64,000 nucleotides of DNA from Haloferax sp. Q22 (GTDB taxonomy: Archaea > Halobacteriota > Halobacteria > Halobacteriales > Haloferacaceae), in NCBI RefSeq assembly GCF_001482285.1, contig NZ_LOEP01000007.1:62001-126000 (forward strand), read 5' to 3'. Below the pieces are notes generated by a model, which worked only from the letters and a program-made list of their open reading frames with translations, made no database searches and had not been told where the DNA came from. A program made the position numbers and the translations under genes. Below, piece by piece: positions 1-64,000 of the stretch; position 1 is the stretch's first letter, and each line of letters starts with the position of its first letter.

Positions 1-234
1 GACCCCGCGGGCGGCGGCGAGTCGTTCGACCGCGTGCTCGCCCTCGACCCCGGCGAAGTCCGCGAACTCGTCCCCGTGACGGCCTCCGGAGCGCACGCCC
101 TGTCGGCGACCCTCGAAACCGGGGCGGCGGTCTCGGGAACGTGGTGGTCGTGCCCGCCGCGCGGCCCCGCGAGCGTCGTCGTCGATGCCACCGGAACCGT
201 CTCGTTGCGGGTTTCCGGCCCGCAACCGGGATAA
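1..234 (+). CDS. C-terminal part of an unrecognised protein (5' truncated by window)
   Basis: The reading frame is open from base 1 to the TAA at 232-234, so the first codons of this gene lie outside the window; an internal GTG at 34 is probably not the true start. About 77 residues are visible. They are acidic at first and end with short hydrophobic and Gly/Pro-rich stretches (WWSCPPRGPASVVVDATG), suggesting beta strands. There is no membrane segment or recognisable motif, and I cannot assign a family. It is followed by about 125 bp of intergenic DNA and then the AOR gene, which has its own promoter, so the two are probably not co-transcribed. Confidence 0.6.
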   Translation, partial: DPAGGGESFDRVLALDPGEVRELVPVTASGAHALSATLETGAAVSGTWWSCPPRGPASVVVDATGTVSLRVSGPQPG

Positions 235-335
235 GTCGCACGGGTTGCCGCAATCCCCTGACGGTTCCGCGTCGGTCCGCGACGGGGTAACCTCGAACGG
301 TTACATTGAGGTGGGAATCACTAACCCGACAGCGG

Positions 336-347
336 CCGTATATAATC
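336..347 (+). promoter_or_regulatory. TATA box of the AOR gene
   Basis: An A/T-rich stretch (gtatataat) lies about 20 nt before the ATG at 361 in otherwise GC-rich DNA, which would put transcription start at or just inside the start codon. A short gagg at 351-354 could act as a weak ribosome site if the transcript carries a leader. Confidence 0.5.
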
Positions 348-360
348 AACGAGGATTACA

Positions 361-2292
361 ATGACTGAACTCGGTGGTTATCATGACAGGGTCGCTCGGG
401 TGGACCTGTCATCCGGCGACATCGCGTACGAGGGAATCGACGACGAGGACGCGCGGAAGTACATCGGGGCCCGCGGCCTCGGCGTGAAGTACGTCTTCGA
501 CCAGGGACCGGACGTGGACCCGCTGGGGCCGGACAACCTCCTCGCGTTCATGACCGGCCCGCTCACCGGCACGCAGACCGTGATGAGCGGTCGAATCGCG
601 GTCGTGACGAAATCCCCGCTCACGGGGACCGTCACCGACTCGCACCACGGCGGCTGGAGCGGCGCGCGACTCAAATGGTCCGGCCTCGACGGCCTGCTGT
701 TCACGGGCAAGGCCGAACACCCGAGCTACGCCATCGTCGAAGACGGCGAAGTGACGCTCCGCGACGCCCGTGAAATCTGGGGCTGGGGCGTCCACGACAC
801 CATCTCCGAACTCGAAGCCGAAGTCGACGGGAGCCTCGGCAAGAACCTCTCGATAATGGCCATCGGCCCCGGCGGCGAGAACGAGGTCAAGTTCGGCTGT
901 ATCGTCAACGAGGACGACCGCGCGTCCGGCCGCGGCGGCACGGGCGCGGTCATGGGCTCGAAGAACCTCAAGGCAATCGTCGTGAAGTCCGGCACGAGGA
1001 TGCCGAAACCCGCCGACGCCGACACGTTCAAACAGGGCTACCAGCAGGCGATGCAGCTCATCCGCGAGTCCGAGGTCACCGCGCCCAACGAGGGCGGCCT
1101 GTCGCTGTACGGGACGAACGTCCTGATGAACGCGGGCGAAGAGCTCGACGGCCTCCCGACGAAAAACGGGAAGTACACCTCGACCGCAGCGATGCGAGAC
1201 GCCGAGGGCGCAGACATCGACTCCGAACGCGTCTCCGGCGAGAACGTCCGCGAGAACATCCTCGTCGACGAGCCGACGTGTCACTCCTGCCCGGTTGCCT
1301 GTAAGAAGGAAGTCGAGGTGTCGGTGATGCACAAAGGCGAGGAGCTGAACGTCCGCGGCGAGTCCTACGAGTACGAGTCCGCCTACGCGCTGGGCCCGAA
1401 CTCCGGACACACCGAGCGCGACGAAATCGCCGTCATGATCGACCGCTGTAACGACATGGGCGTCGACACCATCGAGATGGGCAACATGATGGCGATGGCG
1501 ATGGAGATGTCCGAGCAGGGCAAGCTCGACGGGCTGAGCGAACAGCTCGACTGGGGCGACACCGAGCGCATGATCGACCTCATCACCGAGGTCGCGAACC
1601 GCGACGGCGACCTCGCAGACGCCCTCGCGGAGGGGGCGAACGGCCTCGCAGAGCGCTTCGACGCATACGACAACTCGCTGGCCGTCAAGGGCCAGACCAT
1701 CCCGGCGTACGACCCGCGCTGCATGAAGGGCATGGGCATCGGCTACGCCACCTCGAACCGTGGCGCGTGCCACCTCCGCGGCTACACGCCGTCCGCCGAG
1801 ATTCTCGGCATCCCGGAGAAGCACGACCCCCACGAGTGGCGCGGCAAGGGCGAGCTCGTGGCGCTGTTCCAGGACATGCACGCCATCTCGGACTCGTTCG
1901 ACATCTGCAAGTTCAACGCGTTCGCGGAGGGCATCGAGGAGTACGTCCTGCAGTACAACGGCATGACCGGCCGCGACGTGACCGAAGAGGAACTGCTCGA
2001 AACCGGCGACCGCATCTACACGTTAGAGCGGTACTACAACAACCTCGCCGGCTTCGACGGCTCCGACGACTCGCTGCCGGGACGCTTCGTCGAGGGCGAC
2101 GAGGCGATGCCGGGACAGGGCGCGTCTGAGGGTCAGCTGTGCGAACTCGACGAGATGAAAGAGGAGTACTACGCCCGCCGCCAGTGGGTCGACGGCGTCG
2201 TCCCCGACGAGCGTCTCGACGAACTCGGTATCGACATCGGCCCCGGCACGGGCGTCTCCCGCGGCGACTCGCCTGCACCCGCCGACGACTGA
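361..2292 (+). CDS. aor: tungsten-containing aldehyde:ferredoxin oxidoreductase
   Basis: A 643-residue cytoplasmic enzyme of the AOR family, which oxidises aldehydes to carboxylic acids using a tungsto-bispterin cofactor and a [4Fe-4S] cluster and passes electrons to ferredoxin. The four cluster cysteines are visible: C307, C310 and C314 in the CHSCPVAC motif, and C516 in DICKFNAF. Their spacing matches Pyrococcus AOR (288/291/295/494). The N-terminal beta domain starts after GGYHDRVARVDLS, and pterin-contact regions such as GYATSNRGACHLRGYTP are intact, so the gene looks complete and functional. The extreme C-terminus has an acidic halophilic tail. It is a single gene with its own TATA box. 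The nearby MoaD-like samp3 is notable because AOR needs pterin, but that link is only positional. The substrate cannot be read from sequence. Confidence 0.93.
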   Translation: MTELGGYHDRVARVDLSSGDIAYEGIDDEDARKYIGARGLGVKYVFDQGPDVDPLGPDNLLAFMTGPLTGTQTVMSGRIAVVTKSPLTGTVTDSHHGGWSGARLKWSGLDGLLFTGKAEHPSYAIVEDGEVTLRDAREIWGWGVHDTISELEAEVDGSLGKNLSIMAIGPGGENEVKFGCIVNEDDRASGRGGTGAVMGSKNLKAIVVKSGTRMPKPADADTFKQGYQQAMQLIRESEVTAPNEGGLSLYGTNVLMNAGEELDGLPTKNGKYTSTAAMRDAEGADIDSERVSGENVRENILVDEPTCHSCPVACKKEVEVSVMHKGEELNVRGESYEYESAYALGPNSGHTERDEIAVMIDRCNDMGVDTIEMGNMMAMAMEMSEQGKLDGLSEQLDWGDTERMIDLITEVANRDGDLADALAEGANGLAERFDAYDNSLAVKGQTIPAYDPRCMKGMGIGYATSNRGACHLRGYTPSAEILGIPEKHDPHEWRGKGELVALFQDMHAISDSFDICKFNAFAEGIEEYVLQYNGMTGRDVTEEELLETGDRIYTLERYYNNLAGFDGSDDSLPGRFVEGDEAMPGQGASEGQLCELDEMKEEYYARRQWVDGVVPDERLDELGIDIGPGTGVSRGDSPAPADD

Positions 2293-2349
2293 GCCGACGA
2301 CTGGAACGACCACCCGGTCCGACCCGGTCGCGGTCGACACCCACTCGAC

Positions 2350-2976
2350 TCACGCATTTTTCGACCGATTACGAACCCCAGTAGCGGCGAGTCCGCCGAC
2401 GAGCGCCGCGGCGGCGACGACGCCGAGTCCGATGAACGCCGTCGGAGAGACGAGTGGGAAGTCGACGACCGGCCCGACGAGGTGGAACGCGGCACCGACG
2501 ACCGCCGCGCCGACGGCGAGTCGAACCGAACCCTCCCCGCGGTACGTTCGCGCCCCGACGCGTCCGAGCGCGAGGCCGTAGGCGACGAACGGAAGTTCGT
2601 ACACCCAGTAAACCACCGGGAAGCCGCCGGCGGCGAACGTATAGAGCCGGTAGTAGTCGCCCTCGTAGACGACAGCGTACAACCCCTGTCCCGGGGCCGT
2701 GTAGTCGCTGTAGAAAAAGCGGTCTGGCCAGTCCTCGTCGCCGTAGACGATGTGTGAGCCGTCTGGCGATTCGATGGCCTGCCGAACCGCATCCTGTGCG
2801 TCGGCGTCGAGTTCGTCGTACCGAAGCACGGGCGTCTCGTCTCGGACCTGCGACGCGTCGATTTTCGACGCCGAGAGAGACACCTGCTCCGACCAGTCGG
2901 CCATCGTCACCGGCGCGCCGACGAGCGAGACGGCGACGAGGAGCGCGAAGACCGATGCGACGAGTCGCCGGGACAT
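2350..2976 (-). CDS. secreted/membrane protein with C-terminal TM segments (haloarchaeal hypothetical)
   Basis: 208 residues. A Sec-type signal peptide (MSRRLVASVFALLVAVSLVG...) is followed by an extracellular domain of about 90 residues containing the phrase RYDELDADAQDAVRQAI. Such a 'tyrosine-leucine-acidic' helix recurs in haloarchaeal surface proteins of unknown role, possibly the DUF7979 group (from memory). The C-terminal half has about three hydrophobic segments (roughly residues 115-135, 150-170 and 178-200) and a basic tail (RNRSKNA). The gene converges on AOR; its last codons overlap the oligo-T that may end the AOR transcript. Function unknown; topology suggests an envelope protein. 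Confidence 0.8.
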   Translation of the reverse strand: MSRRLVASVFALLVAVSLVGAPVTMADWSEQVSLSASKIDASQVRDETPVLRYDELDADAQDAVRQAIESPDGSHIVYGDEDWPDRFFYSDYTAPGQGLYAVVYEGDYYRLYTFAAGGFPVVYWVYELPFVAYGLALGRVGARTYRGEGSVRLAVGAAVVGAAFHLVGPVVDFPLVSPTAFIGLGVVAAAALVGGLAATGVRNRSKNA

Positions 2977-3026
2977 AGGCGTTCCACGTTGTCAGATCGG
3001 TGAATATCTTCTGGGGCCGACGCCGA

Positions 3027-3713
3027 CTATCGGAACGGGGAGAGCGACGCCACCGCCCCGCCGAGGCCGCCGAAGACGACGCCGAACACCAGTCCAGAGA
3101 ACGCCCCCCAAAGCGGGAGGCCGACCGAGTCCCCGTCGAGGTCGGTCGGGTGGAACCCGGTCGAACCGATGCGGACGAACCCGTCCGCGTTCGGGGGCAC
3201 GTCGCCGAGGCCGACGCGAGCGACGAGCGCGGCGACGGCGACTGCGGCGGCGAAGCCGAGCGCGACCGACGACCCCGTGACGAATCCCTCTGCGGGGCGT
3301 CGGGACCACGCCGCGAGGCGCGCTGTGACGATGCCCGCGAGGAAGACGCAGGCGGGCGGCAGTGCGCCAAGCCAGTACCACGAGTCGGCCGCGCCGTCGA
3401 ACCCGTCGACGAGGTTTCGGAGGACGACCGCGCGACCGGGGCCGGTCGTCTCGACGAGTCGAACGGGCAGGCCCATCGCGCCGCCGAACGTCCAGACGGG
3501 GACGAACACGGACGGGACGGGTTTTCCGGCGGTCATCTCGGTCGCGGCGTCGAGCGTCGAAAACGAGCCGTCGGTGGCGAGGGCGAGCCAGCCGGCGACC
3601 GCGAGCGTGCCGGCGACGAACGCGGCGACGCCGGCGGCGAACCCGGTCGGAAGGAGGGCGCGACCCTCGTCGTCGCGGGGGAGTGAGTAGAGACGCGGGA
3701 GCGAGGAGGGCAT
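3027..3713 (-). CDS. multi-pass membrane protein, function unknown
   Basis: 228 residues with about five hydrophobic segments (near 25-50, 78-85, 115-130, 145-165 and 205-225) connected by acidic loops. There is a Gly-rich last helix (FSGLVFGVVFGGLGGAVASL). Start is the ATG following MPSSLPRL. No catalytic motif is recognisable; the segment pattern fits a haloarchaeal integral membrane protein of unknown family. It lies upstream of the 208-residue membrane protein in the same direction with a 50-bp gap, and the two may form a transcription unit. Confidence 0.75.
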   Translation of the reverse strand: MPSSLPRLYSLPRDDEGRALLPTGFAAGVAAFVAGTLAVAGWLALATDGSFSTLDAATEMTAGKPVPSVFVPVWTFGGAMGLPVRLVETTGPGRAVVLRNLVDGFDGAADSWYWLGALPPACVFLAGIVTARLAAWSRRPAEGFVTGSSVALGFAAAVAVAALVARVGLGDVPPNADGFVRIGSTGFHPTDLDGDSVGLPLWGAFSGLVFGVVFGGLGGAVASLSPFR

Positions 3714-3787
3714 GCGTGCGACCGTGGTCGCCCGCGAGACGAGTATCTTGGGGGAGGCGACGGGTCAACGAACAGGGCTGGCGGCGC

Positions 3788-4126
3788 TCAGACGACGAAC
3801 CGGAGAACCCAGAGCGCGCCCATGCCGACGAGGATGGTCGCGAGCACGCGCTCGGTGTACCACGCGGCGAGTGCGGCCAGCGCGCCGGCGATGAGTTTCT
3901 CGTTGCCGACGGAGACCGCGAGGTCGCCGGTGGGCGCGAGGAGCGCGGGGAAGACGAGCGCCGCGAACACGGCTGCAGGGACGTACTCAAGCGCCGACTC
4001 GACCGCCGGCGGCACGTCGTCGATGCGGCCAAACAGGTAGATGAACGACCCGCGGATGGCGAACGTGAGGACGCCCGCGAGGGCGATGACGATCCAGACG
4101 GTCGCCGAGTCGTAGCCGGTCGGCAT
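3788..4126 (-). CDS. azlD: AzlD-family branched-chain amino acid exporter subunit
   Basis: 112 residues with four hydrophobic helices and the AzlD signature region AGVLTFAIRGSFIYLFGR followed by LEYVPAAVFAALVFPALL, as in the small subunit of AzlCD (YgaH-like) exporters. AzlC and AzlD together form the branched-chain amino acid exporter, exporting valine and related compounds in characterised bacteria. Its ATG follows the azlC stop directly with no intervening base (TGA then ATG), indicating translational coupling. The preserved pair and normal length suggest a functional transporter; the actual substrate is not shown by sequence. Confidence 0.9.
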   Translation of the reverse strand: MPTGYDSATVWIVIALAGVLTFAIRGSFIYLFGRIDDVPPAVESALEYVPAAVFAALVFPALLAPTGDLAVSVGNEKLIAGALAALAAWYTERVLATILVGMGALWVLRFVV

Positions 4127-4822
4127 TCAGGCATCGCCTCCGAGGGATTCGACGCCGAGGCCGGCGAGGACGCCGACGACGGCCGCGACGATGATGTCGA
4201 GGTGGAACGGGACGCCCGCGACGACGACGCCGGTAGCGACGAGGCCGCCGACCAGACACGACGCGCCGGACGCGCGGTCCTTCAGCGTGGGGACGAGCAG
4301 GGCGAGAAAGACGAGCGGTGCGGCGAAGTCGAAACCCCACTCGGGCGGGAGCCCAGAGCCGAGCAGCGCGCCGGCGACGGTCGTCACCTGCCAGACGAAC
4401 CACAGCGACGCGCCCGCGCCGACGTAGTACGCGAAGCGGTCGGTCTCGCCGTCGCGGCCGTAGCGGGCGATGGAGACCGCGTACGCCTGGTCGGTCAGGA
4501 GGTACGACGCGAGCGCCTTCGACCGGGCGGTCAGGTCGCGGAAGTACGGCGCGATAGAGGCTGAGTACATCATCGTCCGGAGGTTGATGACGACCGCCGT
4601 GCCGACGACGATTGCCAGCGGCGCGTCCGCGCCGAGGAGTTCTATCATGGCGAGTTGTGACGCGCCCGCGAAGACGAGACTGGAAAAGCCGAGGGCGTGC
4701 GTGACCGACAGCCCCTGTTCGACGGCCGCGACGCCCGCGACGAGGCCGAACGGCGCGATACCGAGTTGGAGCGGCCCCGCGGCCCGGACGCCGTCGAGGA
4801 GGTCGGAGGAAACGGTTGGCAT
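4127..4822 (-). CDS. azlC: AzlC-family branched-chain amino acid exporter, large subunit
   Basis: 231 residues with about five to six transmembrane helices. The opening GIAPFGLVAGVAAVEQGLS and the following FAGASQLAMIELLGA block are characteristic of the AzlC/YgaZ family, whose GASQ motif lies in the conserved core. The middle LRTMMYSASIAPYFRDL and the TDQAYAVS block are also family-typical. It is the first gene of the azlC-azlD pair, encoding the large inner-membrane subunit of a branched-chain amino acid exporter. No regulator gene is adjacent. Start at 4822 gives the usual short N-terminus. Confidence 0.92.
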   Translation of the reverse strand: MPTVSSDLLDGVRAAGPLQLGIAPFGLVAGVAAVEQGLSVTHALGFSSLVFAGASQLAMIELLGADAPLAIVVGTAVVINLRTMMYSASIAPYFRDLTARSKALASYLLTDQAYAVSIARYGRDGETDRFAYYVGAGASLWFVWQVTTVAGALLGSGLPPEWGFDFAAPLVFLALLVPTLKDRASGASCLVGGLVATGVVVAGVPFHLDIIVAAVVGVLAGLGVESLGGDA

Positions 4823-4889
4823 CTGTCGGTAGCAGGTCGCGGCCCCCGAAATAGCCGTCTATCGTCGGGCGGTTTGCCGGCTTTTCGGC

Positions 4890-5330
4890 CTACCGCCTGA
4901 CAACGGCGACCTCACGGATTTCGAGCGCCGTCTCGAACTCGTCGCGGCGGTCGGCGTCCGCGCCGACACGTCGGAGATGTTCGGCGTGCGCCCGGCGGAC
5001 CGCGTCGACCTCGCGGTGCGAGAAGTCGAGGTCGAGTCCCTTCGTGTCCCAGTGGCCCAGCGGGACGAGAAACACCGCCGTCTCGTCGTCCTCGTGGACG
5101 CATTCGAACCCCTGTGCGTACTCGGTCGCCCGCCCGTCGAGGTACGCCTGCGCCCGGTCGAGCAACAGCGGGAGGCTGCTTGCGGGGACGCTCGCCTTCG
5201 CGGCCGCGAGCATGATGGCCGTGCCGTCGATGGCACCGCCGCGGGGCGCGTCGTCGTCGCCGTCCGGCGCGAGGCGCTCGCTGAGTCGTTCGCGCCCCGG
5301 CCGCCGGTCGCCGTCGGCTCCCACGGTCAT
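4890..5330 (-). CDS. conserved hypothetical protein, third gene of the samp3 operon
   Basis: 146 residues, soluble and acidic. The N-terminal 35 residues are low complexity (Asp/Gly/Arg); the remainder looks globular (AIMLAAAKASVPASSLPLLL, then FECVHEDDETAVFLVPLGHW, then a helical HREVDAVRRAHAEHLRRV). I do not recognise the family. Its ATG overlaps the stop of the preceding gene in an ATGA quartet (5327-5330), so translation is coupled to the 85-residue protein and through it to samp3. The context suggests a role linked to the SAMP3/MoaD-like protein (protein conjugation or sulfur transfer), but nothing in the sequence proves it. Confidence 0.8.
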   Translation of the reverse strand: MTVGADGDRRPGRERLSERLAPDGDDDAPRGGAIDGTAIMLAAAKASVPASSLPLLLDRAQAYLDGRATEYAQGFECVHEDDETAVFLVPLGHWDTKGLDLDFSHREVDAVRRAHAEHLRRVGADADRRDEFETALEIREVAVVRR

Positions 5331-5584
5331 CCCCCCGCGCGCATCGCCTTTCGGGCGAATCGCTCGACGAGGTCGTCGAGCGTCTCCTCGTCGCCCTCGA
5401 ACGCGAGTTGCACCTCGGTGAGCTGGATACTGCTCGTTATCGTGACCTCCTCGGTCTCGATGTCGACGGCCCAGTCGGGGCCGACCACGCGGCCGTCGCC
5501 GTCGGCCTCGCCGCCGAGTCCTTCGAGGTACTGAATCGCGAGGCGGGGCGAGATACCGCGGAACGCTCGCTGGCGGCGCGCCAC
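5327..5584 (-). CDS. small conserved protein, second gene of the samp3 operon
   Basis: 85 residues starting at GTG 5584, one base after the samp3 stop codon, and ending in an ATGA overlap with the next gene. The sequence begins with a basic segment (RRQRAFRGISPRLAIQYLE) and continues as alternating strands (WAVDIETEEVTITSSIQLTE) and a C-terminal amphipathic helix. It ends MRAGG, a diglycine terminus like that of SAMP3 itself; whether this is used for conjugation or is coincidence is open. No known catalytic motif. The tight coupling to samp3 argues for a functional partnership. Confidence 0.8.
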   Translation of the reverse strand: MARRQRAFRGISPRLAIQYLEGLGGEADGDGRVVGPDWAVDIETEEVTITSSIQLTEVQLAFEGDEETLDDLVERFARKAMRAGG

Positions 5585-5585
5585 G

Positions 5586-5864
5586 TCAGCCCCCTGCGAC
5601 CGGCGGGAAGACGCTCACGGCGTCCCCGTCGTCGAGCGTCGTGGCCATCCCCTCGAGGTGGACCACCTCGCGCCCGTTTTTCAGCACGTTCACGTGCGGC
5701 TTGACCTCGCCGTCTTCGATGAGTCGGCCGGCGAGACCGTCGTACTCCGCTTCCAGCGACTCGAGGACGTCTCCGACGGTCGCGTCGTCGTCGACCCGCC
5801 AGTAGATGGACTTCTGGCCCACTACCTCCCGAAACGTCGCGAAGAAGCGTAATTCGAGTTCCAT
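5586..5864 (-). CDS. samp3: SAMP3, small archaeal ubiquitin-like modifier (MoaD/ThiS fold)
   Basis: 92 residues starting MELELRFFATFREVVGQKSI and ending VFPPVAGG. The beta-grasp fold, the PPVAGG tail and the C-terminal diglycine are the hallmarks of MoaD-like small archaeal modifier proteins, which the E1-like UbaA adenylates and attaches to lysines (sampylation). The sequence matches my memory of Haloferax volcanii SAMP3 (HVO_2177) at nearly every position. A longer in-frame start exists at 5945, but the ATG at 5864 gives the known length and sits about 25 nt downstream of a TATA-like cctttttg. It heads a coupled three-gene operon with two unknown small proteins. Confidence 0.93.
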   Translation of the reverse strand: MELELRFFATFREVVGQKSIYWRVDDDATVGDVLESLEAEYDGLAGRLIEDGEVKPHVNVLKNGREVVHLEGMATTLDDGDAVSVFPPVAGG

Positions 5865-5881
5865 ACCCCTTGTCGGCGTCC

Positions 5882-5894
5882 ACGAGACAAAAAG
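5882..5894 (-). promoter_or_regulatory. TATA-like promoter of the samp3 operon
   Basis: On the minus strand the A/T-rich stretch cctttttgtctc is centred about 25 nt before the samp3 ATG at 5864, the spacing for a leaderless transcript. This supports the 92-residue start over the upstream alternative. Confidence 0.5.
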
Positions 5895-6140
5895 GTACGT
5901 CGCGGGTGGCCACAGCGGACGGTCGGCCGGACTTATCGGAGTCACTAATTCAAATAAACTGCAAGATTATCGTCTGAAAGATCTCAACCAATTAAGTAGA
6001 AAGAGCGTCGAAACGTCTCGATCGAATGGACATTCCAAGCGCCTTCGATACCGACCCGCGCGGGCCGGATAAGTGCGGTCGGTGCGAACCGTTCGACAAC
6101 GGTCGAATCATCCCCAATTAGTGTCGAACGGCCCGGCCGA

Positions 6141-6344
6141 TTACCGTCCCGCGTCGCGGACCTCGATACGACCGACGGACTCGACGGTGACGACGAAGTC
6201 GGCGTAGTCGAATTCGAGCGACGCACCCGTCACACGCGGTGCTCCGGGCGTGTTGCGGCCGAACAGGGCGTCGAGGGCGTCGGTGTCTACGTGCTCTGTG
6301 AGCGGCGGTAGCTCCGTCGGGTCGCGGCGCGTGTGTTGGTTCAC
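6141..6344 (-). CDS. HalOD1-type small protein; N-terminal part lies in an open frame lacking a normal start codon
   Basis: From GTG 6344 the protein is 67 residues and contains the C-terminal half of a HalOD1 output domain: PTELPPLTEHVDTDALDALF followed by VTGASLEFDYADFVVTVES. The same frame stays open upstream to 6509 (preceding TAG at 6510-6512) and encodes the expected N-terminal half (TRVWYDCERTEPISEAVAAAV), typical of the family, but contains no ATG, GTG or TTG. The true start is therefore unclear: it may use a non-canonical codon, or the original ATG may have been lost. From memory, Haloferax volcanii has the disk-determining factor DdfA next to rdfA and the SMC-like gene, so this could be its counterpart; I am not certain of that identity. 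Confidence 0.7.
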   Translation of the reverse strand: MNQHTRRDPTELPPLTEHVDTDALDALFGRNTPGAPRVTGASLEFDYADFVVTVESVGRIEVRDAGR

Positions 6345-6769
6345 GGCCGCGGCGACCGCCTCAGAGATCGGTTCGGTACGCTCGCAATCGTACCAAACCC
6401 GTGTCGGTTCGAACTCGTCTCGGAACTGCGTGTCTGATGTGATGATGGTTTCGTCCCCCCAGTATCGTCCGTTCGATACGTTGTTTTGTTGTGTTATATT
6501 TCTTGCGTACTATCGGTATGTTCCTTTGCAAGTGTTGTAGTAATACAATACTATCAGTCGGAATCGACTGCTAAACAGGCCGAGAGCGGCGAGTTATCGG
6601 AACATCGACCCGCGATGACGGCGGAAACCGGGGTGGCACGTCACCGCGAGCATGTTCATGGGGCGGAGGAGACGGCTCGGGAGGGACAAAAAGAGGTGGC
6701 AAACGAACGAATCGGAATGGAACGAGCGGGGACGTAATCGCCGTCCCGACACCGCGCGGACTGGTCCGG

Positions 6770-8728
6770 TCAGGCAGCGGGTGCCACGTCGGTCCCCCAC
6801 GTGACGCGGCGGTACGACTCGTCGAGGGCCTGCGCGTCCTCGGGGAGGAGGGCCGCGACGAGGAACGTCGGATACTGCTCGAAGTGGTCGACCAGCGCGG
6901 CGATGCGTTCGGCGTCGATGGCCTCGACAGAGTCGAGCAGCATGAACGGGACTTCCTCGTACACCTCGTGGACGAGGTAGCCCGCGAGGGCGAACACGAG
7001 GCCGACGACCTCGCGCTCGCTCTCGCTGAGGTGGTCGATGGAGTCCTCGTACACCGCTCCGGAGTCGGACGCGCGGACGATGTGGAGTTCGAACTGGGTC
7101 TTTTCGACCTTGCGACGGCCCTCTCGGACCCGACGTTCGACCTGCTCCAGCCAGACGCGCTCGATGTTGTCGTAGCCGAGGAGGTCAAGGACCGTCTCCA
7201 TCTCCTCGTTGAACGCCTCGACGGCTGCGGTCGTCAGCGACCGAATTCGGGTTCGCGCATCCTCGAGTTCCTCCGTCACCTGTTCGCGTTCGAGTTCGAG
7301 TGCTTCGCGCTCATCGAACCGGTCGTCGAGCGCGTCGAGGTCGTCGTGGACCGACGCGAGGTCGTCGCGTGTCCGGTCGAGCGTGAACTCGACCTCGTTG
7401 AGCTTCTTGTGGAGTTCGATGAGGTCGCCTTCGGCCTGCCCGCGGAGGTCCGACGCGTCGGCTTCGAGCGCTTCGACCCGTTCGGCGAGCTTCTCGCGCT
7501 GGTCGGTCAGCGAGTCGATTTGCCCGGTCCGTCGGTCGAGTTCGTCTTCGAGGCGCTGAAGCTTATCCCGGAGCTTCCGGCGGTCGCGCTGGGCTTGTTC
7601 CGCCGCCCGCATCGAGCGTTCGAGTTCGTCGAGTTCGCGGCGGAGTTCGGCGCGTTCCTCGCGCTGTTCGTCTCTGACCTCGCGGAGGCGGTCGGTCGTC
7701 CCCCGAATCTGGTCGCGGTCGACCTCGGTGCCGCAGGTCCAGCAGGTGATCGTCTCCGAGGAGACGAGTTGGTCCGTCACCGAACCGCCACCGACCGCGC
7801 CCAGCGAGTCCTCGACGAGGTCGGCCTTGCCTTCGAGCACGTCCTCCGTGTACTGGACGATGGTCTGGAGCTCCGAAATCGTCGAGTTGAGCGACTCGAT
7901 ACGCGACCGAATCGACTCGATGCGGTCGTTCGCCTCGCCGCGGTCGACCTCGTCGGCCTCGAACGAATCGAGTTCCGACTGGAGTTCGGAGCGCTCCTCG
8001 CGGAGCGATTCGACGCTCTCGCGCTCGCTCTGGAGGCGGAAGCGGACCGTTTCGAGGTCCGACCGCGCCGACTGGAGGTCCGACAACACCTCGTCTAACG
8101 CGGCTTGGTTCTCGCGTTGCGATTCGACCGTCTGGTCTTCGGCCTCGATTTCGGCTTCGAGGTCGTCGCGCTCGGCTTCGAGGTTCTCGATTTCGGCTTC
8201 GAGGTCGTCGCGCTTCGCTTCGAGCGACCGGCGGTCGGCCTCGAGCGAGTCGAGCGAGTCGAGTTGTGTTTCCACCTGCGTCCGTCGGGTCTGGAGGCGC
8301 TCGATTTCGGCCTCGATGGCGTCGGTGTCGACCGGTGCCATGATGACGTCGTGGAGGTCCCGCTCCGAGACGACGGCCCGGCGCGCCTCGTTTGACCCGA
8401 GAAGGAACGCAAAGCGGTCGGCGGTCGTCGTGTCTTGGAGATACGGCGTGCCGTCGGTCGCGACTGACCCGTTCTCGCGGGAGAGGATGCGGGTGTAGGT
8501 CCGGCCGTCCAGTTCGAGTTCGACCGACCCCTCGTCGGCGTCGCCCTTGAGACTGGCCGCGTCGCTCCCGAACGCGCCCATAAGCGCGCGCAGGAATGAC
8601 GTTCGGTTCGTCGCGTTGCGTCCGGTCAGAACGGTGACGCCGGGTTCGAGCCCGACGGTTCGTTCGTCGATACCACCGATGTTTCGTATACGGACAGTCG
8701 CCGTCTGAAGTGCCTCTGAATCGTTCAT
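6770..8728 (-). CDS. archaea-specific SMC-related ATPase (Sph3-like)
   Basis: 652 residues with the layout of an SMC/Rad50-like protein: N-terminal ATP-binding head, long coiled coil (about 135-325), CxxC zinc hook (C329 and C332 in TCWTCGTEVD), a return coiled coil (about 340-530) and the C-terminal head. The P-loop is GRNATNRTS (36-44), with Arg in place of the usual Lys and no second Gly. The signature region is HLSESEREVVGLVFALAGY and Walker B is FMLLDSVEAID, without the usual catalytic DE pair. These departures are typical of the haloarchaeal 'archaea-specific SMC-related protein' family rather than signs of decay. It follows rdfA by 34 bp, probably in one operon; from memory this is Sph3 (HVO_2175) in H. 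volcanii. Confidence 0.9.
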   Translation of the reverse strand: MNDSEALQTATVRIRNIGGIDERTVGLEPGVTVLTGRNATNRTSFLRALMGAFGSDAASLKGDADEGSVELELDGRTYTRILSRENGSVATDGTPYLQDTTTADRFAFLLGSNEARRAVVSERDLHDVIMAPVDTDAIEAEIERLQTRRTQVETQLDSLDSLEADRRSLEAKRDDLEAEIENLEAERDDLEAEIEAEDQTVESQRENQAALDEVLSDLQSARSDLETVRFRLQSERESVESLREERSELQSELDSFEADEVDRGEANDRIESIRSRIESLNSTISELQTIVQYTEDVLEGKADLVEDSLGAVGGGSVTDQLVSSETITCWTCGTEVDRDQIRGTTDRLREVRDEQREERAELRRELDELERSMRAAEQAQRDRRKLRDKLQRLEDELDRRTGQIDSLTDQREKLAERVEALEADASDLRGQAEGDLIELHKKLNEVEFTLDRTRDDLASVHDDLDALDDRFDEREALELEREQVTEELEDARTRIRSLTTAAVEAFNEEMETVLDLLGYDNIERVWLEQVERRVREGRRKVEKTQFELHIVRASDSGAVYEDSIDHLSESEREVVGLVFALAGYLVHEVYEEVPFMLLDSVEAIDAERIAALVDHFEQYPTFLVAALLPEDAQALDESYRRVTWGTDVAPAA

Positions 8729-8762
8729 GTTTCGGATGTGGTGTGTTGGTGAGCCCGAATCG

Positions 8763-9407
8763 CTACTCGTCGCTCTCGTGTTCGCAGTCGCAGTGCCCGG
8801 AGTTGAGGAGCGTCGTCGGGGTCATTCGAGTGTCGCAGTCCGTGCAGGTGACGCGGATGTCTACTTCGACCTCGTAGGTGCCGATGAAGACCGCTTCGGC
8901 CTTCACTAAACGGTCGATAACATCGATAGTCACCGTCCGAAGTCGGGATCGGAGCTTCCGAATCGTCGCGAGTCCCGACTCGGTCGCGCTCTGTCCGTCT
9001 TCGTCGTCTTCACGTTCGACGTTTCGGTGTCGTTTGAGGTAGTTATACACCGACTGATAGGAGATGATGTCCGACTCCAACTGGTCGATGTCGACGCCGC
9101 GCTCGCGGAGCGTGTTCCGCGCGTCGGTGCGGCTCCCCGCGGTCACATCGTCGCTTGTCAGGAGCCGGTAGAAGTTCTCCGCCTCCCCGTCGAGGACGTG
9201 CGCGCCGGCCTGGTCCAGCGCGGCCCGGATGAGTCGCTTGTTCACGTCAGCTTCGAGTTCGCGGAGGCTCCGTCGCTCGCGACCCTCGCCGAGCCACGCG
9301 TCAACAAGGTCGTCACCGAGGCCGTCAAGACCGTACCGGTCCGCGATGCGCTCTATCTTCGGACCTCGGCCGCCGCGGCGGGAAACCGTGCTTCCAGAAT
9401 CTCGCAT
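8763..9407 (-). CDS. rdfA: rod-determining factor RdfA
   Basis: 214 residues. The N-terminus carries RRGGRGPKIERIADRYGLDG and a conserved helical core (LRELEADVNKRLIRAALDQA, then ENFYRLLTSDDVTAGSRTD) characteristic of the haloarchaeal rod-determining factor RdfA family, which in Haloferax volcanii is required for rod-shaped cells. The C-terminus has a probable zinc-binding cluster: CTDC followed about 15 residues later by CDC and a nearby His. The gene sits directly upstream of the SMC-like gene, the arrangement seen repeatedly in haloarchaea, implying joint action in cell-shape control. A 16-bp inverted repeat about 55-70 bp upstream may be an operator. Mechanism is not evident from sequence. 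Confidence 0.85.
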   Translation of the reverse strand: MRDSGSTVSRRGGRGPKIERIADRYGLDGLGDDLVDAWLGEGRERRSLRELEADVNKRLIRAALDQAGAHVLDGEAENFYRLLTSDDVTAGSRTDARNTLRERGVDIDQLESDIISYQSVYNYLKRHRNVEREDDEDGQSATESGLATIRKLRSRLRTVTIDVIDRLVKAEAVFIGTYEVEVDIRVTCTDCDTRMTPTTLLNSGHCDCEHESDE

Positions 9408-9461
9408 TGTGACCTCGCTACCCGGACCTTAGCGTGCAGTACCCTAAACGTTACTTATGGA

Positions 9462-9477
9462 TTATCAGAGGTGATAA
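9462..9477. promoter_or_regulatory. inverted repeat upstream of rdfA (candidate operator)
   Basis: TTATCA-gagg-TGATAA is a perfect 6-bp inverted repeat with a 4-bp spacer, 55-70 bp upstream of the rdfA start, in a locally A/T-rich promoter region. The position fits a binding site just upstream of the basal promoter. The protein that binds it is unknown. Confidence 0.4.
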
Positions 9478-9598
9478 AACTAGAACACAAACGAGTTACA
9501 CGACATACGCCGACGTTCTTACGGATTCCGGGGAATAAATGAGAGATATCAGTAAACGAGAGAACCACCCGATGCTAGACGACGGCGGGTTTTCGCCA

Positions 9599-10606
9599 TT
9601 ATTCCTCACGAACTGTCACCCAGAGGTGGACCTCCCGGTAAGCGTTATCAACCGTCGGCGACGCCGGCGGTGCGCCCTCGTAGAGGAGGTACGTCAGTCG
9701 CAGGCGCTCGCCGGTCATCGTCGGGCGGACCTCGTGCGGCTCGTGCCACGTCTCGTTGTGTTCGAGTCGGGGCGTGAACGTCCGGAGTTGCTCTGACTCC
9801 AATACGGTCGTCGAGTTGTTTGACACCTCGACGCGCTGGAGCACGGTGACGACGGTGTAGTTCACCGTCCGGTGTTCCTGGTTGCCGACGCCGAGGACGA
9901 GCGACGCGGGCTCACCGCGGACGAGTTCCTCGGGGTAGTTGTCGGCGGTGAGTTCGTCGTCGCCGTCTTCGGTCAGGAGATACAGTTCCGTGAACGACTC
10001 ACCGTCTTTCGGCACGGCCACCGCGTAGCCGACGCTGGCGGTCGCGAGGACCACGCTCACCACGAGGACGACGTTCAGCATCGCGTCGGTCCCCGACGCC
10101 GGGTTGAACAGTTCGTCGCGCGCGGCGGCGAACCAGCGCTGGTAGGGGACTTCCAGCCGTTCTTCTTCGGGGAGCGCCGACCGGCGGGCCGCCGCGAACG
10201 CCGTGGCGACGAGCGTGAAGCCGCTCACGGCGACGAGGATGGGCACGAGTCGAATTCCCCACGGCGTGAAGTTGAGGACGAGCCCGATCAGGGGGACGAC
10301 CGCGATGCTCGTCCCGAACGAGAGCGCGACCCGCTCGATACCGTCGATTCCGCCCATCCGGTCGTGGTCCTCGGGGGCGTCTATCGGCGGACCGCGCTCG
10401 GGGAACAGCGCCGCGATGAGGGCGTAGCCGGGGATGAAAAGCACGAACGGCAGGCCGACGATGACTCGGAGCGGCGTCCCCTCCAGCCCGGGCGTGAGCG
10501 TCGCCACGAGCGTGAGCGCGACCCCCGCGAGGACGACCGCGAGGTCGGCCGGGAGCGTGCGAAGCGGCTCGGGGAGGAACAACCGCCAGTCTTGGCGCTG
10601 CGACAT
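9599..10606 (-). CDS. DUF1616 membrane protein (first paralogue)
   Basis: 335 residues. The N-terminal half has four hydrophobic segments with the DUF1616 signature GTPLRVIVGLPFVLFIPGYA and IERVALSFGTSIAVVPLIGL. A further TM segment near 180-200 precedes an extracellular beta-rich domain (about 210-335) with the feature TMTGERLRLTYLLYEG. Known for the family: predicted inner-membrane proteins of archaea, function not established. A second copy with the same layout lies at 21810-22832 beside the subtilase gene; both C-terminal domains end with the same TYLLYEG...VHLWV pattern. The location among envelope genes suggests a surface-assembly role, which is inference. Confidence 0.85.
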   Translation of the reverse strand: MSQRQDWRLFLPEPLRTLPADLAVVLAGVALTLVATLTPGLEGTPLRVIVGLPFVLFIPGYALIAALFPERGPPIDAPEDHDRMGGIDGIERVALSFGTSIAVVPLIGLVLNFTPWGIRLVPILVAVSGFTLVATAFAAARRSALPEEERLEVPYQRWFAAARDELFNPASGTDAMLNVVLVVSVVLATASVGYAVAVPKDGESFTELYLLTEDGDDELTADNYPEELVRGEPASLVLGVGNQEHRTVNYTVVTVLQRVEVSNNSTTVLESEQLRTFTPRLEHNETWHEPHEVRPTMTGERLRLTYLLYEGAPPASPTVDNAYREVHLWVTVREE

Positions 10607-10669
10607 CTACCCGAAGTGGGAAACACGAGCACAAAAATCATTTGTCAGCCGCCGGCGGCCGCGGCTGCG

Positions 10670-12892
10670 CTACTCGACCGGGCCGACCGGCTCCGACGCG
10701 CCCGCACCGTCGCCCGAATCAGCCGACTCGGGCGCGCCTGACTCGTCCGGGGCGACGAGCGAATGGGCCGTCTCGACCAGTTCGGCGGCGTCCGCGTCAC
10801 TCACCGAGAGCCCGCTGTAGGCCGCGCGCTCGTAGCCCGCGGTGAGCGATTCGAGCGGGTCGGCGGGCGCGACGCCGGCGTCGACACACCGGTCGCAGAA
10901 CTCCCAGTGCGTCGCGGCGTCGTCGACGTCGGCGGCGGCCCCGAGCGATTGTCGAACGCCCGCGTAGGCCACGACCACCGCGTCGTTCGGCCGCCCCGCG
11001 TCAAGTGCGTCGGCCGCCGAATCCAGCGCCGAAGCCTCGGTCGTCGCCTGCTCTGGCTCGGCCGGTTCGTCGCTCTCCGTCGCGGCCGATTCGGCGACGG
11101 TCGCCGCTCCAGCGTCGTCGGCGCCGTTCCGCCGGAGGAGCACGGCGGCGACAAGACCGACAACTGCGGTCCCGGCGACGACCCACGCGAGGTCGAGCGG
11201 GTCGAACGGGAGCCCGCCGGAAGCGCCGTTTCCGGCCTCGTCCCCGGTGGCACCGTTCGAGAGCCGGATGCTCGCCATCGCGTCGGACGATTCGAGGTTC
11301 GTCCCCTCGCCGTCGAAGGCGACCGAGACGGTCGCGTTCTCGGTGGTCACACCGCTCGGAAGGTCGATAGTCGTCCGGTACGCGCCCGATTCGCCGGTCG
11401 TCGTCACGGCGACCTCGCGCTCGTTGACGCTGACGGCGACCGACTGGCCGCTCACGGCCTCGCCCTCGTCGGTTTCGAGGCGACCTTCGACGACGACCGT
11501 TCGGTCGGCGGTCTCGCGGGCGCGCACGTCGAGCGTCGTCCCTTCGGTTTCGAGCGGGACCGCAATCGTCGCCGGGGCGAACGCGACCGCCCTGCCGTCG
11601 CCGTCGGGTGCGATGCGAATCGACGCCGTGTCTGTCGCGGTCGCGGGGACGGTCGCCGAGACGGCCGATGCGCCGCTTTCGTTCGTCGCCGGCGCGGTCG
11701 CCGATGACCCGGCGAAGCTCGCCGAGACCGGGTAGTTCGACACCGGCGTCCCGTTCACGCTGACCGTCGCGCGAACCGAGACGGCGTCGGCGTAGCCGTA
11801 GGCCGGCGCAGACGGCTCCGACAGCCTCGCGGTCGCGTTCACCCGCGAGACGGCGACGGGAACGACCCGCTCTGTCGCCTGATACATCGACGCGTCGTCC
11901 GGGAGGTACCGGACCGTCAGCGACTCGGTGCTGACCGGAATCCGCGTCGGCCGGTAGGTCAGTTCGAACGAGCCGTCGGGGGCGACCGCCGACTGGACCG
12001 TCTGCCCGCCGACCGCGAAGCGGGCGGTCGCCGTTTCGACCGGCGTGCCGTTGTCGGCGACGAGCGACCCGGAGAGCACGAGCGGGTCGGTAAAGGAGAT
12101 GTTCCGGTCGTAGTCGGCGACGGTGAGGCTGGTGGCGACGAACTCGCGTGAGACGATTTCGTCGCGCTGCTCGGAGACGTTCGCCTGTACGTCCGCGATT
12201 TGGGCGCTACTCTCCGCGAGGTCGCCGTCGGTCCGGTTCGAGATGACGTCGAACGCCTCCAACAGCCGGTCTGACTGCGTCTCGCCGTCCTCGGCGAGCC
12301 GCGTCAGTTCGCGGGCGAGTTCGCGGGCGCGTTCGTCGTTACCGGTCCGCCTCGCCGCCTCGTACTCGCGGCGCGTCTCGCGGAACTCGCTGACCGTGTC
12401 GACGTACTCCCGCTGGGTCTCGCTGACGGTCTGGTACTCCCCGCCGGCACCGTCGCCGCCGACCTCGCCCTCGACGTCGATGTACTTGCCGAGCGAGTCG
12501 TCGTAGTCGTCGCCGAGCGCCGCCTTCGCGGCGGCGTACTCCCCCTGACTGAGCTGCAGGGTGCTCGCCCCGATGTCGCCGTTGAGTTCGCCCGAGAGGT
12601 ACGACAGCAATCGGTCGAGTTCGTTCTCGTCGTCGACCTCGTCGGGGTTCTCGTGGAGGACACCAGTGCTGTTGTTCGTCGCGTTCGCGGTCTGCTGCAG
12701 CGGACCTGGGGTCGGTCCAAACGCCGATACTCGGTCAACCGTCCCGAGAGACGCCGGCGCGTCCGCGCTCGGGGCGGGCGCGTCGGCGGCCGCTCCCGTA
12801 GAGACCGCCGCTACCGGCGCTGTCGCGACGAGACAGCCGACGACCAACATCGTCCAGAGCAACCGCACCGGGCCGCCCGATTCACCACGCAC
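10670..12892 (-). CDS. secreted-domain membrane protein with C-terminal DUF4129
   Basis: About 740 residues from GTG 12892; GTG 12868 and ATG 12850 are alternatives. A signal peptide (LLWTMLVVGCLVATAPVAAV) is followed by an Asn-rich segment, a coiled-coil region (about 100-220, rich in Glu/Arg), then several Ig-like/carboxypeptidase-regulatory-like beta domains (about 240-580). There is one TM helix (DLAWVVAGTAVVGLVAAVLL) and a C-terminal cytoplasmic DUF4129 domain (about 655-735) with HWEFCDRCVDAGV. DUF4129 domains accompany MoxR/DUF58 systems, matching the neighbouring genes. A/T-rich cctaatgggttttgg at 12914-12928 fits a promoter for the 12892 start. It is divergent from the DUF58 gene. 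Role is probably envelope quality control or assembly, by context only. Confidence 0.82.
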   Translation of the reverse strand: MRGESGGPVRLLWTMLVVGCLVATAPVAAVSTGAAADAPAPSADAPASLGTVDRVSAFGPTPGPLQQTANATNNSTGVLHENPDEVDDENELDRLLSYLSGELNGDIGASTLQLSQGEYAAAKAALGDDYDDSLGKYIDVEGEVGGDGAGGEYQTVSETQREYVDTVSEFRETRREYEAARRTGNDERARELARELTRLAEDGETQSDRLLEAFDVISNRTDGDLAESSAQIADVQANVSEQRDEIVSREFVATSLTVADYDRNISFTDPLVLSGSLVADNGTPVETATARFAVGGQTVQSAVAPDGSFELTYRPTRIPVSTESLTVRYLPDDASMYQATERVVPVAVSRVNATARLSEPSAPAYGYADAVSVRATVSVNGTPVSNYPVSASFAGSSATAPATNESGASAVSATVPATATDTASIRIAPDGDGRAVAFAPATIAVPLETEGTTLDVRARETADRTVVVEGRLETDEGEAVSGQSVAVSVNEREVAVTTTGESGAYRTTIDLPSGVTTENATVSVAFDGEGTNLESSDAMASIRLSNGATGDEAGNGASGGLPFDPLDLAWVVAGTAVVGLVAAVLLRRNGADDAGAATVAESAATESDEPAEPEQATTEASALDSAADALDAGRPNDAVVVAYAGVRQSLGAAADVDDAATHWEFCDRCVDAGVAPADPLESLTAGYERAAYSGLSVSDADAAELVETAHSLVAPDESGAPESADSGDGAGASEPVGPVE

Positions 12893-13108
12893 TACCCGTA
12901 GCCAGACGGGGGGACCTAATGGGTTTTGGCATTCGCCGACTCGCCCCGGCGCCCCCGGGCGCGTGATTCGCAGACTGCGATGTATTAACGCCGGGTTTAA
13001 CGGCCCGATCTGACCCGGGAACGCGCGGCAAATCCTCGGGTCCGCGCGGCCGGCTGCGGCCCGCTCCAACACAAACATTCAACTTGGGCGGCACGAATCG
13101 AATCCACG

Positions 13109-14533
13109 ATGCTTCCGACCCGCCGGTGGGCCGCGCTCGCAGGCGTAGCCTGCTTCCTCGCCGTCTACGCGGTCGTCCTCGACGAGCCGACGCCGCTTTT
13201 CGCAGCCTGCGGTCTCGCCGCGTGGCTCGTCGTCGCGCAGGTCGACGCCGTCGGGACGATGCGCGCGGTCGACCGCGACCTCTCGGCGGGCGTCTCGGTC
13301 GATCCCACGTCGGTGTACGTCGACGACCGCGCCGCGGTGACGCTGACGGCGTCGCTGTCCGAGGCCGTCGACGCGCCCGTCGAGGTCGAACTCGTCGCGC
13401 CGCCGAGTGTGAACGCGCCCGGGCGGGCGCGCCGGACGGTCGCGTTCGACCCCGGAGAGACCGCCGGGTCGGTCACGTGCAGTGTCGAGTTCCCCGTCGC
13501 CGGGCGAATCGCGTTCGACGAGGTCGAAGTCGACATCGAGGACCGTGCCGGCTTCTTCACCGAGACGCTGACGCTCGACGCCGACGCCCGCTGCCTGGTC
13601 GAACCGCCGGCCCCCGACGGCATCCACGTCGGTCGCGGCGGCGAACTGGTTGGCGCGTCTTTCGGCGACCACTCCAGTGACCAGACTGGACCGGGACTCG
13701 TCCCCCACGAGACGCGGCAGTACCTCCCCGGCGACACGCTGTCGCAGATCGACTGGAAAACCACCGCGCGCATGGACCACCCGTACATCCGCGAGTTCGA
13801 GTCCGAGTCGGATTATCTGTTGTCGCTCGTGGTCGACTGCGGTTCGAACATGAACCGCGGTCCGACCGGGCGAACGATGCTTTCGTACGCGCGCGAGGTC
13901 GCGCTCGGCCTCATCGACGCCGCCGACTCCCACAGCGACCCCGTCTCGGCGCAGTTCGTCGGCGACGCCGGGACGACGTGGGAGTTCGGCCCCTCGTCGT
14001 CCTCGAACGCCTACCAGACGATTCGACGGCGACTGCTCTCGATCGAGCCGACCGCGCGCTCGCGTCGCCCGGTCGGCACGTCCCGGCCGGTCGCCCCCGA
14101 AGACGCCCGCGAGCGGGGTCGCCTCCTCGATGGTGACGACTCGGCGTTCGCGACGACGCTTCGCCCGTACCTCCACGACGGCGAGAGCTACGTCTCGCGG
14201 GTCAGCGACCGGCCGATTTTCGACGCGGTGAAGTCCGCGTGCTCGCGGTCCGACCGGCAGGACCACCTCGTGCTCGTCACCGACGACTCGGCGAGAGTCG
14301 AGACCTACGAGGCGGTCGTCGTCGCGTCCAAGCGGAGCAGCCAGACGAGCGTCTTCCTCACGCCGACGACGTTCTTCGACGACGCCGCCGGGAGCGCGGG
14401 CGACACCGACGGTCTCGTCGCCTTCGAGGAGTTCCGAAAGCGACTCGAACGACTGCCGAACGTCACCGCCTACGAAGTCGCCCCGAAGAGCGCGATGAAC
14501 CTGGCAACGGACCGCGCCACCACAGCGGAGTGA
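13109..14533 (+). CDS. DUF58 domain protein (MoxR-associated, VWA-like)
   Basis: 474 residues. Two N-terminal TM helices (about 7-42) are followed by a beta-sandwich region (55-165) and the DUF58 core with the diagnostic motif YLPGDTLSQIDWKTTAR and IREFESE. A downstream VVDCGSNMNRG stretch resembles a degenerate MIDAS motif (DxSxS), so metal binding is doubtful. DUF58 proteins are partners of MoxR AAA+ ATPases and are thought to act in metal-dependent assembly of membrane or extracellular complexes. It is first of a three-gene operon (next gene 6 bp downstream) that converges on the MoxR gene and is divergent from the DUF4129 gene, so the whole set forms one system. Confidence 0.9.
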   Translation: MLPTRRWAALAGVACFLAVYAVVLDEPTPLFAACGLAAWLVVAQVDAVGTMRAVDRDLSAGVSVDPTSVYVDDRAAVTLTASLSEAVDAPVEVELVAPPSVNAPGRARRTVAFDPGETAGSVTCSVEFPVAGRIAFDEVEVDIEDRAGFFTETLTLDADARCLVEPPAPDGIHVGRGGELVGASFGDHSSDQTGPGLVPHETRQYLPGDTLSQIDWKTTARMDHPYIREFESESDYLLSLVVDCGSNMNRGPTGRTMLSYAREVALGLIDAADSHSDPVSAQFVGDAGTTWEFGPSSSSNAYQTIRRRLLSIEPTARSRRPVGTSRPVAPEDARERGRLLDGDDSAFATTLRPYLHDGESYVSRVSDRPIFDAVKSACSRSDRQDHLVLVTDDSARVETYEAVVVASKRSSQTSVFLTPTTFFDDAAGSAGDTDGLVAFEEFRKRLERLPNVTAYEVAPKSAMNLATDRATTAE

Positions 14534-14539
14534 ACACCG

Positions 14540-15052
14540 ATGGAGACACCTGTGAACCAGAGCGAACGGACGATTCGAACCGTGTTGGACGCGAACGAAC
14601 TCACCCCGATGGACGTGGTCGGCGTCCTCTGTGTCACGCTCGTGGCGGGACTGACGAGCGGGCTGTGGGGCGTCGCCGCCGGCGTCCTCGTCCTCGCCGT
14701 CGCGGCAATGACGACGGGGCCGCTCGCGTTCGTCGTCGCCCAACTGACCGCCGTCTCGCTTTTCGGGGACGCGAGCCTCGTCGCACTCGGTAGCGCGCAG
14801 CTCGCGGCGTTCCCGCTCCTCGCGAGCGCGGCGTGCGCGTGGCCGCCGGACCGGTCGCGACTCGCTCGGCTGGCGGCTGGATACGTCGTCGCGCTCGGGA
14901 TGGCGTGGGCGCTCTGGACGTCGCTCCGGTGGGCGTGGCAGGCCGCGCTGGTGGCCGTCGTCCTCGCGGCACTCGCCGCCTACGGGCTCCACCGCTACGA
15001 ACGTGTCGCGCTCGGCTTCGTGAGTGCGTCGGACACGGGGGCTGGGCGATGA
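14540..15052 (+). CDS. small integral membrane protein in the DUF58 operon
   Basis: 170 residues with a short cytoplasmic N-terminus (ERTIRTVLDANELTPMDVVG) and about five hydrophobic helices in an Ala/Val-rich membrane domain. It starts 6 bp after the DUF58 stop and its TGA overlaps the next gene in ATGA (15049-15052), so it is translationally coupled to both neighbours. There is no recognisable catalytic motif. Operon position points to a membrane component of the MoxR/DUF58 system. Confidence 0.85.
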   Translation: METPVNQSERTIRTVLDANELTPMDVVGVLCVTLVAGLTSGLWGVAAGVLVLAVAAMTTGPLAFVVAQLTAVSLFGDASLVALGSAQLAAFPLLASAACAWPPDRSRLARLAAGYVVALGMAWALWTSLRWAWQAALVAVVLAALAAYGLHRYERVALGFVSASDTGAGR

Positions 15053-16104
15053 GCGCGGACAGCCCCGCGGACCGACCCGACCGCGAGTTGGCGAACGGCG
15101 AGACCCGCGCCGTCGTTTCGGCCGCGACCCGAGGCGACGGCGATGCCGGTCGGGGTGACACCGACGAGTCGGCGCCCGACCGCGCCAAAGCCGCCGACCT
15201 CCGGCGCGAAAACGCCCGACTCAGACAGCGCTACGAGGCGCTCCGACGGGGTCGATACCGACAGACTGCCGTCGCGCTGGCCGCGCTCGGCGTCGCCGGT
15301 CTGCTCGGGGGCGCGCTGTTTCCGCCCGTCAGGGAGACGCTCGTCGTCCTCGGCGCGATCGGGCTGTTCGCCGCGGCGGTGACGCGGTATCTCAGCCCCG
15401 AGCGGTTCATCCCCGTCGGCGTCGGCTCGTCGGTGTTCGGCGCGCACGCGAGCAACCACGCCGCCGTCGTCGATGAACTCGGCCTCCAGGACACGATGGT
15501 CTACGTCCCCGACGCCAACCGCGACGCCGTTCGGCTGTTCGTCCCGGAGCACCGCGGCTACGCGCTTCCCGACGCCGAGGCGCTCCGCGACACCTTCGTC
15601 GTCACCGACGACGAACTGGCGCGCGGCGTCGCCTTCAACCCCAGCGGCGGCGGCCTGTTCGACGAATTCGAGCGGAGCCTCGACGGCCCGCTCGGCGACG
15701 ACCCCGAGACGCTCGCCCGACAGGCGACCGACGCCCTCGTGGAACTGTTCGAACTCGCCGAAACCGCGGCCGCCGAGACGGACGCCGCGGACGGTCGCCT
15801 GACGGTCCGCGTGGAGGACTGCCGGTTCGGGTCGGTCGAGACGTTCGACACGCCCGTCGCGTCGTTCATCGCCGTGGCCGTCGCCCGCGGTCTCGACGCA
15901 CCGGTCGTCGCCGAGGTCGCCGCCGGCGAGGAGATGGACTTCGCCGTCACCTGTCGGTGGGACGTCGAAGACGACGAGGAAAGCGAGCCGTCCGCGGCCG
16001 CGGCGTCGGAGGCTGAGGGTGAGGCCGACGCAGGGGCGGTCGAGTCCGAAGGAACAGAAGTCGAAGCAGAAACACAAACAGAAGCAGAAGCCGACGAGCG
16101 ATAG
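15049..16104 (+). CDS. membrane-anchored coiled-coil protein in the DUF58 operon
   Basis: 351 residues from the ATG that overlaps the previous stop (ATGA). The open frame extends further 5', but the overlap and codon context favour 15049. Layout: acidic disordered N-terminus (1-45), short coiled coil (RRENARLRQRYEALRRGRYRQ), two TM helices (about 70-110), then a soluble alpha/beta domain (115-310) containing FIPVGVGSSVFGAHASNH and a second half with LTVRVEDCRFG. The C-terminal tail is almost pure Glu/Ala with short repeats (EAETQTEAEA). Family unknown to me. The operon places it with the MoxR/DUF58 system. Confidence 0.82.
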   Translation: MSADSPADRPDRELANGETRAVVSAATRGDGDAGRGDTDESAPDRAKAADLRRENARLRQRYEALRRGRYRQTAVALAALGVAGLLGGALFPPVRETLVVLGAIGLFAAAVTRYLSPERFIPVGVGSSVFGAHASNHAAVVDELGLQDTMVYVPDANRDAVRLFVPEHRGYALPDAEALRDTFVVTDDELARGVAFNPSGGGLFDEFERSLDGPLGDDPETLARQATDALVELFELAETAAAETDAADGRLTVRVEDCRFGSVETFDTPVASFIAVAVARGLDAPVVAEVAAGEEMDFAVTCRWDVEDDEESEPSAAAASEAEGEADAGAVESEGTEVEAETQTEAEADER

Positions 16105-16113
16105 CCGACGCCC

Positions 16114-17103
16114 TCAGTCGTCGTCGCCGGCGACGGACGGCGTCGCCGACTCGTTGAGGTCGACTTCGGGCGTCGGAACGGTGTCGACGACCTCCTCGAC
16201 GACCTCTCGGGGGTCGCGTCCGCTGATGTCCGCCTCGGTCCCGAGGACGAGGCGGTGCGACATGATGATGGGCGCGAGCCGCTTCACGTCGTCCGGAATC
16301 ACGTAGTCGCGGCCGTGAATCGCCGCGGCGGCCTTGCCGGCCCGGAGGAACGCAAGCGACGCGCGGGGCGACGCGCCGAATTCGACCGCGGCGTGCGTCC
16401 GCGTCGCGCCGACGAGGTCGAGGATGTAATCGAACACCTTGTCGTCGACGTGCACGTCCGTGACGACCTGCCGGGCCTTCCCGATGTCGGCGTCGTTGAT
16501 GACGTTCGAGATGTCCGAGGGTTTGAGCGACGGCGAGCGATCGAAGCGTTCGAGAATCTCGCGCTCGTCGGCCCGCTCCGGGATTTCGACGACGACCTTG
16601 AACTGGAAGCGGTCGCGCTGGGCCTCCGGGAGGTTGAACGTCCCCTCGTACTCGATGGGGTTCTGGGTGGCGACGACCATGAACGGGTAGGGGAGTTTGA
16701 GCGTCTCGCCCTCGATGGTCACCTGCCCCTCCTCCATCGCTTCGAGGAGCGCGGACTGCGTCTTCGGCGTCGCCCGGTTTATCTCGTCGGCGAGGACGAC
16801 GTTCGAGAAGACCGGCCCCCGCTGGAGGTCGAACTCGCCGAGGTTCTCGCGGTAGATGTGGGTGCCCGTGATGTCGGCCGGCAGCACGTCGGGCGTCATC
16901 TGAATCCGCTGGTAGTCGAGGTTCGCGGCGTGGGCGAACAGGTTGGCGATCGTCGTCTTGGCCACGCCAGGGACCCCTTCGAGGAGGACGTGCCCGTTCG
17001 TCAGCAACGCGATGGTGAGCGCCTCTATCGCGTCCTCGTTCCCGACGAGGAGTTGCGATGTCTCGTCAAGGATGGCCTCGTAGACCTCTTCGGGAGCACT
17101 CAT
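16114..17103 (-). CDS. MoxR-family AAA+ ATPase
   Basis: 329 residues from ATG 17103; a longer start at 17130 is less likely because it precedes the expected transcription start. Walker A is GVPGVAKT (43-50), Walker B NVVLADE (101-107), sensor 1 ATQNP (145-149), and the MoxR-specific EAQRDRF follows. MoxR ATPases act as chaperones for assembly or activation of complexes together with DUF58/VWA proteins. It is the third gene of the minus-strand group (91-aa protein, DUF4350, MoxR) but has a TATA box of its own (17129-17137) in the 108-bp gap. It converges with the DUF58 operon, their ends only 9 bp apart. Confidence 0.93.
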   Translation of the reverse strand: MSAPEEVYEAILDETSQLLVGNEDAIEALTIALLTNGHVLLEGVPGVAKTTIANLFAHAANLDYQRIQMTPDVLPADITGTHIYRENLGEFDLQRGPVFSNVVLADEINRATPKTQSALLEAMEEGQVTIEGETLKLPYPFMVVATQNPIEYEGTFNLPEAQRDRFQFKVVVEIPERADEREILERFDRSPSLKPSDISNVINDADIGKARQVVTDVHVDDKVFDYILDLVGATRTHAAVEFGASPRASLAFLRAGKAAAAIHGRDYVIPDDVKRLAPIIMSHRLVLGTEADISGRDPREVVEEVVDTVPTPEVDLNESATPSVAGDDD

Positions 17104-17127
17104 ATACGAGACACTCGGGACGGCGAC

Positions 17128-17138
17128 CACATATAACT
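17128..17138 (-). promoter_or_regulatory. TATA box of the moxR gene
   Basis: Minus-strand sequence cagttatatgtgg is centred about 30 nt upstream of the MoxR ATG at 17103, in a GC-rich gap after the DUF4350 gene, suggesting the ATPase can be transcribed independently. Confidence 0.5.
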
Positions 17139-17211
17139 GCGGTCTCGGTGCCCCGGCGAGCGAGCGGGCCGAACGAGCGGGCCGACAGAGCCGGACGGCC
17201 CCGGCAACAGA

Positions 17212-18117
17212 CTACGAGAACCGCCCGCGCCGGGCGACGAGCGCGACCGCGCCGACGACGACCCCGCCGAACAGGAGTTGGAGCCCATCGGAGCCCCGGA
17301 GCGCCCGGAGCGCGACCTGCAACGGCGGGCGCTCTTCGGCGTGCGAGAAGTCCAACACGACGGTCGTCCGGTCGGCGACGAGCGCCTCGGCGAACGCCCG
17401 GTTGTCCGGCCGTTCGAGCATCGCGTTGATGAACACGCTCGGGTCGCTCACGACGACGACGTCGCCCTCGCCGAGGCGCTCTGTGGTCGCGACCGGGTAC
17501 GAACGGAGCGCCTCGCTCTCGTCGAGTTCGCCGTCGTCGTCGCGGTCGAGATACGAGAAGTTCGACGAGCGGACGAGGACGGTGCTTTCGTTTTCGGTCA
17601 CCGTCGCCGGGTGGTTCAGCGTGAGTTGCGACACGTCGCGGGTCAGCGGGTCCGCAGCGACTCGCGTCGCCACCGGGAGCGCACCGGATTTGTACTGATG
17701 CCGGTCGTCGCGGAGCGGGGTCTGATTGATTCGCGCCGACGCGCCCAGTCGGGCGAGCAAGTCGTTGCCGTGCGGCCTGAAGTCGTCGGCGACGACGACG
17801 GTCCCGCCGGCCCGGACGAACGCTTCGATGCGGTCGGCCTCGGCGTCGGTGTAGCCCCGCTCGGGCGAGATGACGAACGCGACGGTGCCCGCCGGGTCGA
17901 CCTCGCTGTACTCGGTGGTGTTGTAGACGACCTCGGTCTCGGCACCCGCGTCGGACGCGACCCCGCGAATTCCGGAGCCGCCGTCCCACGCGGCGTTGAA
18001 CGCGCCGTAGGTTGACGACGAGGTGCCCGCGCCGACGCCGACGCCGAGGAGCATCGTGACGAGGAGCGCCGCGGCCAAGAGGTGCGGGTAGCCGACCTCG
18101 CGCGAGCCGACGCGCAC
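17212..18117 (-). CDS. DUF4350 membrane protein
   Basis: 301 residues, GTG start directly after the TGA of the upstream 91-residue gene (zero spacing). One N-terminal TM helix (HLLAAALLVTMLLGVGVGAG) leads to a soluble extracellular alpha/beta domain of the DUF4350 type: AFVISPERGYTDAEADRIEA, FVRAGGTVVVADD and VVVSDPSVFINAMLE are the usual strand-turn blocks. A C-terminal TM helix (LLFGGVVVGAVALVA) closes the protein. A DRDDDGELDESEA stretch resembles a calcium loop. DUF4350 genes commonly sit beside MoxR and DUF58 genes, as here. Confidence 0.88.
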   Translation of the reverse strand: MRVGSREVGYPHLLAAALLVTMLLGVGVGAGTSSSTYGAFNAAWDGGSGIRGVASDAGAETEVVYNTTEYSEVDPAGTVAFVISPERGYTDAEADRIEAFVRAGGTVVVADDFRPHGNDLLARLGASARINQTPLRDDRHQYKSGALPVATRVAADPLTRDVSQLTLNHPATVTENESTVLVRSSNFSYLDRDDDGELDESEALRSYPVATTERLGEGDVVVVSDPSVFINAMLERPDNRAFAEALVADRTTVVLDFSHAEERPPLQVALRALRGSDGLQLLFGGVVVGAVALVARRGRFS

Positions 18118-18393
18118 TCAGAACACCCCCGGCGGGAGGATGTCGAGGATGCGTCTGACCACGATGTAGCCGAAGGCGACGAGGCCGCCGCCGATGAGCC
18201 ACAGGAGCCGTCGCCGCCACGCGGGCGTCACCGCGACCGGCGCGGTGAGTTCGACGACGACGAGGAAGCCGATGAGGGACACGACGAAGACCAGCTCGTA
18301 CGAAAGCGAGTCGAGGAGGACCAAGACGAGCGTCGCGCCGAGCATCCAAGCGAGCTGGGCGCGGATGAATCGCTCGCGTCGTGCCGTTGCCAT
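18118..18393 (-). CDS. small membrane protein, first gene of the DUF4350-MoxR group
   Basis: 91 residues with a basic N-terminus (MATARRERFIRAQ) and three hydrophobic helices, ending LDILPPGVF. Its stop codon is immediately followed by the GTG of the DUF4350 gene, so the two are coupled. An A/T-rich ggttag/tttagttatc stretch at 18417-18428 is the likely promoter. Family not recognised; it presumably belongs to the same membrane system. Confidence 0.82.
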   Translation of the reverse strand: MATARRERFIRAQLAWMLGATLVLVLLDSLSYELVFVVSLIGFLVVVELTAPVAVTPAWRRRLLWLIGGGLVAFGYIVVRRILDILPPGVF

Positions 18394-18510
18394 GTACGGT
18401 CGTGGACGGTGCGGGATAACTAAACTATCGCTTGCGCGAACGGCTCGCGAGCGGTGTCGGGTCCGACGCGTCGGCGGCGTGATGCGTCGTGAGCGTCTCC
18501 CCGCCGCGGT

Positions 18511-19353
18511 TCAGCGGGACGCGACCACGAAGTACGCGACGACGGCGAGGAGGGAACAGACGGTGAGGAGTACCGACAGACCGGGGACGCTCGTCTCCGT
18601 CTGCGACGGTGAGGACTGAGTCGCGGTCTCGCTCGCGGCTGCGGTCGCGGTTCCCGCGGTCCCGGTCTGTCCGTCCGTCGCGTTCTCCGCCGATGAGGAG
18701 GGCGAGGAAGGAGAGCTCGCGGTAACGCCGTCCGTCCCGTTTTCGCCCATCGCGGAGACGGTCAACTCGCCGGAGGTCTCTTCGGAGGGAGACCCCGAGT
18801 CGTCGTCCTGCGACGACCCGTCCTCGGAGGCGCGTTCGGTGGTGTTCGAACCCGCCTCGCCGACGGCGAGACTCCCGTTCTCGACGGCGTCGATTCGATA
18901 GCTGACGCCACCTTCGCTCCCGATGTCGGTGACGTTCACGGCGATTGGTGACGTTCCGTTCGCGGTCCCCTCGACCGTGACCGTCGCGATAGTGACGGAC
19001 CCGGACTGCGACGTATCGATGAGTGCCGCGTAGAGGCGAACTCGCGACCGACCGTCGCCGTACGTGACCTCGCTCAGCCCGGGGTCGGGGACGAACGACG
19101 CGTTCGAGACGGTCGCGACGGAACCGTCAACTCGGAGAGTCACGTCGACGGCGCCGACGCCACCGCCGCTGACGTCGTCGACGACGAGGTCGTACGTCGT
19201 CGTCGAGCCGACGTCCGTCTCTTGCGAGGCGGGCGTCACGATGACCGAGACGCCGTCTTGTGCTGCGTTCGCCTCGGTGGGAACCGCGGCGAGACCGCAG
19301 CTGACGAGAACGAACAGTCCGAGAGAGACGACCAGAGCCTGTCGAATTGACAT
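18511..19353 (-). CDS. cohesin-domain surface protein with C-terminal anchor
   Basis: 280 residues. Signal peptide (1-31, cleaved after ANAA), then a cohesin-like beta-sandwich (about 34-165). The opening strand VIVTPASQETDVGSTTTYDL, the VGAVDVTLRVDG strand and the closing SVTIATVTVEG strand are the cohesin pattern also found in three other proteins here. A Ser/Asp/Glu/Thr-rich linker (170-250) leads to a C-terminal hydrophobic helix ending VVASR. The pre-helix motif is VPGL rather than the standard PGF, so archaeosortase processing is plausible but not certain. It is divergent from the dockerin-bearing subtilase at 19593, so the two may share control; the natural inference is that this protein tethers that protease. 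Confidence 0.8.
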   Translation of the reverse strand: MSIRQALVVSLGLFVLVSCGLAAVPTEANAAQDGVSVIVTPASQETDVGSTTTYDLVVDDVSGGGVGAVDVTLRVDGSVATVSNASFVPDPGLSEVTYGDGRSRVRLYAALIDTSQSGSVTIATVTVEGTANGTSPIAVNVTDIGSEGGVSYRIDAVENGSLAVGEAGSNTTERASEDGSSQDDDSGSPSEETSGELTVSAMGENGTDGVTASSPSSPSSSAENATDGQTGTAGTATAAASETATQSSPSQTETSVPGLSVLLTVCSLLAVVAYFVVASR

Positions 19354-19592
19354 GCGAGTCGGTACCGACGTGTTGAGAGTCGGACTACTTTTCTGTTCCG
19401 GGACCGGCGGACGGCGGAACGCAGACCGTTACTCGTCGGTACAGGTGTAACGCTAATATGTGTGTTTCACCAGGCAGTCTTCCGTCGGCGCGACCGGTGG
19501 ATGTTTTAGGTCTGTAGTTGCGATGGACACTACCTCTCGAGTAAGATGCTCGCCGTCACAGCCGCGCGCTTGCGAAGACGACTCCCGAAGAG

Positions 19593-21800
19593 ATGATTCG
19601 AACGCAACGAAGGACGCGGGCCGCCGTCGCCGGCATCGTGTTCTGTCTGCTCCTGAGCGCGACGCTCGCACCGGTCTCCGAAGCGGCGCGCCCGCCCGAT
19701 TCCAAGTTGGGAGGGCCCGAGCGGGGCGCACCCACAGCGACCGCCGCCGGCCTCGCGACGACCAACAACACGACTGCACCCGACAACGAGACGACCGGGA
19801 GCGGCGTTCTCTCGGGCGCGGCGGCGTATCAACTGTCGCACGCGGCGGCGGACGAACTGGTTCCGGTCATCCTCGTCTTCGACGACCACTCGCGCGGGTC
19901 GAACAACGCGTCCAACGAATCCGACGCGGGGACGCGCGCCCGACGCAGAGCGGCGACTAACCGAACGCAGTCCGACGTGCGCGAGTTTCTCGACGCCCGG
20001 CGGGCGAACGGGACCGCGGCCGACGTGAAACCGTTCTGGACTCGCAACGCGCTGGCCGTCGAGGCGACGCCCGCGGTCGTGCGAACCCTCGGCGGGATGC
20101 CGAACGTGTCCGCGATTCACTACGACCGGCCGATTTACGCGACGGGGTCGGTGTCGCCGAGCGTCTCTGCGTATCTGGACTCGCTGTCCGCGTACGGCGA
20201 GACGGTCCGACCGGACAGCGCGCGGCCCGCGGCGAGCGGGACGGAATCGTGGAACCTCGAATCGATTGGTGCCGACGACGTACAGGACCGTGGAATCACC
20301 GGCGCGGGCGTGAACGTCAGCGTCATCGACAGCGGCATCGACGACAGCCACCCGGCGCTCCGCGGACAGGTCGTTCGGTGGAGGGACTTCGTCGGCAACT
20401 CCTCCCAGCCGTTCGATCCGTGGGGCCACGGTACCCACGTCGCAGGGACCGTCGCCGGGCGGGCAGACGCGAACAAATCGGTCGGCGTCGCACCCGAGAC
20501 ACGACTGTTCGGCGCGCGCGCCCTCGACGAGGACGGACAGGGCAGTATGTCGGACGTGATGGCGGCGATGGAGTGGAGCGCCGAGAACCGCGCGGACGTG
20601 GTCTCCGCGAGCCTCGGAGCCAGTCCGTTCCCGCTCGAATACCGCGGCGAACGGGCGGTCCGGCCGAACGGGACCGGAGCGAGCGACATCGAACTCTACG
20701 CGAACGGCTCCGGCGTGTACCAAGCCAGCGCGCGGTACGACGGGTTCAAACCGGCGTACGTCTACGTGCTCGTCGAACCGACGCAGGTCGGCGGCGAGCA
20801 GATTCAAAGCGACGAGCGACGGGCCGAGGTCATGCGGAACCTCTCGGTGACGCTTCGAGACCCCGCGGGCGACACCCCGCTCAGGGGCGTCGACGCGGGC
20901 TGGTGGTTCGAGGACGGCCGCGTGCCGGACGCAATCGCGTACCAGAGGTTCAGCCCTCGGAACGAGACGGCAATCGAAACCCCAGGGAACTGGTCGCTCG
21001 CCGTCGAGAGCGACCACCCGGAGTCGGTGTCGTATCGGTACCGGGCGACGGCGTACTACCCGTCGAACGGGAGCGACCAGTTCTCCCGGTACGTCGACTC
21101 GCTCGTGACGACGACGGACACGGTCGCGGTCATCTCGGCCGGCAACGCCGGGTTGCTCGGGAACCGCTCGGTCGCGAGTCCCGGCGCGTCGGCGGGCGCG
21201 ATTACGGTCGGTGCGGCGCGGCAGACGGCGTCCGGCGTGACCTCGTTTTCGAGTCGCGGCCCGGTCGGGTTCGGCGACGACCGGCGGCCCGGCATCGCCC
21301 TCATCGCCCCGGGCGAGAACGTCACGTCGGCGTACTCGACGTCACAGCGCGACGAGGCCGAACCGTACGTCACGCTCGACGGGACGTCGATGGCCGCCCC
21401 GCACGTGAGCGGCACGGTCGCGCTCCTTCTCGACGCGAACCCGAACGCGACCCGCGCCGACGTGACGCGGGTTCTCCGGTCGACGGCGCGACCGCTCCCA
21501 CAGACGGAACCAGCCGTCGGCGCGGGGATGCTCGACACGTGGAGTGCGGTCAACGAAACGGCCGCGCTCCCTCGCGCCGTGACGAACGAAACGGCGCCGC
21601 CGACCGACCCCGACGGCGACGGGCGCTACGAGGACATCAACGGCGACAGAAACGTGACGCTCGCGGACGTACAGGCGCTGTTCGCCCACCGCGACGCCGA
21701 GGCGGTCGAGAGCACTCCGGAGGCGTTCGACTTCTCCGGAAACGGTCGCGTCAACGTCGTGGACGTGCAGGCGCTGTTCGCGGAAATCCGAACGTCATAG
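19593..21800 (+). CDS. secreted subtilisin-like protease with C-terminal dockerin
   Basis: 735 residues. Signal peptide (AAVAGIVFCLLLSATLAPVS), a propeptide of the I9-like type (about 80-175, PVILVFDDHS to VSAIHYDRP), then a peptidase S8 domain with an intact triad: D246 (VIDSGID), H279 (GHGTHVAG) and S599 (GTSMAAPHVSG), plus the oxyanion region SAGNAG. Between H and S an insertion of roughly 150 residues (about 345-500) looks like a beta-sandwich (PAYVYVLVEPTQVG, GNWSLAVES). The C-terminus (about 665-733) is a type I dockerin: two calcium loops, DPDGDGRYEDINGDRNVT and DFSGNGRVNVVDVQALF. It is probably secreted, self-processed and docked onto a cohesin anchor such as the divergent neighbour. 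Confidence 0.92.
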   Translation: MIRTQRRTRAAVAGIVFCLLLSATLAPVSEAARPPDSKLGGPERGAPTATAAGLATTNNTTAPDNETTGSGVLSGAAAYQLSHAAADELVPVILVFDDHSRGSNNASNESDAGTRARRRAATNRTQSDVREFLDARRANGTAADVKPFWTRNALAVEATPAVVRTLGGMPNVSAIHYDRPIYATGSVSPSVSAYLDSLSAYGETVRPDSARPAASGTESWNLESIGADDVQDRGITGAGVNVSVIDSGIDDSHPALRGQVVRWRDFVGNSSQPFDPWGHGTHVAGTVAGRADANKSVGVAPETRLFGARALDEDGQGSMSDVMAAMEWSAENRADVVSASLGASPFPLEYRGERAVRPNGTGASDIELYANGSGVYQASARYDGFKPAYVYVLVEPTQVGGEQIQSDERRAEVMRNLSVTLRDPAGDTPLRGVDAGWWFEDGRVPDAIAYQRFSPRNETAIETPGNWSLAVESDHPESVSYRYRATAYYPSNGSDQFSRYVDSLVTTTDTVAVISAGNAGLLGNRSVASPGASAGAITVGAARQTASGVTSFSSRGPVGFGDDRRPGIALIAPGENVTSAYSTSQRDEAEPYVTLDGTSMAAPHVSGTVALLLDANPNATRADVTRVLRSTARPLPQTEPAVGAGMLDTWSAVNETAALPRAVTNETAPPTDPDGDGRYEDINGDRNVTLADVQALFAHRDAEAVESTPEAFDFSGNGRVNVVDVQALFAEIRTS

Positions 21801-21809
21801 CGGCGTCGC

Positions 21810-22832
21810 TCAGGACGAGGCAGAGTCCGGGTCCGTCACGTTCACCCAGAGGTGGACCGACTGATAGGCGTTTTCAGCCGTCGGCTCCGCGGGTGCCGAT
21901 CCCTCGTACAGGAGGTAGGTGAGTCGAAGCCGGTCGCCGGTCATCGTCGGCGTGACCGCGTGTTCGGTCCGCCACGTCGCGTTGGCCTCAACCGACGGTC
22001 GGTACCGCGTGAGTGCCTCGCGTTCGAGGACCGTCGTCGTGTTATTGGCGACCCGGACGCGCTGGAGTTGCGAGACGACGACGTAGTCGGTGGCCGTCCC
22101 CTCGTGGTTGCCGACGGCGACGGTGAGCGACGTGGGCTCCCCCGCAGTGAGTTCCGTCGGATAGTCTTCCGCGGCGAGATTCCCTTGGTTCCCCGTCAGC
22201 ACGTATATCTCGGAGAAGGACTCCCCGGACCCGGGAGCGGCGACCATGTATCCGCCCACCCCGACGGCGAGCGCGAGGCAGAGCACCAACACGACGGCGA
22301 ACGCCGCGTCGGTCCGCGAACCGGACGAGAAGGGGTTCGGGTCATTTGGGAGACTGGACCGGACCGGGACGCCGAACCGTTCGCCCTCGGGGAGGGCGGC
22401 CCGCCGACGCGCCCCGACGACCACGGCCGCGACCGTGAGTAGGCCGATGGCGACGACGATCGGAACGAGTCGAAGCCCCCACGGCGTGAAGTTGAGGAGC
22501 AGTCCGAGCGCCGAGACGAGGGCGATGCTCGTCCCGAACGAGAGCGCGACCCGCTCGATGCCGTCGATTCCCGTCCGGTCGGCCGCGTCGGCGTCTCCGC
22601 TCGCGGCGACCGCCGGCCCCGACTCCGGGAACAGCGCGGCGATAACTGCGTAGCCGGGGACGAAAAGCACGCACGGGAGGCCGAGCACGACCCGAAGCGG
22701 GGTGTCGCGGACGCCAGGGAGGGTGACTGCACCGCAAGTAAGGACGGCCACCACCACGACCGCGAGCAGGTCCGCAGGGGCGGTGCGAACCGAGCGCGGG
22801 ACGAGCGATAGCCAGTCCGTGTCGGAGGTCAT
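21810..22832 (-). CDS. DUF1616 membrane protein (second paralogue)
   Basis: 340 residues, clearly homologous to the protein at 9599-10606: same DUF1616 blocks (DTPLRVVLGLPCVLFVPGYA, IERVALSFGTSIALVSALGL), a fifth TM helix near 180-205 and the same extracellular beta domain ending MTGDRLRLTYLLYEG and VHLWVNVTD. Start ATG 22832 lies about 29 nt after a TATA-like ttttagtg. It converges on the subtilase with 9 bp between stops. Two paralogues beside envelope and secreted-protein genes suggest a shared surface-related function, not otherwise known. Confidence 0.85.
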   Translation of the reverse strand: MTSDTDWLSLVPRSVRTAPADLLAVVVVAVLTCGAVTLPGVRDTPLRVVLGLPCVLFVPGYAVIAALFPESGPAVAASGDADAADRTGIDGIERVALSFGTSIALVSALGLLLNFTPWGLRLVPIVVAIGLLTVAAVVVGARRRAALPEGERFGVPVRSSLPNDPNPFSSGSRTDAAFAVVLVLCLALAVGVGGYMVAAPGSGESFSEIYVLTGNQGNLAAEDYPTELTAGEPTSLTVAVGNHEGTATDYVVVSQLQRVRVANNTTTVLEREALTRYRPSVEANATWRTEHAVTPTMTGDRLRLTYLLYEGSAPAEPTAENAYQSVHLWVNVTDPDSASS

Positions 22833-22873
22833 CGGCTATGGGTGCGACAAGGATTCACTAAAAGCGGTCGGTC

Positions 22874-23359
22874 TCACGCGTCTTCCGCGCGCGAGAGTGT
22901 GTTCAACACTTTGAGTGAGAGTTCGTTCGAAGAGATCTCTCCGTCTCGGTATTCGGCGAACCACGACGACTTCGCGTACCACGTCCCGAAGCGGGACTCG
23001 GGGCTGTCCATGACCACCGCGTTCAGGCGCTCGGCTTCCCAGCCGTTTGCGACTCGATTGAAGAACCCGCCGGCAATCGTGCCGATTTCCCCGCCGACCT
23101 CCTCGTACTGCTCTTCGTTCGAGACGTACGTGAGTTCCACCGCATTCACCGGCGGTTGCGGGAGGAGTTCGACGATGGAAATCTCCTCTTGTTGGAGGAA
23201 CGACCGAAACTCGTCCGCCTGCTCGACGTACGGGGAGGGCGTTCTCGTCGGGAGCGGTGTTTGTGTTTGGGTCGACGTCTCCGTCTCGGACTCCTGTGCA
23301 CAGCCGGCAGTTCCGACGACCATCGCAGAGAGCGCAGTAAGGAACCGGCGTCTTCGCAT
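22874..23359 (-). CDS. Tat-type lipoprotein, function unknown
   Basis: 161 residues. The N-terminus MRRRRFLTALSAMVVGTAGC contains a Tat-like basic run followed by a hydrophobic stretch and a lipobox ending in C20, so it is probably exported and lipid-anchored. A Thr/Pro-rich spacer (ETSTQTQTPLPTRTPSP) precedes a compact domain of about 110 residues (FLQQEEISIVELLPQPPVNA, WYAKSSWFAEYRDGEIS), similar to other haloarchaeal small lipoproteins of unknown role. It is divergent from the giant thioester-protein operon across a 177-bp promoter region. Confidence 0.85.
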   Translation of the reverse strand: MRRRRFLTALSAMVVGTAGCAQESETETSTQTQTPLPTRTPSPYVEQADEFRSFLQQEEISIVELLPQPPVNAVELTYVSNEEQYEEVGGEIGTIAGGFFNRVANGWEAERLNAVVMDSPESRFGTWYAKSSWFAEYRDGEISSNELSLKVLNTLSRAEDA

Positions 23360-23459
23360 ATGCTACTCACATGACTACCCGCCTTCTTTAATGTGACCAC
23401 GGCTACGAAACGGCCGAAGTGTTGTCGGTTTGAATGAGTGTCAATACAGCCGGACAGTA

Positions 23460-23485
23460 TTATTCAGACGTACAGCTCTGAATAA
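23460..23485. promoter_or_regulatory. perfect inverted repeat, candidate operator of the thioester-protein operon
   Basis: TTATTCAGA and TCTGAATAA form perfect 9-bp arms separated by 8 bp (cgtacagc), centred about 37 bp upstream of the TATA box at 23507-23514 and 64 bp upstream of the ATG at 23537. It lies between two divergent genes. Both position and symmetry fit a dimeric regulator site. Confidence 0.6.
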
Positions 23486-23504
23486 ATCCATGGGTGATAC
23501 AGAA

Positions 23505-23515
23505 GTATTTTATCG
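23505..23515 (+). promoter_or_regulatory. TATA box of the thioester-protein operon
   Basis: gtattttatcg is centred 27 nt before the ATG at 23537, the spacing for a leaderless mRNA. This supports the chosen start of the 1869-residue protein. Confidence 0.7.
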
Positions 23516-23536
23516 CTCGTATCAGATGAACATACC

Positions 23537-26500
23537 ATGAGGCCTACGACCAGCAACAGGACTAAACTCTTGAGTTTAGTTCTGACGGGGGTTGTGGTTC
23601 TATCGATGGTGGTAGGACCCGTTAGCGCGAGCACCCTCGCCTCAGCAGACGCATCGGCCTCACTCAGCGGAGGGGGTTCCGCTCCAATCGACGGAGCGAC
23701 AACACCTGCGGTGAGTGACGAGTTGAAAATAGACGCCGGAGAGAACGTCTCCGTGTGGCAGTATTCACTACTGACACTCCGGCCGAATAACCCGGCGGCG
23801 TCGAGCGAGTTTGTCACACTCGACGACGTTCCGTACATCAGCCACGAGATACGGAACACGAACATTTTCGTCGGGACGAGTGACCTGGAGACCAGCTTGG
23901 ACAAAAACCGAATCTACGTCTTCAACAAGACGGAGATCACCGCGACGTTCAATCCGGGGAAAGCCGGAAAGAGCAGCGTGGTCGACGGGGAGAAAGTCCA
24001 ACTGGTCGCTGTCCGCCTGAAAGAGGGCGCGAAGCAACCGGGTGGCATCAGTGACATCGGCAAGCTACTCACGACGAGCGAAGACACGAACGCCGAAATC
24101 GTTCGCGAGTTCACGGGGGAAAGCGGAGAGCAGAACTTCAAATTCACCCCCGACAAGTCCGGGCAGTACCTCTTCGCGACGGTCCTCGTCGACAACAGCA
24201 CCGACCCGGGACTGGTGCAGGGCTCGTCGCCAGGTAACCTCACCGCCGAAGGGAACGTGACGGTTGTCGGGTTCGACCACTTCCTCGTTCAGGACGGTCG
24301 GTCGACCGTGACGCCGCCAGATGTCGCTGCGGTCGGCAACGATGTGGACGTGGACGTGGACGCGTCGAACCTGGGCACGGACGACGTTTCGCACACGACG
24401 ATTCTCCTGAACGAGTCGGTCCTCGGCGACCAACAGCAGACGATTCAGCTCAACGGGAGCGAAATCGAGGAGATTCAGTCGTCCATCGACCGAATCGAAG
24501 GGGCGACCGACGTGAAGCCCGGAACGAACTTCGCCGGGAGCACGCTTCCCGCGAGCCGCTACAACGGGAACACGAACATCGTCTCGCTGCTCTCGCGGTT
24601 AGCCGGTGAAGACAGCGTGACGCAGACCGACGACACGGTCATCTACACGAGTATCAACGGAACCGTCGGCGGACCACAGGAAACTGTCACGCTCCGCACG
24701 ACGGAGAACTTCACGCCCGGCGAGTACTCGGTCATTCACTTCGCGACCGCACAGAACGGGACGGCGACGCTGAGCAACAAAGCGAGCGTCGACCTCGTCG
24801 ACGGCGTCCAGCTCAACATCGAGCCGAGCGCGGTCGAAATCCAGCAGGGAGGGAGCGTCACGCTCAACGTCACCCGGGCAGACACCGGCGACCGCGTCGC
24901 TGGTGCGAACGTGACGTACAACGGCAAGACGTTCACGACCGATTCGAACGGTCAGGTGACGTTCACGCCCGTCGAGTCCGGAACCGCGACGGTCACGAAA
25001 GATCCGTCTAACGGAACCGCGTACATCTCGTCGAGCGTCGACCTGTACGTCATCACGCCGAACATCGAACTCACCGACTACAACGTCTCGTCGACGTCGG
25101 TGACGACCGATGAGACGGTAACGGTCAACGCGACCGTCGAGAACACCGACTACTTCGGTGGGAACTTCACGCTCGACCTCAAGCGCGACGGCCAGACCGT
25201 CGAGTCGAAGACGGTGTTCGTCGGCGAAGGCGAAACCGTCGTCGAGCAGTTCGAACTGAGCTTCGACACGCCGGGCACGTACGATGTCACGGTCAACGAC
25301 GCGACGCCGACGGCCATCGAGGTCAGCGGCGTCCCGGACATCGTCTACTCGAACCTCACGGTTCCGAGCCAGGTCTCGCCCGGTGACACGACCGTCGTCA
25401 GCGCCGACATCCGTAACAACGGGACCGGCACCGGCGAGTACAACGCGTCGCTCGTCATCGACGGGACGGCCGTCGAGTGGATGAACGGGACGCTCGCACC
25501 CGACGCGTCCACGACGGTCACCTTCGAGAAGGATCTCGGACCCGGCACGTACCAGATCGCGGTCGACGGGCTTCCCGCCCAGACCGTGACGGTCGACACG
25601 CCGCCGAACCTCGAGTACTCGAACCAGCAGGTCAACACGACCGAAATCGGACTCGAAGACGCGGTCAACGTGAGCGCGACGGTCACGAACACCGGCGACG
25701 TGTCGGGCAATTTCACCGCGACGCTCTCGGTCGACGATGAGATTACGCAGACGAAGTCCGTGATGCTCGGAGCGGGCGAATCGAAGACGGTTTCGTTCGT
25801 CGTCTCCGGTCTTTCGCTCGGTGAGCACACGGTCCGCGTCGGCGACCTCTCACCGGAGACCGTGACCGTGAAAGCGCCGGACATCGCGCCGACGCTCTCG
25901 GTCGAAACGGACGTCACGAAAGGCGTCGTGCCGGTCAACGCGACGGTCGAAAACCTCGGTAACGTCGATGCGACGGGCGTCGACGCCATCGTCGAGGCGA
26001 AAGCCGACAACGGCGGGTCCTGGAAAGAACTCGCCAGTCGGACGGTCGACCTCGACGCCGGCGAGTCGGTCGCTATCAATACCACGCTCGCACGCGTGGA
26101 CGCGCGGAACTACTCCGTTCGCGTCATCGCCGACCCGGCTGACGAAATCGCCGAGGCGAGCGAGACGAACAACGAGGTCGACGCGCGCGTCACCGGCGGC
26201 CCGCTCGCGAAGGGCTACGTCAAGATGCCCGACGGGAGCCCCGCCGTTGACGACCTCGTCTACACGAGCCGCACGAACCCCGGCGACGAGCCGTGGTCCG
26301 TCGGCCAGACGTTCACCGACGAGAACGGTCGCTTCCTCGTGCCGGTCGTCAACGGAACCACGCAGACGATTGCGTACGTGCAGGACGGAGCGAGCGGCTG
26401 GAGCGGTGACCACCCGCGCGACGGGTCACCCGACATCTTCTCGCTCTACACGACGCAGGGAACCGAGCGGATCCTGAACGTCGGGAACACGACGCTTCCC

Positions 26501-29146
26501 GACGCCGGCCTGCTCAACGTCACCGTCGTCGACCAGGACGGTGACCCGGTGGAGAACGCGACGATTGCGGTCCACCACAACAACAACGGCACGCGTTCGG
26601 GTGTCGCGTACAAGTCCAACGCCGAGGGACTCTTCCCGGCCGGTGAAGGCGACAAGACCGGCATCGAGGTCCGCGGCGACATGGAAGTCCGCGTCACGCC
26701 GCCGGAGAACGACCGGTTCGTCAACCGGACGTACTGGCAGAACCTCACGGTCGACACGAGCGGCGCGAACCTCACCTTCCGCCTCGCGGAGGGTGCTGAC
26801 CTCTCGCCCGAACTCGATGTCGAACAGCGACAGCGGTTCAACGACGGCGTGAACGCCTCCGTGACCGTCTCGAACGACGGTCTCGTCAACGTCTCGAACG
26901 CGACGGTCAACCTGACGGTCGAGGCCGCAAACGGTGCCACGGAGACGTACACGAAGTACACCGGCAACCTCTCCGACAGCACCGACGCGCCGAACAACGA
27001 GACGACGCTCACCTACGACCTGACGGAGTTCGCCAGCGAAGAACTCCTCGGAACCCTCGCACAGGGTAACGCGAAGGTGACCGCGACGGTCGATCCGGCG
27101 AACGACATCCCTGAGACGGACGAGACGAACAACCAGGTCCTCAACTCCACGCGCGTGGTCTACGCCGACCCGGCGGTCCGCATCCAGGGACAGAGCACGG
27201 CGCTCCAGAGCCAGAAGGCGACGTTCGTCGTGTTCACGAAGAACAACGGTACCGCAAAGACCGGTGAGTTCAACGTGACCGTCGATTACGACGACGGGAC
27301 GACGGAGAACATCACCATCGCGAACCTCGGCGTCAAACAGCCCAACACGACGCGCGTCACCCACCGCTTCGCGACGGGTGGCGACAAAGTCGTGAGTGCG
27401 AGCGTCTCCGACGGCGTCCCGTTCGACAACAACGTGTCGACGAAGGACGTCAGGGTGAAGCCGTACTCGCTGAGCATCGAAAACGGCGACGTCTCGGTGC
27501 CCTCGACGGTCGTGAATAACTCGACTGTCACCGTTCTCGCGGAGTTCAACGCGAACCACCCGTCCGACGTCAACGCGACGGTCTCGCTCCCCGCGGGGCT
27601 CGAACTCGCCGCCGGACAGAGCGCTGAGAAACAGGTCCGGTCGTCGGCAAAGGGCGGTTCGGTCGCCTGGAAGGTCCGCGGCAACACGACCGCGGACATC
27701 GAAGACGCGCAGATAGACGTCACCGTCGAAGCGTTCGGCCAGAGCGACACGGCGTCCGCGACGACCAACGTCACGGTACCGAAGGTTCGCTACACGACGA
27801 CGAACGCGACGACGCTCGAGTCCGCGGGCGAGACGCAGTCGCTCGCACTCAACGTCTCGGACGCGACGACCTACGAGCACACGCTCAACGTGACCGTACA
27901 GTCCGGGACGGACGGGCGGACGCTACAGGGTCTCGAATACCTGTTCTCCTACCCCTACTGGTGTGTTGAACAGACGACGACCCAGATGATGTCCGCGCTC
28001 CGGACCGACCAGTACTACCGTAACGGCGACATCCCGAGCAACTACAACCGCGACCGTGCGAACAGCACGATCAGCGCGGGTATCAGCAAGCTCGCCGACG
28101 AGCCCACGCCCGGTGCGTACTTCAACATCTCTCAGCACGACAACGGCGCGTGGAGCATGTACGGCAACAACCCGCGCGGTGACCTGTTCTACACCATCTA
28201 CGCCCTGCAGGGCGCGAGCGCCGTCTCCGACGACACGGTGCAGAGCAACCGCACGGACGTGAACAAGAGTCTGCAGAACATCAACCAGAGCGGTGCGGTG
28301 CTCTGGCTGGCAGACAAACAGCGCAACGACGGAAGTGTCCGCCCGAGCGGCTACTTCCTCCGCGACGACGCCTCCGCGACCGCCTACACGACGGTCGCAA
28401 TCGACCGCGCTGGCGACGACCTCAACGCGACCGCACAGACGGCCGCCAACGAGTTCAGCGTCGACGCCGCGGTCTACCTCATCGAACAGCAGAACAGCGA
28501 CGGAAGCTGGGAAGCCGGTACGAAAGAAGCGCAGGCGACCGCCTACGCGGTGCAGGCGCTCGCAGCGGTCAACGACAGCGACACCCTCCGGAATCAGGTC
28601 AACAACGAGCTGAGTTCCGGTAACGTGTCGATGGCCCTCGACAGCGGTGTCGAGTGGCTCGTGGCCAACCAGCAAGCGGACGGGTCGTGGGCCGGTTACA
28701 CGAACTCTCCGTACTGGAGCAACGTCGGCGAGAAGGCCCGCGCGACGGGTAACGCGATCATCGCGTTGAACGACGCGGCAGGGTACACGGCGACGAGCAA
28801 CGGAACCGTGTCCGACGGTGTCGGCTACCTCGTTGGCATCTACCAGCAGGGCGGCTCCTTCGGGAACACGCGTGCGACCGGCGTCGCCATCGACGCCCTC
28901 ACCACGGCGGACCAGCGGAACGCCGGTTCGCAGACGGTGACGATCGAGATCAACTCGAGCGTCACGAAGGAAGTCAGCGTCGACGGTAACACGCCGACTG
29001 CGACGGTGACGTTCACCACTGACGAACTCGACACGCTTCGTGAGACCGGTACCATCACGCTGACCGTCGATAACTCGACTCGAGTCGTTGTCGGTGCCGA
29101 ATCCGAGCAACTCGTCAACGAACAAGAGTACGAGGACACCAACTAA
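23537..29146 (+). CDS. giant secreted CARDB-repeat protein with alpha-2-macroglobulin-like thioester domain
   Basis: 1869 residues. Signal peptide (LSLVLTGVVVLSMVVGPVSAS), an N-terminal domain (about 55-300), then a series of CARDB/Ig-like repeats of 80-100 residues (about 420-950, e.g. VSATVTNTGDVSGNFTATL), carboxypeptidase-regulatory-like domains (about 920-1090) and more CARDB units to about 1410. The C-terminal part (about 1420-1800) is the alpha/alpha-toroid thioester domain of the A2M family: YLFSYPYWCVEQTTTQMMSA gives the thioester pair C1476 and Q1479, followed by toroid repeats such as YLIEQQNSDGSWEAGTKEAQ and WLVANQQADGSWAGYTNSPY. No membrane anchor is visible, so it must be held or released via partners. 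It is first of a three-gene operon with a dockerin protein and a cohesin anchor (gaps 9 and 3 bp). The CxEQ chemistry implies covalent attachment to targets; targets are unknown. From memory it corresponds to H. volcanii HVO_2160. Confidence 0.9.
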   Translation: MRPTTSNRTKLLSLVLTGVVVLSMVVGPVSASTLASADASASLSGGGSAPIDGATTPAVSDELKIDAGENVSVWQYSLLTLRPNNPAASSEFVTLDDVPYISHEIRNTNIFVGTSDLETSLDKNRIYVFNKTEITATFNPGKAGKSSVVDGEKVQLVAVRLKEGAKQPGGISDIGKLLTTSEDTNAEIVREFTGESGEQNFKFTPDKSGQYLFATVLVDNSTDPGLVQGSSPGNLTAEGNVTVVGFDHFLVQDGRSTVTPPDVAAVGNDVDVDVDASNLGTDDVSHTTILLNESVLGDQQQTIQLNGSEIEEIQSSIDRIEGATDVKPGTNFAGSTLPASRYNGNTNIVSLLSRLAGEDSVTQTDDTVIYTSINGTVGGPQETVTLRTTENFTPGEYSVIHFATAQNGTATLSNKASVDLVDGVQLNIEPSAVEIQQGGSVTLNVTRADTGDRVAGANVTYNGKTFTTDSNGQVTFTPVESGTATVTKDPSNGTAYISSSVDLYVITPNIELTDYNVSSTSVTTDETVTVNATVENTDYFGGNFTLDLKRDGQTVESKTVFVGEGETVVEQFELSFDTPGTYDVTVNDATPTAIEVSGVPDIVYSNLTVPSQVSPGDTTVVSADIRNNGTGTGEYNASLVIDGTAVEWMNGTLAPDASTTVTFEKDLGPGTYQIAVDGLPAQTVTVDTPPNLEYSNQQVNTTEIGLEDAVNVSATVTNTGDVSGNFTATLSVDDEITQTKSVMLGAGESKTVSFVVSGLSLGEHTVRVGDLSPETVTVKAPDIAPTLSVETDVTKGVVPVNATVENLGNVDATGVDAIVEAKADNGGSWKELASRTVDLDAGESVAINTTLARVDARNYSVRVIADPADEIAEASETNNEVDARVTGGPLAKGYVKMPDGSPAVDDLVYTSRTNPGDEPWSVGQTFTDENGRFLVPVVNGTTQTIAYVQDGASGWSGDHPRDGSPDIFSLYTTQGTERILNVGNTTLPDAGLLNVTVVDQDGDPVENATIAVHHNNNGTRSGVAYKSNAEGLFPAGEGDKTGIEVRGDMEVRVTPPENDRFVNRTYWQNLTVDTSGANLTFRLAEGADLSPELDVEQRQRFNDGVNASVTVSNDGLVNVSNATVNLTVEAANGATETYTKYTGNLSDSTDAPNNETTLTYDLTEFASEELLGTLAQGNAKVTATVDPANDIPETDETNNQVLNSTRVVYADPAVRIQGQSTALQSQKATFVVFTKNNGTAKTGEFNVTVDYDDGTTENITIANLGVKQPNTTRVTHRFATGGDKVVSASVSDGVPFDNNVSTKDVRVKPYSLSIENGDVSVPSTVVNNSTVTVLAEFNANHPSDVNATVSLPAGLELAAGQSAEKQVRSSAKGGSVAWKVRGNTTADIEDAQIDVTVEAFGQSDTASATTNVTVPKVRYTTTNATTLESAGETQSLALNVSDATTYEHTLNVTVQSGTDGRTLQGLEYLFSYPYWCVEQTTTQMMSALRTDQYYRNGDIPSNYNRDRANSTISAGISKLADEPTPGAYFNISQHDNGAWSMYGNNPRGDLFYTIYALQGASAVSDDTVQSNRTDVNKSLQNINQSGAVLWLADKQRNDGSVRPSGYFLRDDASATAYTTVAIDRAGDDLNATAQTAANEFSVDAAVYLIEQQNSDGSWEAGTKEAQATAYAVQALAAVNDSDTLRNQVNNELSSGNVSMALDSGVEWLVANQQADGSWAGYTNSPYWSNVGEKARATGNAIIALNDAAGYTATSNGTVSDGVGYLVGIYQQGGSFGNTRATGVAIDALTTADQRNAGSQTVTIEINSSVTKEVSVDGNTPTATVTFTTDELDTLRETGTITLTVDNSTRVVVGAESEQLVNEQEYEDTN

Positions 29147-29155
29147 GGAGAAACG

Positions 29156-30355
29156 ATGACACGAAAACTTTCAACGACACTGGCTGCCCTCCTGGTCGTG
29201 GCATCGATATCGTTCGGTGTCGGCCCGGGTGTTGTCTCTGCTGCGGACCCGTTTAGCGTCGCCATCGACGCGCCGGACGACCTCAGCACGGACGGGAACC
29301 AGACGATTGCAGTAACGGTTACGAACAACGACGACACCGCGCTCCTCAACCCGCTCGTGGAGGTTCCGATCAGCAGCCCGGTCGCGCTCCCGAACGGTGC
29401 CGAAGACGCGGTCTACGTGAATAACACGGCGGATCTCCGGGACGCGGTCGTCCAGGAGAGTACGATTTCGACCGGCGACTCTCTGCTCATCACGGGCGAG
29501 GTAGTGCCGGCCGGCGAGTCACGGACCTACCACTTCAACGTGACCGTCTCGTCGGCGGGGACGACGTCGCTGACCGCCGACGTGCGCCCGCTGTACAACG
29601 AGCCGAACAACGTTCGCACGAGCGAACAACTCGACGTGAGCGGCGTCGGGACGGTCAACGCGAGCGTCGTGGACAACGACGGCAACGCCGTAACTGGCGC
29701 GTCCGTCGTCCTCGACGGTCAGAACCAAGCCGACTCGGTCAGCGAGACCGTGCTCGAAGGCGACCACACCGTCGGCTCGAGCCTGACGGACGCGCCCGAG
29801 TTCACCGTCGGTGTCGGCATCTCCGAGACGGCGTCTGTCACCTTCGTCGACGGTGACGACAGCATCCAGCCGGTCGCGTACGTCGGCGAGGAGCCGGCGC
29901 TCATCGGCGACTCGACCTCTGAGTCCGACGGCAACGCGAAGACGCCCGTCAACACGACGGTGTCCGTGACCATCTCGAAGAGTGACGGCACGGTCGTGTA
30001 CGATATCGCACCACCGAGCGACAAACCGCTCCGTGGCGACGGCACAGCGACGACGGACGCGAACCTCGTCGAGCAGACGACGGTTGACGGCGAGACGCGG
30101 GTCCAACTCAACCAGACCGGCGTCGGAACGCAGGTCTCCGTGGAGTTCGAAGGCTACGAACTCGGTAACGTCGACCTCGACGGCGACGTCGACGCGGACG
30201 ACGCGTCCGACATCGCACAAGCCGCTTCGAGCGGTTCCGACGCCGCCTACGGCGACGTCAACGGCGACGGGCAGGTCAACGCGGTCGACGCGATGCTCGT
30301 CCAGCAGTACAGCGAGAACAACCGTGATGCCGACTACACCATCGGGGGTGCATAA
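29156..30355 (+). CDS. secreted dockerin-bearing protein, partner in the thioester operon
   Basis: 399 residues. Signal peptide (1-31, ...GPGVVSA), a CARDB/Ig-like domain (33-165), a small carboxypeptidase-regulatory-like unit (GTVNASVVDNDGNAVTGASV), a further beta domain (215-335), and a C-terminal dockerin with two calcium loops, DLDGDVDADDASDIAQA and DVNGDGQVNAVDAMLVQQY. There is no membrane anchor. It starts 9 bp after the giant thioester gene and ends 3 bp before the cohesin anchor gene. The order suggests that this protein bridges the thioester protein (by non-dockerin contacts) to the anchor (by dockerin-cohesin binding); that is inference. Confidence 0.88.
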   Translation: MTRKLSTTLAALLVVASISFGVGPGVVSAADPFSVAIDAPDDLSTDGNQTIAVTVTNNDDTALLNPLVEVPISSPVALPNGAEDAVYVNNTADLRDAVVQESTISTGDSLLITGEVVPAGESRTYHFNVTVSSAGTTSLTADVRPLYNEPNNVRTSEQLDVSGVGTVNASVVDNDGNAVTGASVVLDGQNQADSVSETVLEGDHTVGSSLTDAPEFTVGVGISETASVTFVDGDDSIQPVAYVGEEPALIGDSTSESDGNAKTPVNTTVSVTISKSDGTVVYDIAPPSDKPLRGDGTATTDANLVEQTTVDGETRVQLNQTGVGTQVSVEFEGYELGNVDLDGDVDADDASDIAQAASSGSDAAYGDVNGDGQVNAVDAMLVQQYSENNRDADYTIGGA

Positions 30356-30358
30356 CTC

Positions 30359-31567
30359 ATGAACACGAAACAGCTACTCGCGGTCGTGATGTGCACCGCC
30401 ATGCTCGTCAGCACGGTCGCCGTCGGCGCTGCCGGTGCCGCGACTTCGAAGACCGTCTCGGTCGACGCCGTCGGCTCGCTCGACGAGCGCACCGCGGACT
30501 CGACGGCGACGCTCACCGCGTACAACGTCGAAGACGCAGACGGTATCGGGTCGTACGAACTGAACATCAGCTACGACGACAGCGTGGTCGACGTCTCGGT
30601 CGCCGGGAACTCCCGGTTCAACGTTGAGACGACCGACCACGGCAACGGAAAGCTCACCGTCGTCGGGTACACGGGAGAGACCTCCGGCTCGACCGGAAAC
30701 ATCTCGCTCGCGGACCTGACGGTGAACGCGCAGTCCGTCGGGAGCGACACCTCCGCGTCCATCGACGTCACCGTCGAATCGATTACGGACACGAGAGGGA
30801 ACCTCCTGTCGCACAGCGGCGACACGACGACCGTTGACGTGAACAACATCGACGGCAGTACGCCAACGCCGTCCACGCCGACCACCGATGTCCCGTCGAG
30901 CGGCGGTGGCGGTGGCGGCGGCGGATCCGTTCCGAACAGCGGGACGTACGACAGCGTCCGGCTCTTCTACGGTTCACAGGTCAGCGCGTCGCTTCCGGAC
31001 GGCGCGACGGTGACGAACGTCGACGTGGCGTTCGGGAGCCAGGGAACCGGTGAGGTCATCGTCCGCGAACGGTCGAGCCTCCCGGGAACCGTCGGTCAAC
31101 CGGCGAATCCCGCAGTCGGGTTCGTCCAGATCGACGTCCCGAGCTCACTCAAAGATTCACCGTCGACGGTGACGATGACTGTTCGGCAGAGTCGACTGGA
31201 CGACCTGGGCATCACCGCACAGGACCTCCAAGTCGAACGCTACAACGACGAGACCGGTGAATGGGAAGTGCTCGACACGCGCGTCGTGAGTCAGGGCGAC
31301 GGGCAGGTCGTGCTCGAAGCTGACACGCCCGGCTTCTCGTACTTCGCCGTGACCTCGAAGCAGGCCGTGACGACGACAACCACGGCCGACGACGGCGAAA
31401 CGACGACCGCTGACGACGGCGAAACAACGACCGGAACGTCCGGCTTCGACGACGAGACGACGACCGGAGAGCCGACGACGACTGACTCGGTCATCCCCGG
31501 CTTCGGCGTCACCGCCGCGCTGATTGCGCTCGTCGCAATCGCGCTCATCGCGGTGCGACGCGAATAA
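30359..31567 (+). CDS. cohesin-domain surface anchor with PGF-CTERM
   Basis: 402 residues. Signal peptide (1-29), cohesin-like domain (about 31-160: TVSVDAVGSLDERTADSTAT, DGIGSYELNISYDDSVVDVS, ISLADLTVNAQSVG). A poly-Gly hinge (SGGGGGGGGS) leads to a PGF-pre-PGF domain (about 195-335; YNDETGEWEVLDT and GFSYFAV are its marks). A Thr/Asp repeat linker (TTTADDGETTTADDGETT) precedes the PGF-CTERM tail VIPGFGVTAALIALVAIALI with basic end RRE. PGF-CTERM proteins are processed by archaeosortase A and lipid-anchored. As the last gene of the operon it most likely tethers the dockerin protein and its thioester partner to the cell. Confidence 0.9.
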   Translation: MNTKQLLAVVMCTAMLVSTVAVGAAGAATSKTVSVDAVGSLDERTADSTATLTAYNVEDADGIGSYELNISYDDSVVDVSVAGNSRFNVETTDHGNGKLTVVGYTGETSGSTGNISLADLTVNAQSVGSDTSASIDVTVESITDTRGNLLSHSGDTTTVDVNNIDGSTPTPSTPTTDVPSSGGGGGGGGSVPNSGTYDSVRLFYGSQVSASLPDGATVTNVDVAFGSQGTGEVIVRERSSLPGTVGQPANPAVGFVQIDVPSSLKDSPSTVTMTVRQSRLDDLGITAQDLQVERYNDETGEWEVLDTRVVSQGDGQVVLEADTPGFSYFAVTSKQAVTTTTTADDGETTTADDGETTTGTSGFDDETTTGEPTTTDSVIPGFGVTAALIALVAIALIAVRRE

Positions 31568-31584
31568 GTTCGCGTCACCGTTCT

Positions 31585-31597
31585 CGGTTCTTTTTTG
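31585..31597 (+). terminator. oligo-T terminator of the thioester-protein operon
   Basis: ggttcttttttgg, with six consecutive T residues, lies about 24 nt after the cohesin gene stop. Archaeal RNA polymerase commonly terminates at such U-tracts without a hairpin. Confidence 0.5.
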
Positions 31598-31758
31598 GCT
31601 CGACTGTGCGGACGGCTCGCTTCCGAATCAGAGAGTCACGCACGGCGCTGTTGAAGTCCGTCGGTACTGGTAGTTTGTTGCGTCCGTGGTGAATAGAGGG
31701 CGCGAGTCGGTCATGGTAACTTGCCTGACTTCGGTCGGCCGAATCGGTAGATGGAGAG

Positions 31759-32343
31759 CTATTCTTCAATCGTGAGTGAATAACTCCACTCAAACTCTTC
31801 CCATGCCGTGTCCGCTCTAACTTTCGGCACAAATGATTCGGTAAAGCGGTGTTTCCCTGCGGGAAGACAGCCCATATCTTCGGGCCGATTGCTCACCCAC
31901 CTGTCCATCGTGGCCTCCAATATTTCCCGCTCCGGGTAATGCAGTACAGTGTATTCGGTCTGAATGCACTCTCCCGCATCGAGTGACTGCCATCTAAGCA
32001 CGTCAGGAAGAACGAAGTGAACAAGATTCGTCTGCCAGCAACCCTCGACCGGGCGGTCCGGGATAATCTGTTCGTCTGTTCCGAAGGCGAGTTTCTGTAC
32101 CTCCCGGTCACTCGGAATGAGAACAAGCCATCCTTGGCCTTCACTCCAAATACTGGAGTACGGCTGAATTGACCCGAAGCCAACCGTTTGTTCTCCGGAG
32201 GAAAGATTCTCAAATGAACCACGAATCTGAGCAGGTGCATCGGATGAGAAATCGCGTAGTTTCTCCACACTGAGCTGGAAGGGTTCCTTGCTGGGTTGAG
32301 AGCCTTCAGCAACTGTGATACGGGGGTAGCGCCCAGAAGCCAT
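31759..32343 (-). CDS. hypothetical protein of a haloarchaeal 'CW' beta-sandwich family, without its usual signal
   Basis: 194 residues from ATG 32343; an in-frame alternative lies at 32367. The pattern PAQIRGSFENLSSGEQTVGF then LVLIPSDREVQKL, PDRPVEGCW and LDAGECIQTEYTVL matches a widespread haloarchaeal family of exported beta-sandwich proteins (from memory), in which an N-terminal lipobox normally precedes the domain. Here only about 13 residues precede it and there is no signal peptide, so it may be an N-terminally truncated or cytoplasmic copy. Base composition is clearly lower in GC than the flanking genes, and it lies next to the TnpB element, suggesting acquisition or rearrangement. 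Confidence 0.6.
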   Translation of the reverse strand: MASGRYPRITVAEGSQPSKEPFQLSVEKLRDFSSDAPAQIRGSFENLSSGEQTVGFGSIQPYSSIWSEGQGWLVLIPSDREVQKLAFGTDEQIIPDRPVEGCWQTNLVHFVLPDVLRWQSLDAGECIQTEYTVLHYPEREILEATMDRWVSNRPEDMGCLPAGKHRFTESFVPKVRADTAWEEFEWSYSLTIEE

Positions 32344-32606
32344 AGAAAACCACGGCGCCCCAATCAAGTAACATTATTGAACCGATTTGGGCGAAAGCAG
32401 TACGCTAAGACGGTAGTTGATACGAACCCCAACCGAACGAGAGGTTTAGCTGAAAGTAGGCGCTAAGCCCCCTTCCTCAACGAGCGAGCGAAGCGAGCGA
32501 GTAGGGAGGGGATACAGCGCCGCACGAGTATCAGGCACGTTCGACGCTCGGCCCACAGGCCCACGTACTCGAAACTCATATTTGTGTAGTTTGTGTATAA
32601 TGTGGT

Positions 32607-32729
32607 GTGACAACGCGCAAGAACATCTCAATCCGCGACGATCAAGCCGAGTGGATTCAGGACAACCACCTGAACCTTTCCTCGTTCGTCCAAGAGAAAC
32701 TGGATGAACTAATCGAGGAACGAGAGTAA
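32607..32729 (+). CDS. small ribbon-helix-helix-like protein upstream of tnpB
   Basis: 40 residues from GTG 32607 to TAA 32727-32729, ending 3 bp before tnpB. It reads MTTRKNISIRDDQAEWIQDN and continues LNLSSFVQEKLDELIEE. The pattern of a short strand (KNISIRDD), helix and second helix resembles a CopG/RHH DNA-binding unit. Such short genes commonly precede haloarchaeal tnpB genes and may autoregulate the element. A TATA-like gtgtataatg just upstream (32594-32602) fits its promoter. Confidence 0.65.
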   Translation: MTTRKNISIRDDQAEWIQDNHLNLSSFVQEKLDELIEERE

Positions 32730-32732
32730 CGG

Positions 32733-34037
32733 ATGTACTACGCCTACAAGTACCGTCTCAAGCCGTCCGACACCCACCGAGAGGAGTTGGACCGCCATCG
32801 AGACATTTGTAGGCAACTGTACAACCACGCTCTCTACCGCTTCGACCAAATTCCCGTGGACGCAGGCACGCTCAATCAGCGTGTTCGGTCCATCCGAGAC
32901 GAAATCCCGTCCCTGAAAGATTGGTGGACTGACCTCTCGGACGTGTACTCGACAGTTCTGCAAACAACGGTCATGCGAATCGAGCAGAACGTCAAAGGGC
33001 TCTCCAAGCTCAAGGATAATGGCTACGGCGTCGGTCAACTCACGTGGAAGCCGCCACGCGAGTTCCGCAGTTTCACGTACAGCCAGTCTGGCTTCAAGCT
33101 CGACAAGAAGGGCGGTCAGACTGTGCTGTCACTCTCGAAACTCGCGGACATACCGATTCGGCTCCACCGCGCTATCCCCGACGTTCACAAGAGCGACAGC
33201 TCTTGTGCAGCCCATCAGAAATCTCTGATTTCTGAGGACGACGCCACGCTCAAACAGGTCACGGTCAAGAAAGAACCGACGGGCGAGTGGTTCGCCACCT
33301 TCGGCGTCGAAATGGACCGCGAACCGCCCGCGAAGCCCAAGAATCCCGAGAAGTGTGTCGGTATCGACGTGGGGATTCTCACGTACGCCCACGACACCGA
33401 TGGAACGGCGGTCGGGTCGCTCGATCTCACCGACGAGCGTGACCGCTTGGAGCGCGAGCAACGGAAGCTCTCGCGGAAGCAACACGGGTCGAACAACTAC
33501 GAGACACAACAGCGGCGCGTAGCGGAGTGTCACGCCGCTCTCCGACGGAAGCGCCGCGACTTCCTGCACAAACTCTCGGCGTACTACGCTCGGGAGTACG
33601 ACCTCGTGGCGGTCGAAGACCTGAACGTGAAGGGGATGATGGAGTCGCCGTCGAACAGCCGCAACACCGCGTCTGCCGCGTGGCGAACGTTCCTCTCGTT
33701 GCTCGAATACAAGTGTGAGCGAGAGGGGACGCACTTCGTCGCGGTCAACCCGAGGGGGACGACCAAGGAGTGCGCGTCCTGTGGTGTCTCGACGGAGAAG
33801 CCGTTGTGGGTCCGTGAACACTCCTGTCCTGCCTGTGGGTTTGAGGCGGACAGGGACGCGAATGCGGCGTGGAACATTCTTTCTCGCGGCCTCGAAGATG
33901 TAGGAGTGGGACACTCCGAACAAACGCCTGTGGAGACTGCGCTCCCTGCGGATACCAATTCGGTGTCTGCAAAGCGCGTCGTGGAAGCAGGAAGCCCTAC
34001 CCTCAAGGAGCGAACGGCGTCAGCCGTGAGCGAGTAG
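32733..34037 (+). CDS. tnpB: RNA-guided nuclease TnpB (IS1341-type), apparently intact
   Basis: 434 residues. N-terminal WED/REC region (YAYKYRLKPSDTHREELDRH) and RuvC-like nuclease with acidic residues D212 (GIDVGIL), E295 (VAVEDLNV) and D375 (ADRDANAAWN). A zinc finger CASC...CPAC lies between the last two. All catalytic residues are present, so the protein could be an active omega-RNA-guided DNA nuclease. At about residues 151-170 the phrase PDVHKSDSSCAAHQKSLISE appears to be an extra in-frame insert: its DNA (33186-33235) is two adjacent perfect hairpins. The 3' end of the gene overlaps the predicted guide RNA scaffold. No tnpA is present. Confidence 0.93.
   Translation: MYYAYKYRLKPSDTHREELDRHRDICRQLYNHALYRFDQIPVDAGTLNQRVRSIRDEIPSLKDWWTDLSDVYSTVLQTTVMRIEQNVKGLSKLKDNGYGVGQLTWKPPREFRSFTYSQSGFKLDKKGGQTVLSLSKLADIPIRLHRAIPDVHKSDSSCAAHQKSLISEDDATLKQVTVKKEPTGEWFATFGVEMDREPPAKPKNPEKCVGIDVGILTYAHDTDGTAVGSLDLTDERDRLEREQRKLSRKQHGSNNYETQQRRVAECHAALRRKRRDFLHKLSAYYAREYDLVAVEDLNVKGMMESPSNSRNTASAAWRTFLSLLEYKCEREGTHFVAVNPRGTTKECASCGVSTEKPLWVREHSCPACGFEADRDANAAWNILSRGLEDVGVGHSEQTPVETALPADTNSVSAKRVVEAGSPTLKERTASAVSE
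33186..33235 (+). repeat. two adjacent perfect hairpins inserted in frame in tnpB
   Basis: Hairpin 1: CACAAGAGC/GCTCTTGTG (33186-33194 and 33199-33207, 4-nt loop). Hairpin 2: TCAGAAATC/GATTTCTGA (33215-33223 and 33227-33235, 3-nt loop). Both have perfect 9-bp arms, are 7 bp apart, and stay in the reading frame. Confidence 0.8.
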
Positions 34038-34052
34038 GGTGGGGTAGTTCAC
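33960..34052 (+). ncRNA. predicted omega RNA / sotRNA scaffold at the tnpB 3' end
   Basis: Sense RNAs overlapping tnpB 3' ends are known in haloarchaea (sotRNAs) and serve as TnpB guides (omega RNA/reRNA). Here stems CCCTAC/GTAGGG (33995-34000, 34034-34039) and ACGGC/GCCGT (34014-34018, 34023-34027) lie at the end of the element. The guide would begin beyond the right end near 34053. The 5' limit is a guess. Confidence 0.5.
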
Positions 34053-34374
34053 AACGTTGTCTGTGGGTAGAGCCTCTTTGTCGTGCTGAACTCGCCCTCT
34101 GTCTGTGTCACACCGTACGTATCAAATTCTAGAGCTTCAACAGAACCTAACGCATGGTATTAGCCACGTGTGTGAGCCATGGTCGTGGTACGCTTGGTGT
34201 GGGACCTGACTCATCATACTGAAAGAGCGACCGAATCGGAATGTTCGCCCACTTACTGGGGCGTGTGGGAGGCGCGATTCGCTCCGCGGGCGGTTGGACG
34301 CGACGCAGCCTGCGACCACACGGGTCAGTCCGTCGAACAGAGAAATGCGCGAGGAGAGCAGTCGGCCGTCCCGA
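34053..34374. other. intergenic region downstream of the TnpB element
   Basis: No convincing gene, repeat or strong promoter was found in these 322 bases. The segment is less GC-rich than its surroundings near the element and returns to normal composition toward 34300. Its first 15-20 bases would be the guide sequence of the predicted omega RNA. Confidence 0.5.
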
Positions 34375-35484
34375 TTACGAGCGGCGACGGAGCAGGCTGA
34401 CACCGACGAGACTGACGATACAGACCAGCGCAATCCCAACCGGTCCCCAGAGGGGAACGGCGGTGTCGGTCGTGGTCTCGGTCGTCTCTGTGGTCGTCGT
34501 CGTGGGGTCCGCGGTCTCAGTCGAATTCTCCGTTCCGGTCGAGTCGGTGGACTCCGCCGTCGAATCCGACTGGTCGGCTTCGTCCGCATCGCTCGTGGGC
34601 GTCGGCGAGTCAGTCGTCTCCGCCGAGCTCCCACCCGAGGACGCCGCCGTCGTCGTGTTAGACGTGGCCGACTCGTTGGTTGCGGTCGTCGTGGTGGATT
34701 CGGTCGTCTCCGTGGTCGTCGTCTCGTCGGAGTCGCCTGTCGAGTCCGAGTCTTCGAGCGACCCCGCTTCGACGACGCTCACGGACTGCGTGCCGCTCAC
34801 CGCGACGAGTTCGGGTTCACCGAACACTTCCTCGTCGGTCTGGGCGGCCGAATAGAGGCGGTAGTCGCCCGGCGAGAGCGACGCGACGTCGACCGTCGCC
34901 GTGTAGTTCAACCCCGTCTGTCGGGTCGCGGTCGTGCGGACAGACGCCGACTCGTTCCCGAGAACGACCTCGACGCCGGCCGGCGGCGATTCGACGTCGT
35001 TGCTGACCTTGGAGAGGTTCACTTCCACGAGGAGTTCGTCGTCCGATTCGACGCGGTCCGCCGCGGTCTGCTCGACGTCGAACCCGTTGATGATGAACGG
35101 TTCGACCGCGTAGACCGTCTCGGTCCCGTTCATGAGCGCGATTGCGTACGTACCGGGGTCGTAGCGGTCGAGCGAGAACGACGCCGAGGCGGAGCCGCCG
35201 TCGACGTACTGGCTGTCACGGAGTCGTTGCTGACTGTCGACGACACGGATGGAGTACGAATCACCGGACGGCCCGTCGGTCGAAACGGAGAGGTAGCCGT
35301 CTTCCGACGCGCTGCCGATGGCTTCGATGGTCTGGTCTCCCCACTGAGTCGAAATCGTTCGGTCCGGGATGTCGAGGTCGCCGTCGATGTCGACGTCGTA
35401 GTCGGCGCTCTGTGCCGCCGTCAACGGGGCGACCGCCGAACACACCAACACGAGCGCCAAGAGGAGGGCACGGGACGAGTGCAT
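34375..35484 (-). CDS. secreted Thr-rich protein with C-terminal TM anchor, last gene of the FtsX operon
   Basis: 369 residues. Signal peptide (MHSSRALLLALVLVCSAVAP), an extracellular beta-rich region (about 25-225; SFSLDRYDPGTYAIALMNGT and LNYTATVDVASLSPGDYRLY look like two Ig-like units), a highly Thr/Ser/Glu/Asp-rich linker (235-340) that could be heavily O-glycosylated, and a C-terminal helix (GPVGIALVCIVSLVGVSLL) ending RRRS. The tail resembles PGF-type anchors in layout but lacks PGF (it reads VPLWGP), so it may be a simple TM anchor. It lies 55 bp after the first permease and is probably co-transcribed. Confidence 0.85.
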   Translation of the reverse strand: MHSSRALLLALVLVCSAVAPLTAAQSADYDVDIDGDLDIPDRTISTQWGDQTIEAIGSASEDGYLSVSTDGPSGDSYSIRVVDSQQRLRDSQYVDGGSASASFSLDRYDPGTYAIALMNGTETVYAVEPFIINGFDVEQTAADRVESDDELLVEVNLSKVSNDVESPPAGVEVVLGNESASVRTTATRQTGLNYTATVDVASLSPGDYRLYSAAQTDEEVFGEPELVAVSGTQSVSVVEAGSLEDSDSTGDSDETTTTETTESTTTTATNESATSNTTTAASSGGSSAETTDSPTPTSDADEADQSDSTAESTDSTGTENSTETADPTTTTTETTETTTDTAVPLWGPVGIALVCIVSLVGVSLLRRRS

Positions 35485-35539
35485 GTGCCAGCCTCTACAG
35501 TCGTCTGGGGTAAGTGCATTGTCATGGCGAGTCGAACAG

Positions 35540-38533
35540 TCAGCGGTGGAGCAACCGCCCGACGTCGAACCGAACGAAGGGCGTCGCCGCGATGACGGCG
35601 CTACAGACTGCGAGGCAGACCGCCCCGAGAGCGGACGCGGCGATCAGCCCCGGGGTGAACGGGACGGCGAGTCGAATCCCGAAGACCACGAGCACGTCCG
35701 CCTGTTCGAGCAGCCACAAGAGCGCCGCCGCAAACCCGAACGAGAGCGCCGCCGCGGGAATCGCGAGGCGGACGGCGTCGGCCGCGAGCAGGGCGAGAAT
35801 CCGCCGTCTACTCGCGCCGGTCGCGCGGTAGATGCCGATGACGCGACGGTTCGCGTGGACCGCCTGCGCGAACGTCGCGGTCGTGCCGCCGATGGTGCTC
35901 AGCCCGGCGAGCGAGACGAGCACGACGAACAGCAACTGCACGTTGCCGAAGACGTTCTCGATGGCCCGGCCGATGCCGGTGCCCTCGGTGTACTCGCCGC
36001 GGCTGCTGAGCGTCGCCGCGACGCGTTCGTCGCCGGTGACGCGGTAGGTCGCCGTCGAGATGACCGACCCGTCGACGACCAGTCGGAGGTCGTAGGTGCC
36101 CGGCGGTGGGTCGTCACCGAGTCCGACCTCGGACGCCGCCAGTTCGATTTCCGAGACGTTCCCGCCGGTCAGTTCGACGGTCCGGGTCTGCGTGCCGCCC
36201 GGCGAGACGAGGGTGAGGTTGCGGACGAGGAAGCGACCCCACGGGTTGGCGACGCGTGCGGTCACCGTCGGATTCGTGAGTCGCGAACCGGTCGACGGCG
36301 AGACCGTCAGCCGCCCGCCGAGTCGCTGCGGCGCGTCGCGTTCCACGGTGAGCGTGTGTTCCTCCGCGACGTAGCCGTCTTTCGAGAGCCGCAACGTGTA
36401 CGTGCCCGGCTCGTCGGGAACCCGCATCGGGACGCCGCCCCGGGCGTCCGTCGTCGCACTCCGGCCGTCGAGCGTGACGGTCACGCCGGAGACCACGGAC
36501 TCGTTCGGCGTCGTCGCCGGTACGACGAGCGTGGAGCCCGGCGGCGCGCGGGTCGGGTACTCGGACGGAAGCTGGAGCGTGTTCGGCCGGTACACCGTTA
36601 CCGAGCGAGTGACGCCGTCGGTGGCGAGTTCGTACGTCCCAGCGATCCGAAAGCTCGTCTCGAACGACAGCCGTGTCGATTCGTCGCTCCCGAGCGTCAC
36701 GTCTCGTTCGAGCGTTCGGTTCCCCACGCGGACCGCGACCGTCTCTGTCGCCGCGGCGGACCCGAGATTCCGGACCGTCGCGCTGAATCGATACGTCGCG
36801 TTCGTCTGGACCTCGGACGGGCCGGAGAGGCTCGTCACGAGCAGTCCCGACGAGCGGTTCTGCAGGGACGCGAGGCTCGAAGACGCGTTTTTCGTCCGAA
36901 TCAAGTGCACCGTTCCGGGACCTGTCGCCAGCGGCTGCGTCGTTTCGAGCGGAACGACGAGCTGGTCGTTCGTCACGCCGCTTCCGGTGAACGTCCCGAC
37001 GATTGTGACGCGTCTGACCCCGGGCGTGACGCTTCCGCCGAGCGTCACCGTCTCGCCGACGTCGAGCCCGAGCGTCCGCGCGAGGTCGGTCCCGATAACC
37101 GCCTCGTCGGCGCGCTGTGGGGCCGACCCAGCGACCAACGACGCGTCGGTGACCGAGCTAAACGCGGTGTAGTTCGCCCCGCGAACGAGGTACGGCGTGT
37201 CGCCGCGCGTCTGTGCGTAGATGACCTCCGGGCTGGCCGTGATACCGTACGAGCGGAGCACCGTCGCGTAGTTTTCGTCGATGCGGCTGTTGAGGGGGTG
37301 TGCGGCACCGCTCTCGACGACCGTCCCGCTCGACGTGGTCGCGAGGGGAGCGAGCGCGCCGCCGATAGAGCCCGTCAAGAGGATGATGAGCATGAAAACG
37401 GCGAGCGTCGCCGCCGTGGGGGTAAACGCCCGCCAATCGACGAGCGTCGGTGAGGTAACCGTCTGGAAGCGGCGAATCGGCTGTGGCCATCGACCGGCGG
37501 CCCGGTGCGGTTGGTCGAAGCTCGGGTCACCGCGGACGACCGGAAGCGCCGCGAGAACCCCGGCGAAGAGGCCCATCACGAGGAGGAACCCGGCGATGGC
37601 GAGGAGCGAAACCGCGATGTCGGCGGTCACGGTCGTCTGAAGCGACACCGGAAGGCCCGCGTACGTCGCGGCGTTGACGACGCCGTTGGTCACGACCACG
37701 CCGAGCGCGTAGCCTAGCGCGACGCCGACGAACGTGAGCGACAGCACGCGCCCGAGGAGAATCGCGAGGATACGCCACGGCGACGCCCCGGTCGCGCGAG
37801 CGACGCCGATGAGACGGGTTCGGTCCCGAATCGACATCTTCGTCACGTTGTACACGACGACGAGAATCAGGAGCCCACCGGCGAACGCGGCGACCGACAG
37901 CGTCCGGACGACCTGCGTGATGCCGCCCGCCAGAAACGGGAGCGCCGCGATGAGCGGGACGCTCGTCGCCGACGCCGGGCGTCCGGACTCGCCGGTGTCG
38001 AACACGAGCGCGCCGCTCGTTCCCAGCCGCTGGACGGTGTCGGTGCCCGCGACGTACCACGAGTCGGGAAACAGCGTCTCGTCGATGCGATGCGGCGAGA
38101 CAGTCGTCGAAACCGCGTTGTCAGGGCCGACGATCTCGACCTTCTGGACCGACGACTCAGGCCCCGAGACGCCGTCTGACGGCGGTCTCGGGAGCGTGGC
38201 TGCTTGCCACGCGACCGACGCGCCCGAAATCGTCCGCGGCGCGTCCGGCGGTATCCCGACGACGTAGTGGGTCTCGCCATCGGGAAGCGAGACGGTCGTG
38301 ACCGCGATGACCACCTCGTCGGCGGACGCGGTCGCGACGGCGTCGTCGTACGACTGCTCGTACGACACCGTCGCCGAACTCGACAGGTCGGAACTCAGCG
38401 TTCCGGTGTAGGTGGCCGCGGTGAGCAACAAGAGCGCGGAGCCGAGGAGGAACGCCGTCGTGACGGCGACGACCGCGATGCTCAGCCACTCGCGGCGCGA
38501 CCACCTCGAGAGGAGCGCTGTCGCATAGCGCAT
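35540..38533 (-). CDS. FtsX/MacB-type ABC permease with large extracellular CARDB-like domains (1)
   Basis: 997 residues. An N-terminal TM helix (LSIAVVAVTTAFLLGSALLL) leads to a periplasm-side domain (35-215). A first FtsX membrane block of about three to four helices (215-400) contains the typical LIGVARATGASPWRILAILL. A long extracellular part (400-860) includes a MacB-like portion (ESGAAHPLNSRIDENYATVL...), a CARDB domain (TYRFSATVRNLGSAAATETV) and a carboxypeptidase-regulatory-like domain. A second FtsX block (870-990) has IGIYRATGASRRRILALLAA. It is paralogous to the permease at 40936-43902. One ATPase gene lies between them, implying a LolCDE-like two-permease, one-ATPase complex. Confidence 0.9.
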   Translation of the reverse strand: MRYATALLSRWSRREWLSIAVVAVTTAFLLGSALLLLTAATYTGTLSSDLSSSATVSYEQSYDDAVATASADEVVIAVTTVSLPDGETHYVVGIPPDAPRTISGASVAWQAATLPRPPSDGVSGPESSVQKVEIVGPDNAVSTTVSPHRIDETLFPDSWYVAGTDTVQRLGTSGALVFDTGESGRPASATSVPLIAALPFLAGGITQVVRTLSVAAFAGGLLILVVVYNVTKMSIRDRTRLIGVARATGASPWRILAILLGRVLSLTFVGVALGYALGVVVTNGVVNAATYAGLPVSLQTTVTADIAVSLLAIAGFLLVMGLFAGVLAALPVVRGDPSFDQPHRAAGRWPQPIRRFQTVTSPTLVDWRAFTPTAATLAVFMLIILLTGSIGGALAPLATTSSGTVVESGAAHPLNSRIDENYATVLRSYGITASPEVIYAQTRGDTPYLVRGANYTAFSSVTDASLVAGSAPQRADEAVIGTDLARTLGLDVGETVTLGGSVTPGVRRVTIVGTFTGSGVTNDQLVVPLETTQPLATGPGTVHLIRTKNASSSLASLQNRSSGLLVTSLSGPSEVQTNATYRFSATVRNLGSAAATETVAVRVGNRTLERDVTLGSDESTRLSFETSFRIAGTYELATDGVTRSVTVYRPNTLQLPSEYPTRAPPGSTLVVPATTPNESVVSGVTVTLDGRSATTDARGGVPMRVPDEPGTYTLRLSKDGYVAEEHTLTVERDAPQRLGGRLTVSPSTGSRLTNPTVTARVANPWGRFLVRNLTLVSPGGTQTRTVELTGGNVSEIELAASEVGLGDDPPPGTYDLRLVVDGSVISTATYRVTGDERVAATLSSRGEYTEGTGIGRAIENVFGNVQLLFVVLVSLAGLSTIGGTTATFAQAVHANRRVIGIYRATGASRRRILALLAADAVRLAIPAAALSFGFAAALLWLLEQADVLVVFGIRLAVPFTPGLIAASALGAVCLAVCSAVIAATPFVRFDVGRLLHR

Positions 38534-38548
38534 GTTATCCGAGGCGAC

Positions 38549-39229
38549 TCATTGACGGATGCGCTCGTCCGGTTTCCGGCGGAGCGAGCCGTCTATCAGC
38601 ACATGCGTCTCTTCGAACTGGTCGGACAGCGTGGGGTCGTGGCTGATGACGACGAGCGCGGTGTCCGTCTGGTCCTTCACACGGAACAAGAGGTCGAGAA
38701 CGCGCTCTGCGGTTTCGGGGTCGAGTTGCCCCGTCGGCTCGTCGGCGAAGACGACGTCCGGCCGGTTGGCGAGCGCACGGGCGATTGCGACGCGCTGTTT
38801 CTCCCCGCCGCTGAGCGTCGCCGGATACTGGTCTTTGAGGTCTAAAATGTCGAGGGCGTCGAACAGCGTGTCCAGCCACGCCTCGTCTCGGCTCCGGGTG
38901 TGGTCCTGCGGGAGCGCGGCGTTGTCCCACGCGGTCAGATCCGGGATGAGCTGGAAGTCCTGAAAGACGAATCCGATTGCGTCCCGCCGGAGGACGGCGC
39001 GCTTCCGCTCGGGGAGCGCGCTCGTGTCGTCGCCGTGGACGTACAGCGAGCCGCTGGTCGGAGTGCTAAGCAGTCCGAGGACGTTGAACAGCGTCGTCTT
39101 CCCGGCACCGCTCGGGCCTTGAATGAGGAGGGACGTGTCAGGCTCGACGGTGATGGAGACGTCCGCGAGAATGGTGGAGTCACCGCGTTCGACGGTGAGC
39201 GAATCGCCGCGCAGTACGGGGGCCGTCAT
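38549..39229 (-). CDS. ABC transporter ATPase (LolD/MacB-type)
   Basis: 226 residues from ATG 39229, preceded by a gggag ribosome-site-like sequence 9 nt upstream; GTG 39253 is an alternative start. Walker A GPSGAGKT (38-45), Q-loop Q90, signature LSGGE (139-143), Walker B VVFADE (159-164) and switch His in VVISHDP. Length and sequence are typical of the ATPases of FtsX-type exporters, which transmit mechanical force rather than moving solute through the membrane. It sits between two FtsX-like permease genes and presumably powers both. It starts 49 bp after the GT-C-like gene and ends 15 bp before permease 1. Confidence 0.94.
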   Translation of the reverse strand: MTAPVLRGDSLTVERGDSTILADVSITVEPDTSLLIQGPSGAGKTTLFNVLGLLSTPTSGSLYVHGDDTSALPERKRAVLRRDAIGFVFQDFQLIPDLTAWDNAALPQDHTRSRDEAWLDTLFDALDILDLKDQYPATLSGGEKQRVAIARALANRPDVVFADEPTGQLDPETAERVLDLLFRVKDQTDTALVVISHDPTLSDQFEETHVLIDGSLRRKPDERIRQ

Positions 39230-39278
39230 CGATATGCTCCCTTCATGCTTCACCTATGTATAGTGTACGGCTACTCGC

Positions 39279-40943
39279 TCAGACCGTCCGGTTCGTCGCG
39301 GCCGCGCACGTCGCGTTCCCGACCGGCCGGGACACCGAGACGGGGTCGTTCCCGGTGTTGGCGTAGACGACGTTCCGCGTCGCGGTCCAGTTGGCGTACA
39401 CGGACGGCGAGACGGTCTCCGGCGCGTTCGGGAAGAGGTGCGCACCGGTCGTCGTCCACGACCGCTGCGAGATGACCAGACAGTCCGGGCTCGGGCCGCC
39501 GGAGAGCCAGTTCGCGACGGCGCTGTAGCCGACCTGCGCGTTGAAGTAATGCGTCCCGACCCGCGTCAGCGAGTGGTCGCTCAGCCACGGCGAGTCGGTG
39601 TGCGTGGACGCGAACTGGACGCCTTCGAACTCGGACTCGTAGGTCGTAGAAGGGACGGTCGCGGTGTCCATCGTGAGGTACGCGAGCGGTGCGGTCGCGA
39701 GCGTCGACACGAGCACGACCGCGACGAGCGCGAGACGGAGCGCGCGTCCCGAGGTCGAACGCGAGACGCCCTGCAGGAGGCGAACGAGGACGAGTCCGAC
39801 GAGCATCGCCGCCGGGACGTGCAGGAACGTCTGTGCGCGCATGACCGTATCGTAGTACTCGGGGGTGAGCGACGCGGTGAGGCCGAACCCGATGATGGTG
39901 ACCGGTGCGAGGAACATCGCCGTCGGTATCGCGCCGCCGCGGTACGACTCGAACAGGTCGAGCCCGAAGGCGGCGGTCACCGCGAACACGCCGAGAATCG
40001 CGACGAGCCCCAAGATGAGCGGCGGCGTCTGGGTCGTGCCCGGGAATATCGGCGAGACGGCGTTGAGCCCGACGATGCCGAAAAACGACCCGACGACGCC
40101 GAGATACGAGACCTGTTTGACCCGGCGACCGGTCCGTTGCACCCACACGATACCGATGGCGAGGAGGATGAGCCACGCGAGAAAGAGCCCGGGATAGGCC
40201 ATGACCCGGTTCACGTACGGGACGCTGAGCGTCGTCGACGACTCGGCGAAGCGGTAGTACGCGAACATGTACGCCCAGAAGGCGACCGCGAGCGCGCCCG
40301 GCCCGAGCACCGACCGGAGCGAGAGCCGCACGGAGACGTGGCGCACGACGAGCGCGGTCACGACGAGCGCGGCGATGAACGTCGAAAACGTGTGCGTCAT
40401 CGGGAACACGGCGAGGAGAAGCCCGACGACGAGCCACCAGCGGAGGCGTTGACTGCGGAGCGCGAGATGCAGACAGAACGCGAGCGTAATCACGAGGAGG
40501 ATGCCGAGAATCTCCTCGTCGGGAACGGAGGTGCGACGGAGGAACAGCCCCTGGACGGCGAGCAGCGTCGCCGTCACCGCGCCGACCGCGGTGGCGGTTC
40601 CGTCGCGTGACCCGCTGTCGAGGAGGACGCGCCGCGCGACGACCCCGCCGACGAAGCAGATGAGTCCGCCGATGGCCGTCGCGAGCGGCTGAATCGCTCG
40701 GAGGGGAACGGCGTCGGTGACGAGCGACACGACGCTCAGGTAGGTGCTGAAAACGAGATTATCCGCCCGCTGCGTGAGGGGGAGCGCACCCGTCTCCGTG
40801 GTCGTCTTCGCGAGCCACGCGTAGTCGAATCCGTCGAGCGTCGATGGATAGCCGCTCCAATAAAGCGGGAGGGCGCGGAGGGCGAACGCGAGGGCGACGC
40901 CCGCGATGAGAATCGCGAATCCGCGGCGACGTCCGTTACTCAT
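39279..40943 (-). CDS. multi-pass membrane protein resembling GT-C glycosyltransferases
   Basis: 554 residues with about 12 hydrophobic helices. The first extracytoplasmic loop carries TLDGFDYAWLAKTTTETG, an acidic loop in the position of the catalytic Asp of GT-C (dolichyl-phosphate-sugar dependent) transferases. A C-terminal extracellular domain of about 130 residues (from TVPSTTYESEFEGVQFASTH) follows the last helix, as in oligosaccharyl/mannosyltransferase-like proteins. I infer transfer of a lipid-linked sugar to an extracellular target; the donor is unknown. Its ATG overlaps the stop of permease 2 (ATGAGTAA, 40936-40943), so it is translationally coupled to the export system. Confidence 0.75.
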   Translation of the reverse strand: MSNGRRRGFAILIAGVALAFALRALPLYWSGYPSTLDGFDYAWLAKTTTETGALPLTQRADNLVFSTYLSVVSLVTDAVPLRAIQPLATAIGGLICFVGGVVARRVLLDSGSRDGTATAVGAVTATLLAVQGLFLRRTSVPDEEILGILLVITLAFCLHLALRSQRLRWWLVVGLLLAVFPMTHTFSTFIAALVVTALVVRHVSVRLSLRSVLGPGALAVAFWAYMFAYYRFAESSTTLSVPYVNRVMAYPGLFLAWLILLAIGIVWVQRTGRRVKQVSYLGVVGSFFGIVGLNAVSPIFPGTTQTPPLILGLVAILGVFAVTAAFGLDLFESYRGGAIPTAMFLAPVTIIGFGLTASLTPEYYDTVMRAQTFLHVPAAMLVGLVLVRLLQGVSRSTSGRALRLALVAVVLVSTLATAPLAYLTMDTATVPSTTYESEFEGVQFASTHTDSPWLSDHSLTRVGTHYFNAQVGYSAVANWLSGGPSPDCLVISQRSWTTTGAHLFPNAPETVSPSVYANWTATRNVVYANTGNDPVSVSRPVGNATCAAATNRTV

Positions 40944-43902
40944 TGGTGATACTTCCCTCTCCCTCGGGCGTCGGTATATGTCTATCCACTAAGAGTGCGC
41001 CGGGGTCCCGAAGCAACAGATAGCCCGTCGCGAGACAGGCGCTCGCGACCGCGAGGCCGAGGCCCGCGAGAACCATCCCGGCGACGACGCCGGGCGAGAA
41101 CACCGGCGTGAGCGCGACGCCGAACACGCGGAGTTCGCCGAGCGACAGGAGCGCCGTCACGGCCGCGGTGGCGATGGCGAACGCGGCGACCGACGCGAGG
41201 AGTCCGATTTTGAGCGTGTCGAAGAGGACGAGCCGGAGGATGTCGGTCCGGCGCGCCCCGGTCGCGCGGTACACGCCGATGGTCTTCCGAACGCCGTAGG
41301 TGCTCCGCGTGAACGCCGCGGTCGTGCTTCCAACGGTCATGAAGCTCACGAGTGCGACGACCGCGGCGAGGAGCACTTCAAGGTTTCCGAAGACGAGCTG
41401 AATCGCCTGCGCGATGCCGCCGCCGCTGGTGTAGCGACCGCTCCCCGCGAGCGCGGTCGCCAACCGCTCGTCGCCGCGGACGCGATAGGTGAGCGTGGCC
41501 GGTTCGCTCGCGCCGACCTGCGACGAGACGGTGTACTCTCCGGCCGGCCGCTGCGGGAGGGTCACAGCGACGCGACTGCTCCCGCCGGGTGCGAGCGAGA
41601 CGGCGCGTTCGACGTCCGTCCCCGGTCCGCGGACGGCCACCGTCGCGTTCAGTTGCCGCGTCCACGGGTTGGCGAGCCGCGTCGTCACCGTCGGCGACGT
41701 GAACAGTGTCGGCGTCTGCGGCGAGAGCGAAAGCGTCTGGACCGGCTGTCGAGTCGCGTCCGCGGAGACGGTGGCCGTCGTGTTACGCTGTTGCGAGCCG
41801 GCGCGAGCCGAGACGACGTACGTCCCCGTCTCGTTGAACCGGATTCGGGTCGTCCCGTCGGCGTCCGTCGTTCGGCTCCGCTCGCCGACGGAGACCGTGG
41901 CGTTCGCGACCGGTTCGCCGCCCCGCGAGACGCTGATTCGCGGCGCACCGCCGACGGGTATTGACGTCGGGACGGTCACGCTGAGCGGGTCGACGACGCG
42001 GCCTCGCTCGTCGACCGTCACCGACTTGGTCACGTCGGCCACCGAGAGGGAGACAGTGCCTGCCCCCGGCGGCTCGAACGCGACGAAGGTCGTCGTCGAC
42101 CGGCGACTGGGCACCGACAGCGGAGTCTCCGCCGTCGCGTCCCCGAGCGTGACCGAGACGGGCCGCGAGGCGTCGCTCAGGCCGAGGTTCGTCGCCTCGA
42201 CGGCGACGCCGAAGCTCCCGTCGCGACGAGTGACCGTCGCGTCGGTGACCACGATTGTCGAAGCGCTCGCGTCGTCGCTCGCGAGCCCGCGGGTTCTGAT
42301 GAACTGAACCCCGTTTCGGCCCGTCGTCGTGAGGTGACGCGCCGTATCGAGTGAGACGAGAAGTTGGTCGTCCTGCACTCCTGTTCCGGCGAACCGTCCG
42401 ACGATTTCGACGCGCGTGATGCCGGGCGTCGTACTCCCGCCGAGAACCAGCGTCTCGCCGACCGCGAGGCCGGTCGCCTCCGAGAGACTCGCGCCGACGA
42501 GCGCCTCGTTGTCTGCCTCGGGCGCTCGGCCCTCGGTCAGCCGCGTGTGGCTGAACGACTCGTACGCGGAGTAGTTCACCCCCCGCGCGACGAACGGCGT
42601 ACTGCGGTACACTTCGAAGAGGAGAATCTCCGGACTGACCGCGACGCCCTGACTGCGGAGCGCGGACGCGTACGATTCCGGGACGTTACTGGCGATGGGG
42701 TGCGGTGCGTCCGGTTCCGTAATCGTCTGCTGGCCGACGCCCGACAGCGGACCGACCGCGCCGATGACGGCCGACAGCAACAGCACGACGCCCATGAACA
42801 CGCTCAGCGTCGCCACGGTGGGGACGGCCGCTTCCCATCCGAGTAACCGCGTCTCGAAGAGCCGTCTGAACGGCGACCGGGACCCCTCGGCGGTTGGCTG
42901 TCCCGGTGATGTCAGCTGGTCGAGCGGCTTCGTCGCTTCGGGGTACGACGCGGTCAGGCCGGCGACGACGCCCGCGACGAGGAGCACCGCCGACGCCAGT
43001 CCGAGCAGGCCGACGACCGTCGGCGTGAGTGCGAGCGCGAGCGAGGTCGGGAGGCCGGCGTAAATCGCCGCGTTCAGGACCGCACGAACGAGGATGACGC
43101 CGATGCTGTATCCGAGTGCCAGTCCGACAGTCGCCAGCACGACCGCACGGAGCGTGTAGACGCCGACGATTTGCCGCGGCGTCGCCCCGGTCGAGCGGAG
43201 CACGGCGATGTCCGGCCGCCGCTCTTTGACCGTGAGTCGGATGACGCTGTAGGTCGTCACGCCGACGAGGATGCCGCTCGCCAGCGTCGCGAGTTGGAGC
43301 AACCGAACCAGTTGGCCGGTCCCGAGGACGAAAAACTGCAGTGCCGACAACAGCGGCGTCGCTGGTCGGCCGTCCGCCCGTTCGATACGGACGACGTCGG
43401 TCGCCTCGAGACCCGAGAGCGTCTCGGTGCGACTGAGATACCAGCCGTCTTGGAGCACCCGGTGACCCGAGCGGTCGGTGAGCGTGACCGTCGTTTCCGT
43501 CTCGTCGGTCGTCAGCGAGACGGTCTCGCCGGCCGACGGTCCGCCGACGACGGCGAGCGTCCCGGGGTCCGGGCGGGGAAAGCTAATCGTCTGTCCCCGA
43601 ACGGAAAGCTCCGGGGCGTCCGCCGGGATGCCGACGACCGTCGCAGGCGCCCCGTCGACGGTCGCACGGACGAAGACGAGTCGGACTCCGGACTCGTCAG
43701 CGCCCGCGGCGCTCGCCGGAGACTCCACGTGCTCGACGTGATAGCTGGACCCGAACTCGTCGGAGATAGTCGTCGTCTGCTGTCCGAGCGAGACGCCGAG
43801 GACCGCGGCGCCGACGAGAAACGAGACGGTGAGGGCGATGACGAGCACGGCGAGTGTATCGCGCGTCTCCCAACCGAACGAAAGTGCTCGACGGTAGCCC
43901 AT
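40936..43902 (-). CDS. FtsX/MacB-type ABC permease with large extracellular CARDB-like domains (2)
   Basis: 988 residues, paralogue of the permease at 35540-38533 with the same order: N-terminal TM helix (LAVLVIALTVSFLVGAAVLG), extracellular domain, FtsX block 1 (about 205-390; IAVLRSTGATPRQIVGVYTL), long extracellular segment with CARDB-like (VAVEATNLGLSDASRPVSVT) and regulatory-like domains (about 395-835), and FtsX block 2 (840-965; IGVYRATGARRTDILRLVLF). Block sequences are well conserved; the extracellular part has diverged most, suggesting different substrate contacts. It is first gene of the five-gene operon. The operon promoter probably lies in the A/T-rich stretch at about 43935-43950. 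Confidence 0.9.
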   Translation of the reverse strand: MGYRRALSFGWETRDTLAVLVIALTVSFLVGAAVLGVSLGQQTTTISDEFGSSYHVEHVESPASAAGADESGVRLVFVRATVDGAPATVVGIPADAPELSVRGQTISFPRPDPGTLAVVGGPSAGETVSLTTDETETTVTLTDRSGHRVLQDGWYLSRTETLSGLEATDVVRIERADGRPATPLLSALQFFVLGTGQLVRLLQLATLASGILVGVTTYSVIRLTVKERRPDIAVLRSTGATPRQIVGVYTLRAVVLATVGLALGYSIGVILVRAVLNAAIYAGLPTSLALALTPTVVGLLGLASAVLLVAGVVAGLTASYPEATKPLDQLTSPGQPTAEGSRSPFRRLFETRLLGWEAAVPTVATLSVFMGVVLLLSAVIGAVGPLSGVGQQTITEPDAPHPIASNVPESYASALRSQGVAVSPEILLFEVYRSTPFVARGVNYSAYESFSHTRLTEGRAPEADNEALVGASLSEATGLAVGETLVLGGSTTPGITRVEIVGRFAGTGVQDDQLLVSLDTARHLTTTGRNGVQFIRTRGLASDDASASTIVVTDATVTRRDGSFGVAVEATNLGLSDASRPVSVTLGDATAETPLSVPSRRSTTTFVAFEPPGAGTVSLSVADVTKSVTVDERGRVVDPLSVTVPTSIPVGGAPRISVSRGGEPVANATVSVGERSRTTDADGTTRIRFNETGTYVVSARAGSQQRNTTATVSADATRQPVQTLSLSPQTPTLFTSPTVTTRLANPWTRQLNATVAVRGPGTDVERAVSLAPGGSSRVAVTLPQRPAGEYTVSSQVGASEPATLTYRVRGDERLATALAGSGRYTSGGGIAQAIQLVFGNLEVLLAAVVALVSFMTVGSTTAAFTRSTYGVRKTIGVYRATGARRTDILRLVLFDTLKIGLLASVAAFAIATAAVTALLSLGELRVFGVALTPVFSPGVVAGMVLAGLGLAVASACLATGYLLLRDPGALLVDRHIPTPEGEGSITNE

Positions 43903-44094
43903 CAGTGTTCTCTATCGCGAGTCTCACGAGCGCTCACATTAAGTGTATGTGGTTCCGTTGACCTTCACCGAAAGACGGCACATCGGCGGGGACTCGGTGA
44001 TTCGAGCGACCGCTGGTGCAGTCAAAAAATCGGGTTCGCGTCGATGCCCCAACTCCCGACCGCCCACTCGGGGAGCGAGCGAGTCGAACGCGAG

Positions 44095-45078
44095 TTAGTG
44101 AGCCCGGAGACGCGCCGCACCGACGAGCGCGACCAGCGAGACGAGCGCCGGCAGCACGCCGAACCCGGGCGCTTGGCTCTCCGTCTCCGTCGGCGTCTCA
44201 GTCGTCACCGGGTCGGAAGTCGTCGTGGTCGGCTCGGCGACCGTCACCGTCGCCGATTCGCCGCCGACAGAGAGGTTGTACGTCCCCGCCTGCTGGAACG
44301 CCGGGAGGAACACGACCGTCGATTCGTTACCGGGTTCGAGGTCGGAGACGGTCTTCATCGTTCGAACGGACCCGTCGACCGTGAGATTGACCGTGGCGTT
44401 CGTCGTCACGTCGCCGTCGTTCAACACGGTCGCCGCGACTTCGACGTCCTCGCCGGTTTCGACGCTCGTCGTCGCGAGCGAGAGATTCGTGATCGTCGTG
44501 GACACCGTGTCGCCGCTCCCGCCGTCGCCGGAGCCACCGCCACTGTCGCTATCGTCCCCGCCGTCGCCGTCACCGCCGCCGCCCGACGACGAGGTCGTCA
44601 CTTCAAGTCGTGCGGACCGTTCCTCACCGACCGTATAGTCGTTGCCGTCCTCGTCGCCGAGGGCGTTGACGTGGGGCGTGACCGTGGTTTCGGCCGTGCT
44701 CGTCGTGTTCCCCGCGACCGTGACGGTGGCGACGACGACCGAACCGGTCTGGTTCGTGTCGAGTCCGTAGCCAGTGAGCGTTGCGGAGCTGTTGTCACTC
44801 GCGTACGTCGTCGTGACCTCCGCCGCGTTGTGGCTGAACGTGACCTGCGTGATATCCGCGGTCTCGTTGGCGAGCGAGAACGTGATGTTGGCCGCGCCGA
44901 CGCCGCCGGAGGCGTTCGTCACGACTACGTCAAACGTCGTCGTCTCCCCGTTCGCAACGGTCTGGTCAGTCGGGTCGAGTGCGACGTCCGTCGACCCGGC
45001 CGCGGCACCGATTCCCGGCGCGACCGCGAGCGCGAGGACCGAAAACACCACCAGACAGTGGCGCGCGTTTGGTGTCAT
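44095..45078 (-). CDS. cohesin plus CARDB surface anchor with PGF-CTERM
   Basis: 327 residues from ATG 45078, chosen because it gives a proper signal peptide (MTPNARHCLVVFSVLALAVA); an upstream ATG at 45183 adds an unlikely 35-residue leader. Cohesin-like domain (about 30-160: QTVANGETTTFDVVVTNASG, GVGAANITFSLANETADITQ, SVVVATVTVAG, then NALGDEDGNDYTVGEE), Gly/Asp/Ser hinge (about 165-195), CARDB domain (195-285) and PGF-CTERM (QAPGFGVLPALVSLVALVGA, basic end RLRAH). It is on the same strand as, and downstream of, the beta-helix/cohesin/dockerin protein gene with one small gene between, making it the likely docking anchor for that protein. Confidence 0.85.
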   Translation of the reverse strand: MTPNARHCLVVFSVLALAVAPGIGAAAGSTDVALDPTDQTVANGETTTFDVVVTNASGGVGAANITFSLANETADITQVTFSHNAAEVTTTYASDNSSATLTGYGLDTNQTGSVVVATVTVAGNTTSTAETTVTPHVNALGDEDGNDYTVGEERSARLEVTTSSSGGGGDGDGGDDSDSGGGSGDGGSGDTVSTTITNLSLATTSVETGEDVEVAATVLNDGDVTTNATVNLTVDGSVRTMKTVSDLEPGNESTVVFLPAFQQAGTYNLSVGGESATVTVAEPTTTTSDPVTTETPTETESQAPGFGVLPALVSLVALVGAARLRAH

Positions 45079-45408
45079 TCGGCATCCCCCACGGGGTCGG
45101 ACGCCATCCGGACGACTCGCGTTGAACTGGGCGTGTGCGAAGAACTCATAGTTGGTGTCGGTTTTGATTCGTCGACCCATCACGAGTCACGCACGGCGTT
45201 GGGTGAGCGAAACCGCATCACTAGTGGCGGTCGGCAGCAGCCCCTCACAGTTCGTACTGCCGCGAATCGCCGCACGAGCGCGTGATTACTACGACGTGTA
45301 TGCTACGACAAGAAGCAGCAAGCATTCTAATTGTTACGGTCAGTCGGAGAGTTACCGCCGGCTCGCCGATTCGCACTCGTGGACGGCGAGACTCGCCGCG
45401 GCGATGAG
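45079..45408. other. intergenic region upstream of the cohesin/CARDB anchor gene
   Basis: 330 bases without a convincing gene. An A/T-rich patch at about 45150-45165 (ggttttgattcg) could be the minus-strand promoter of the cohesin gene, giving a leader of about 60-70 nt. Another A/T-rich patch near 45315-45340 is of unknown role. Confidence 0.4.
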
Positions 45409-45786
45409 TCAGACGTATGCGGCGAGGCCGGCACCGACTTTGTCGACAACGTCGAACAACGCCTCCGGAAGCGGTTCGTCGTCCGGGAGTCCGACGGTTT
45501 TCACGAGGTCCGAATCGACCGTCTCGAGCGCGGGCGAACGAGACGTTTCCCAGCCGGTGACGACGAGCGGTTGGCTATCGTCCACGTTCCGCGTGACGCG
45601 CGCGGCGACTCCTCCACGATAGGACGGCGGCGCGTGGAGGCAGACGACGACCGTCGGGTCCTTCGATGAGACGAGTCGGCGAAGGGGCGCGGTCTCGGTC
45701 ACGTATCGGACTTCGACGTCGCCTTGCGGATGCCAGGCTCGCTCTGGGGGCGGTCCGTAGACGAGAACTCGCGGTAGCGACTCCAT
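45409..45786 (-). CDS. small conserved cytoplasmic protein, function unknown
   Basis: 125 residues from ATG 45786; an in-frame start at 45819 would add 11 residues. The sequence has alternating strands and helices (PRVLVYGPPPERAWHPQGDV, VVVCLHAPPSYRGGVAARVT, PLVVTGWETSRSPALETVDS), suggesting a small Rossmann-like alpha/beta fold with a Gly/Pro loop, but no known motif. It has no signal peptide. It sits between two surface-protein genes on the same strand; no functional link is evident. Confidence 0.7.
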   Translation of the reverse strand: MESLPRVLVYGPPPERAWHPQGDVEVRYVTETAPLRRLVSSKDPTVVVCLHAPPSYRGGVAARVTRNVDDSQPLVVTGWETSRSPALETVDSDLVKTVGLPDDEPLPEALFDVVDKVGAGLAAYV

Positions 45787-45909
45787 GGCCCTTGAGAACA
45801 CACTTCGTTGGGCAGACACATAAGTGTTAGTTCCACTGACAATTCAGAGAGCGTGAACGGCCGAAACGAACCTCGGAGAGAGCGACGGCGCTCAGAGACG
45901 AGCCGGGGG

Positions 45910-48813
45910 TCAGCCCAGTTCGCTGTAGAACAGGCGCTGGATGTCGACGATGTTGAACTCCCCGTTGTCGTTGAAGTCGAACAACGCTGCCTGTTCGCGG
46001 ACGCTGGCGTGGTCCCGGTTCGCGAAGAGCGCCTGCACGTCCGAGACCGTGACGTTCCCATCGCCGTTGACGTCTTCGTAGCGACCGTCGCCGTCCGGGT
46101 CTGTCGGTGGCTCCTCACTCGGACCGACCGCCGACAACGTCACAATGTGCAGCGTTCCGTTCTCCGTCGACCCAACGCGCAGTTCAGCTCCGTTCTTATC
46201 GGAGACGTTCGCGTTGGAGACCGTGACCGGAATCTGTTGTTCGGCCGCTCCGTCCGTCCCGTTCACGGTCACGGTGAGTTCGGCGAGGTCCGGCGAGGGC
46301 CCGTCTGCGGTCTCCATGCCCACGGCGCTCAAGCGGACCGTCGTGTTGTTCTCGCTGTACTCCGCGTCCGAGAAGGCGGGCGACCCGCCGATACTCGTCG
46401 ACGTGAAGCGAACGCCCGAATCGGCGGGGACCGACATGGTCGCCTCGTACGCGCCGACGAAGGAGTCGACGTCGCCGGCGACGAGTTCGACAGTCGTAGT
46501 GTCGGTCGCACCGACGGCCTCGGTCGGCGTTTCGACGAAGAGCTGTATCGTCGAGTCGGGATCCGACTGGGTGCCGATGACGAACGTCTCCGTCTCAGTC
46601 GCCTCGTTACCGGCGGTGTCGGTCGCGGTCGCGGTGAACTCGTACTCGCCGTCGCCGGCCCCACTGTACACGGTCTCGTACACGTACGTCCCGTTCACGA
46701 CCGATTCGTCGAACGCGCTCAGCGTGATCTGTTCGCGGTACACGCTGTCACTATCGGTGAGCACGCCCGTGAGCGACGCGAGCGACTCGTTCGAAGAGAC
46801 GGTCACGGCGATATCATCGTCCTGCTGTGCGGCCACGCTATCGAGCGCCGGCGGAGCCGTGTCGGTCGTCCCGCTCCCCTCGGACGCGACGGTGACCGAC
46901 CCGTTCGCGACGGGGAAGCCGACGTAATCCGCGCCGGTCGTGTAGACCGTCCGGTCGCTGACGTTCACCGAGGTCGTCGTCCCGCTGTCTCCGACGATGT
47001 CGAACGTCACGTTTACAACCGGGTCTGTGAGGTAGTCGGCGCTTTCGATGCCGAACTCGGCGATTCCGTTCTGGTTGTCGGCTTCCGACCAGACGAACGC
47101 GTCTTCGTCGTCCATCGTGACGTTCTCGACGTGCACGACAGACGGGTCGAAAGAGACGGTTCCGGCGTAGTAGACACCGCCGCGGACCGGCTCGGTCTCG
47201 ACGGGAACCGTGACCGTCTCGTTGGGTTCTGCGGTCGCGGTGCCGACGGTCATCGAGAGGTCGTCGGTCGCTGCCACGGTGACCGGGTAGCTGAGCGACC
47301 GGGTCGTCTCACCGGCGGTCATCGTCGCCGAGACAGTCCGCTCGTCCGGGAGCGACGTTCCGGAAGCGTCTGCGCTCACGTCGAGCGTCAAGGACGCGGT
47401 CGCGCCCGCTTGCAGGGAGCCAATCTCCCACTCGTTGGTTTCGTTGTTCCAGGTGCCGGCGCTGGCGTCCGCCTCTCGGACGGTCACGCCCGTCAGGTCG
47501 TCGAAGGCGACGGTGGTCGAGACGGCGGTGTCACCGGTATTGGTGAGTTCCGTCCGAAGCGCCCCCGGTTCGTCCGGCGAGATCATCGTCGCCGACGTGG
47601 ACACGTCGACACCATCGCCAGCCGAGGCGGTCGAGAGCGTCGTCAGCGCCGAATCGGTGTAGTACGGCGTGACCGAGAGATTCCCGGTCGCGGCGTCACC
47701 GGAGCCGTTTGCCACGCCCGACGGGCCGTCCGTCGCGCCCCACCAGTTCCGCTCGACAGCACCGCGCTCGGTCGCTCCGGACGCGTCGACACCGACTCCG
47801 TTATCGACCAGCCGGGACTCGTGAATCCGCCACGGCCCGGTCACTCCTTCGGCGTTGACGCCCGCGTCTCCGTTTGCCTCGATGTCCGACCCGATAATCG
47901 ACCAGTTCGCGCCGGTCGTGGTCGCCGTCGCCGGGCCGCCGACGTTGACGCCGAACTGTCCGTTTCCGGCGACGGTGCTGTTCGTAATCCGCCACGAACC
48001 GGCCGTGTTCGTCGCTTCGATTCCGTCGCGGGAGTTGTTGACGACCGTCGTCTCGGTAATCGTCCAATCGCCGGTCGTCTCGAAGACGGCGATACCGGTC
48101 GTGTCGTCCCGCGTGTCGGAAACGGTCGCGTTCCGAATCGTCCAGTCCCGCGTCGATTCGTCGGCGCGGATACCGGTTCCGAACACGGTGTCGGTCACGG
48201 TGACGTTTTCGAGCAGCCACGAGCCGTCCGACTGCCGAGCGTTGACCCCGTTTCGGTAGCTGTCCCGAACGACCGCGTTCGAGACGACCCAGTCCCCGCT
48301 CGAACCTTCGGCGTTGACGCCGGTCCCCATGAAGCCGTCAGTCTCGGTGATTTCGAGGTCGGTCGCTTCCCACGCGCCGGTGGTGTCCTGTGCGTCGATG
48401 CCCGCGGTACCGTAGCGAGTGATGGTGAAGCCCGAAATCAGCGGTTCGGCGGCTCCGACGATTTCGATTGCGCTCGCCTCGGAGCCGAGCGTCGACCCGT
48501 TCAGCACCGCGCCGTCCGGGGCGGCCAGTGTGAGGTTCTTGTCGACCGTCACCGCCTCGCGGTACGTTCCCGGGCGCACTTCAACCGTGGAGCCGGCAGA
48601 GGCGTTATCCACCGCCGCTTGAATCCGCCGGTAGTCCGCCCCTCCGGAGTCGTCGACGGTTACCGTCGCGTTGCTCAGTTGTGCGGGGCTCGGTTCGATG
48701 TCTCCTACGGGCGTGCCCACGCTGACCGCCCCAACCGGTGCGATCACGAGTAACCCGCACACGAAGATGCTCAGAGCGACCCACCCAACAGAACGCGTTG
48801 TGTTCCGTGCCAT
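45910..48813 (-). CDS. secreted beta-helix protein with two cohesin-like domains and a dockerin (scaffoldin-like)
   Basis: 967 residues. Signal peptide (VALSIFVCGLLVIAPVGAVS). A right-handed parallel beta-helix of the NosD/PbH1 type (about 45-365) has coil repeats such as GDWTITETTVVNNSRDGIEA and the terminal ERNWWGATDGPSG. A CARDB-like unit follows (about 390-480), then a first cohesin-like module (about 500-625; LSMTVGTATAEPNETVTVPV, GVYYAGTVSFDPSVVHVENV), an Ig-like unit, a second cohesin-like module (about 735-870; VELVAGDVDSFVGAYEATMS) and a C-terminal dockerin (about 900-965; DPDGDGRYEDVNGDGNVTVS and DFNDNGEFNIVDIQRLF). Carrying cohesins and a dockerin in one chain is the architecture of a scaffoldin. 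It lacks a membrane anchor and could dock on the PGF-CTERM cohesin anchor encoded downstream. Confidence 0.88.
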   Translation of the reverse strand: MARNTTRSVGWVALSIFVCGLLVIAPVGAVSVGTPVGDIEPSPAQLSNATVTVDDSGGADYRRIQAAVDNASAGSTVEVRPGTYREAVTVDKNLTLAAPDGAVLNGSTLGSEASAIEIVGAAEPLISGFTITRYGTAGIDAQDTTGAWEATDLEITETDGFMGTGVNAEGSSGDWVVSNAVVRDSYRNGVNARQSDGSWLLENVTVTDTVFGTGIRADESTRDWTIRNATVSDTRDDTTGIAVFETTGDWTITETTVVNNSRDGIEATNTAGSWRITNSTVAGNGQFGVNVGGPATATTTGANWSIIGSDIEANGDAGVNAEGVTGPWRIHESRLVDNGVGVDASGATERGAVERNWWGATDGPSGVANGSGDAATGNLSVTPYYTDSALTTLSTASAGDGVDVSTSATMISPDEPGALRTELTNTGDTAVSTTVAFDDLTGVTVREADASAGTWNNETNEWEIGSLQAGATASLTLDVSADASGTSLPDERTVSATMTAGETTRSLSYPVTVAATDDLSMTVGTATAEPNETVTVPVETEPVRGGVYYAGTVSFDPSVVHVENVTMDDEDAFVWSEADNQNGIAEFGIESADYLTDPVVNVTFDIVGDSGTTTSVNVSDRTVYTTGADYVGFPVANGSVTVASEGSGTTDTAPPALDSVAAQQDDDIAVTVSSNESLASLTGVLTDSDSVYREQITLSAFDESVVNGTYVYETVYSGAGDGEYEFTATATDTAGNEATETETFVIGTQSDPDSTIQLFVETPTEAVGATDTTTVELVAGDVDSFVGAYEATMSVPADSGVRFTSTSIGGSPAFSDAEYSENNTTVRLSAVGMETADGPSPDLAELTVTVNGTDGAAEQQIPVTVSNANVSDKNGAELRVGSTENGTLHIVTLSAVGPSEEPPTDPDGDGRYEDVNGDGNVTVSDVQALFANRDHASVREQAALFDFNDNGEFNIVDIQRLFYSELG

Positions 48814-48987
48814 AGTTAGACCTGTCCGTGCCCACAGAACGCGTGCTCGACAGCCCCTGCACTACTACCGTCGCTGTTCTGCCCCTCGCACAGCGCGTGG
48901 AATGCGGACGTGTCTGTCACACGACAGACATCGAGTAAAAAGCTTGTTCCGCTGGCCAGTCTCGCCAGCGGTCGCGCGAGACACGGC

Positions 48988-49833
48988 TCAGTCCTGTTTT
49001 TCCTTCCGCTCTCTCGTAATCATCGACTCGCGGATGTCCTGTAACCGCTCTGTGCCGCGGAGTTCGGACATGTTCACGCCGAGCGCGTCAGCGTCCTCGT
49101 CGGTGGCGACACCGCTCGTGAGGATGCTCCGGACGCCCTCCTCGACGGTCATGTCGATGTCGTACACGTCGTCGGCGGGAATGTAGGTGAGCAGGCCGCC
49201 GGTGACCGGGTTGGGCGCGAGCGGAAGGAACATCGAGACCATCTCCTTGTGGCCGGTCGACTGTTCGATAGTCGCGGGGGAACCACCCGTCTGGAAGCCC
49301 AGTACGTACACGTCGTCGTCGAAACACTGGACGAGTTTCACGTCCTGAAACTCGTCGGCCCCCTCGTCGAGGACCACGTCGCCCATGCGGCGGAAGCTCT
49401 TGTACACCGTGCCGACGCCGGGAATCGACGAGATGACGAGGTCGAACACGCCGATGATTTTCTCGCCGTACTGGTTGCGGCCGACGGTCCCCACGACCGC
49501 GACGATGGCGAAGAGGACGAGCAGGGCGACCAGTTCGGTGAAGAAGTCGACGACGAACGAGTAGATACCGAGGTCGATGAGGAGGCTGATGAATTCGACG
49601 CTCTCGAAGCGGCTGATGATTCCTGCCCAGCGCAGGAGTTCGATGAACGGTTCGAGGGCGTTTCTGACGAAGTCGATGCCGACGCGCAGGACGTACAGCG
49701 TGATGACGATGGGGATCATGATCGCCACGCCCGTCAGCAGGGTGTTGTACGCCCGTTCGTACAGCGATTGACCGGTCTCTTTGGCGCTCACGGCGAGCGT
49801 GCCCGGCGAGCGCGGAGGGTCTGCGGAGGACAC
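48988..49833 (-). CDS. DUF502 membrane protein
   Basis: 281 residues starting at GTG 49833, 28 nt downstream of a TATA-like tattttcac. Two hydrophobic helices (about 33-53, LTGVAIMIPIVITLYVLRVG, and 95-120, ELVALLVLFAIVAVVGTVGR) and the DUF502 blocks GVFDLVISSIPGVGTVYKSF and MVSMFLPLAPNPVTGGLLTY. Family role is not established; plant LCV-like homologues are membrane proteins. The C-terminal half is cytoplasmic and acidic with a charged tail (MITRERKEKQD). It is a single gene. Confidence 0.9.
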   Translation of the reverse strand: MSSADPPRSPGTLAVSAKETGQSLYERAYNTLLTGVAIMIPIVITLYVLRVGIDFVRNALEPFIELLRWAGIISRFESVEFISLLIDLGIYSFVVDFFTELVALLVLFAIVAVVGTVGRNQYGEKIIGVFDLVISSIPGVGTVYKSFRRMGDVVLDEGADEFQDVKLVQCFDDDVYVLGFQTGGSPATIEQSTGHKEMVSMFLPLAPNPVTGGLLTYIPADDVYDIDMTVEEGVRSILTSGVATDEDADALGVNMSELRGTERLQDIRESMITRERKEKQD

Positions 49834-50049
49834 GGCCGGTGATTCATGTGGGTCGTGAAAATAGTGTCGGCAGTCGAACCGTCTAGATTTTCGAGACGTA
49901 CTGCGGCGGGGCCGCTTGCAGGCGTCCGGTGACGAACGAGTCAGTCGAGAGCGGAGAAAACGGGGACCGAAGCGGGCCGGATGGATTCGCGGGAGCCGTG
50001 AGCGACGACGGAAGCCGAGACGGTGGCCCGTGCCGTCCCGAAGGCGGGA

Positions 50050-50250
50050 TCAGGAGACGACTTCGAACCGACCGACTGAGAGGTCGACCGCGAGTTGCTC
50101 GCGCGGGTAGACGAACTCCTCGTCGTCGTACATCGTCCGGACGGTCTCGTCTTCGATTTCCACCACCGTCTGTTCCGTACACAGCGTCGAATGCCGGATG
50201 GTCGAACCCTCCGTGATTACGTGCGGGGCGACCTCGAGTGTTTGCGCCAT
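50050..50250 (-). CDS. small conserved protein, function unknown
   Basis: 66 residues from ATG 50250 (an upstream ATG at 50271 would add seven). A TATA-like gattatacc centred about 29 nt upstream supports the 50250 start as leaderless. The sequence (ITEGSTIRHSTLCTEQTVVE, then TMYDDEEFVYPREQLAVDLS) reads as a small all-beta fold of four or five strands, SH3-like in character. No motif I recognise. It is isolated from neighbouring genes. Confidence 0.7.
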   Translation of the reverse strand: MAQTLEVAPHVITEGSTIRHSTLCTEQTVVEIEDETVRTMYDDEEFVYPREQLAVDLSVGRFEVVS

Positions 50251-50482
50251 CGTTTCACTAACAGGCGGCATCGGGTATAATCCTTTCGCAATTCTCGACG
50301 ATTGTCATCCAAATGTAGCTATATAGTGGTATTGTCGAGTAGATTGTACACTTTCTGTTGCGGTCGGCTTCGAACCGATAGGAGTCACTCTGATGGACCC
50401 GGACGTCGAGCAAAGACAGCAGTCGGAGGCATCGGACGCGCTCCACTCGGGAACGTCACCACTCACGGTCAGTACTCGCGCA

Positions 50483-50512
50483 ATTCGATTCGATTCGATT
50501 CGATGCGATGCG
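50483..50512. repeat. pentanucleotide microsatellite ATTCG x4 then ATGCG x2
   Basis: Six exact 5-bp units in two closely related forms lie 31 bp beyond the stop codon of the 201-residue gene, in non-coding DNA. Slippage here would change only the intergenic length. Confidence 0.85.
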
Positions 50513-50542
50513 GCCTGCGAGTCGGCGGTTCGCCTCGGCGCG

Positions 50543-51148
50543 TCAGTCGCGTTCGAACGGGTCGCGCTCGGGGAGTTCGTCGTCGAGGACGGCCGCCGCG
50601 GCGTCGACGAACGCGTCGTGCGCCGACAGCGCCTCGCGGAGCGCCTCGTAGTAGGCGACAGTGTCGCCCGCGAGGAAGTGCGAGTCGACGCGCCAGAGCG
50701 TCCGCCCGGTGCCGAACTCGCCGGCCGGGAAGTCGTCGTGTTCGTCGCGCACCTCGTCGAGTGCCGCGATGAGTCGCTCGCGAAGCGCCGCGTACGGCGA
50801 GTCGCCCGAGAAGTCGGCGTCGCCGTGGATACCGTCTTCGAGGTGGAGTTCGAGTCGGAACTGTCCGCGCTGGAGGGCGCGCGGCGTCGGGTAGTGTTCG
50901 AAGTGGAGGTCGTAGCCGCGGTCGCGGCCGCGCTCCCACGCCGTAGGGGTGACGCGGCCCCACGGCTTCCCCGAGTCGAGGGCGTGCCACGTGTGGGGAC
51001 CCTCCGGGGGCGAGGCGCGGAGGTAGTCGGCCCACTCGTACTGGAGGACCTCCCGAGCGAGCTTCGCTACGGCGTCACGGGTCGCATCGACCTGTAGCTC
51101 GTAGTCCAAATAGAAGCTCGTTTCATCCGCGGTGTCCGGGCCGTTCAT
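50543..51148 (-). CDS. conserved haloarchaeal protein, function unknown
   Basis: 201 residues, soluble and acidic. Conserved-looking segments are SFYLDYELQVDATRDAVAKL, HTWHALDSGKPWGRVTPTAW and LWRVDSHFLAGDTVAYYEAL. The fold is probably alpha/beta with aromatic-rich strands. A TATA-like tctttatcc sits 27 nt upstream of ATG 51148 (leaderless). An aaggaggt directly touching the ATG is too close to act as a normal ribosome site. No link to the neighbouring surface genes is apparent. Confidence 0.75.
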   Translation of the reverse strand: MNGPDTADETSFYLDYELQVDATRDAVAKLAREVLQYEWADYLRASPPEGPHTWHALDSGKPWGRVTPTAWERGRDRGYDLHFEHYPTPRALQRGQFRLELHLEDGIHGDADFSGDSPYAALRERLIAALDEVRDEHDDFPAGEFGTGRTLWRVDSHFLAGDTVAYYEALREALSAHDAFVDAAAAVLDDELPERDPFERD

Positions 51149-51212
51149 ACCTCCTTGCTAGACGCCCACACGGATAAAGATTCGACACAGGCTCCGGAGG
51201 GCCCGTGTTCGC

Positions 51213-52118
51213 TCAGCCCTCGCGCCGCGCCCGGCGTCCGAACCCGAACAGGAGCGCCGCGATGGCGGTGACCGCGGGAGCGACGCCGAAGCCGGGGATG
51301 CCGGTCCCCGTGGTCCGGCGCTCGGTCGTCTCGGTCGCGGTCGCGGACTGCGTGTCTGTCGTGCTGGCGGTCGTCGAACCGCTATCGGCCGTCGTCGGAC
51401 TCGCGGGCGACGCGGTTGACGTTGGGGACTCCGCCGCCGACTCGGTTGTCGCGGGCTGGTCGGTCGCATCGCCCGACTCGTCGTCCGCGTCGGAATCACC
51501 GTCCGACCCGGAGTCCGAACCGTCATCGGTGTCGTCGCCAGCGTCGTCCGAGTCACCGGTGTCGTCGTCGGTGTCCCCGTCACCGCCACCGCTGGAACCC
51601 CCGCCGCCGGCCGACTCCGAGACCGAGAGGTCGAGTCCCGACGTGTCAGTGACGGTGTAGGCGTTGCCGTCCTCGTCGCCGAGGGCGGTCACGGATACGT
51701 CGAGCGCGCCGTCACCGGTGGCGTCGGCGGTTTCGACGGTGACGGTCGCGATGGTCACCGAACCGGTGTCGTCGGTGTCGAGGCCGACGACGCGAACCGA
51801 GGCGACCGTGTGCTCGGTGTCGTACGACACGTCCCGTAGTCGCGGGTCGGTGCCGTCGGGCGTGGCGACCTCGGCGATGCGACCAACCGACGCGTCGTCG
51901 AGTTCGACCGTCAGGTTGTACGCGCCGACGCCGGCGTCGACGCTGTCGACGACGATGTCGAACGTCCGCGTCGAGTCGGGTTCGACGGTCGCCGCGTCGG
52001 TGTCGAAGCCGACGGTCGTGTCGGTCGCGGCGAGCGCGGGCGGCGCGACGGCACTCAGACAGACGAGCGCCGCGAACACCACGAGTGCGGCTCGGTCGGG
52101 CAGCTTCGTCTTACGCAT
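51213..52118 (-). CDS. cohesin-domain surface anchor with PGF-CTERM
   Basis: 301 residues. Signal peptide (ALVVFAALVCLSAVAPPALA), cohesin-like domain (about 32-165: ATVEPDSTRTFDIVVDSVDA, GVGAYNLTVELDDASVGRIA, SVTIATVTVET, TALGDEDGNAYTV), a long Gly/Ser then Asp/Ser/Thr linker (about 170-270), and the PGF-CTERM signal GIPGFGVAPAVTAIAALLFG with basic end RRARREG. Its ATG overlaps the last codons of the upstream nucleotidase/dockerin gene (ATGCGTAA, 52111-52118), so anchor and dockerin protein are made by coupled translation. This is the clearest cohesin/dockerin pairing in the window. Confidence 0.9.
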   Translation of the reverse strand: MRKTKLPDRAALVVFAALVCLSAVAPPALAATDTTVGFDTDAATVEPDSTRTFDIVVDSVDAGVGAYNLTVELDDASVGRIAEVATPDGTDPRLRDVSYDTEHTVASVRVVGLDTDDTGSVTIATVTVETADATGDGALDVSVTALGDEDGNAYTVTDTSGLDLSVSESAGGGGSSGGGDGDTDDDTGDSDDAGDDTDDGSDSGSDGDSDADDESGDATDQPATTESAAESPTSTASPASPTTADSGSTTASTTDTQSATATETTERRTTGTGIPGFGVAPAVTAIAALLFGFGRRARREG

Positions 52119-55100
52119 CCGTGGAGGCGAACAGCCGCTGTACGTCGCCCACGTCGACGCGGCCGTCGTCGTTGAGGTCGAACGCGGGGGTGCTCGACTG
52201 GACGGCGTCCGCGTCGCGGTGGGCGAACAGCGCCTGCGCGTCTACGACGTCCACGCTGCCGTCGCCGTTCACGTCCTCGAAGGCGCCGTCGCCGTCGTGG
52301 TCGGCCATCGCGCGGCCGTTGCCGGTGATGTCACCGGGTTCGACGCCGACCGCGCGGTTGTCGATGCGCGACACCGCGTAGGCCGTGCCGTTGGAGTCGT
52401 AGGTCGCCGTGGGGGTCAGTTCGAGTGCGGTCGAACCGTCGAGCGCGACGCCTTCGACCGTCACGGTCGCGAGGACCTGCGAGTCGTTCGCGTCGCCGTC
52501 GGCGTCGATGCCGGCGGCCTCGATGCGGACCGCACTGCCGTCGTCGCTGATATTGATCGCCGAGAACCCGGGTTCGTCGTGGAACTGCACGTCCGTGATG
52601 CGGGCCACGCTCGAATCACCCACCGTGAGCGTCAGTTCGTACGCACCGACGCCGTCGGCGGCGTCACTCGCGGTGATATCGAACGTCCGGGTGTCGCCGA
52701 GGGGGACGGACTGGCCGTCCGAGCCGACCGCGAGCGCGACGCCGTCTGCCGGTTCAGGTGTCGGGTCGGGCGTCGTCGCCTCGCCGTCGAGGTCGGCGTT
52801 CAGCACCGCCGAATCGAAGTTCTCGTACTGACTCGAATACGCGCTGTCGGTGTAGTCGACGTAGAGGTCGACGCCCGAGTCCGCCGCAGTCACCGACGGC
52901 CCGAAGGCGTCGAGGTCGCTCGTCGACACCGTGACCGTGACGGTGCCGCTCGCGCCGTCGTAGGTGACGTTCGTCGTCTCGACGTAGCCGCCGTTGCGGT
53001 CGGCGAAGGCGGCGGTTCCGCTCACGCCGGCCACTCGCGAGGGCGCGTCGATGGTGACCGTCGTCTGGCCGTCGTCGCTCGTCACGTCGACCGCGTCGGC
53101 GTCAACTGCCGTGTCGACCCGGCGCATCCGGTCGTCGGACTCGGTGTCGACTTCGGCGGCCGCGATGGTCGAGCGGTTCTGCAGGTAGCCGATGACACCG
53201 TCGGCCATCGTCGTCTCGTTCAGGACCGCGACGCGTGGCTTGTCGCCGAGCGGGTAGCCGCTGCCGCCGTCGGCGATGTAGGAGTTGGTCGCCAGTGTGT
53301 ACGTCGCCGAATCGTTGACGGGTTCGCCGTTCACCGTGAGGTCGCGAATCGTCGCGTCGCCCTCGCCGGGCGACGAGCTATCGCTGTGGGGTACCCACTC
53401 GAAGGTGACGCCGCTGACCTGCTGTTGGGTCTGGGTGCCGTACTGGTTGTCCATCTGCAGCGGTGTGATTTGGCTCTTGACGACCTCTCGGAGCTCCGCG
53501 CCGGTCACCTCGACCACGACGATGTGGTTGCCGAACGAGAGCGTCGAGGTGACCATCCCGCGGGTGATGTTGAACTCCTCGCCCGCGCCGTACTCGCTTG
53601 GGTAGAGCGTGTCGCGGATGCCGCCGGCGTTCGTCACGGCCACGTCGGCACCGGTGTAGCCGCGGACGCCGTCGGTGACGAGGTGACCTGTCGCGGAGTC
53701 GTCGGTGTAGCTGGAGCCGACGCCCGTGTGCTCGGGCATGACCGCCGTCGCGAGTTCCGTGTTGAGATAGTCCTCGCGGAGCGGGTTGATGTACGTCTGC
53801 CACGAGTCGTTTCGCGGGATGTCGGTCGTCACGTCGACGAGTTCGCCGGAGGCGTCGGTGACGCTCCCGTTATCGACGGTCAGTTCCATCCGCATGATGG
53901 CGTTGGCCTTCCCGGTGGTCTCGCCGATGAGGACACCGTTGGTGGTCTGCGGCGGGTAGCGCTGTTGGTCGTCGCCGGAGACGAGCGCGTCGATGCCGTC
54001 GACGTTCCGCGCGAGGTCCTTCGAGTCCGGAATGCCGACCGGGGCCAGCGCGACGACCACGTCCACGTCCTCCTCGTTTCGGAGCGTGTCGACGGTCCGC
54101 TGGGCGGCGGTCGTCGGGTCGACGACGGTGTAGCCGTTGCGCTCGATGACGCCGTCGGTCTTGGCGTTGATGGCCTCGTCGGTCAGGCCGAAGAAGCCGA
54201 CTGTCACGCCGCCGCGCTCGACGACGGTGTAGTTCTGCGTCCCGGGGAGGTTCTCACCCGTCTCCTCGTCGACGACGTTGGCGAGGAGCCACGGGTAGGT
54301 CGACTCGTTGGCGATGGCCTCGAAGACGGCGAAGTCGTTCGTGCCCGCGTCCTCGTCGTAGTCGAGTTCGTGGTTCTGGACGACTTCGGCGTCGGGGTCG
54401 ATGAGGTTCATGGCCGTCACCGGCGGCTCGTAGCCGTGTTCTAAGCCGTCGTAGTTGCGGAGGGCGTGCGGGCTGAGTTCGTCGCCACCGCCGGCCACGA
54501 AGACGGGGCCGGAGGCGTTCGCGCGCTCACGGTTGATGAGCGTAATCATCCGGCCGAGCTTGTCGTCGCCGGAGCCGGCGGCCGCCTTGCCGATGTCGTT
54601 GAAGCTGACGAGCGTGATGGTCGTCGCGTTCGCGCCGGCGGTGTCGTTGCCGGCGTCGCCGTCGTCACCGCCCGCGGGGGCGGTCAGGTTCGTCACCGAT
54701 GTGGGCTGAATCTTGTACTCCTCGAAACTGTAGAACACCGGTCCCTCGATGGCGTCGGCGGTGCTGCCGACCTCCGAGGGCGTGGTGTCGTCGCCCGTCG
54801 TCACGTCGTCGATGGCGACCGGCCCGGAGCCGTCGGTGACGGCCCACTCGCCGTACTGGCCGGGCGTCGCCGTGACTTCCACGTCGCGCACGCTGACGAG
54901 CACGCTCTCGTAGGCCTCTTGGGAGACGTTTTCCGTCGCGAGGGCGGTCGCCTCGGGAACCGACCCGCTTCCGGTCGTCGACAACGAGGCGCTGTCGTTT
55001 GTCAGGTCGAGTTGGGTCAGCCCGTAGTACTCGGTGACGGGCGCATCGACGCGCACCTCGTCGCCAGGGTTCGCATCTGACGACCCGCCCGCGTAAACGT

Positions 55101-55443
55101 AGACCGCGCTGTGGCGTACGTCTGCCGCGGAGGCGTTCTGCAGGAAGAAGCCGTCGGCGTTCGTCGCGGTCACCGTCCCGGTGACGTTGACGAACTGCCC
55201 CGCGTAGGCCGAGGCGTCGCCGTCGGACGTGTTCGACTGGAGTTCGGTGATGGTCACGGCCGCCGGCGCGGACGCGTTCATCGCCGACTGGACGTTCGAA
55301 TCGAGTGCGCTCGCGTCCTCCCCCGCCGCGACGCCCGCCGCACCGGCGGGGAACGTCGCGGTCGTGAGTACTAACACCAGTAGCACCGTTACAGTACGAT
55401 TGAGAGTTGTCTGTGGTGGTGTGTGCGGAGGCACATCAGTCCG
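52111..55443 (-). CDS. secreted 5'-nucleotidase-like protein with OB-fold, cohesin and dockerin modules
   Basis: About 1110 residues from GTG 55443 (GTG 55431 also possible; an ATG at 55551 gives an implausible leader). Signal peptide (TVTVLLVLVLTTATFPAGAA), an ExeM/NucH-like OB-fold domain (about 55-240), metallophosphatase domain (about 250-530), 5'-nucleotidase C-terminal domain (about 535-740), a beta unit, cohesin-like module (about 890-1025; GVGAYELTLTVGDSSVARIT) and dockerin (about 1040-1105; DHDGDGAFEDVNGDGSVDVV, DLNDDGRVDVGDVQRLF). In the phosphatase, motif II (GGGDELS) and NHE (QNHELDYDED) are kept, but the DxH, the LSH and the GHxH histidines are replaced (FNDIGKA, ALAPVG, SGDDQQ). 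Activity is therefore uncertain. It is coupled to the cohesin anchor gene. Confidence 0.88.
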   Translation of the reverse strand, partial: RTDVPPHTPPQTTLNRTVTVLLVLVLTTATFPAGAAGVAAGEDASALDSNVQSAMNASAPAAVTITELQSNTSDGDASAYAGQFVNVTGTVTATNADGFFLQNASAADVRHSAVYVYAGGSSDANPGDEVRVDAPVTEYYGLTQLDLTNDSASLSTTGSGSVPEATALATENVSQEAYESVLVSVRDVEVTATPGQYGEWAVTDGSGPVAIDDVTTGDDTTPSEVGSTADAIEGPVFYSFEEYKIQPTSVTNLTAPAGGDDGDAGNDTAGANATTITLVSFNDIGKAAAGSGDDKLGRMITLINRERANASGPVFVAGGGDELSPHALRNYDGLEHGYEPPVTAMNLIDPDAEVVQNHELDYDEDAGTNDFAVFEAIANESTYPWLLANVVDEETGENLPGTQNYTVVERGGVTVGFFGLTDEAINAKTDGVIERNGYTVVDPTTAAQRTVDTLRNEEDVDVVVALAPVGIPDSKDLARNVDGIDALVSGDDQQRYPPQTTNGVLIGETTGKANAIMRMELTVDNGSVTDASGELVDVTTDIPRNDSWQTYINPLREDYLNTELATAVMPEHTGVGSSYTDDSATGHLVTDGVRGYTGADVAVTNAGGIRDTLYPSEYGAGEEFNITRGMVTSTLSFGNHIVVVEVTGAELREVVKSQITPLQMDNQYGTQTQQQVSGVTFEWVPHSDSSSPGEGDATIRDLTVNGEPVNDSATYTLATNSYIADGGSGYPLGDKPRVAVLNETTMADGVIGYLQNRSTIAAAEVDTESDDRMRRVDTAVDADAVDVTSDDGQTTVTIDAPSRVAGVSGTAAFADRNGGYVETTNVTYDGASGTVTVTVSTSDLDAFGPSVTAADSGVDLYVDYTDSAYSSQYENFDSAVLNADLDGEATTPDPTPEPADGVALAVGSDGQSVPLGDTRTFDITASDAADGVGAYELTLTVGDSSVARITDVQFHDEPGFSAINISDDGSAVRIEAAGIDADGDANDSQVLATVTVEGVALDGSTALELTPTATYDSNGTAYAVSRIDNRAVGVEPGDITGNGRAMADHDGDGAFEDVNGDGSVDVVDAQALFAHRDADAVQSSTPAFDLNDDGRVDVGDVQRLFASTDA

Positions 55444-55965
55444 CACCGAGGCGGGTGTGATAACCGCTGGTAAGTGTGTTATATAGGTGACAGAACTGCG
55501 ATAGAGAGGTTCGTATGCCGTGGTTCGGTTCGGCTCCGCCTCGGTGGACACAAGCCGACGTCATCGCGCGGCGACCCCAGTGCGAGTCGCTGGGCACTCA
55601 CGGAGTGATGGTGGTACGTACTTCCGGTAGCTCCGATAGGTATATTTAAACCCACTGGCCGATTGCGTACCAGTTGAGAACGGTTTCCACCTTCTCGATT
55701 CGGTGGTCGTTCCATCGCAAAATCGTTCTCCATTCCCCTTCAGCAAGGATATACTATCAGTAGCTTCGAGTGGTACCTACTATCCAAATCTATATCACTC
55801 TCCACCGAAACAACGAGTACGAGGGCGAGAAAGTCACCACCTGTGACTGGTTACTTGATTCTCGTTCTCGTTCCATCCTCCCCCCATCTGGGGGGCCCCA
55901 CCACCGCTTGACAACTCGGCGACACGACAACACGAACGAGGTAGCGCCGGCGCTCGTCCGCAAGT
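55444..55965. other. intergenic region with two minus-strand TATA boxes and a GC hairpin
   Basis: 522 bases without a convincing gene. A TATA box (cctatataacac, minus strand) is centred near 55483, about 40 nt before GTG 55443. A second, near-perfect box (TTTAAATATA, minus strand, 55641-55650) lies farther upstream and is also palindromic enough to serve the plus strand. A hairpin CCCCCC-atct-GGGGGG is at 55880-55895, just beyond the 3' end of the HTH regulator gene. Confidence 0.55.
55880..55895. terminator. C6/G6 hairpin after the HTH regulator gene
   Basis: A perfect 6-bp all-G/C stem with a 4-nt loop lies about 70 bp beyond the minus-strand regulator stop at 55966. There is no clear T-run, so its role in termination is a guess. 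Confidence 0.3.
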
Positions 55966-57303
55966 TCACTCAGTCCCTTCGACGAGCGCGGCATGTACTC
56001 GCGTTCGAACGTCGTCGGCGCTCGCCGCCGACGCGTCGCGCCGCGCCATCCGTCCGGTGACGAGATCGAGAAGGTCGAGCGCAGTCAGCACCTCGCGAAC
56101 GTCGGTGCGGTCGAGGCCGAGACGGCGCTCGACTTCGTACAGCGTCTTCGCGCCCGAGACGGCCGCACACACGTCTTCGGTCGAGCAGTCGAGCGAAGAC
56201 ACCGACGCGGGAAGCGGCGGAAGGGCGGTCACGGTCGACGCGCCCTCGGTCGTCGTCGGCTTGTCGGTCTCGTCGTCTGGCTCCGTATCCGTGGCCGGAT
56301 CCGTTTCAGACTGCGGCTCCGACTCCGACCCCGGCTTCGACACCGACTTCGACTCGTCGTTCGTGTCGGCCTCGTCGTTACCTGGCGTGTCACGTTCCGC
56401 CGCCGTGTTGCCGGCCTCTTCACCACCCGACCCGGGAGACAGTGCCGTCTCGCTCGCGCGGTCCCCGTCGGAGCTGCTCGGGTCGGGGTGCTGTGGCTCG
56501 TCGCCCGACTCGATCGCGTCAGTCGTCGACGCCGGTTCGGTCGACGGACCGTACGACTCCGGTTCGTGAATCCCATGTTGAATCATCTGGTTGCGGACGG
56601 TCTGGGGAGTCACGTCGACGCCGAGCGCGTCGGTCATCTCCTTGAACGTCTCGCAGGCCTCGTACGCCTCTCGAAGCCGAACGGGGTCGTGATGCGCCGG
56701 CACCGAGTCGGCGTCTGCCTTGGCGTCCGCGTCTGGCTCCGTGTCCGTGCTGGTGTCCGGGGCCATGTCCGTATCCGTATCCGGACTCGTCTCTGTATCC
56801 GCCTCAACGGAGCCGTCCGACGATGCCGGTGTAGGCTGGTCGTCCTCCGACAGCTCGTCTCTTCCCGTCGAGATCGCAAACTCCATCGTCGGTGGCGACA
56901 CGACCGATGCGACAGGGGCGCTGCCCCCCGAGCCACGCGCCCCGGAGCCGTCGGCTCGGGCGACCGGCGCGTCCGCCGGCTCGGGATCGCCGTCAGTGGC
57001 GCCGTGCTCAGCCGGTGCCGATTCCTTTCCGGCATCTTCGGTCGCTGGGGGAGCGAGCGCCACGTCGAGGTCGAGTCGAAGCCGGCCGTCGGTCATCGAC
57101 GCCGCCGGCGACGACACGGAGAGTCGGTCCGGGTCGACCGCGCACTCCGACGCGAGATCGTACTCGACGGTGACCGAAGCCACGACCTCTCCGTCGGTCG
57201 AGTCACCTTCGCTCGTCAGCTCAAGTCCGCGAACCGTTCCCGTCGTCTCCGAAAACTGTTCGAGAACCGCCGTGAGTTCTCGGACGTTTCTCACCACTTC
57301 CAT
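55966..57303 (-). CDS. DNA-binding regulator with two HTH-like segments and acidic linkers
   Basis: 445 residues. An N-terminal region of about 90 residues is beta-rich (MEVVRNVRELTAVLEQFSET). Long Asp/Thr/Ser/Glu linkers follow, one with TDTDMAPDTSTDTEPDADAK. A helix-turn-helix-like segment is at about 210-250 (REAYEACETFKEMTDALGVD, TPQTVRNQMIQHGIHEPESY) and a C-terminal winged-helix-like segment at about 385-435 (YEVERRLGLDRTDVREVLTA). This arrangement suggests a transcription regulator; target and ligand are unknown. It is divergent from the receiver-PAS regulator gene over an A/T-rich region, so it may control itself or that gene. A TATA-like attatatg lies about 31 nt upstream of the ATG. 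Confidence 0.75.
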   Translation of the reverse strand: MEVVRNVRELTAVLEQFSETTGTVRGLELTSEGDSTDGEVVASVTVEYDLASECAVDPDRLSVSSPAASMTDGRLRLDLDVALAPPATEDAGKESAPAEHGATDGDPEPADAPVARADGSGARGSGGSAPVASVVSPPTMEFAISTGRDELSEDDQPTPASSDGSVEADTETSPDTDTDMAPDTSTDTEPDADAKADADSVPAHHDPVRLREAYEACETFKEMTDALGVDVTPQTVRNQMIQHGIHEPESYGPSTEPASTTDAIESGDEPQHPDPSSSDGDRASETALSPGSGGEEAGNTAAERDTPGNDEADTNDESKSVSKPGSESEPQSETDPATDTEPDDETDKPTTTEGASTVTALPPLPASVSSLDCSTEDVCAAVSGAKTLYEVERRLGLDRTDVREVLTALDLLDLVTGRMARRDASAASADDVRTRVHAALVEGTE

Positions 57304-57326
57304 ATGAGTGTGTCAACTTCGTCACA

Positions 57327-57341
57327 TGGCATATAATTTAT
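57327..57341 (-). promoter_or_regulatory. TATA box of the HTH regulator gene
   Basis: Minus-strand aaattatatgcc is centred about 31 nt upstream of ATG 57303, within an A/T-rich divergent promoter region that extends to about 57380. Confidence 0.5.
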
Positions 57342-57460
57342 TGCCGCCGACGTTATCTAGTAGTATATATTCTATACATACCTCAGTTGTCTTGCTCCCG
57401 ACGCTGAGCGACCGGAACGGTCCCCGGCGCACGGTCGCTGAGTGCAACTGTCGCCGTGGC

Positions 57461-57471
57461 TGTTTTTATCA
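57461..57471 (+). promoter_or_regulatory. TATA box of the receiver-PAS-PAS gene
   Basis: gtttttatcac is centred 28 nt before ATG 57495, which fixes this ATG as a leaderless start in preference to an upstream start at 57456 that would lie before the promoter. Confidence 0.6.
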
Positions 57472-57494
57472 CTTTGTGGCAACATCACATACGC

Positions 57495-58661
57495 ATGGAC
57501 GTGTCTCCGCTCCACGATATCGCTCCGTTTAGCACCGAGCGGCGTGCAATGCGAATCCTGTTGGTCGACGATAACGAGTCCATGGTGGAGCTGTCCGCGA
57601 CCTTTCTCGCACGCGAACTCGACGACATCGAGACGGGGACGTACACCGACCCGGTGTCGGCGCTCGACGAACTCACTGACGGCGCGTACGACTGCGTCGT
57701 GAGCGACTACGACATGCCGGTGATGGATGGGCTCGAACTCCTCACGGCGGCGCGCGAGCGGGGCATCGAGATTCCCTTCGTCCTCTTTACCGGGAAGGGA
57801 AGCGAAGAGATCGCGAGTCGCGCTATCTCCGCCGGCGTCGACGAGTACCTCCAGAAGGGCGGTCCCGAGGAGTATCCCGTGTTGGCGAACAAGGTCTCGA
57901 ACCTCGTCAAGAAACACCGGGCCGAGCGATACATGCGACGCGGCTTTCTCGCAATCGAATCCGCCGAGGAGGGTATCGGTATCATCGACGGCGACGGCGT
58001 CTACCAGTACATGAACGAGGCGTACGCTGCACTCTACGACCGCGACCGGACCGAACTCATCGGCGAGCATTGGGACATCCTCTACCCGGACCAGGAGGCG
58101 CAGCGCTTCTACGACGAAATCCTCCCGCAACTCGAATCCGAGGGGTCGTGGCGGGGCTTTTCGACCGGCGTCACCAAAGACGGCGAAGCGGTTCCGGAGC
58201 GGCTCGTGTTGACGCAGATGGACGACGGCGGACACGTCTGTATCGTCCAGGAACTCACCGAGGTCGACGCATTGCGCGCGGAGGTCGAACTGAAAAACCG
58301 GGTGCTCGACGCCCTCGACGTCGGCATCGTCGTCATCGACCCTTCGCAGGCCGACAACCCCATCATCTACTGCAACGAGGCGTTCGAGACGCTCACGGGC
58401 CACGACGCCGAGTCGGTGACGGGGCGTAACTACCGGTTCCTCTCGGGACCCGAGACGGACCCCGAAACAGTTGCCGAGATTCAGGCGGCCGTCGACGCCG
58501 GCGAGCCGATTTCGACCGAGATTCGCAACTACGACGCCGACGGCGAGCCCTTCTGGAACCGCCTCGACATCCGCCCGGTTCGGGACGACGACGGCGCACT
58601 TGAGTTCCTCGTCGGCTTCCACCGTGCAGCCGACCGCGACGGCGACGCGGACTCGTCCTGA
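57495..58661 (+). CDS. response regulator with receiver and two PAS domains (Bat-like sensor), LOV-like second PAS
   Basis: 388 residues. The receiver domain (about 18-130) has the acidic pair D25/D26, phosphoacceptor D71 (SDYDMP) and K101 (FTGKG), so it should be phosphorylated. PAS 1 (about 140-250) and PAS 2 (about 262-380) follow. PAS 2 reads NEAFETLTGHDAESVTGRNY and RFLSGPETD, strongly LOV-like, but the adduct-forming cysteine of GRNCRFLQ is Tyr (Y313), so a classical flavin photocycle is not expected. There is no HTH, kinase or output domain; the protein ends soon after PAS 2, so it probably acts by protein contact. Its 3' end is duplicated downstream (58979 onward). Confidence 0.88.
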   Translation: MDVSPLHDIAPFSTERRAMRILLVDDNESMVELSATFLARELDDIETGTYTDPVSALDELTDGAYDCVVSDYDMPVMDGLELLTAARERGIEIPFVLFTGKGSEEIASRAISAGVDEYLQKGGPEEYPVLANKVSNLVKKHRAERYMRRGFLAIESAEEGIGIIDGDGVYQYMNEAYAALYDRDRTELIGEHWDILYPDQEAQRFYDEILPQLESEGSWRGFSTGVTKDGEAVPERLVLTQMDDGGHVCIVQELTEVDALRAEVELKNRVLDALDVGIVVIDPSQADNPIIYCNEAFETLTGHDAESVTGRNYRFLSGPETDPETVAEIQAAVDAGEPISTEIRNYDADGEPFWNRLDIRPVRDDDGALEFLVGFHRAADRDGDADSS

Positions 58662-58757
58662 CGCGGTGGTCGGCAGTCGCCGACGACTTTACTGGAAATA
58701 GTGGGGTGTCGACCCCACGAGTAAGAACTACACTCGCGGCATACGTCAGTTGGAGTC

Positions 58758-58934
58758 ATGTCCCGACGGTCCCGCCTCCAACAGTTCTTGGCCCTCGGTG
58801 CGTTCCTCTTCGCAGTATACTGGTTCGTCGATGGCTCAGCGCTCATCGCGGCCGGATGGGTCATCGTCGGATTACTCAACGTATACACGCTCAGACGCGA
58901 GGCTGAAGCGGAGGACGACGCACTCAACGTGTGA
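58758..58934 (+). CDS. small two-helix membrane protein (copy 1 of tandem pair)
   Basis: 58 residues from ATG 58758. A basic N-terminus (MSRRSRLQQF) leads to two hydrophobic helices (LALGAFLFAVYWFVDGSALI and AAGWVIVGLLNVYTL) and an acidic tail (AEAEDDALNV). The second gene, 59097-59276, is a diverged copy; both genes conserve the central FDG/VDGS...GW...VG...YTL framework, showing selection on the protein. It is probably an inner-membrane protein of unknown role; a promoter upstream was not obvious. Confidence 0.75.
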   Translation: MSRRSRLQQFLALGAFLFAVYWFVDGSALIAAGWVIVGLLNVYTLRREAEAEDDALNV

Positions 58935-59096
58935 CCGCAAACCAACGAGAGGTTGCGCGTCGGTCCGTCGGTAGTCGTTCGACCGCGACGGCGCGGACTC
59001 GTCCTGACGCGGTGGTCGGCCGCCGCCGATAATACTGGAAACGGTGGGGTGTGCGCCGGAGAAGAACTACAATCGCGGCGGTCGCTACTCGAAGCC

Positions 59097-59276
59097 GTGT
59101 CCGCTCACTATCGACTGTACCAGGTCCTCGCCCTCTCCGCGTTCGGCTTTGCGGTGCATTGGTGGTTCGATGGCTCTCCGCTCGTCGCGGTTGGGTGGAC
59201 CGTCGTCGGACTGTGGTATCTGTACACGCTCTGGCGAGGCGTCGACCAGATTGACGAGTATGCCGTCGATACGTGA
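59097..59276 (+). CDS. small two-helix membrane protein (copy 2 of tandem pair)
   Basis: 59 residues from GTG 59097. The two-helix core (LALSAFGFAVHWWFDGSPLV, then AVGWTVVGLWYLYTL) aligns without gaps with copy 1 at 58758-58934, about half the positions being identical. The tail GVDQIDEYAVDT differs. An in-frame GTG/ATG farther upstream exists, but homology with copy 1 supports this start. Function unknown. Confidence 0.7.
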   Translation: MSAHYRLYQVLALSAFGFAVHWWFDGSPLVAVGWTVVGLWYLYTLWRGVDQIDEYAVDT

Positions 59277-59313
59277 CCGCAGAAAACGAGGGGGTTGTGT
59301 GTCGATCTGGTCG

Positions 59314-59706
59314 TTATTCGCTCGACGCGCGCTTGAAGAACGCGACCGCCGCACCGAACAGCGTCAGGTTCTGCAGGAACGAGGTGAGTTCCTCGTCGCG
59401 GGCGTCGTCGTCGACGGCCCAGAAGTCGTGCATCGTCGGCGTGACGCCGGCGAAGAACGCCGCGACGCTCGCGGCGGCGAGTTTGGGGAGCTTCCAGAGG
59501 CCGATACCGATACTCCCGCCGAGGAGCAGGCCGCTCGCCGCGGGGACGAGTCGGTCCGCCTCGGGGACGCCTTTCGCCTCGGCGTAGGCGATGCGGCCGT
59601 CGAGGTCGGTCAGGTTGCGAATCGCGAGCACCGCGAGGCCGCTCGCGAAGAGGGCGCGGGCGAGCCGCGATGGCGTGCTGCGTTCGGATTCGTCGGGGGC
59701 TGTCAT
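59314..59706 (-). CDS. DoxX-like small membrane protein
   Basis: 130 residues from ATG 59706 (GTG 59709 precedes it directly). Four hydrophobic segments with the pattern ARALFASGLAVLAIRNLTDL, YAEAKGVPEADRLVPAASGL, LLGGSIGIGLWKLPKLAAAS and ELTSFLQNLTLFGAAVAFF, which is the DoxX arrangement including the YAxxKGVP loop and the late FLQNLTLFGA. DoxX proteins are quinone-linked or redox-related membrane proteins in some bacteria; in haloarchaea their role is not established. It is a single gene converging on the small membrane genes. Confidence 0.88.
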   Translation of the reverse strand: MTAPDESERSTPSRLARALFASGLAVLAIRNLTDLDGRIAYAEAKGVPEADRLVPAASGLLLGGSIGIGLWKLPKLAAASVAAFFAGVTPTMHDFWAVDDDARDEELTSFLQNLTLFGAAVAFFKRASSE

Positions 59707-59935
59707 CACTTTTCGAAAATAGTGTTCTAATTATAAGCTCTGTGTTTACAAACCGGCCAGTACGTTTTAGTAGTCGAGACGGACCGTCTCCGCATTGACG
59801 TTCCCGCGAATCTGGTTCGTCTGTTTCACAGTCGAAACGCGCGGGCGGGCGAGTCGGTGGCGCGGTCGCCCCTCACGTCGGGCGGTTCCGGGGTGGAAAA
59901 CGCTTACCCTGTTCCCGTCGGTTGGGTTAGTCAGC

Positions 59936-60370
59936 ATGTCCCCCCTCGCCGACGCACCGAACGAGCCGATTCGGGTCCTCTACGTCAACGCCGACGCCGA
60001 GTTCACGGAGTTGGTCGAGACGAAACTTCGGGCGACGGGGTTCGAGTTCGACTGTCGCACGACGACGCGGGCCGACGCCGCGCTCGACGCGCTCTCGACC
60101 GAGCGAATCGACTGCGTCGTGACCGCCCACTCGCTCGCCGACTCCGACGGCCTCCGGCTGACGTCGGCGATTCGAGAACGCGACAGCGACCTTCCGGTGA
60201 TTCTGTTCACCGGCAAGGGCGACGACGACCTCGTCGACGAGGCCACGCGCGTCGGCGTCTCGGACTACATTCCGGTCCGCGCCGACCGGGACAACTTCGC
60301 GTTGCTCGCGCGCCGGATTCGAACGCTCTCGAACGCTGCCCGGGCACAGCGCGACGCCGAGCGAGCGTGA
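59936..60370 (+). CDS. pseudo-receiver domain, separated by an in-frame TGA from the following kinase
   Basis: 144 residues from ATG 59936. It is a receiver-like domain (IRVLYVNADAEFTELVETKL, DCVVTAHSLADSDGLRLTSA, LPVILFTGKGDDDLVDEATR) in which the phosphoacceptor motif is TAHSLA instead of SDYDMP, so the Asp is missing, and the N-terminal acidic pair is reduced to one Asp. It is thus a pseudo-receiver. It ends at TGA 60368-60370 in GCG-TGA-ACC-CGA. The next codons continue in the same frame into the PAS kinase, so receiver and kinase look like one gene cut by a nonsense change (CGA to TGA). Confidence 0.8.
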   Translation: MSPLADAPNEPIRVLYVNADAEFTELVETKLRATGFEFDCRTTTRADAALDALSTERIDCVVTAHSLADSDGLRLTSAIRERDSDLPVILFTGKGDDDLVDEATRVGVSDYIPVRADRDNFALLARRIRTLSNAARAQRDAERA

Positions 60371-60385
60371 ACCCGACTCGACCGC

Positions 60386-63300
60386 GTGCTCGAACGGACG
60401 ACCGACGGCGTTCTCGCCGTTGACGACGAATGGCGCATCGAGTACGCGAACGAGCAGTTCACAGCGTGTCTCGGCCGCGACCCGGACGAACTCGTGGGGG
60501 CCGGGGTCTGGGAGGCGTTCCCGTCACTCCGTGGGACCGAACTGGAAGCCACGCTCCGAACGGCGATGGAACGCGGCGAAGCCGACTCGGTCGACCGCGC
60601 TCGCGGCACGCCCTTCGGCGAGCGCGTCGACCTACGCGTGTTCCCCGACGACGACGGCCTCACGGTGTTCTCGCGGGAGACTGCCCCCGACCGCGGTCAC
60701 GCCCGAGAACAGCGCCTCGACGCCAAGCGAAGCGAGACCATCATCGAACAGATTCACGACGTGGTGGTCATCCTCGACGCCGACGGAACCGTCCAGTTCG
60801 CCAACGCAGCGGCCGCTAGACTCCTCGGTGCGCCGAGCCCGTCGGCGCTGGTCGGGTCGTCGCTACGGACGCTCGTCGGCCGGCACGTCTCCGACGACGA
60901 CGCGGCCGACTTCGTGCAGGCGGTCGCAGACACGCTCGCCGCCGCCGAAAGCGACGGCGGGACCACGGGGCTGTACGACGCCGACCTCCAGGTCGACTTC
61001 ACCGACGGCGGCGGCATGCGGACGTTCGACGTTCGACTGACGCCGTTTCAGCGCGCGGGCGGGCGCAACGCGCTCGTCGTCGCCCGAGACGTGACCGAGC
61101 GGAGCGACGCCCAGCGGCAGTTGGAGCGCGAGCGCGACGCGCTGCGCGAACTCCAGACGGTGATGGCCGCCGAGGTGTCGTCACCCGACGAACGCCTCTC
61201 GAGTCTGGTCGCGGTCGGCTGTCGGACGCTCGGCCTCGACATCGGCATCGTCTCGCGCGTCGACGGCGAGGACTACACCGTCCGGGCGGTCCACCCGTCG
61301 GACGCCGGCATCGACGTCGGCGACCGCTTCGACCTCGGGTCGACGTACTGCAAGGAAGTGGTCAGCCAGCGCGAGGTGTGTGCGTTCACGGACGCCACGG
61401 CCGCGGAGATGACACAGCACCCCGCCTACCGCGAGTTCGCGCTGGAATCGTACATCGGGGTCCCGCTCGTCGTCGACGGCGAGCGCTACGGGACGCTCAA
61501 CTTCTCGAGTCCGACGCCGCGAGCGACGCCGTTCGGAACGCTCGAACACACGTTCGTCGAACTCCTGTCGGAACTCGTGAGCGCCGTGCTCTCGCGCAGC
61601 CGCGACCGGGCCGAACTCGAACGCCAGCAGTTCCTGTTCGACCGCGTCCAAGACATCGCGGACATCGGCATCTGGGAGTACGTCCCGGCGACCGGCGCGC
61701 TCGAATGGTCGGCCGGCGTCAGACGGATTCACGGCGTCGACCCGGACTACGACCCGGCGCTCGACGACGCCATCGACTTCTACCATCCGGACGATAGAGA
61801 CCAGATTTCGGCGGCCGTCACGGCGGCGGTCGAAGACGGCGAGCCGTTCGACCTCGACCTCAGGCTCGTCCGGACGGACGGCGAGGTGCGCGACGTTCGC
61901 GCGTGGGGCAACCCGGTCGACAACGACCACCACGACAACCGAGTCATCCGTGGCGTCTTCCAAGACGTCACCGAACACACCCAGCAGGCGCGCGTCCACC
62001 GAACGCTCGCCGAAGAGTACGAGGCCCTCCTCGACACGTCCGGCGACGCGATTTTCCTCGTCGATGTCGATGCAACCGGCGACAGCCCGAGCTTCGAGTT
62101 CGCCCGCCTCAGTTCCGGCTACGAGGAGGCGACGGAGCTGACGACCGACGACGTGCGGGGGAAGACACCGCAGGAGGTGTTCGGCGAAGAGCACGGCGCG
62201 AAGGTGGAGGCTAACTTCCGCCGCTGTGTCGAACGACGTGCCCCGATTTCGTACCGCGAGGAGCTTCCGCTCGGGGTCGACGCCCGCTTCTGGCAGACGG
62301 GGCTCGCGCCGGTCATCGTCGACGGCGACATCGTCAGAATCGTCGGCATCGCCCGCAACGTCACCTCGCAAGTCGAGCGGGAACGCGCGCTCGAAGCGAC
62401 GAACCACCGGCTCGAATCGCTCATCGAGGCCACGCCGCTCACCATCATGGAGTTCGACGCGGACGGCGAGGTCGCCCTCTGGAACCGGGGGGCAGAAGAG
62501 ATGTTCGGCTGGTCGCAAGACGAGGTCGTCGGCGGCCCGGTTCCCTTCGTCCCCGACGACAGCGCGGCCGAGTTCGAAACTCACCGACAGCGAGCGTTCC
62601 GGGGTGAGCGAATCCGCCGCAAAGAGGTCCGCCGCGAGACGAAAGCCGGCGAGCAGTTAGATCTCCTGTTGTCGGTCGTGCCGCTATCGGACGCCGACGG
62701 GGAGGTGACGAACGCGCTCGCCGTCCTCGAAGACATCACCGAGCAAAAGCAGTTAGAACGCGACCTGCGCGCGCTCCAGGCGACCGCCCAAGAGCTGAGT
62801 CGGGCGCAGACGGGCGACGAAATCGGCGACATCGCCGTCACCGCGGCGAGCGACATCCTCGGCTTCGAAGTCACCGGCATCTGGGAGTACGACGAGCGGG
62901 ACGACGCGCTGTTGCCGCTCGCCGAGACCGCGGCTGCACGCGACCTGTTCGGGTCGAGTCCGCGGTTGACCGCCGGCGGGAGTCTGGCGTGGCAGGCGTT
63001 CGAATCGGGCGAACCGCAGGTGTACGACGACGTGCCCTCACAGCCGGGGCTGTACAATCCGGAGACGGAGATTCACAGCGAGATGCAGATTCCGCTGGGG
63101 GAGTACGGCCTCATGCTGGCTAGCTCGCCGTCCACGGCCGCCTTCTCGGATACCGACGTCGACCTCTTTCGCATCCTGAGCGCGACCGTCGAGGCCGCGT
63201 TCGCCCGCGCGAGCCGCGAGGCGAAGCTCCAGCGGCAGAACGACCGCCTCGACAAGTTCGCGAGCGTCGTCGCGCACGACCTCCGGAACCCGCTCACCGT

Positions 63301-63943
63301 CGCCATCGGCTTCCGCGAACTCACACAGGAGACGGGCGACACGAGCTACCTGTCGAAAGTCGAGTCCGCACACGCCCGGATGGAGCAACTCATCGAGGAC
63401 CTCCTCACGCTCTCGCGGGGGTCGACGACCATCGAACAGCCGACGCAGATAGACCTCGCGGCGCTCGCGACCGAGGCGTGGGGCTACGTCGACACCGACG
63501 CGGCGACGCTCAGGACGGCCGACGGCCTCGGTGCCGTCGCCGGCGACCGCGGGCGACTGACGCAACTGTTCGAGAACCTGTTTCGGAATGCTGTCAAGCA
63601 CGGTTCCACGGGCAACCAGACCACGTCTGGTGACGCTGTCGAGCACGGCTCGACAGACCGCCGGACGCAGTCCGGCGACGCCGTGGAACACCGTGGCTGC
63701 ACCCTCACGGTGACCATCGGCCCCCTCGACGACGACGAGGGGTTCTACGTCGAAGACGACGGAGTCGGCATCCCAGAATCGCATCGCCGCGAGGTGTTCG
63801 ACCACGGCGTGACGTTCAGCGACACGGGAACCGGCTTCGGTCTCTCAATCGTCGACGATATCGCAAGCGTACACCGCTGGGAGGTTACCGTGACCGATGG
63901 CACCGACGGCGGTGCGCGCTTCGAGTTCCGGACGGGCCGGTGA
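60386..63943 (+). CDS. multi-PAS/GAF sensor histidine kinase
   Basis: 1185 residues from GTG 60386, in frame with the pseudo-receiver 15 bp upstream. Approximate domain order: PAS (1-110), PAS (115-235), GAF (245-400), PAS (405-530), PAS (530-665), PAS (670-790), GAF (795-945), HisKA with H964 (VVAHDLRNPL), and HATPase. HATPase N-box (NLFRNAVKHG), G1 (VEDDGVGIPE) and G2 (GTGFGLSIV) are present, so the kinase looks functional. The N-box is followed by a 30-residue insert of two 15-residue repeats (STGNQTTSGDAVEHG and STDRRTQSGDAVEHR) whose DNA folds into a cloverleaf. The signal and cognate regulator are unknown. If not restarted at GTG 60386, the stop upstream would silence it. Confidence 0.88.
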   Translation: MLERTTDGVLAVDDEWRIEYANEQFTACLGRDPDELVGAGVWEAFPSLRGTELEATLRTAMERGEADSVDRARGTPFGERVDLRVFPDDDGLTVFSRETAPDRGHAREQRLDAKRSETIIEQIHDVVVILDADGTVQFANAAAARLLGAPSPSALVGSSLRTLVGRHVSDDDAADFVQAVADTLAAAESDGGTTGLYDADLQVDFTDGGGMRTFDVRLTPFQRAGGRNALVVARDVTERSDAQRQLERERDALRELQTVMAAEVSSPDERLSSLVAVGCRTLGLDIGIVSRVDGEDYTVRAVHPSDAGIDVGDRFDLGSTYCKEVVSQREVCAFTDATAAEMTQHPAYREFALESYIGVPLVVDGERYGTLNFSSPTPRATPFGTLEHTFVELLSELVSAVLSRSRDRAELERQQFLFDRVQDIADIGIWEYVPATGALEWSAGVRRIHGVDPDYDPALDDAIDFYHPDDRDQISAAVTAAVEDGEPFDLDLRLVRTDGEVRDVRAWGNPVDNDHHDNRVIRGVFQDVTEHTQQARVHRTLAEEYEALLDTSGDAIFLVDVDATGDSPSFEFARLSSGYEEATELTTDDVRGKTPQEVFGEEHGAKVEANFRRCVERRAPISYREELPLGVDARFWQTGLAPVIVDGDIVRIVGIARNVTSQVERERALEATNHRLESLIEATPLTIMEFDADGEVALWNRGAEEMFGWSQDEVVGGPVPFVPDDSAAEFETHRQRAFRGERIRRKEVRRETKAGEQLDLLLSVVPLSDADGEVTNALAVLEDITEQKQLERDLRALQATAQELSRAQTGDEIGDIAVTAASDILGFEVTGIWEYDERDDALLPLAETAAARDLFGSSPRLTAGGSLAWQAFESGEPQVYDDVPSQPGLYNPETEIHSEMQIPLGEYGLMLASSPSTAAFSDTDVDLFRILSATVEAAFARASREAKLQRQNDRLDKFASVVAHDLRNPLTVAIGFRELTQETGDTSYLSKVESAHARMEQLIEDLLTLSRGSTTIEQPTQIDLAALATEAWGYVDTDAATLRTADGLGAVAGDRGRLTQLFENLFRNAVKHGSTGNQTTSGDAVEHGSTDRRTQSGDAVEHRGCTLTVTIGPLDDDEGFYVEDDGVGIPESHRREVFDHGVTFSDTGTGFGLSIVDDIASVHRWEVTVTDGTDGGARFEFRTGR
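63590..63679 (+). repeat. two 45-bp in-frame tandem repeats in the kinase gene
   Basis: Unit 1 is 63590-63634 and unit 2 is 63635-63679; a third partial unit begins at 63680. Each carries an internal hairpin (CCAGAC/GTCTGG, then CCGGAC/GTCCGG, a paired change). Together with an outer 9-bp stem they form a cloverleaf over 63603-63689. Confidence 0.85.
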
Positions 63944-64000
63944 GCGAGTGCGGTCGCCCATCGATTGCATCGGCTGCCGAATAAATCAACAGGACAACAT

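Follow-up and report, generated by a model that had tools for sequence, protein, structure and literature searches.

Why does a haloarchaeal histidine kinase carry, within its ATPase domain, a stretch of coding DNA that forms perfect hairpins? The question is raised by a locus in a 64,000-nucleotide stretch of the Haloferax sp. Q22 genome, referred to here as the window. We conclude, with a probability of about 0.8 for the full explanation including its inferred steps, that the feature is a palindromic coding element dispersed in the Halobacteriales, present at this locus in two head-to-tail copies.

Two palindromic units behind a kinase N-box

The array lies inside the HATPase_c domain of a PAS/GAF/HisKA/HATPase kinase, where a sequence-only reading of the same DNA had already placed the insert. 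Its parts, all on the plus strand, are:

60386 to 63943, plus strand: histidine kinase ORF hosting the array, with several PAS, two GAF, HisKA and HATPase_c
63572 to 63589, plus strand: N-box E-N-L-F-R-N
63590 to 63634, plus strand: unit 1, 45 nt, AVKHGSTGNQTTSGD, GAC at its end; H1 decayed, H2 intact
63603 to 63611, plus strand: 3′ arm left over from the decayed unit 1 H1, GTTCCACGG, the 5′ side of the 'outer stem'
63615 to 63631, plus strand: H2 hairpin of unit 1, ACCAGAC-cac-GTCTGGT, 7 bp
63635 to 63679, plus strand: unit 2, 45 nt, AVEHGSTDRRTQSGD, GAC at its end; H1 and H2 both intact
63636 to 63656, plus strand: H1 hairpin of unit 2, CTGTCGAGC-acg-GCTCGACAG, 9 bp
63659 to 63677, plus strand: H2 hairpin of unit 2, CGCCGGAC-gca-GTCCGGCG, 8 bp
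63680 to 63694, plus strand: AVEHR, the host N-box tail 3′ of the array, where the domain resumes
63681 to 63689, plus strand: CCGTGGAAC in the N-box copy behind the array, the 3′ side of the 'outer stem'

The translation reads ENLFRN-AVKHGSTGNQTTSGD-AVEHGSTDRRTQSGD-AVEHRG, with two 15-residue units after the N-box asparagine. The codon of this last N-box Asn, immediately 5′ of the array, is the target codon; it is AAT in the window and AAC in relatives, and the residue (N120) is invariant in the kinase alignment (A3). In unit 1, H1 has decayed on its 5′ side, where the arm now reads GTCAAGC.

The three perfect hairpins with 3-nt loops described in the sequence-only reading were recovered with the same coordinates and arms. 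That reading had further proposed an outer stem, which would close them into a cloverleaf. Both arms of this stem are present, but they do not form a designed helix: leftover arms at the array edges cross-pair, the orphan 3′ arm of unit 1 H1 with the 5′ arm that belongs to the N-box copy downstream of the array. Because arrays elsewhere are rows of hairpins, the cloverleaf is incidental and finds no support as a functional unit; the feature is made of two 45-bp two-hairpin units, and unit number is variable.

The folding energy of the window array was better than that of 200 out of 200 dinucleotide shuffles, both as RNA (z −4.8) and as DNA (z −5.9). In the predicted structure of the window kinase (23-sequence alignment, mean pLDDT 73), the only kinase modelled, insert residues 125-157 form a low-confidence loop (pLDDT <50) between the N-box helix (107-125) and the next strand (159-165). 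From this model we infer that the loop position may make kinase insertion nearly neutral. Two other long perfect hairpins occur in the window, at 49330-49356 (11 bp) and 33215-33235 (9 bp), and their sequence is unrelated to the element.

Kinase arrays differ in unit number

Searching the own genome with the insert gave 12 matches including weak scores, of which five score strongly and lie in open frames, and matches were found in 68 of 98 related genomes at a lenient cut-off. About 150 distinct insert-bearing kinase N-box regions were collected across the order Halobacteriales, kinases being the most frequent hosts. The recurrence of the protein repeat in other haloarchaeal kinases, stated in the sequence-only reading, was thus correct.

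The N-box DNA AAC-AGC/GCC-GTG-GAA-CAC-GG encodes N-S/A-V-E-H-G, and the left end of the unit is often AGC/GCC-GTG-GAA-C. Since the left end matches the N-box sequence, insertion behind the Asn codon restores the motif. We infer that the kinase N-box is preferred because of this match, which leaves the N-box intact.

Close orthologs of the window kinase contain two units (own genome), three units (H. marisrubri, L254/L283) or none (L255), the empty ortholog reading NAVEHG directly followed by GRDITVTVG. Among 16 kinase pairs with upstream flanks at least 95% identical, 10 show length differences of 45 to 180 nt, always a multiple of 45. Neighbouring units within arrays were no more similar than random draws. 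A regular alternation of neighbouring arm types, apparent in Haloferax arrays, was considered and discarded, being indistinguishable from random overall. Some arrays contain near-identical neighbouring units (L190, L192, L037). Local duplication and recombination between paralogs could alone explain part of the kinase array dynamics. In the L115 kinase, the ORF frameshifts within the array (NAVEHGSTGIVHR and onwards to a stop) and the remainder continues in another frame; a gene can be broken by array decay.

Copies in unrelated genes and exact empty sites

A covariance model of the 45-nt unit was searched in genomes of the genus Haloferax and across the order Halobacteriales. In-frame copies were found in some 27 unrelated genes, in addition to intergenic arrays and an IS end, and 48 of the 58 copies examined lie outside kinase N-boxes. 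Pfam assignments of the hosts include class I aminoacyl-tRNA synthetases, ETF, aminotransferase, nitrite/sulfite reductase, molybdopterin oxidoreductase, P-type ATPase (HAD domain), AMP-binding enzymes, radical SAM, SDR, TrpA, Gfo/Idh, V-ATPase subunits E and I, PIN, tRNA splicing endonuclease and metallophosphatase. The idea of a kinase-only element was rejected on the basis of these unrelated hosts. The element is restricted to the order: in a 295-genome sample of its own phylum, to which the model search was confined, the sole match outside Halobacteriales was borderline (E about 0.001). Spread by viruses was considered and set aside, as a core pattern had no match in viral contigs.

Exact empty sites were found in relatives at five non-kinase sites. 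The ValRS gene is occupied in one of 14 Haloferax genomes; the remaining 13 have a gene shorter by 45 nt. ETF-beta and HisC show a 45-nt occupied/empty difference among Halobacterium relatives, and a 45-nt difference also separates occupied and empty forms of a GluRS/GlnRS-type host (L468). In the acyl-CoA synthetase the difference is 48 nt, corresponding to one kinase-type unit (EDAVEHGSTTPRSQTH), and a relative is empty. In ValRS and acyl-CoA synthetase the element resembles its host sequence, which blurs the boundaries. At a non-coding site behind tnpB, CAAC is followed by the 45-nt insert and GACGACTGG, versus CAAC directly joined to GACGGC in the empty form; the insert is 48 nt long in one genome.

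The sequence-only reading had suggested a mobile or self-templating in-frame palindromic element. This suggestion is supported by the exact empty sites, by the unrelated hosts, and by the stem covariation and inverted loops described below; the insert was found both after many kinase N-boxes and in unrelated proteins, with occupied and empty orthologs in either class. Copies in unrelated host genes with empty sites, present in multiple numbers and also intergenic, meet the description of an in-frame palindromic coding element like the selfish Rickettsia palindromic elements (RPEs). That the element is mobile is supported by comparison between genomes and stays an inference, no new insertion having been observed within a strain.

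The P-type ATPase site is occupied in two genera (L469, L492), with stems that differ and are perfectly paired, and other Haloferax genomes are without the insert; either independent insertion or gene transfer could account for this. In one genome, the two-hairpin unit is nested at three places (L450, L451, L452) within an intergenic repeat that is larger, some 150-200 bp, and ends in GCAAAAGGTCGGT.

Architecture, reading frame and target of the unit

The unit stands behind RAC and consists of H1 (7-9 bp stem, 3-nt loop), a spacer that is usually GCA, H2 (7 bp, 3-nt loop) and a terminal GAC. Unit periods in kinase arrays are 45, 48 and 51 nt. Three inner hairpin types were distinguished, namely 7-3-7, 10-3-10 (51-nt units) and a 6-bp stem with the conserved 10-nt loop TCGCAGGCTC (48-nt units). 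In the 48-nt subtype (L176, L183, L199-L202 and others) the stem is variable and covarying, and the loop strongly conserved. Some kinase arrays (L146, L148, L151, L153) contain a third insert type, DVHQTESDAAHQ..SEDAVEHG. Loops also occur inverted, giving VEPCST instead of VEHGST, or GGT versus ACC within one array.

Coding copies are nearly always read in one frame, yielding a hydrophilic loop rich in S, G, D, E, R and T (for example STGNQTTSGDAVEHG). By inspection, the canonical unit has no stop in any of its six frames. A single frame is nevertheless used by 25 of 27 clearly coding copies, versus an expectation of about 36%, the share of RAC triplets in matching phase on both strands of the window kinase gene; other frames and orientations are therefore likely selected against.

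Where insertion boundaries are clear, they always follow GAC or AAC, and the insert itself ends in GAC (CAC in L468). Usually there is no target duplication beyond the RAC/GAC triplet. As the element ends in the triplet behind which it inserts, its terminal GAC would recreate the target in each copy, from which we infer how head-to-tail arrays arise.

Possible routes of movement

No mobilising enzyme was identified, and single-strand transposition, template switching and ectopic recombination all remain possible. The unit might be a minimal, PATE-like element of the IS200/IS605 type, in which H1 and H2 are the left- and right-end hairpins and a Y1 TnpA moves the single-stranded unit to the 3′ side of RAC. 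Consistent with this, the unit has two structured ends, and the PATE hallmark of insertion 3′ of a short fixed target without long target duplication is met (blurred in ValRS and acyl-CoA synthetase). Copies are also inserted at the ends of tnpB elements, and PMC3119063 provides a precedent in Haloquadratum, 52-bp terminal-only PATEs derived from IS605-type transposons. The second hallmark, a Y1 TnpA in element-bearing genomes, is not met: PF01797 (Y1) is absent from the Haloferax genomes G001, G004, G010 and G013 despite 8-24 model matches. G010 has the highest number of copies of all; G009 has three Y1 genes and no element. Moreover, where the unit occurs in IS ends, it has been added by insertion and does not form the end itself. 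We consider this route possible but doubtful. IS200/IS605 ends as the source of the element were rejected, since the copy near tnpB had inserted into the IS end and Y1 does not track the copies. In several genera, tnpB (RNA-guided endonuclease) elements have copies of the 45-nt unit at their 3′ end (L487, L490, L491, L582); this 3′ region normally yields the guide RNA, which copies there could alter.

Alternatively, no transposition would be involved at all, and units would spread by template switching together with ectopic recombination or gene conversion, acting between paralogs and between sites of microhomology (GAC, GAGGAC, GACAGCGAGGA). Such a process would fit the 3-12 nt of microhomology that flank several sites, the exchange of arrays between kinases, the inverted loops and the similarity of the ValRS site to the left end of the element. 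However, the ETF-beta, HisC and IS sites share little beyond RAC and yet hold exact 45-nt two-hairpin copies, which leaves this explanation conceivable but rather unlikely.

Pairing is enforced at the DNA level

In 153 insert-bearing kinase N-box regions we counted 439 perfect hairpins (stem of at least 6), compared with 105 ± 9.5 (maximum 126) when synonymous codons were resampled. Given this excess, the pairing is no by-product of the amino-acid sequence, and codon repetition, which would have undermined the sequence-only reading, is ruled out as its whole cause. The pattern GTNGARCAYGGNTCNAC fixes the peptide VEHGST and leaves pairing free at synonymous positions. Among the 150 listed matches to this pattern, the Val/Ser third bases were paired in 81% (43% expected) and the Glu/Gly third bases in 80% (48% expected), with mutual information of 0.59 and 0.44, respectively, as opposed to at most 0.08 for unpaired combinations. 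The stem covariation is accordingly strong and includes synonymous third codon positions.

When 123 unfiltered 45-nt segments were analysed, nine of the ten strongest column pairs were stem pairs; the exception, 0-44, represents the same codon in neighbouring units. A set of 36 sequences, mildly filtered for pairing, contained 102 pairing-preserving double changes versus 33 in shuffles, and a shifted register abolished pairing. The non-kinase copies came from a model that rewards pairing, so that their pairing rate is biased upward, while the diversity of pair types is unaffected.

A structured RNA had also been put forward; it would be a cis-regulatory or small RNA within the kinase mRNA, selected for folding. 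The very stable predicted fold and the strong covariation would suit it. RNA structure would tolerate G-U pairs; among mismatched stem cells, however, G-T (48 seen, 197 expected) was as depleted as A-C (57 seen, 203 expected). As G-T is no commoner than A-C, pairing is enforced at the level of DNA and not of RNA. In addition, unit number differs between close orthologs, the hosts are unrelated, an Rfam search gave no match above or near the gathering threshold, and ARAGORN found no tRNA gene. We consider a structured RNA very improbable. A non-mobile alternative, in which replication slippage duplicates the N-box locally in tandem and pairing merely follows from repeated codons, could account for the near-identical neighbours in some arrays but is refuted as sole explanation by the non-kinase copies, and deserves hardly any weight. 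Synonymous resampling yields four-fold fewer hairpins, units next to each other are no more similar than randomly drawn ones, and the unit sits in unrelated genes for which empty sites exist.

Template switching between inverted repeats produces homogenised arms and inverted spacers, according to PMC8604942 (see also PMC8794818). Homogenised arms and inverted loops are these two products, from which we infer the process in the haloarchaeal element. Hairpin-templated replication would copy one arm onto the other and sometimes invert the loop, so that palindromy is kept. The symmetry is thus probably kept by replication template switching, an inference that has not been demonstrated. Once formed behind RAC, arrays would gain, lose and exchange units. 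We further infer that this is most likely a selfish element whose effect is nearly neutral. A more specific scheme, in which host replication machinery alone copies the 45-nt two-hairpin unit, repairs it to perfect symmetry, inverts it and re-inserts it behind RAC, driven by DNA structure and free of a transposase, with N-box mimicry leading to kinase colonisation and continuing loop variants, is unlikely as a whole and should be read as a speculation.

Relation to known elements

The kind of element is known from RPEs, intragenic REPs, PARCELs and PATEs/SMRs; new are the architecture, the target rule, the arrays and the host range. Like RPEs and the intragenic CGTC/GTAG REPs (PMC3733652), the haloarchaeal element is a short dispersed palindrome found inside unrelated protein genes and between genes. 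CGTC REPs lack a dedicated transposase and have an 8-9 bp stem, a 4-5 nt loop and a CCA-like tail (PMC3733652). GAC follows H2 in most haloarchaeal copies, and 31 of 43 non-kinase copies have G at position 45. Read from the opposite strand, GTC (CGTC where G follows) stands in front of H2, which might correspond to the unpaired CGTC tag at one stem foot of these REPs. In contrast to CGTC REPs, H2 has a 7-bp stem and a 3-nt loop, then TGC on that strand, and no CCA tail. The haloarchaeal element further differs from RPEs and REPs in its two different hairpins in fixed head-to-tail order, its RAC/GAC boundaries, the long arrays that it forms head to tail within a single protein site, and its occurrence in an archaeal order.

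In-frame palindromic elements in archaeal proteins have a precedent in Methanocaldococcus jannaschii, according to PMC2996958, which cites it. PARCELs (Mollicutes and others; PMC2996958) are likewise tandem, palindromic, protein-coding repeats across many genes. Unlike the haloarchaeal unit, they are 75-nt amphipathic repeats of imperfect symmetry in genes for membrane proteins and proteins of unknown function, and not single insertions into housekeeping enzymes (PMC2996958). The PATEs and SMRs of Haloquadratum are also haloarchaeal, transposase-free, without target duplication, and associated with palindromes or inserted in those of IS605-type ends. They differ in that SMRs are about 80-110 bp long and bear terminal inverted repeats, the ends of PATEs are IS605-like, and the available sections of PMC3119063, on which this comparison rests, do not describe either as in-frame protein insertions. 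In the open-access literature we found no description of the repeat peptides or of a haloarchaeal in-frame palindrome; subscription papers were outside the scope, so this is no proof of absence.

In-frame palindromic coding elements are now extended to an order of archaea in which laboratory genetics is well developed (Haloferax) and which offers clean pairs of empty and occupied genes, a defined target and a countable array. A question left open for REPs and RPEs, how such elements move without a transposase and keep perfect symmetry, becomes testable in a laboratory organism. The element also calls for caution, as insertions in haloarchaeal enzymes, tRNA synthetases included, can be young DNA elements and not functional domains.
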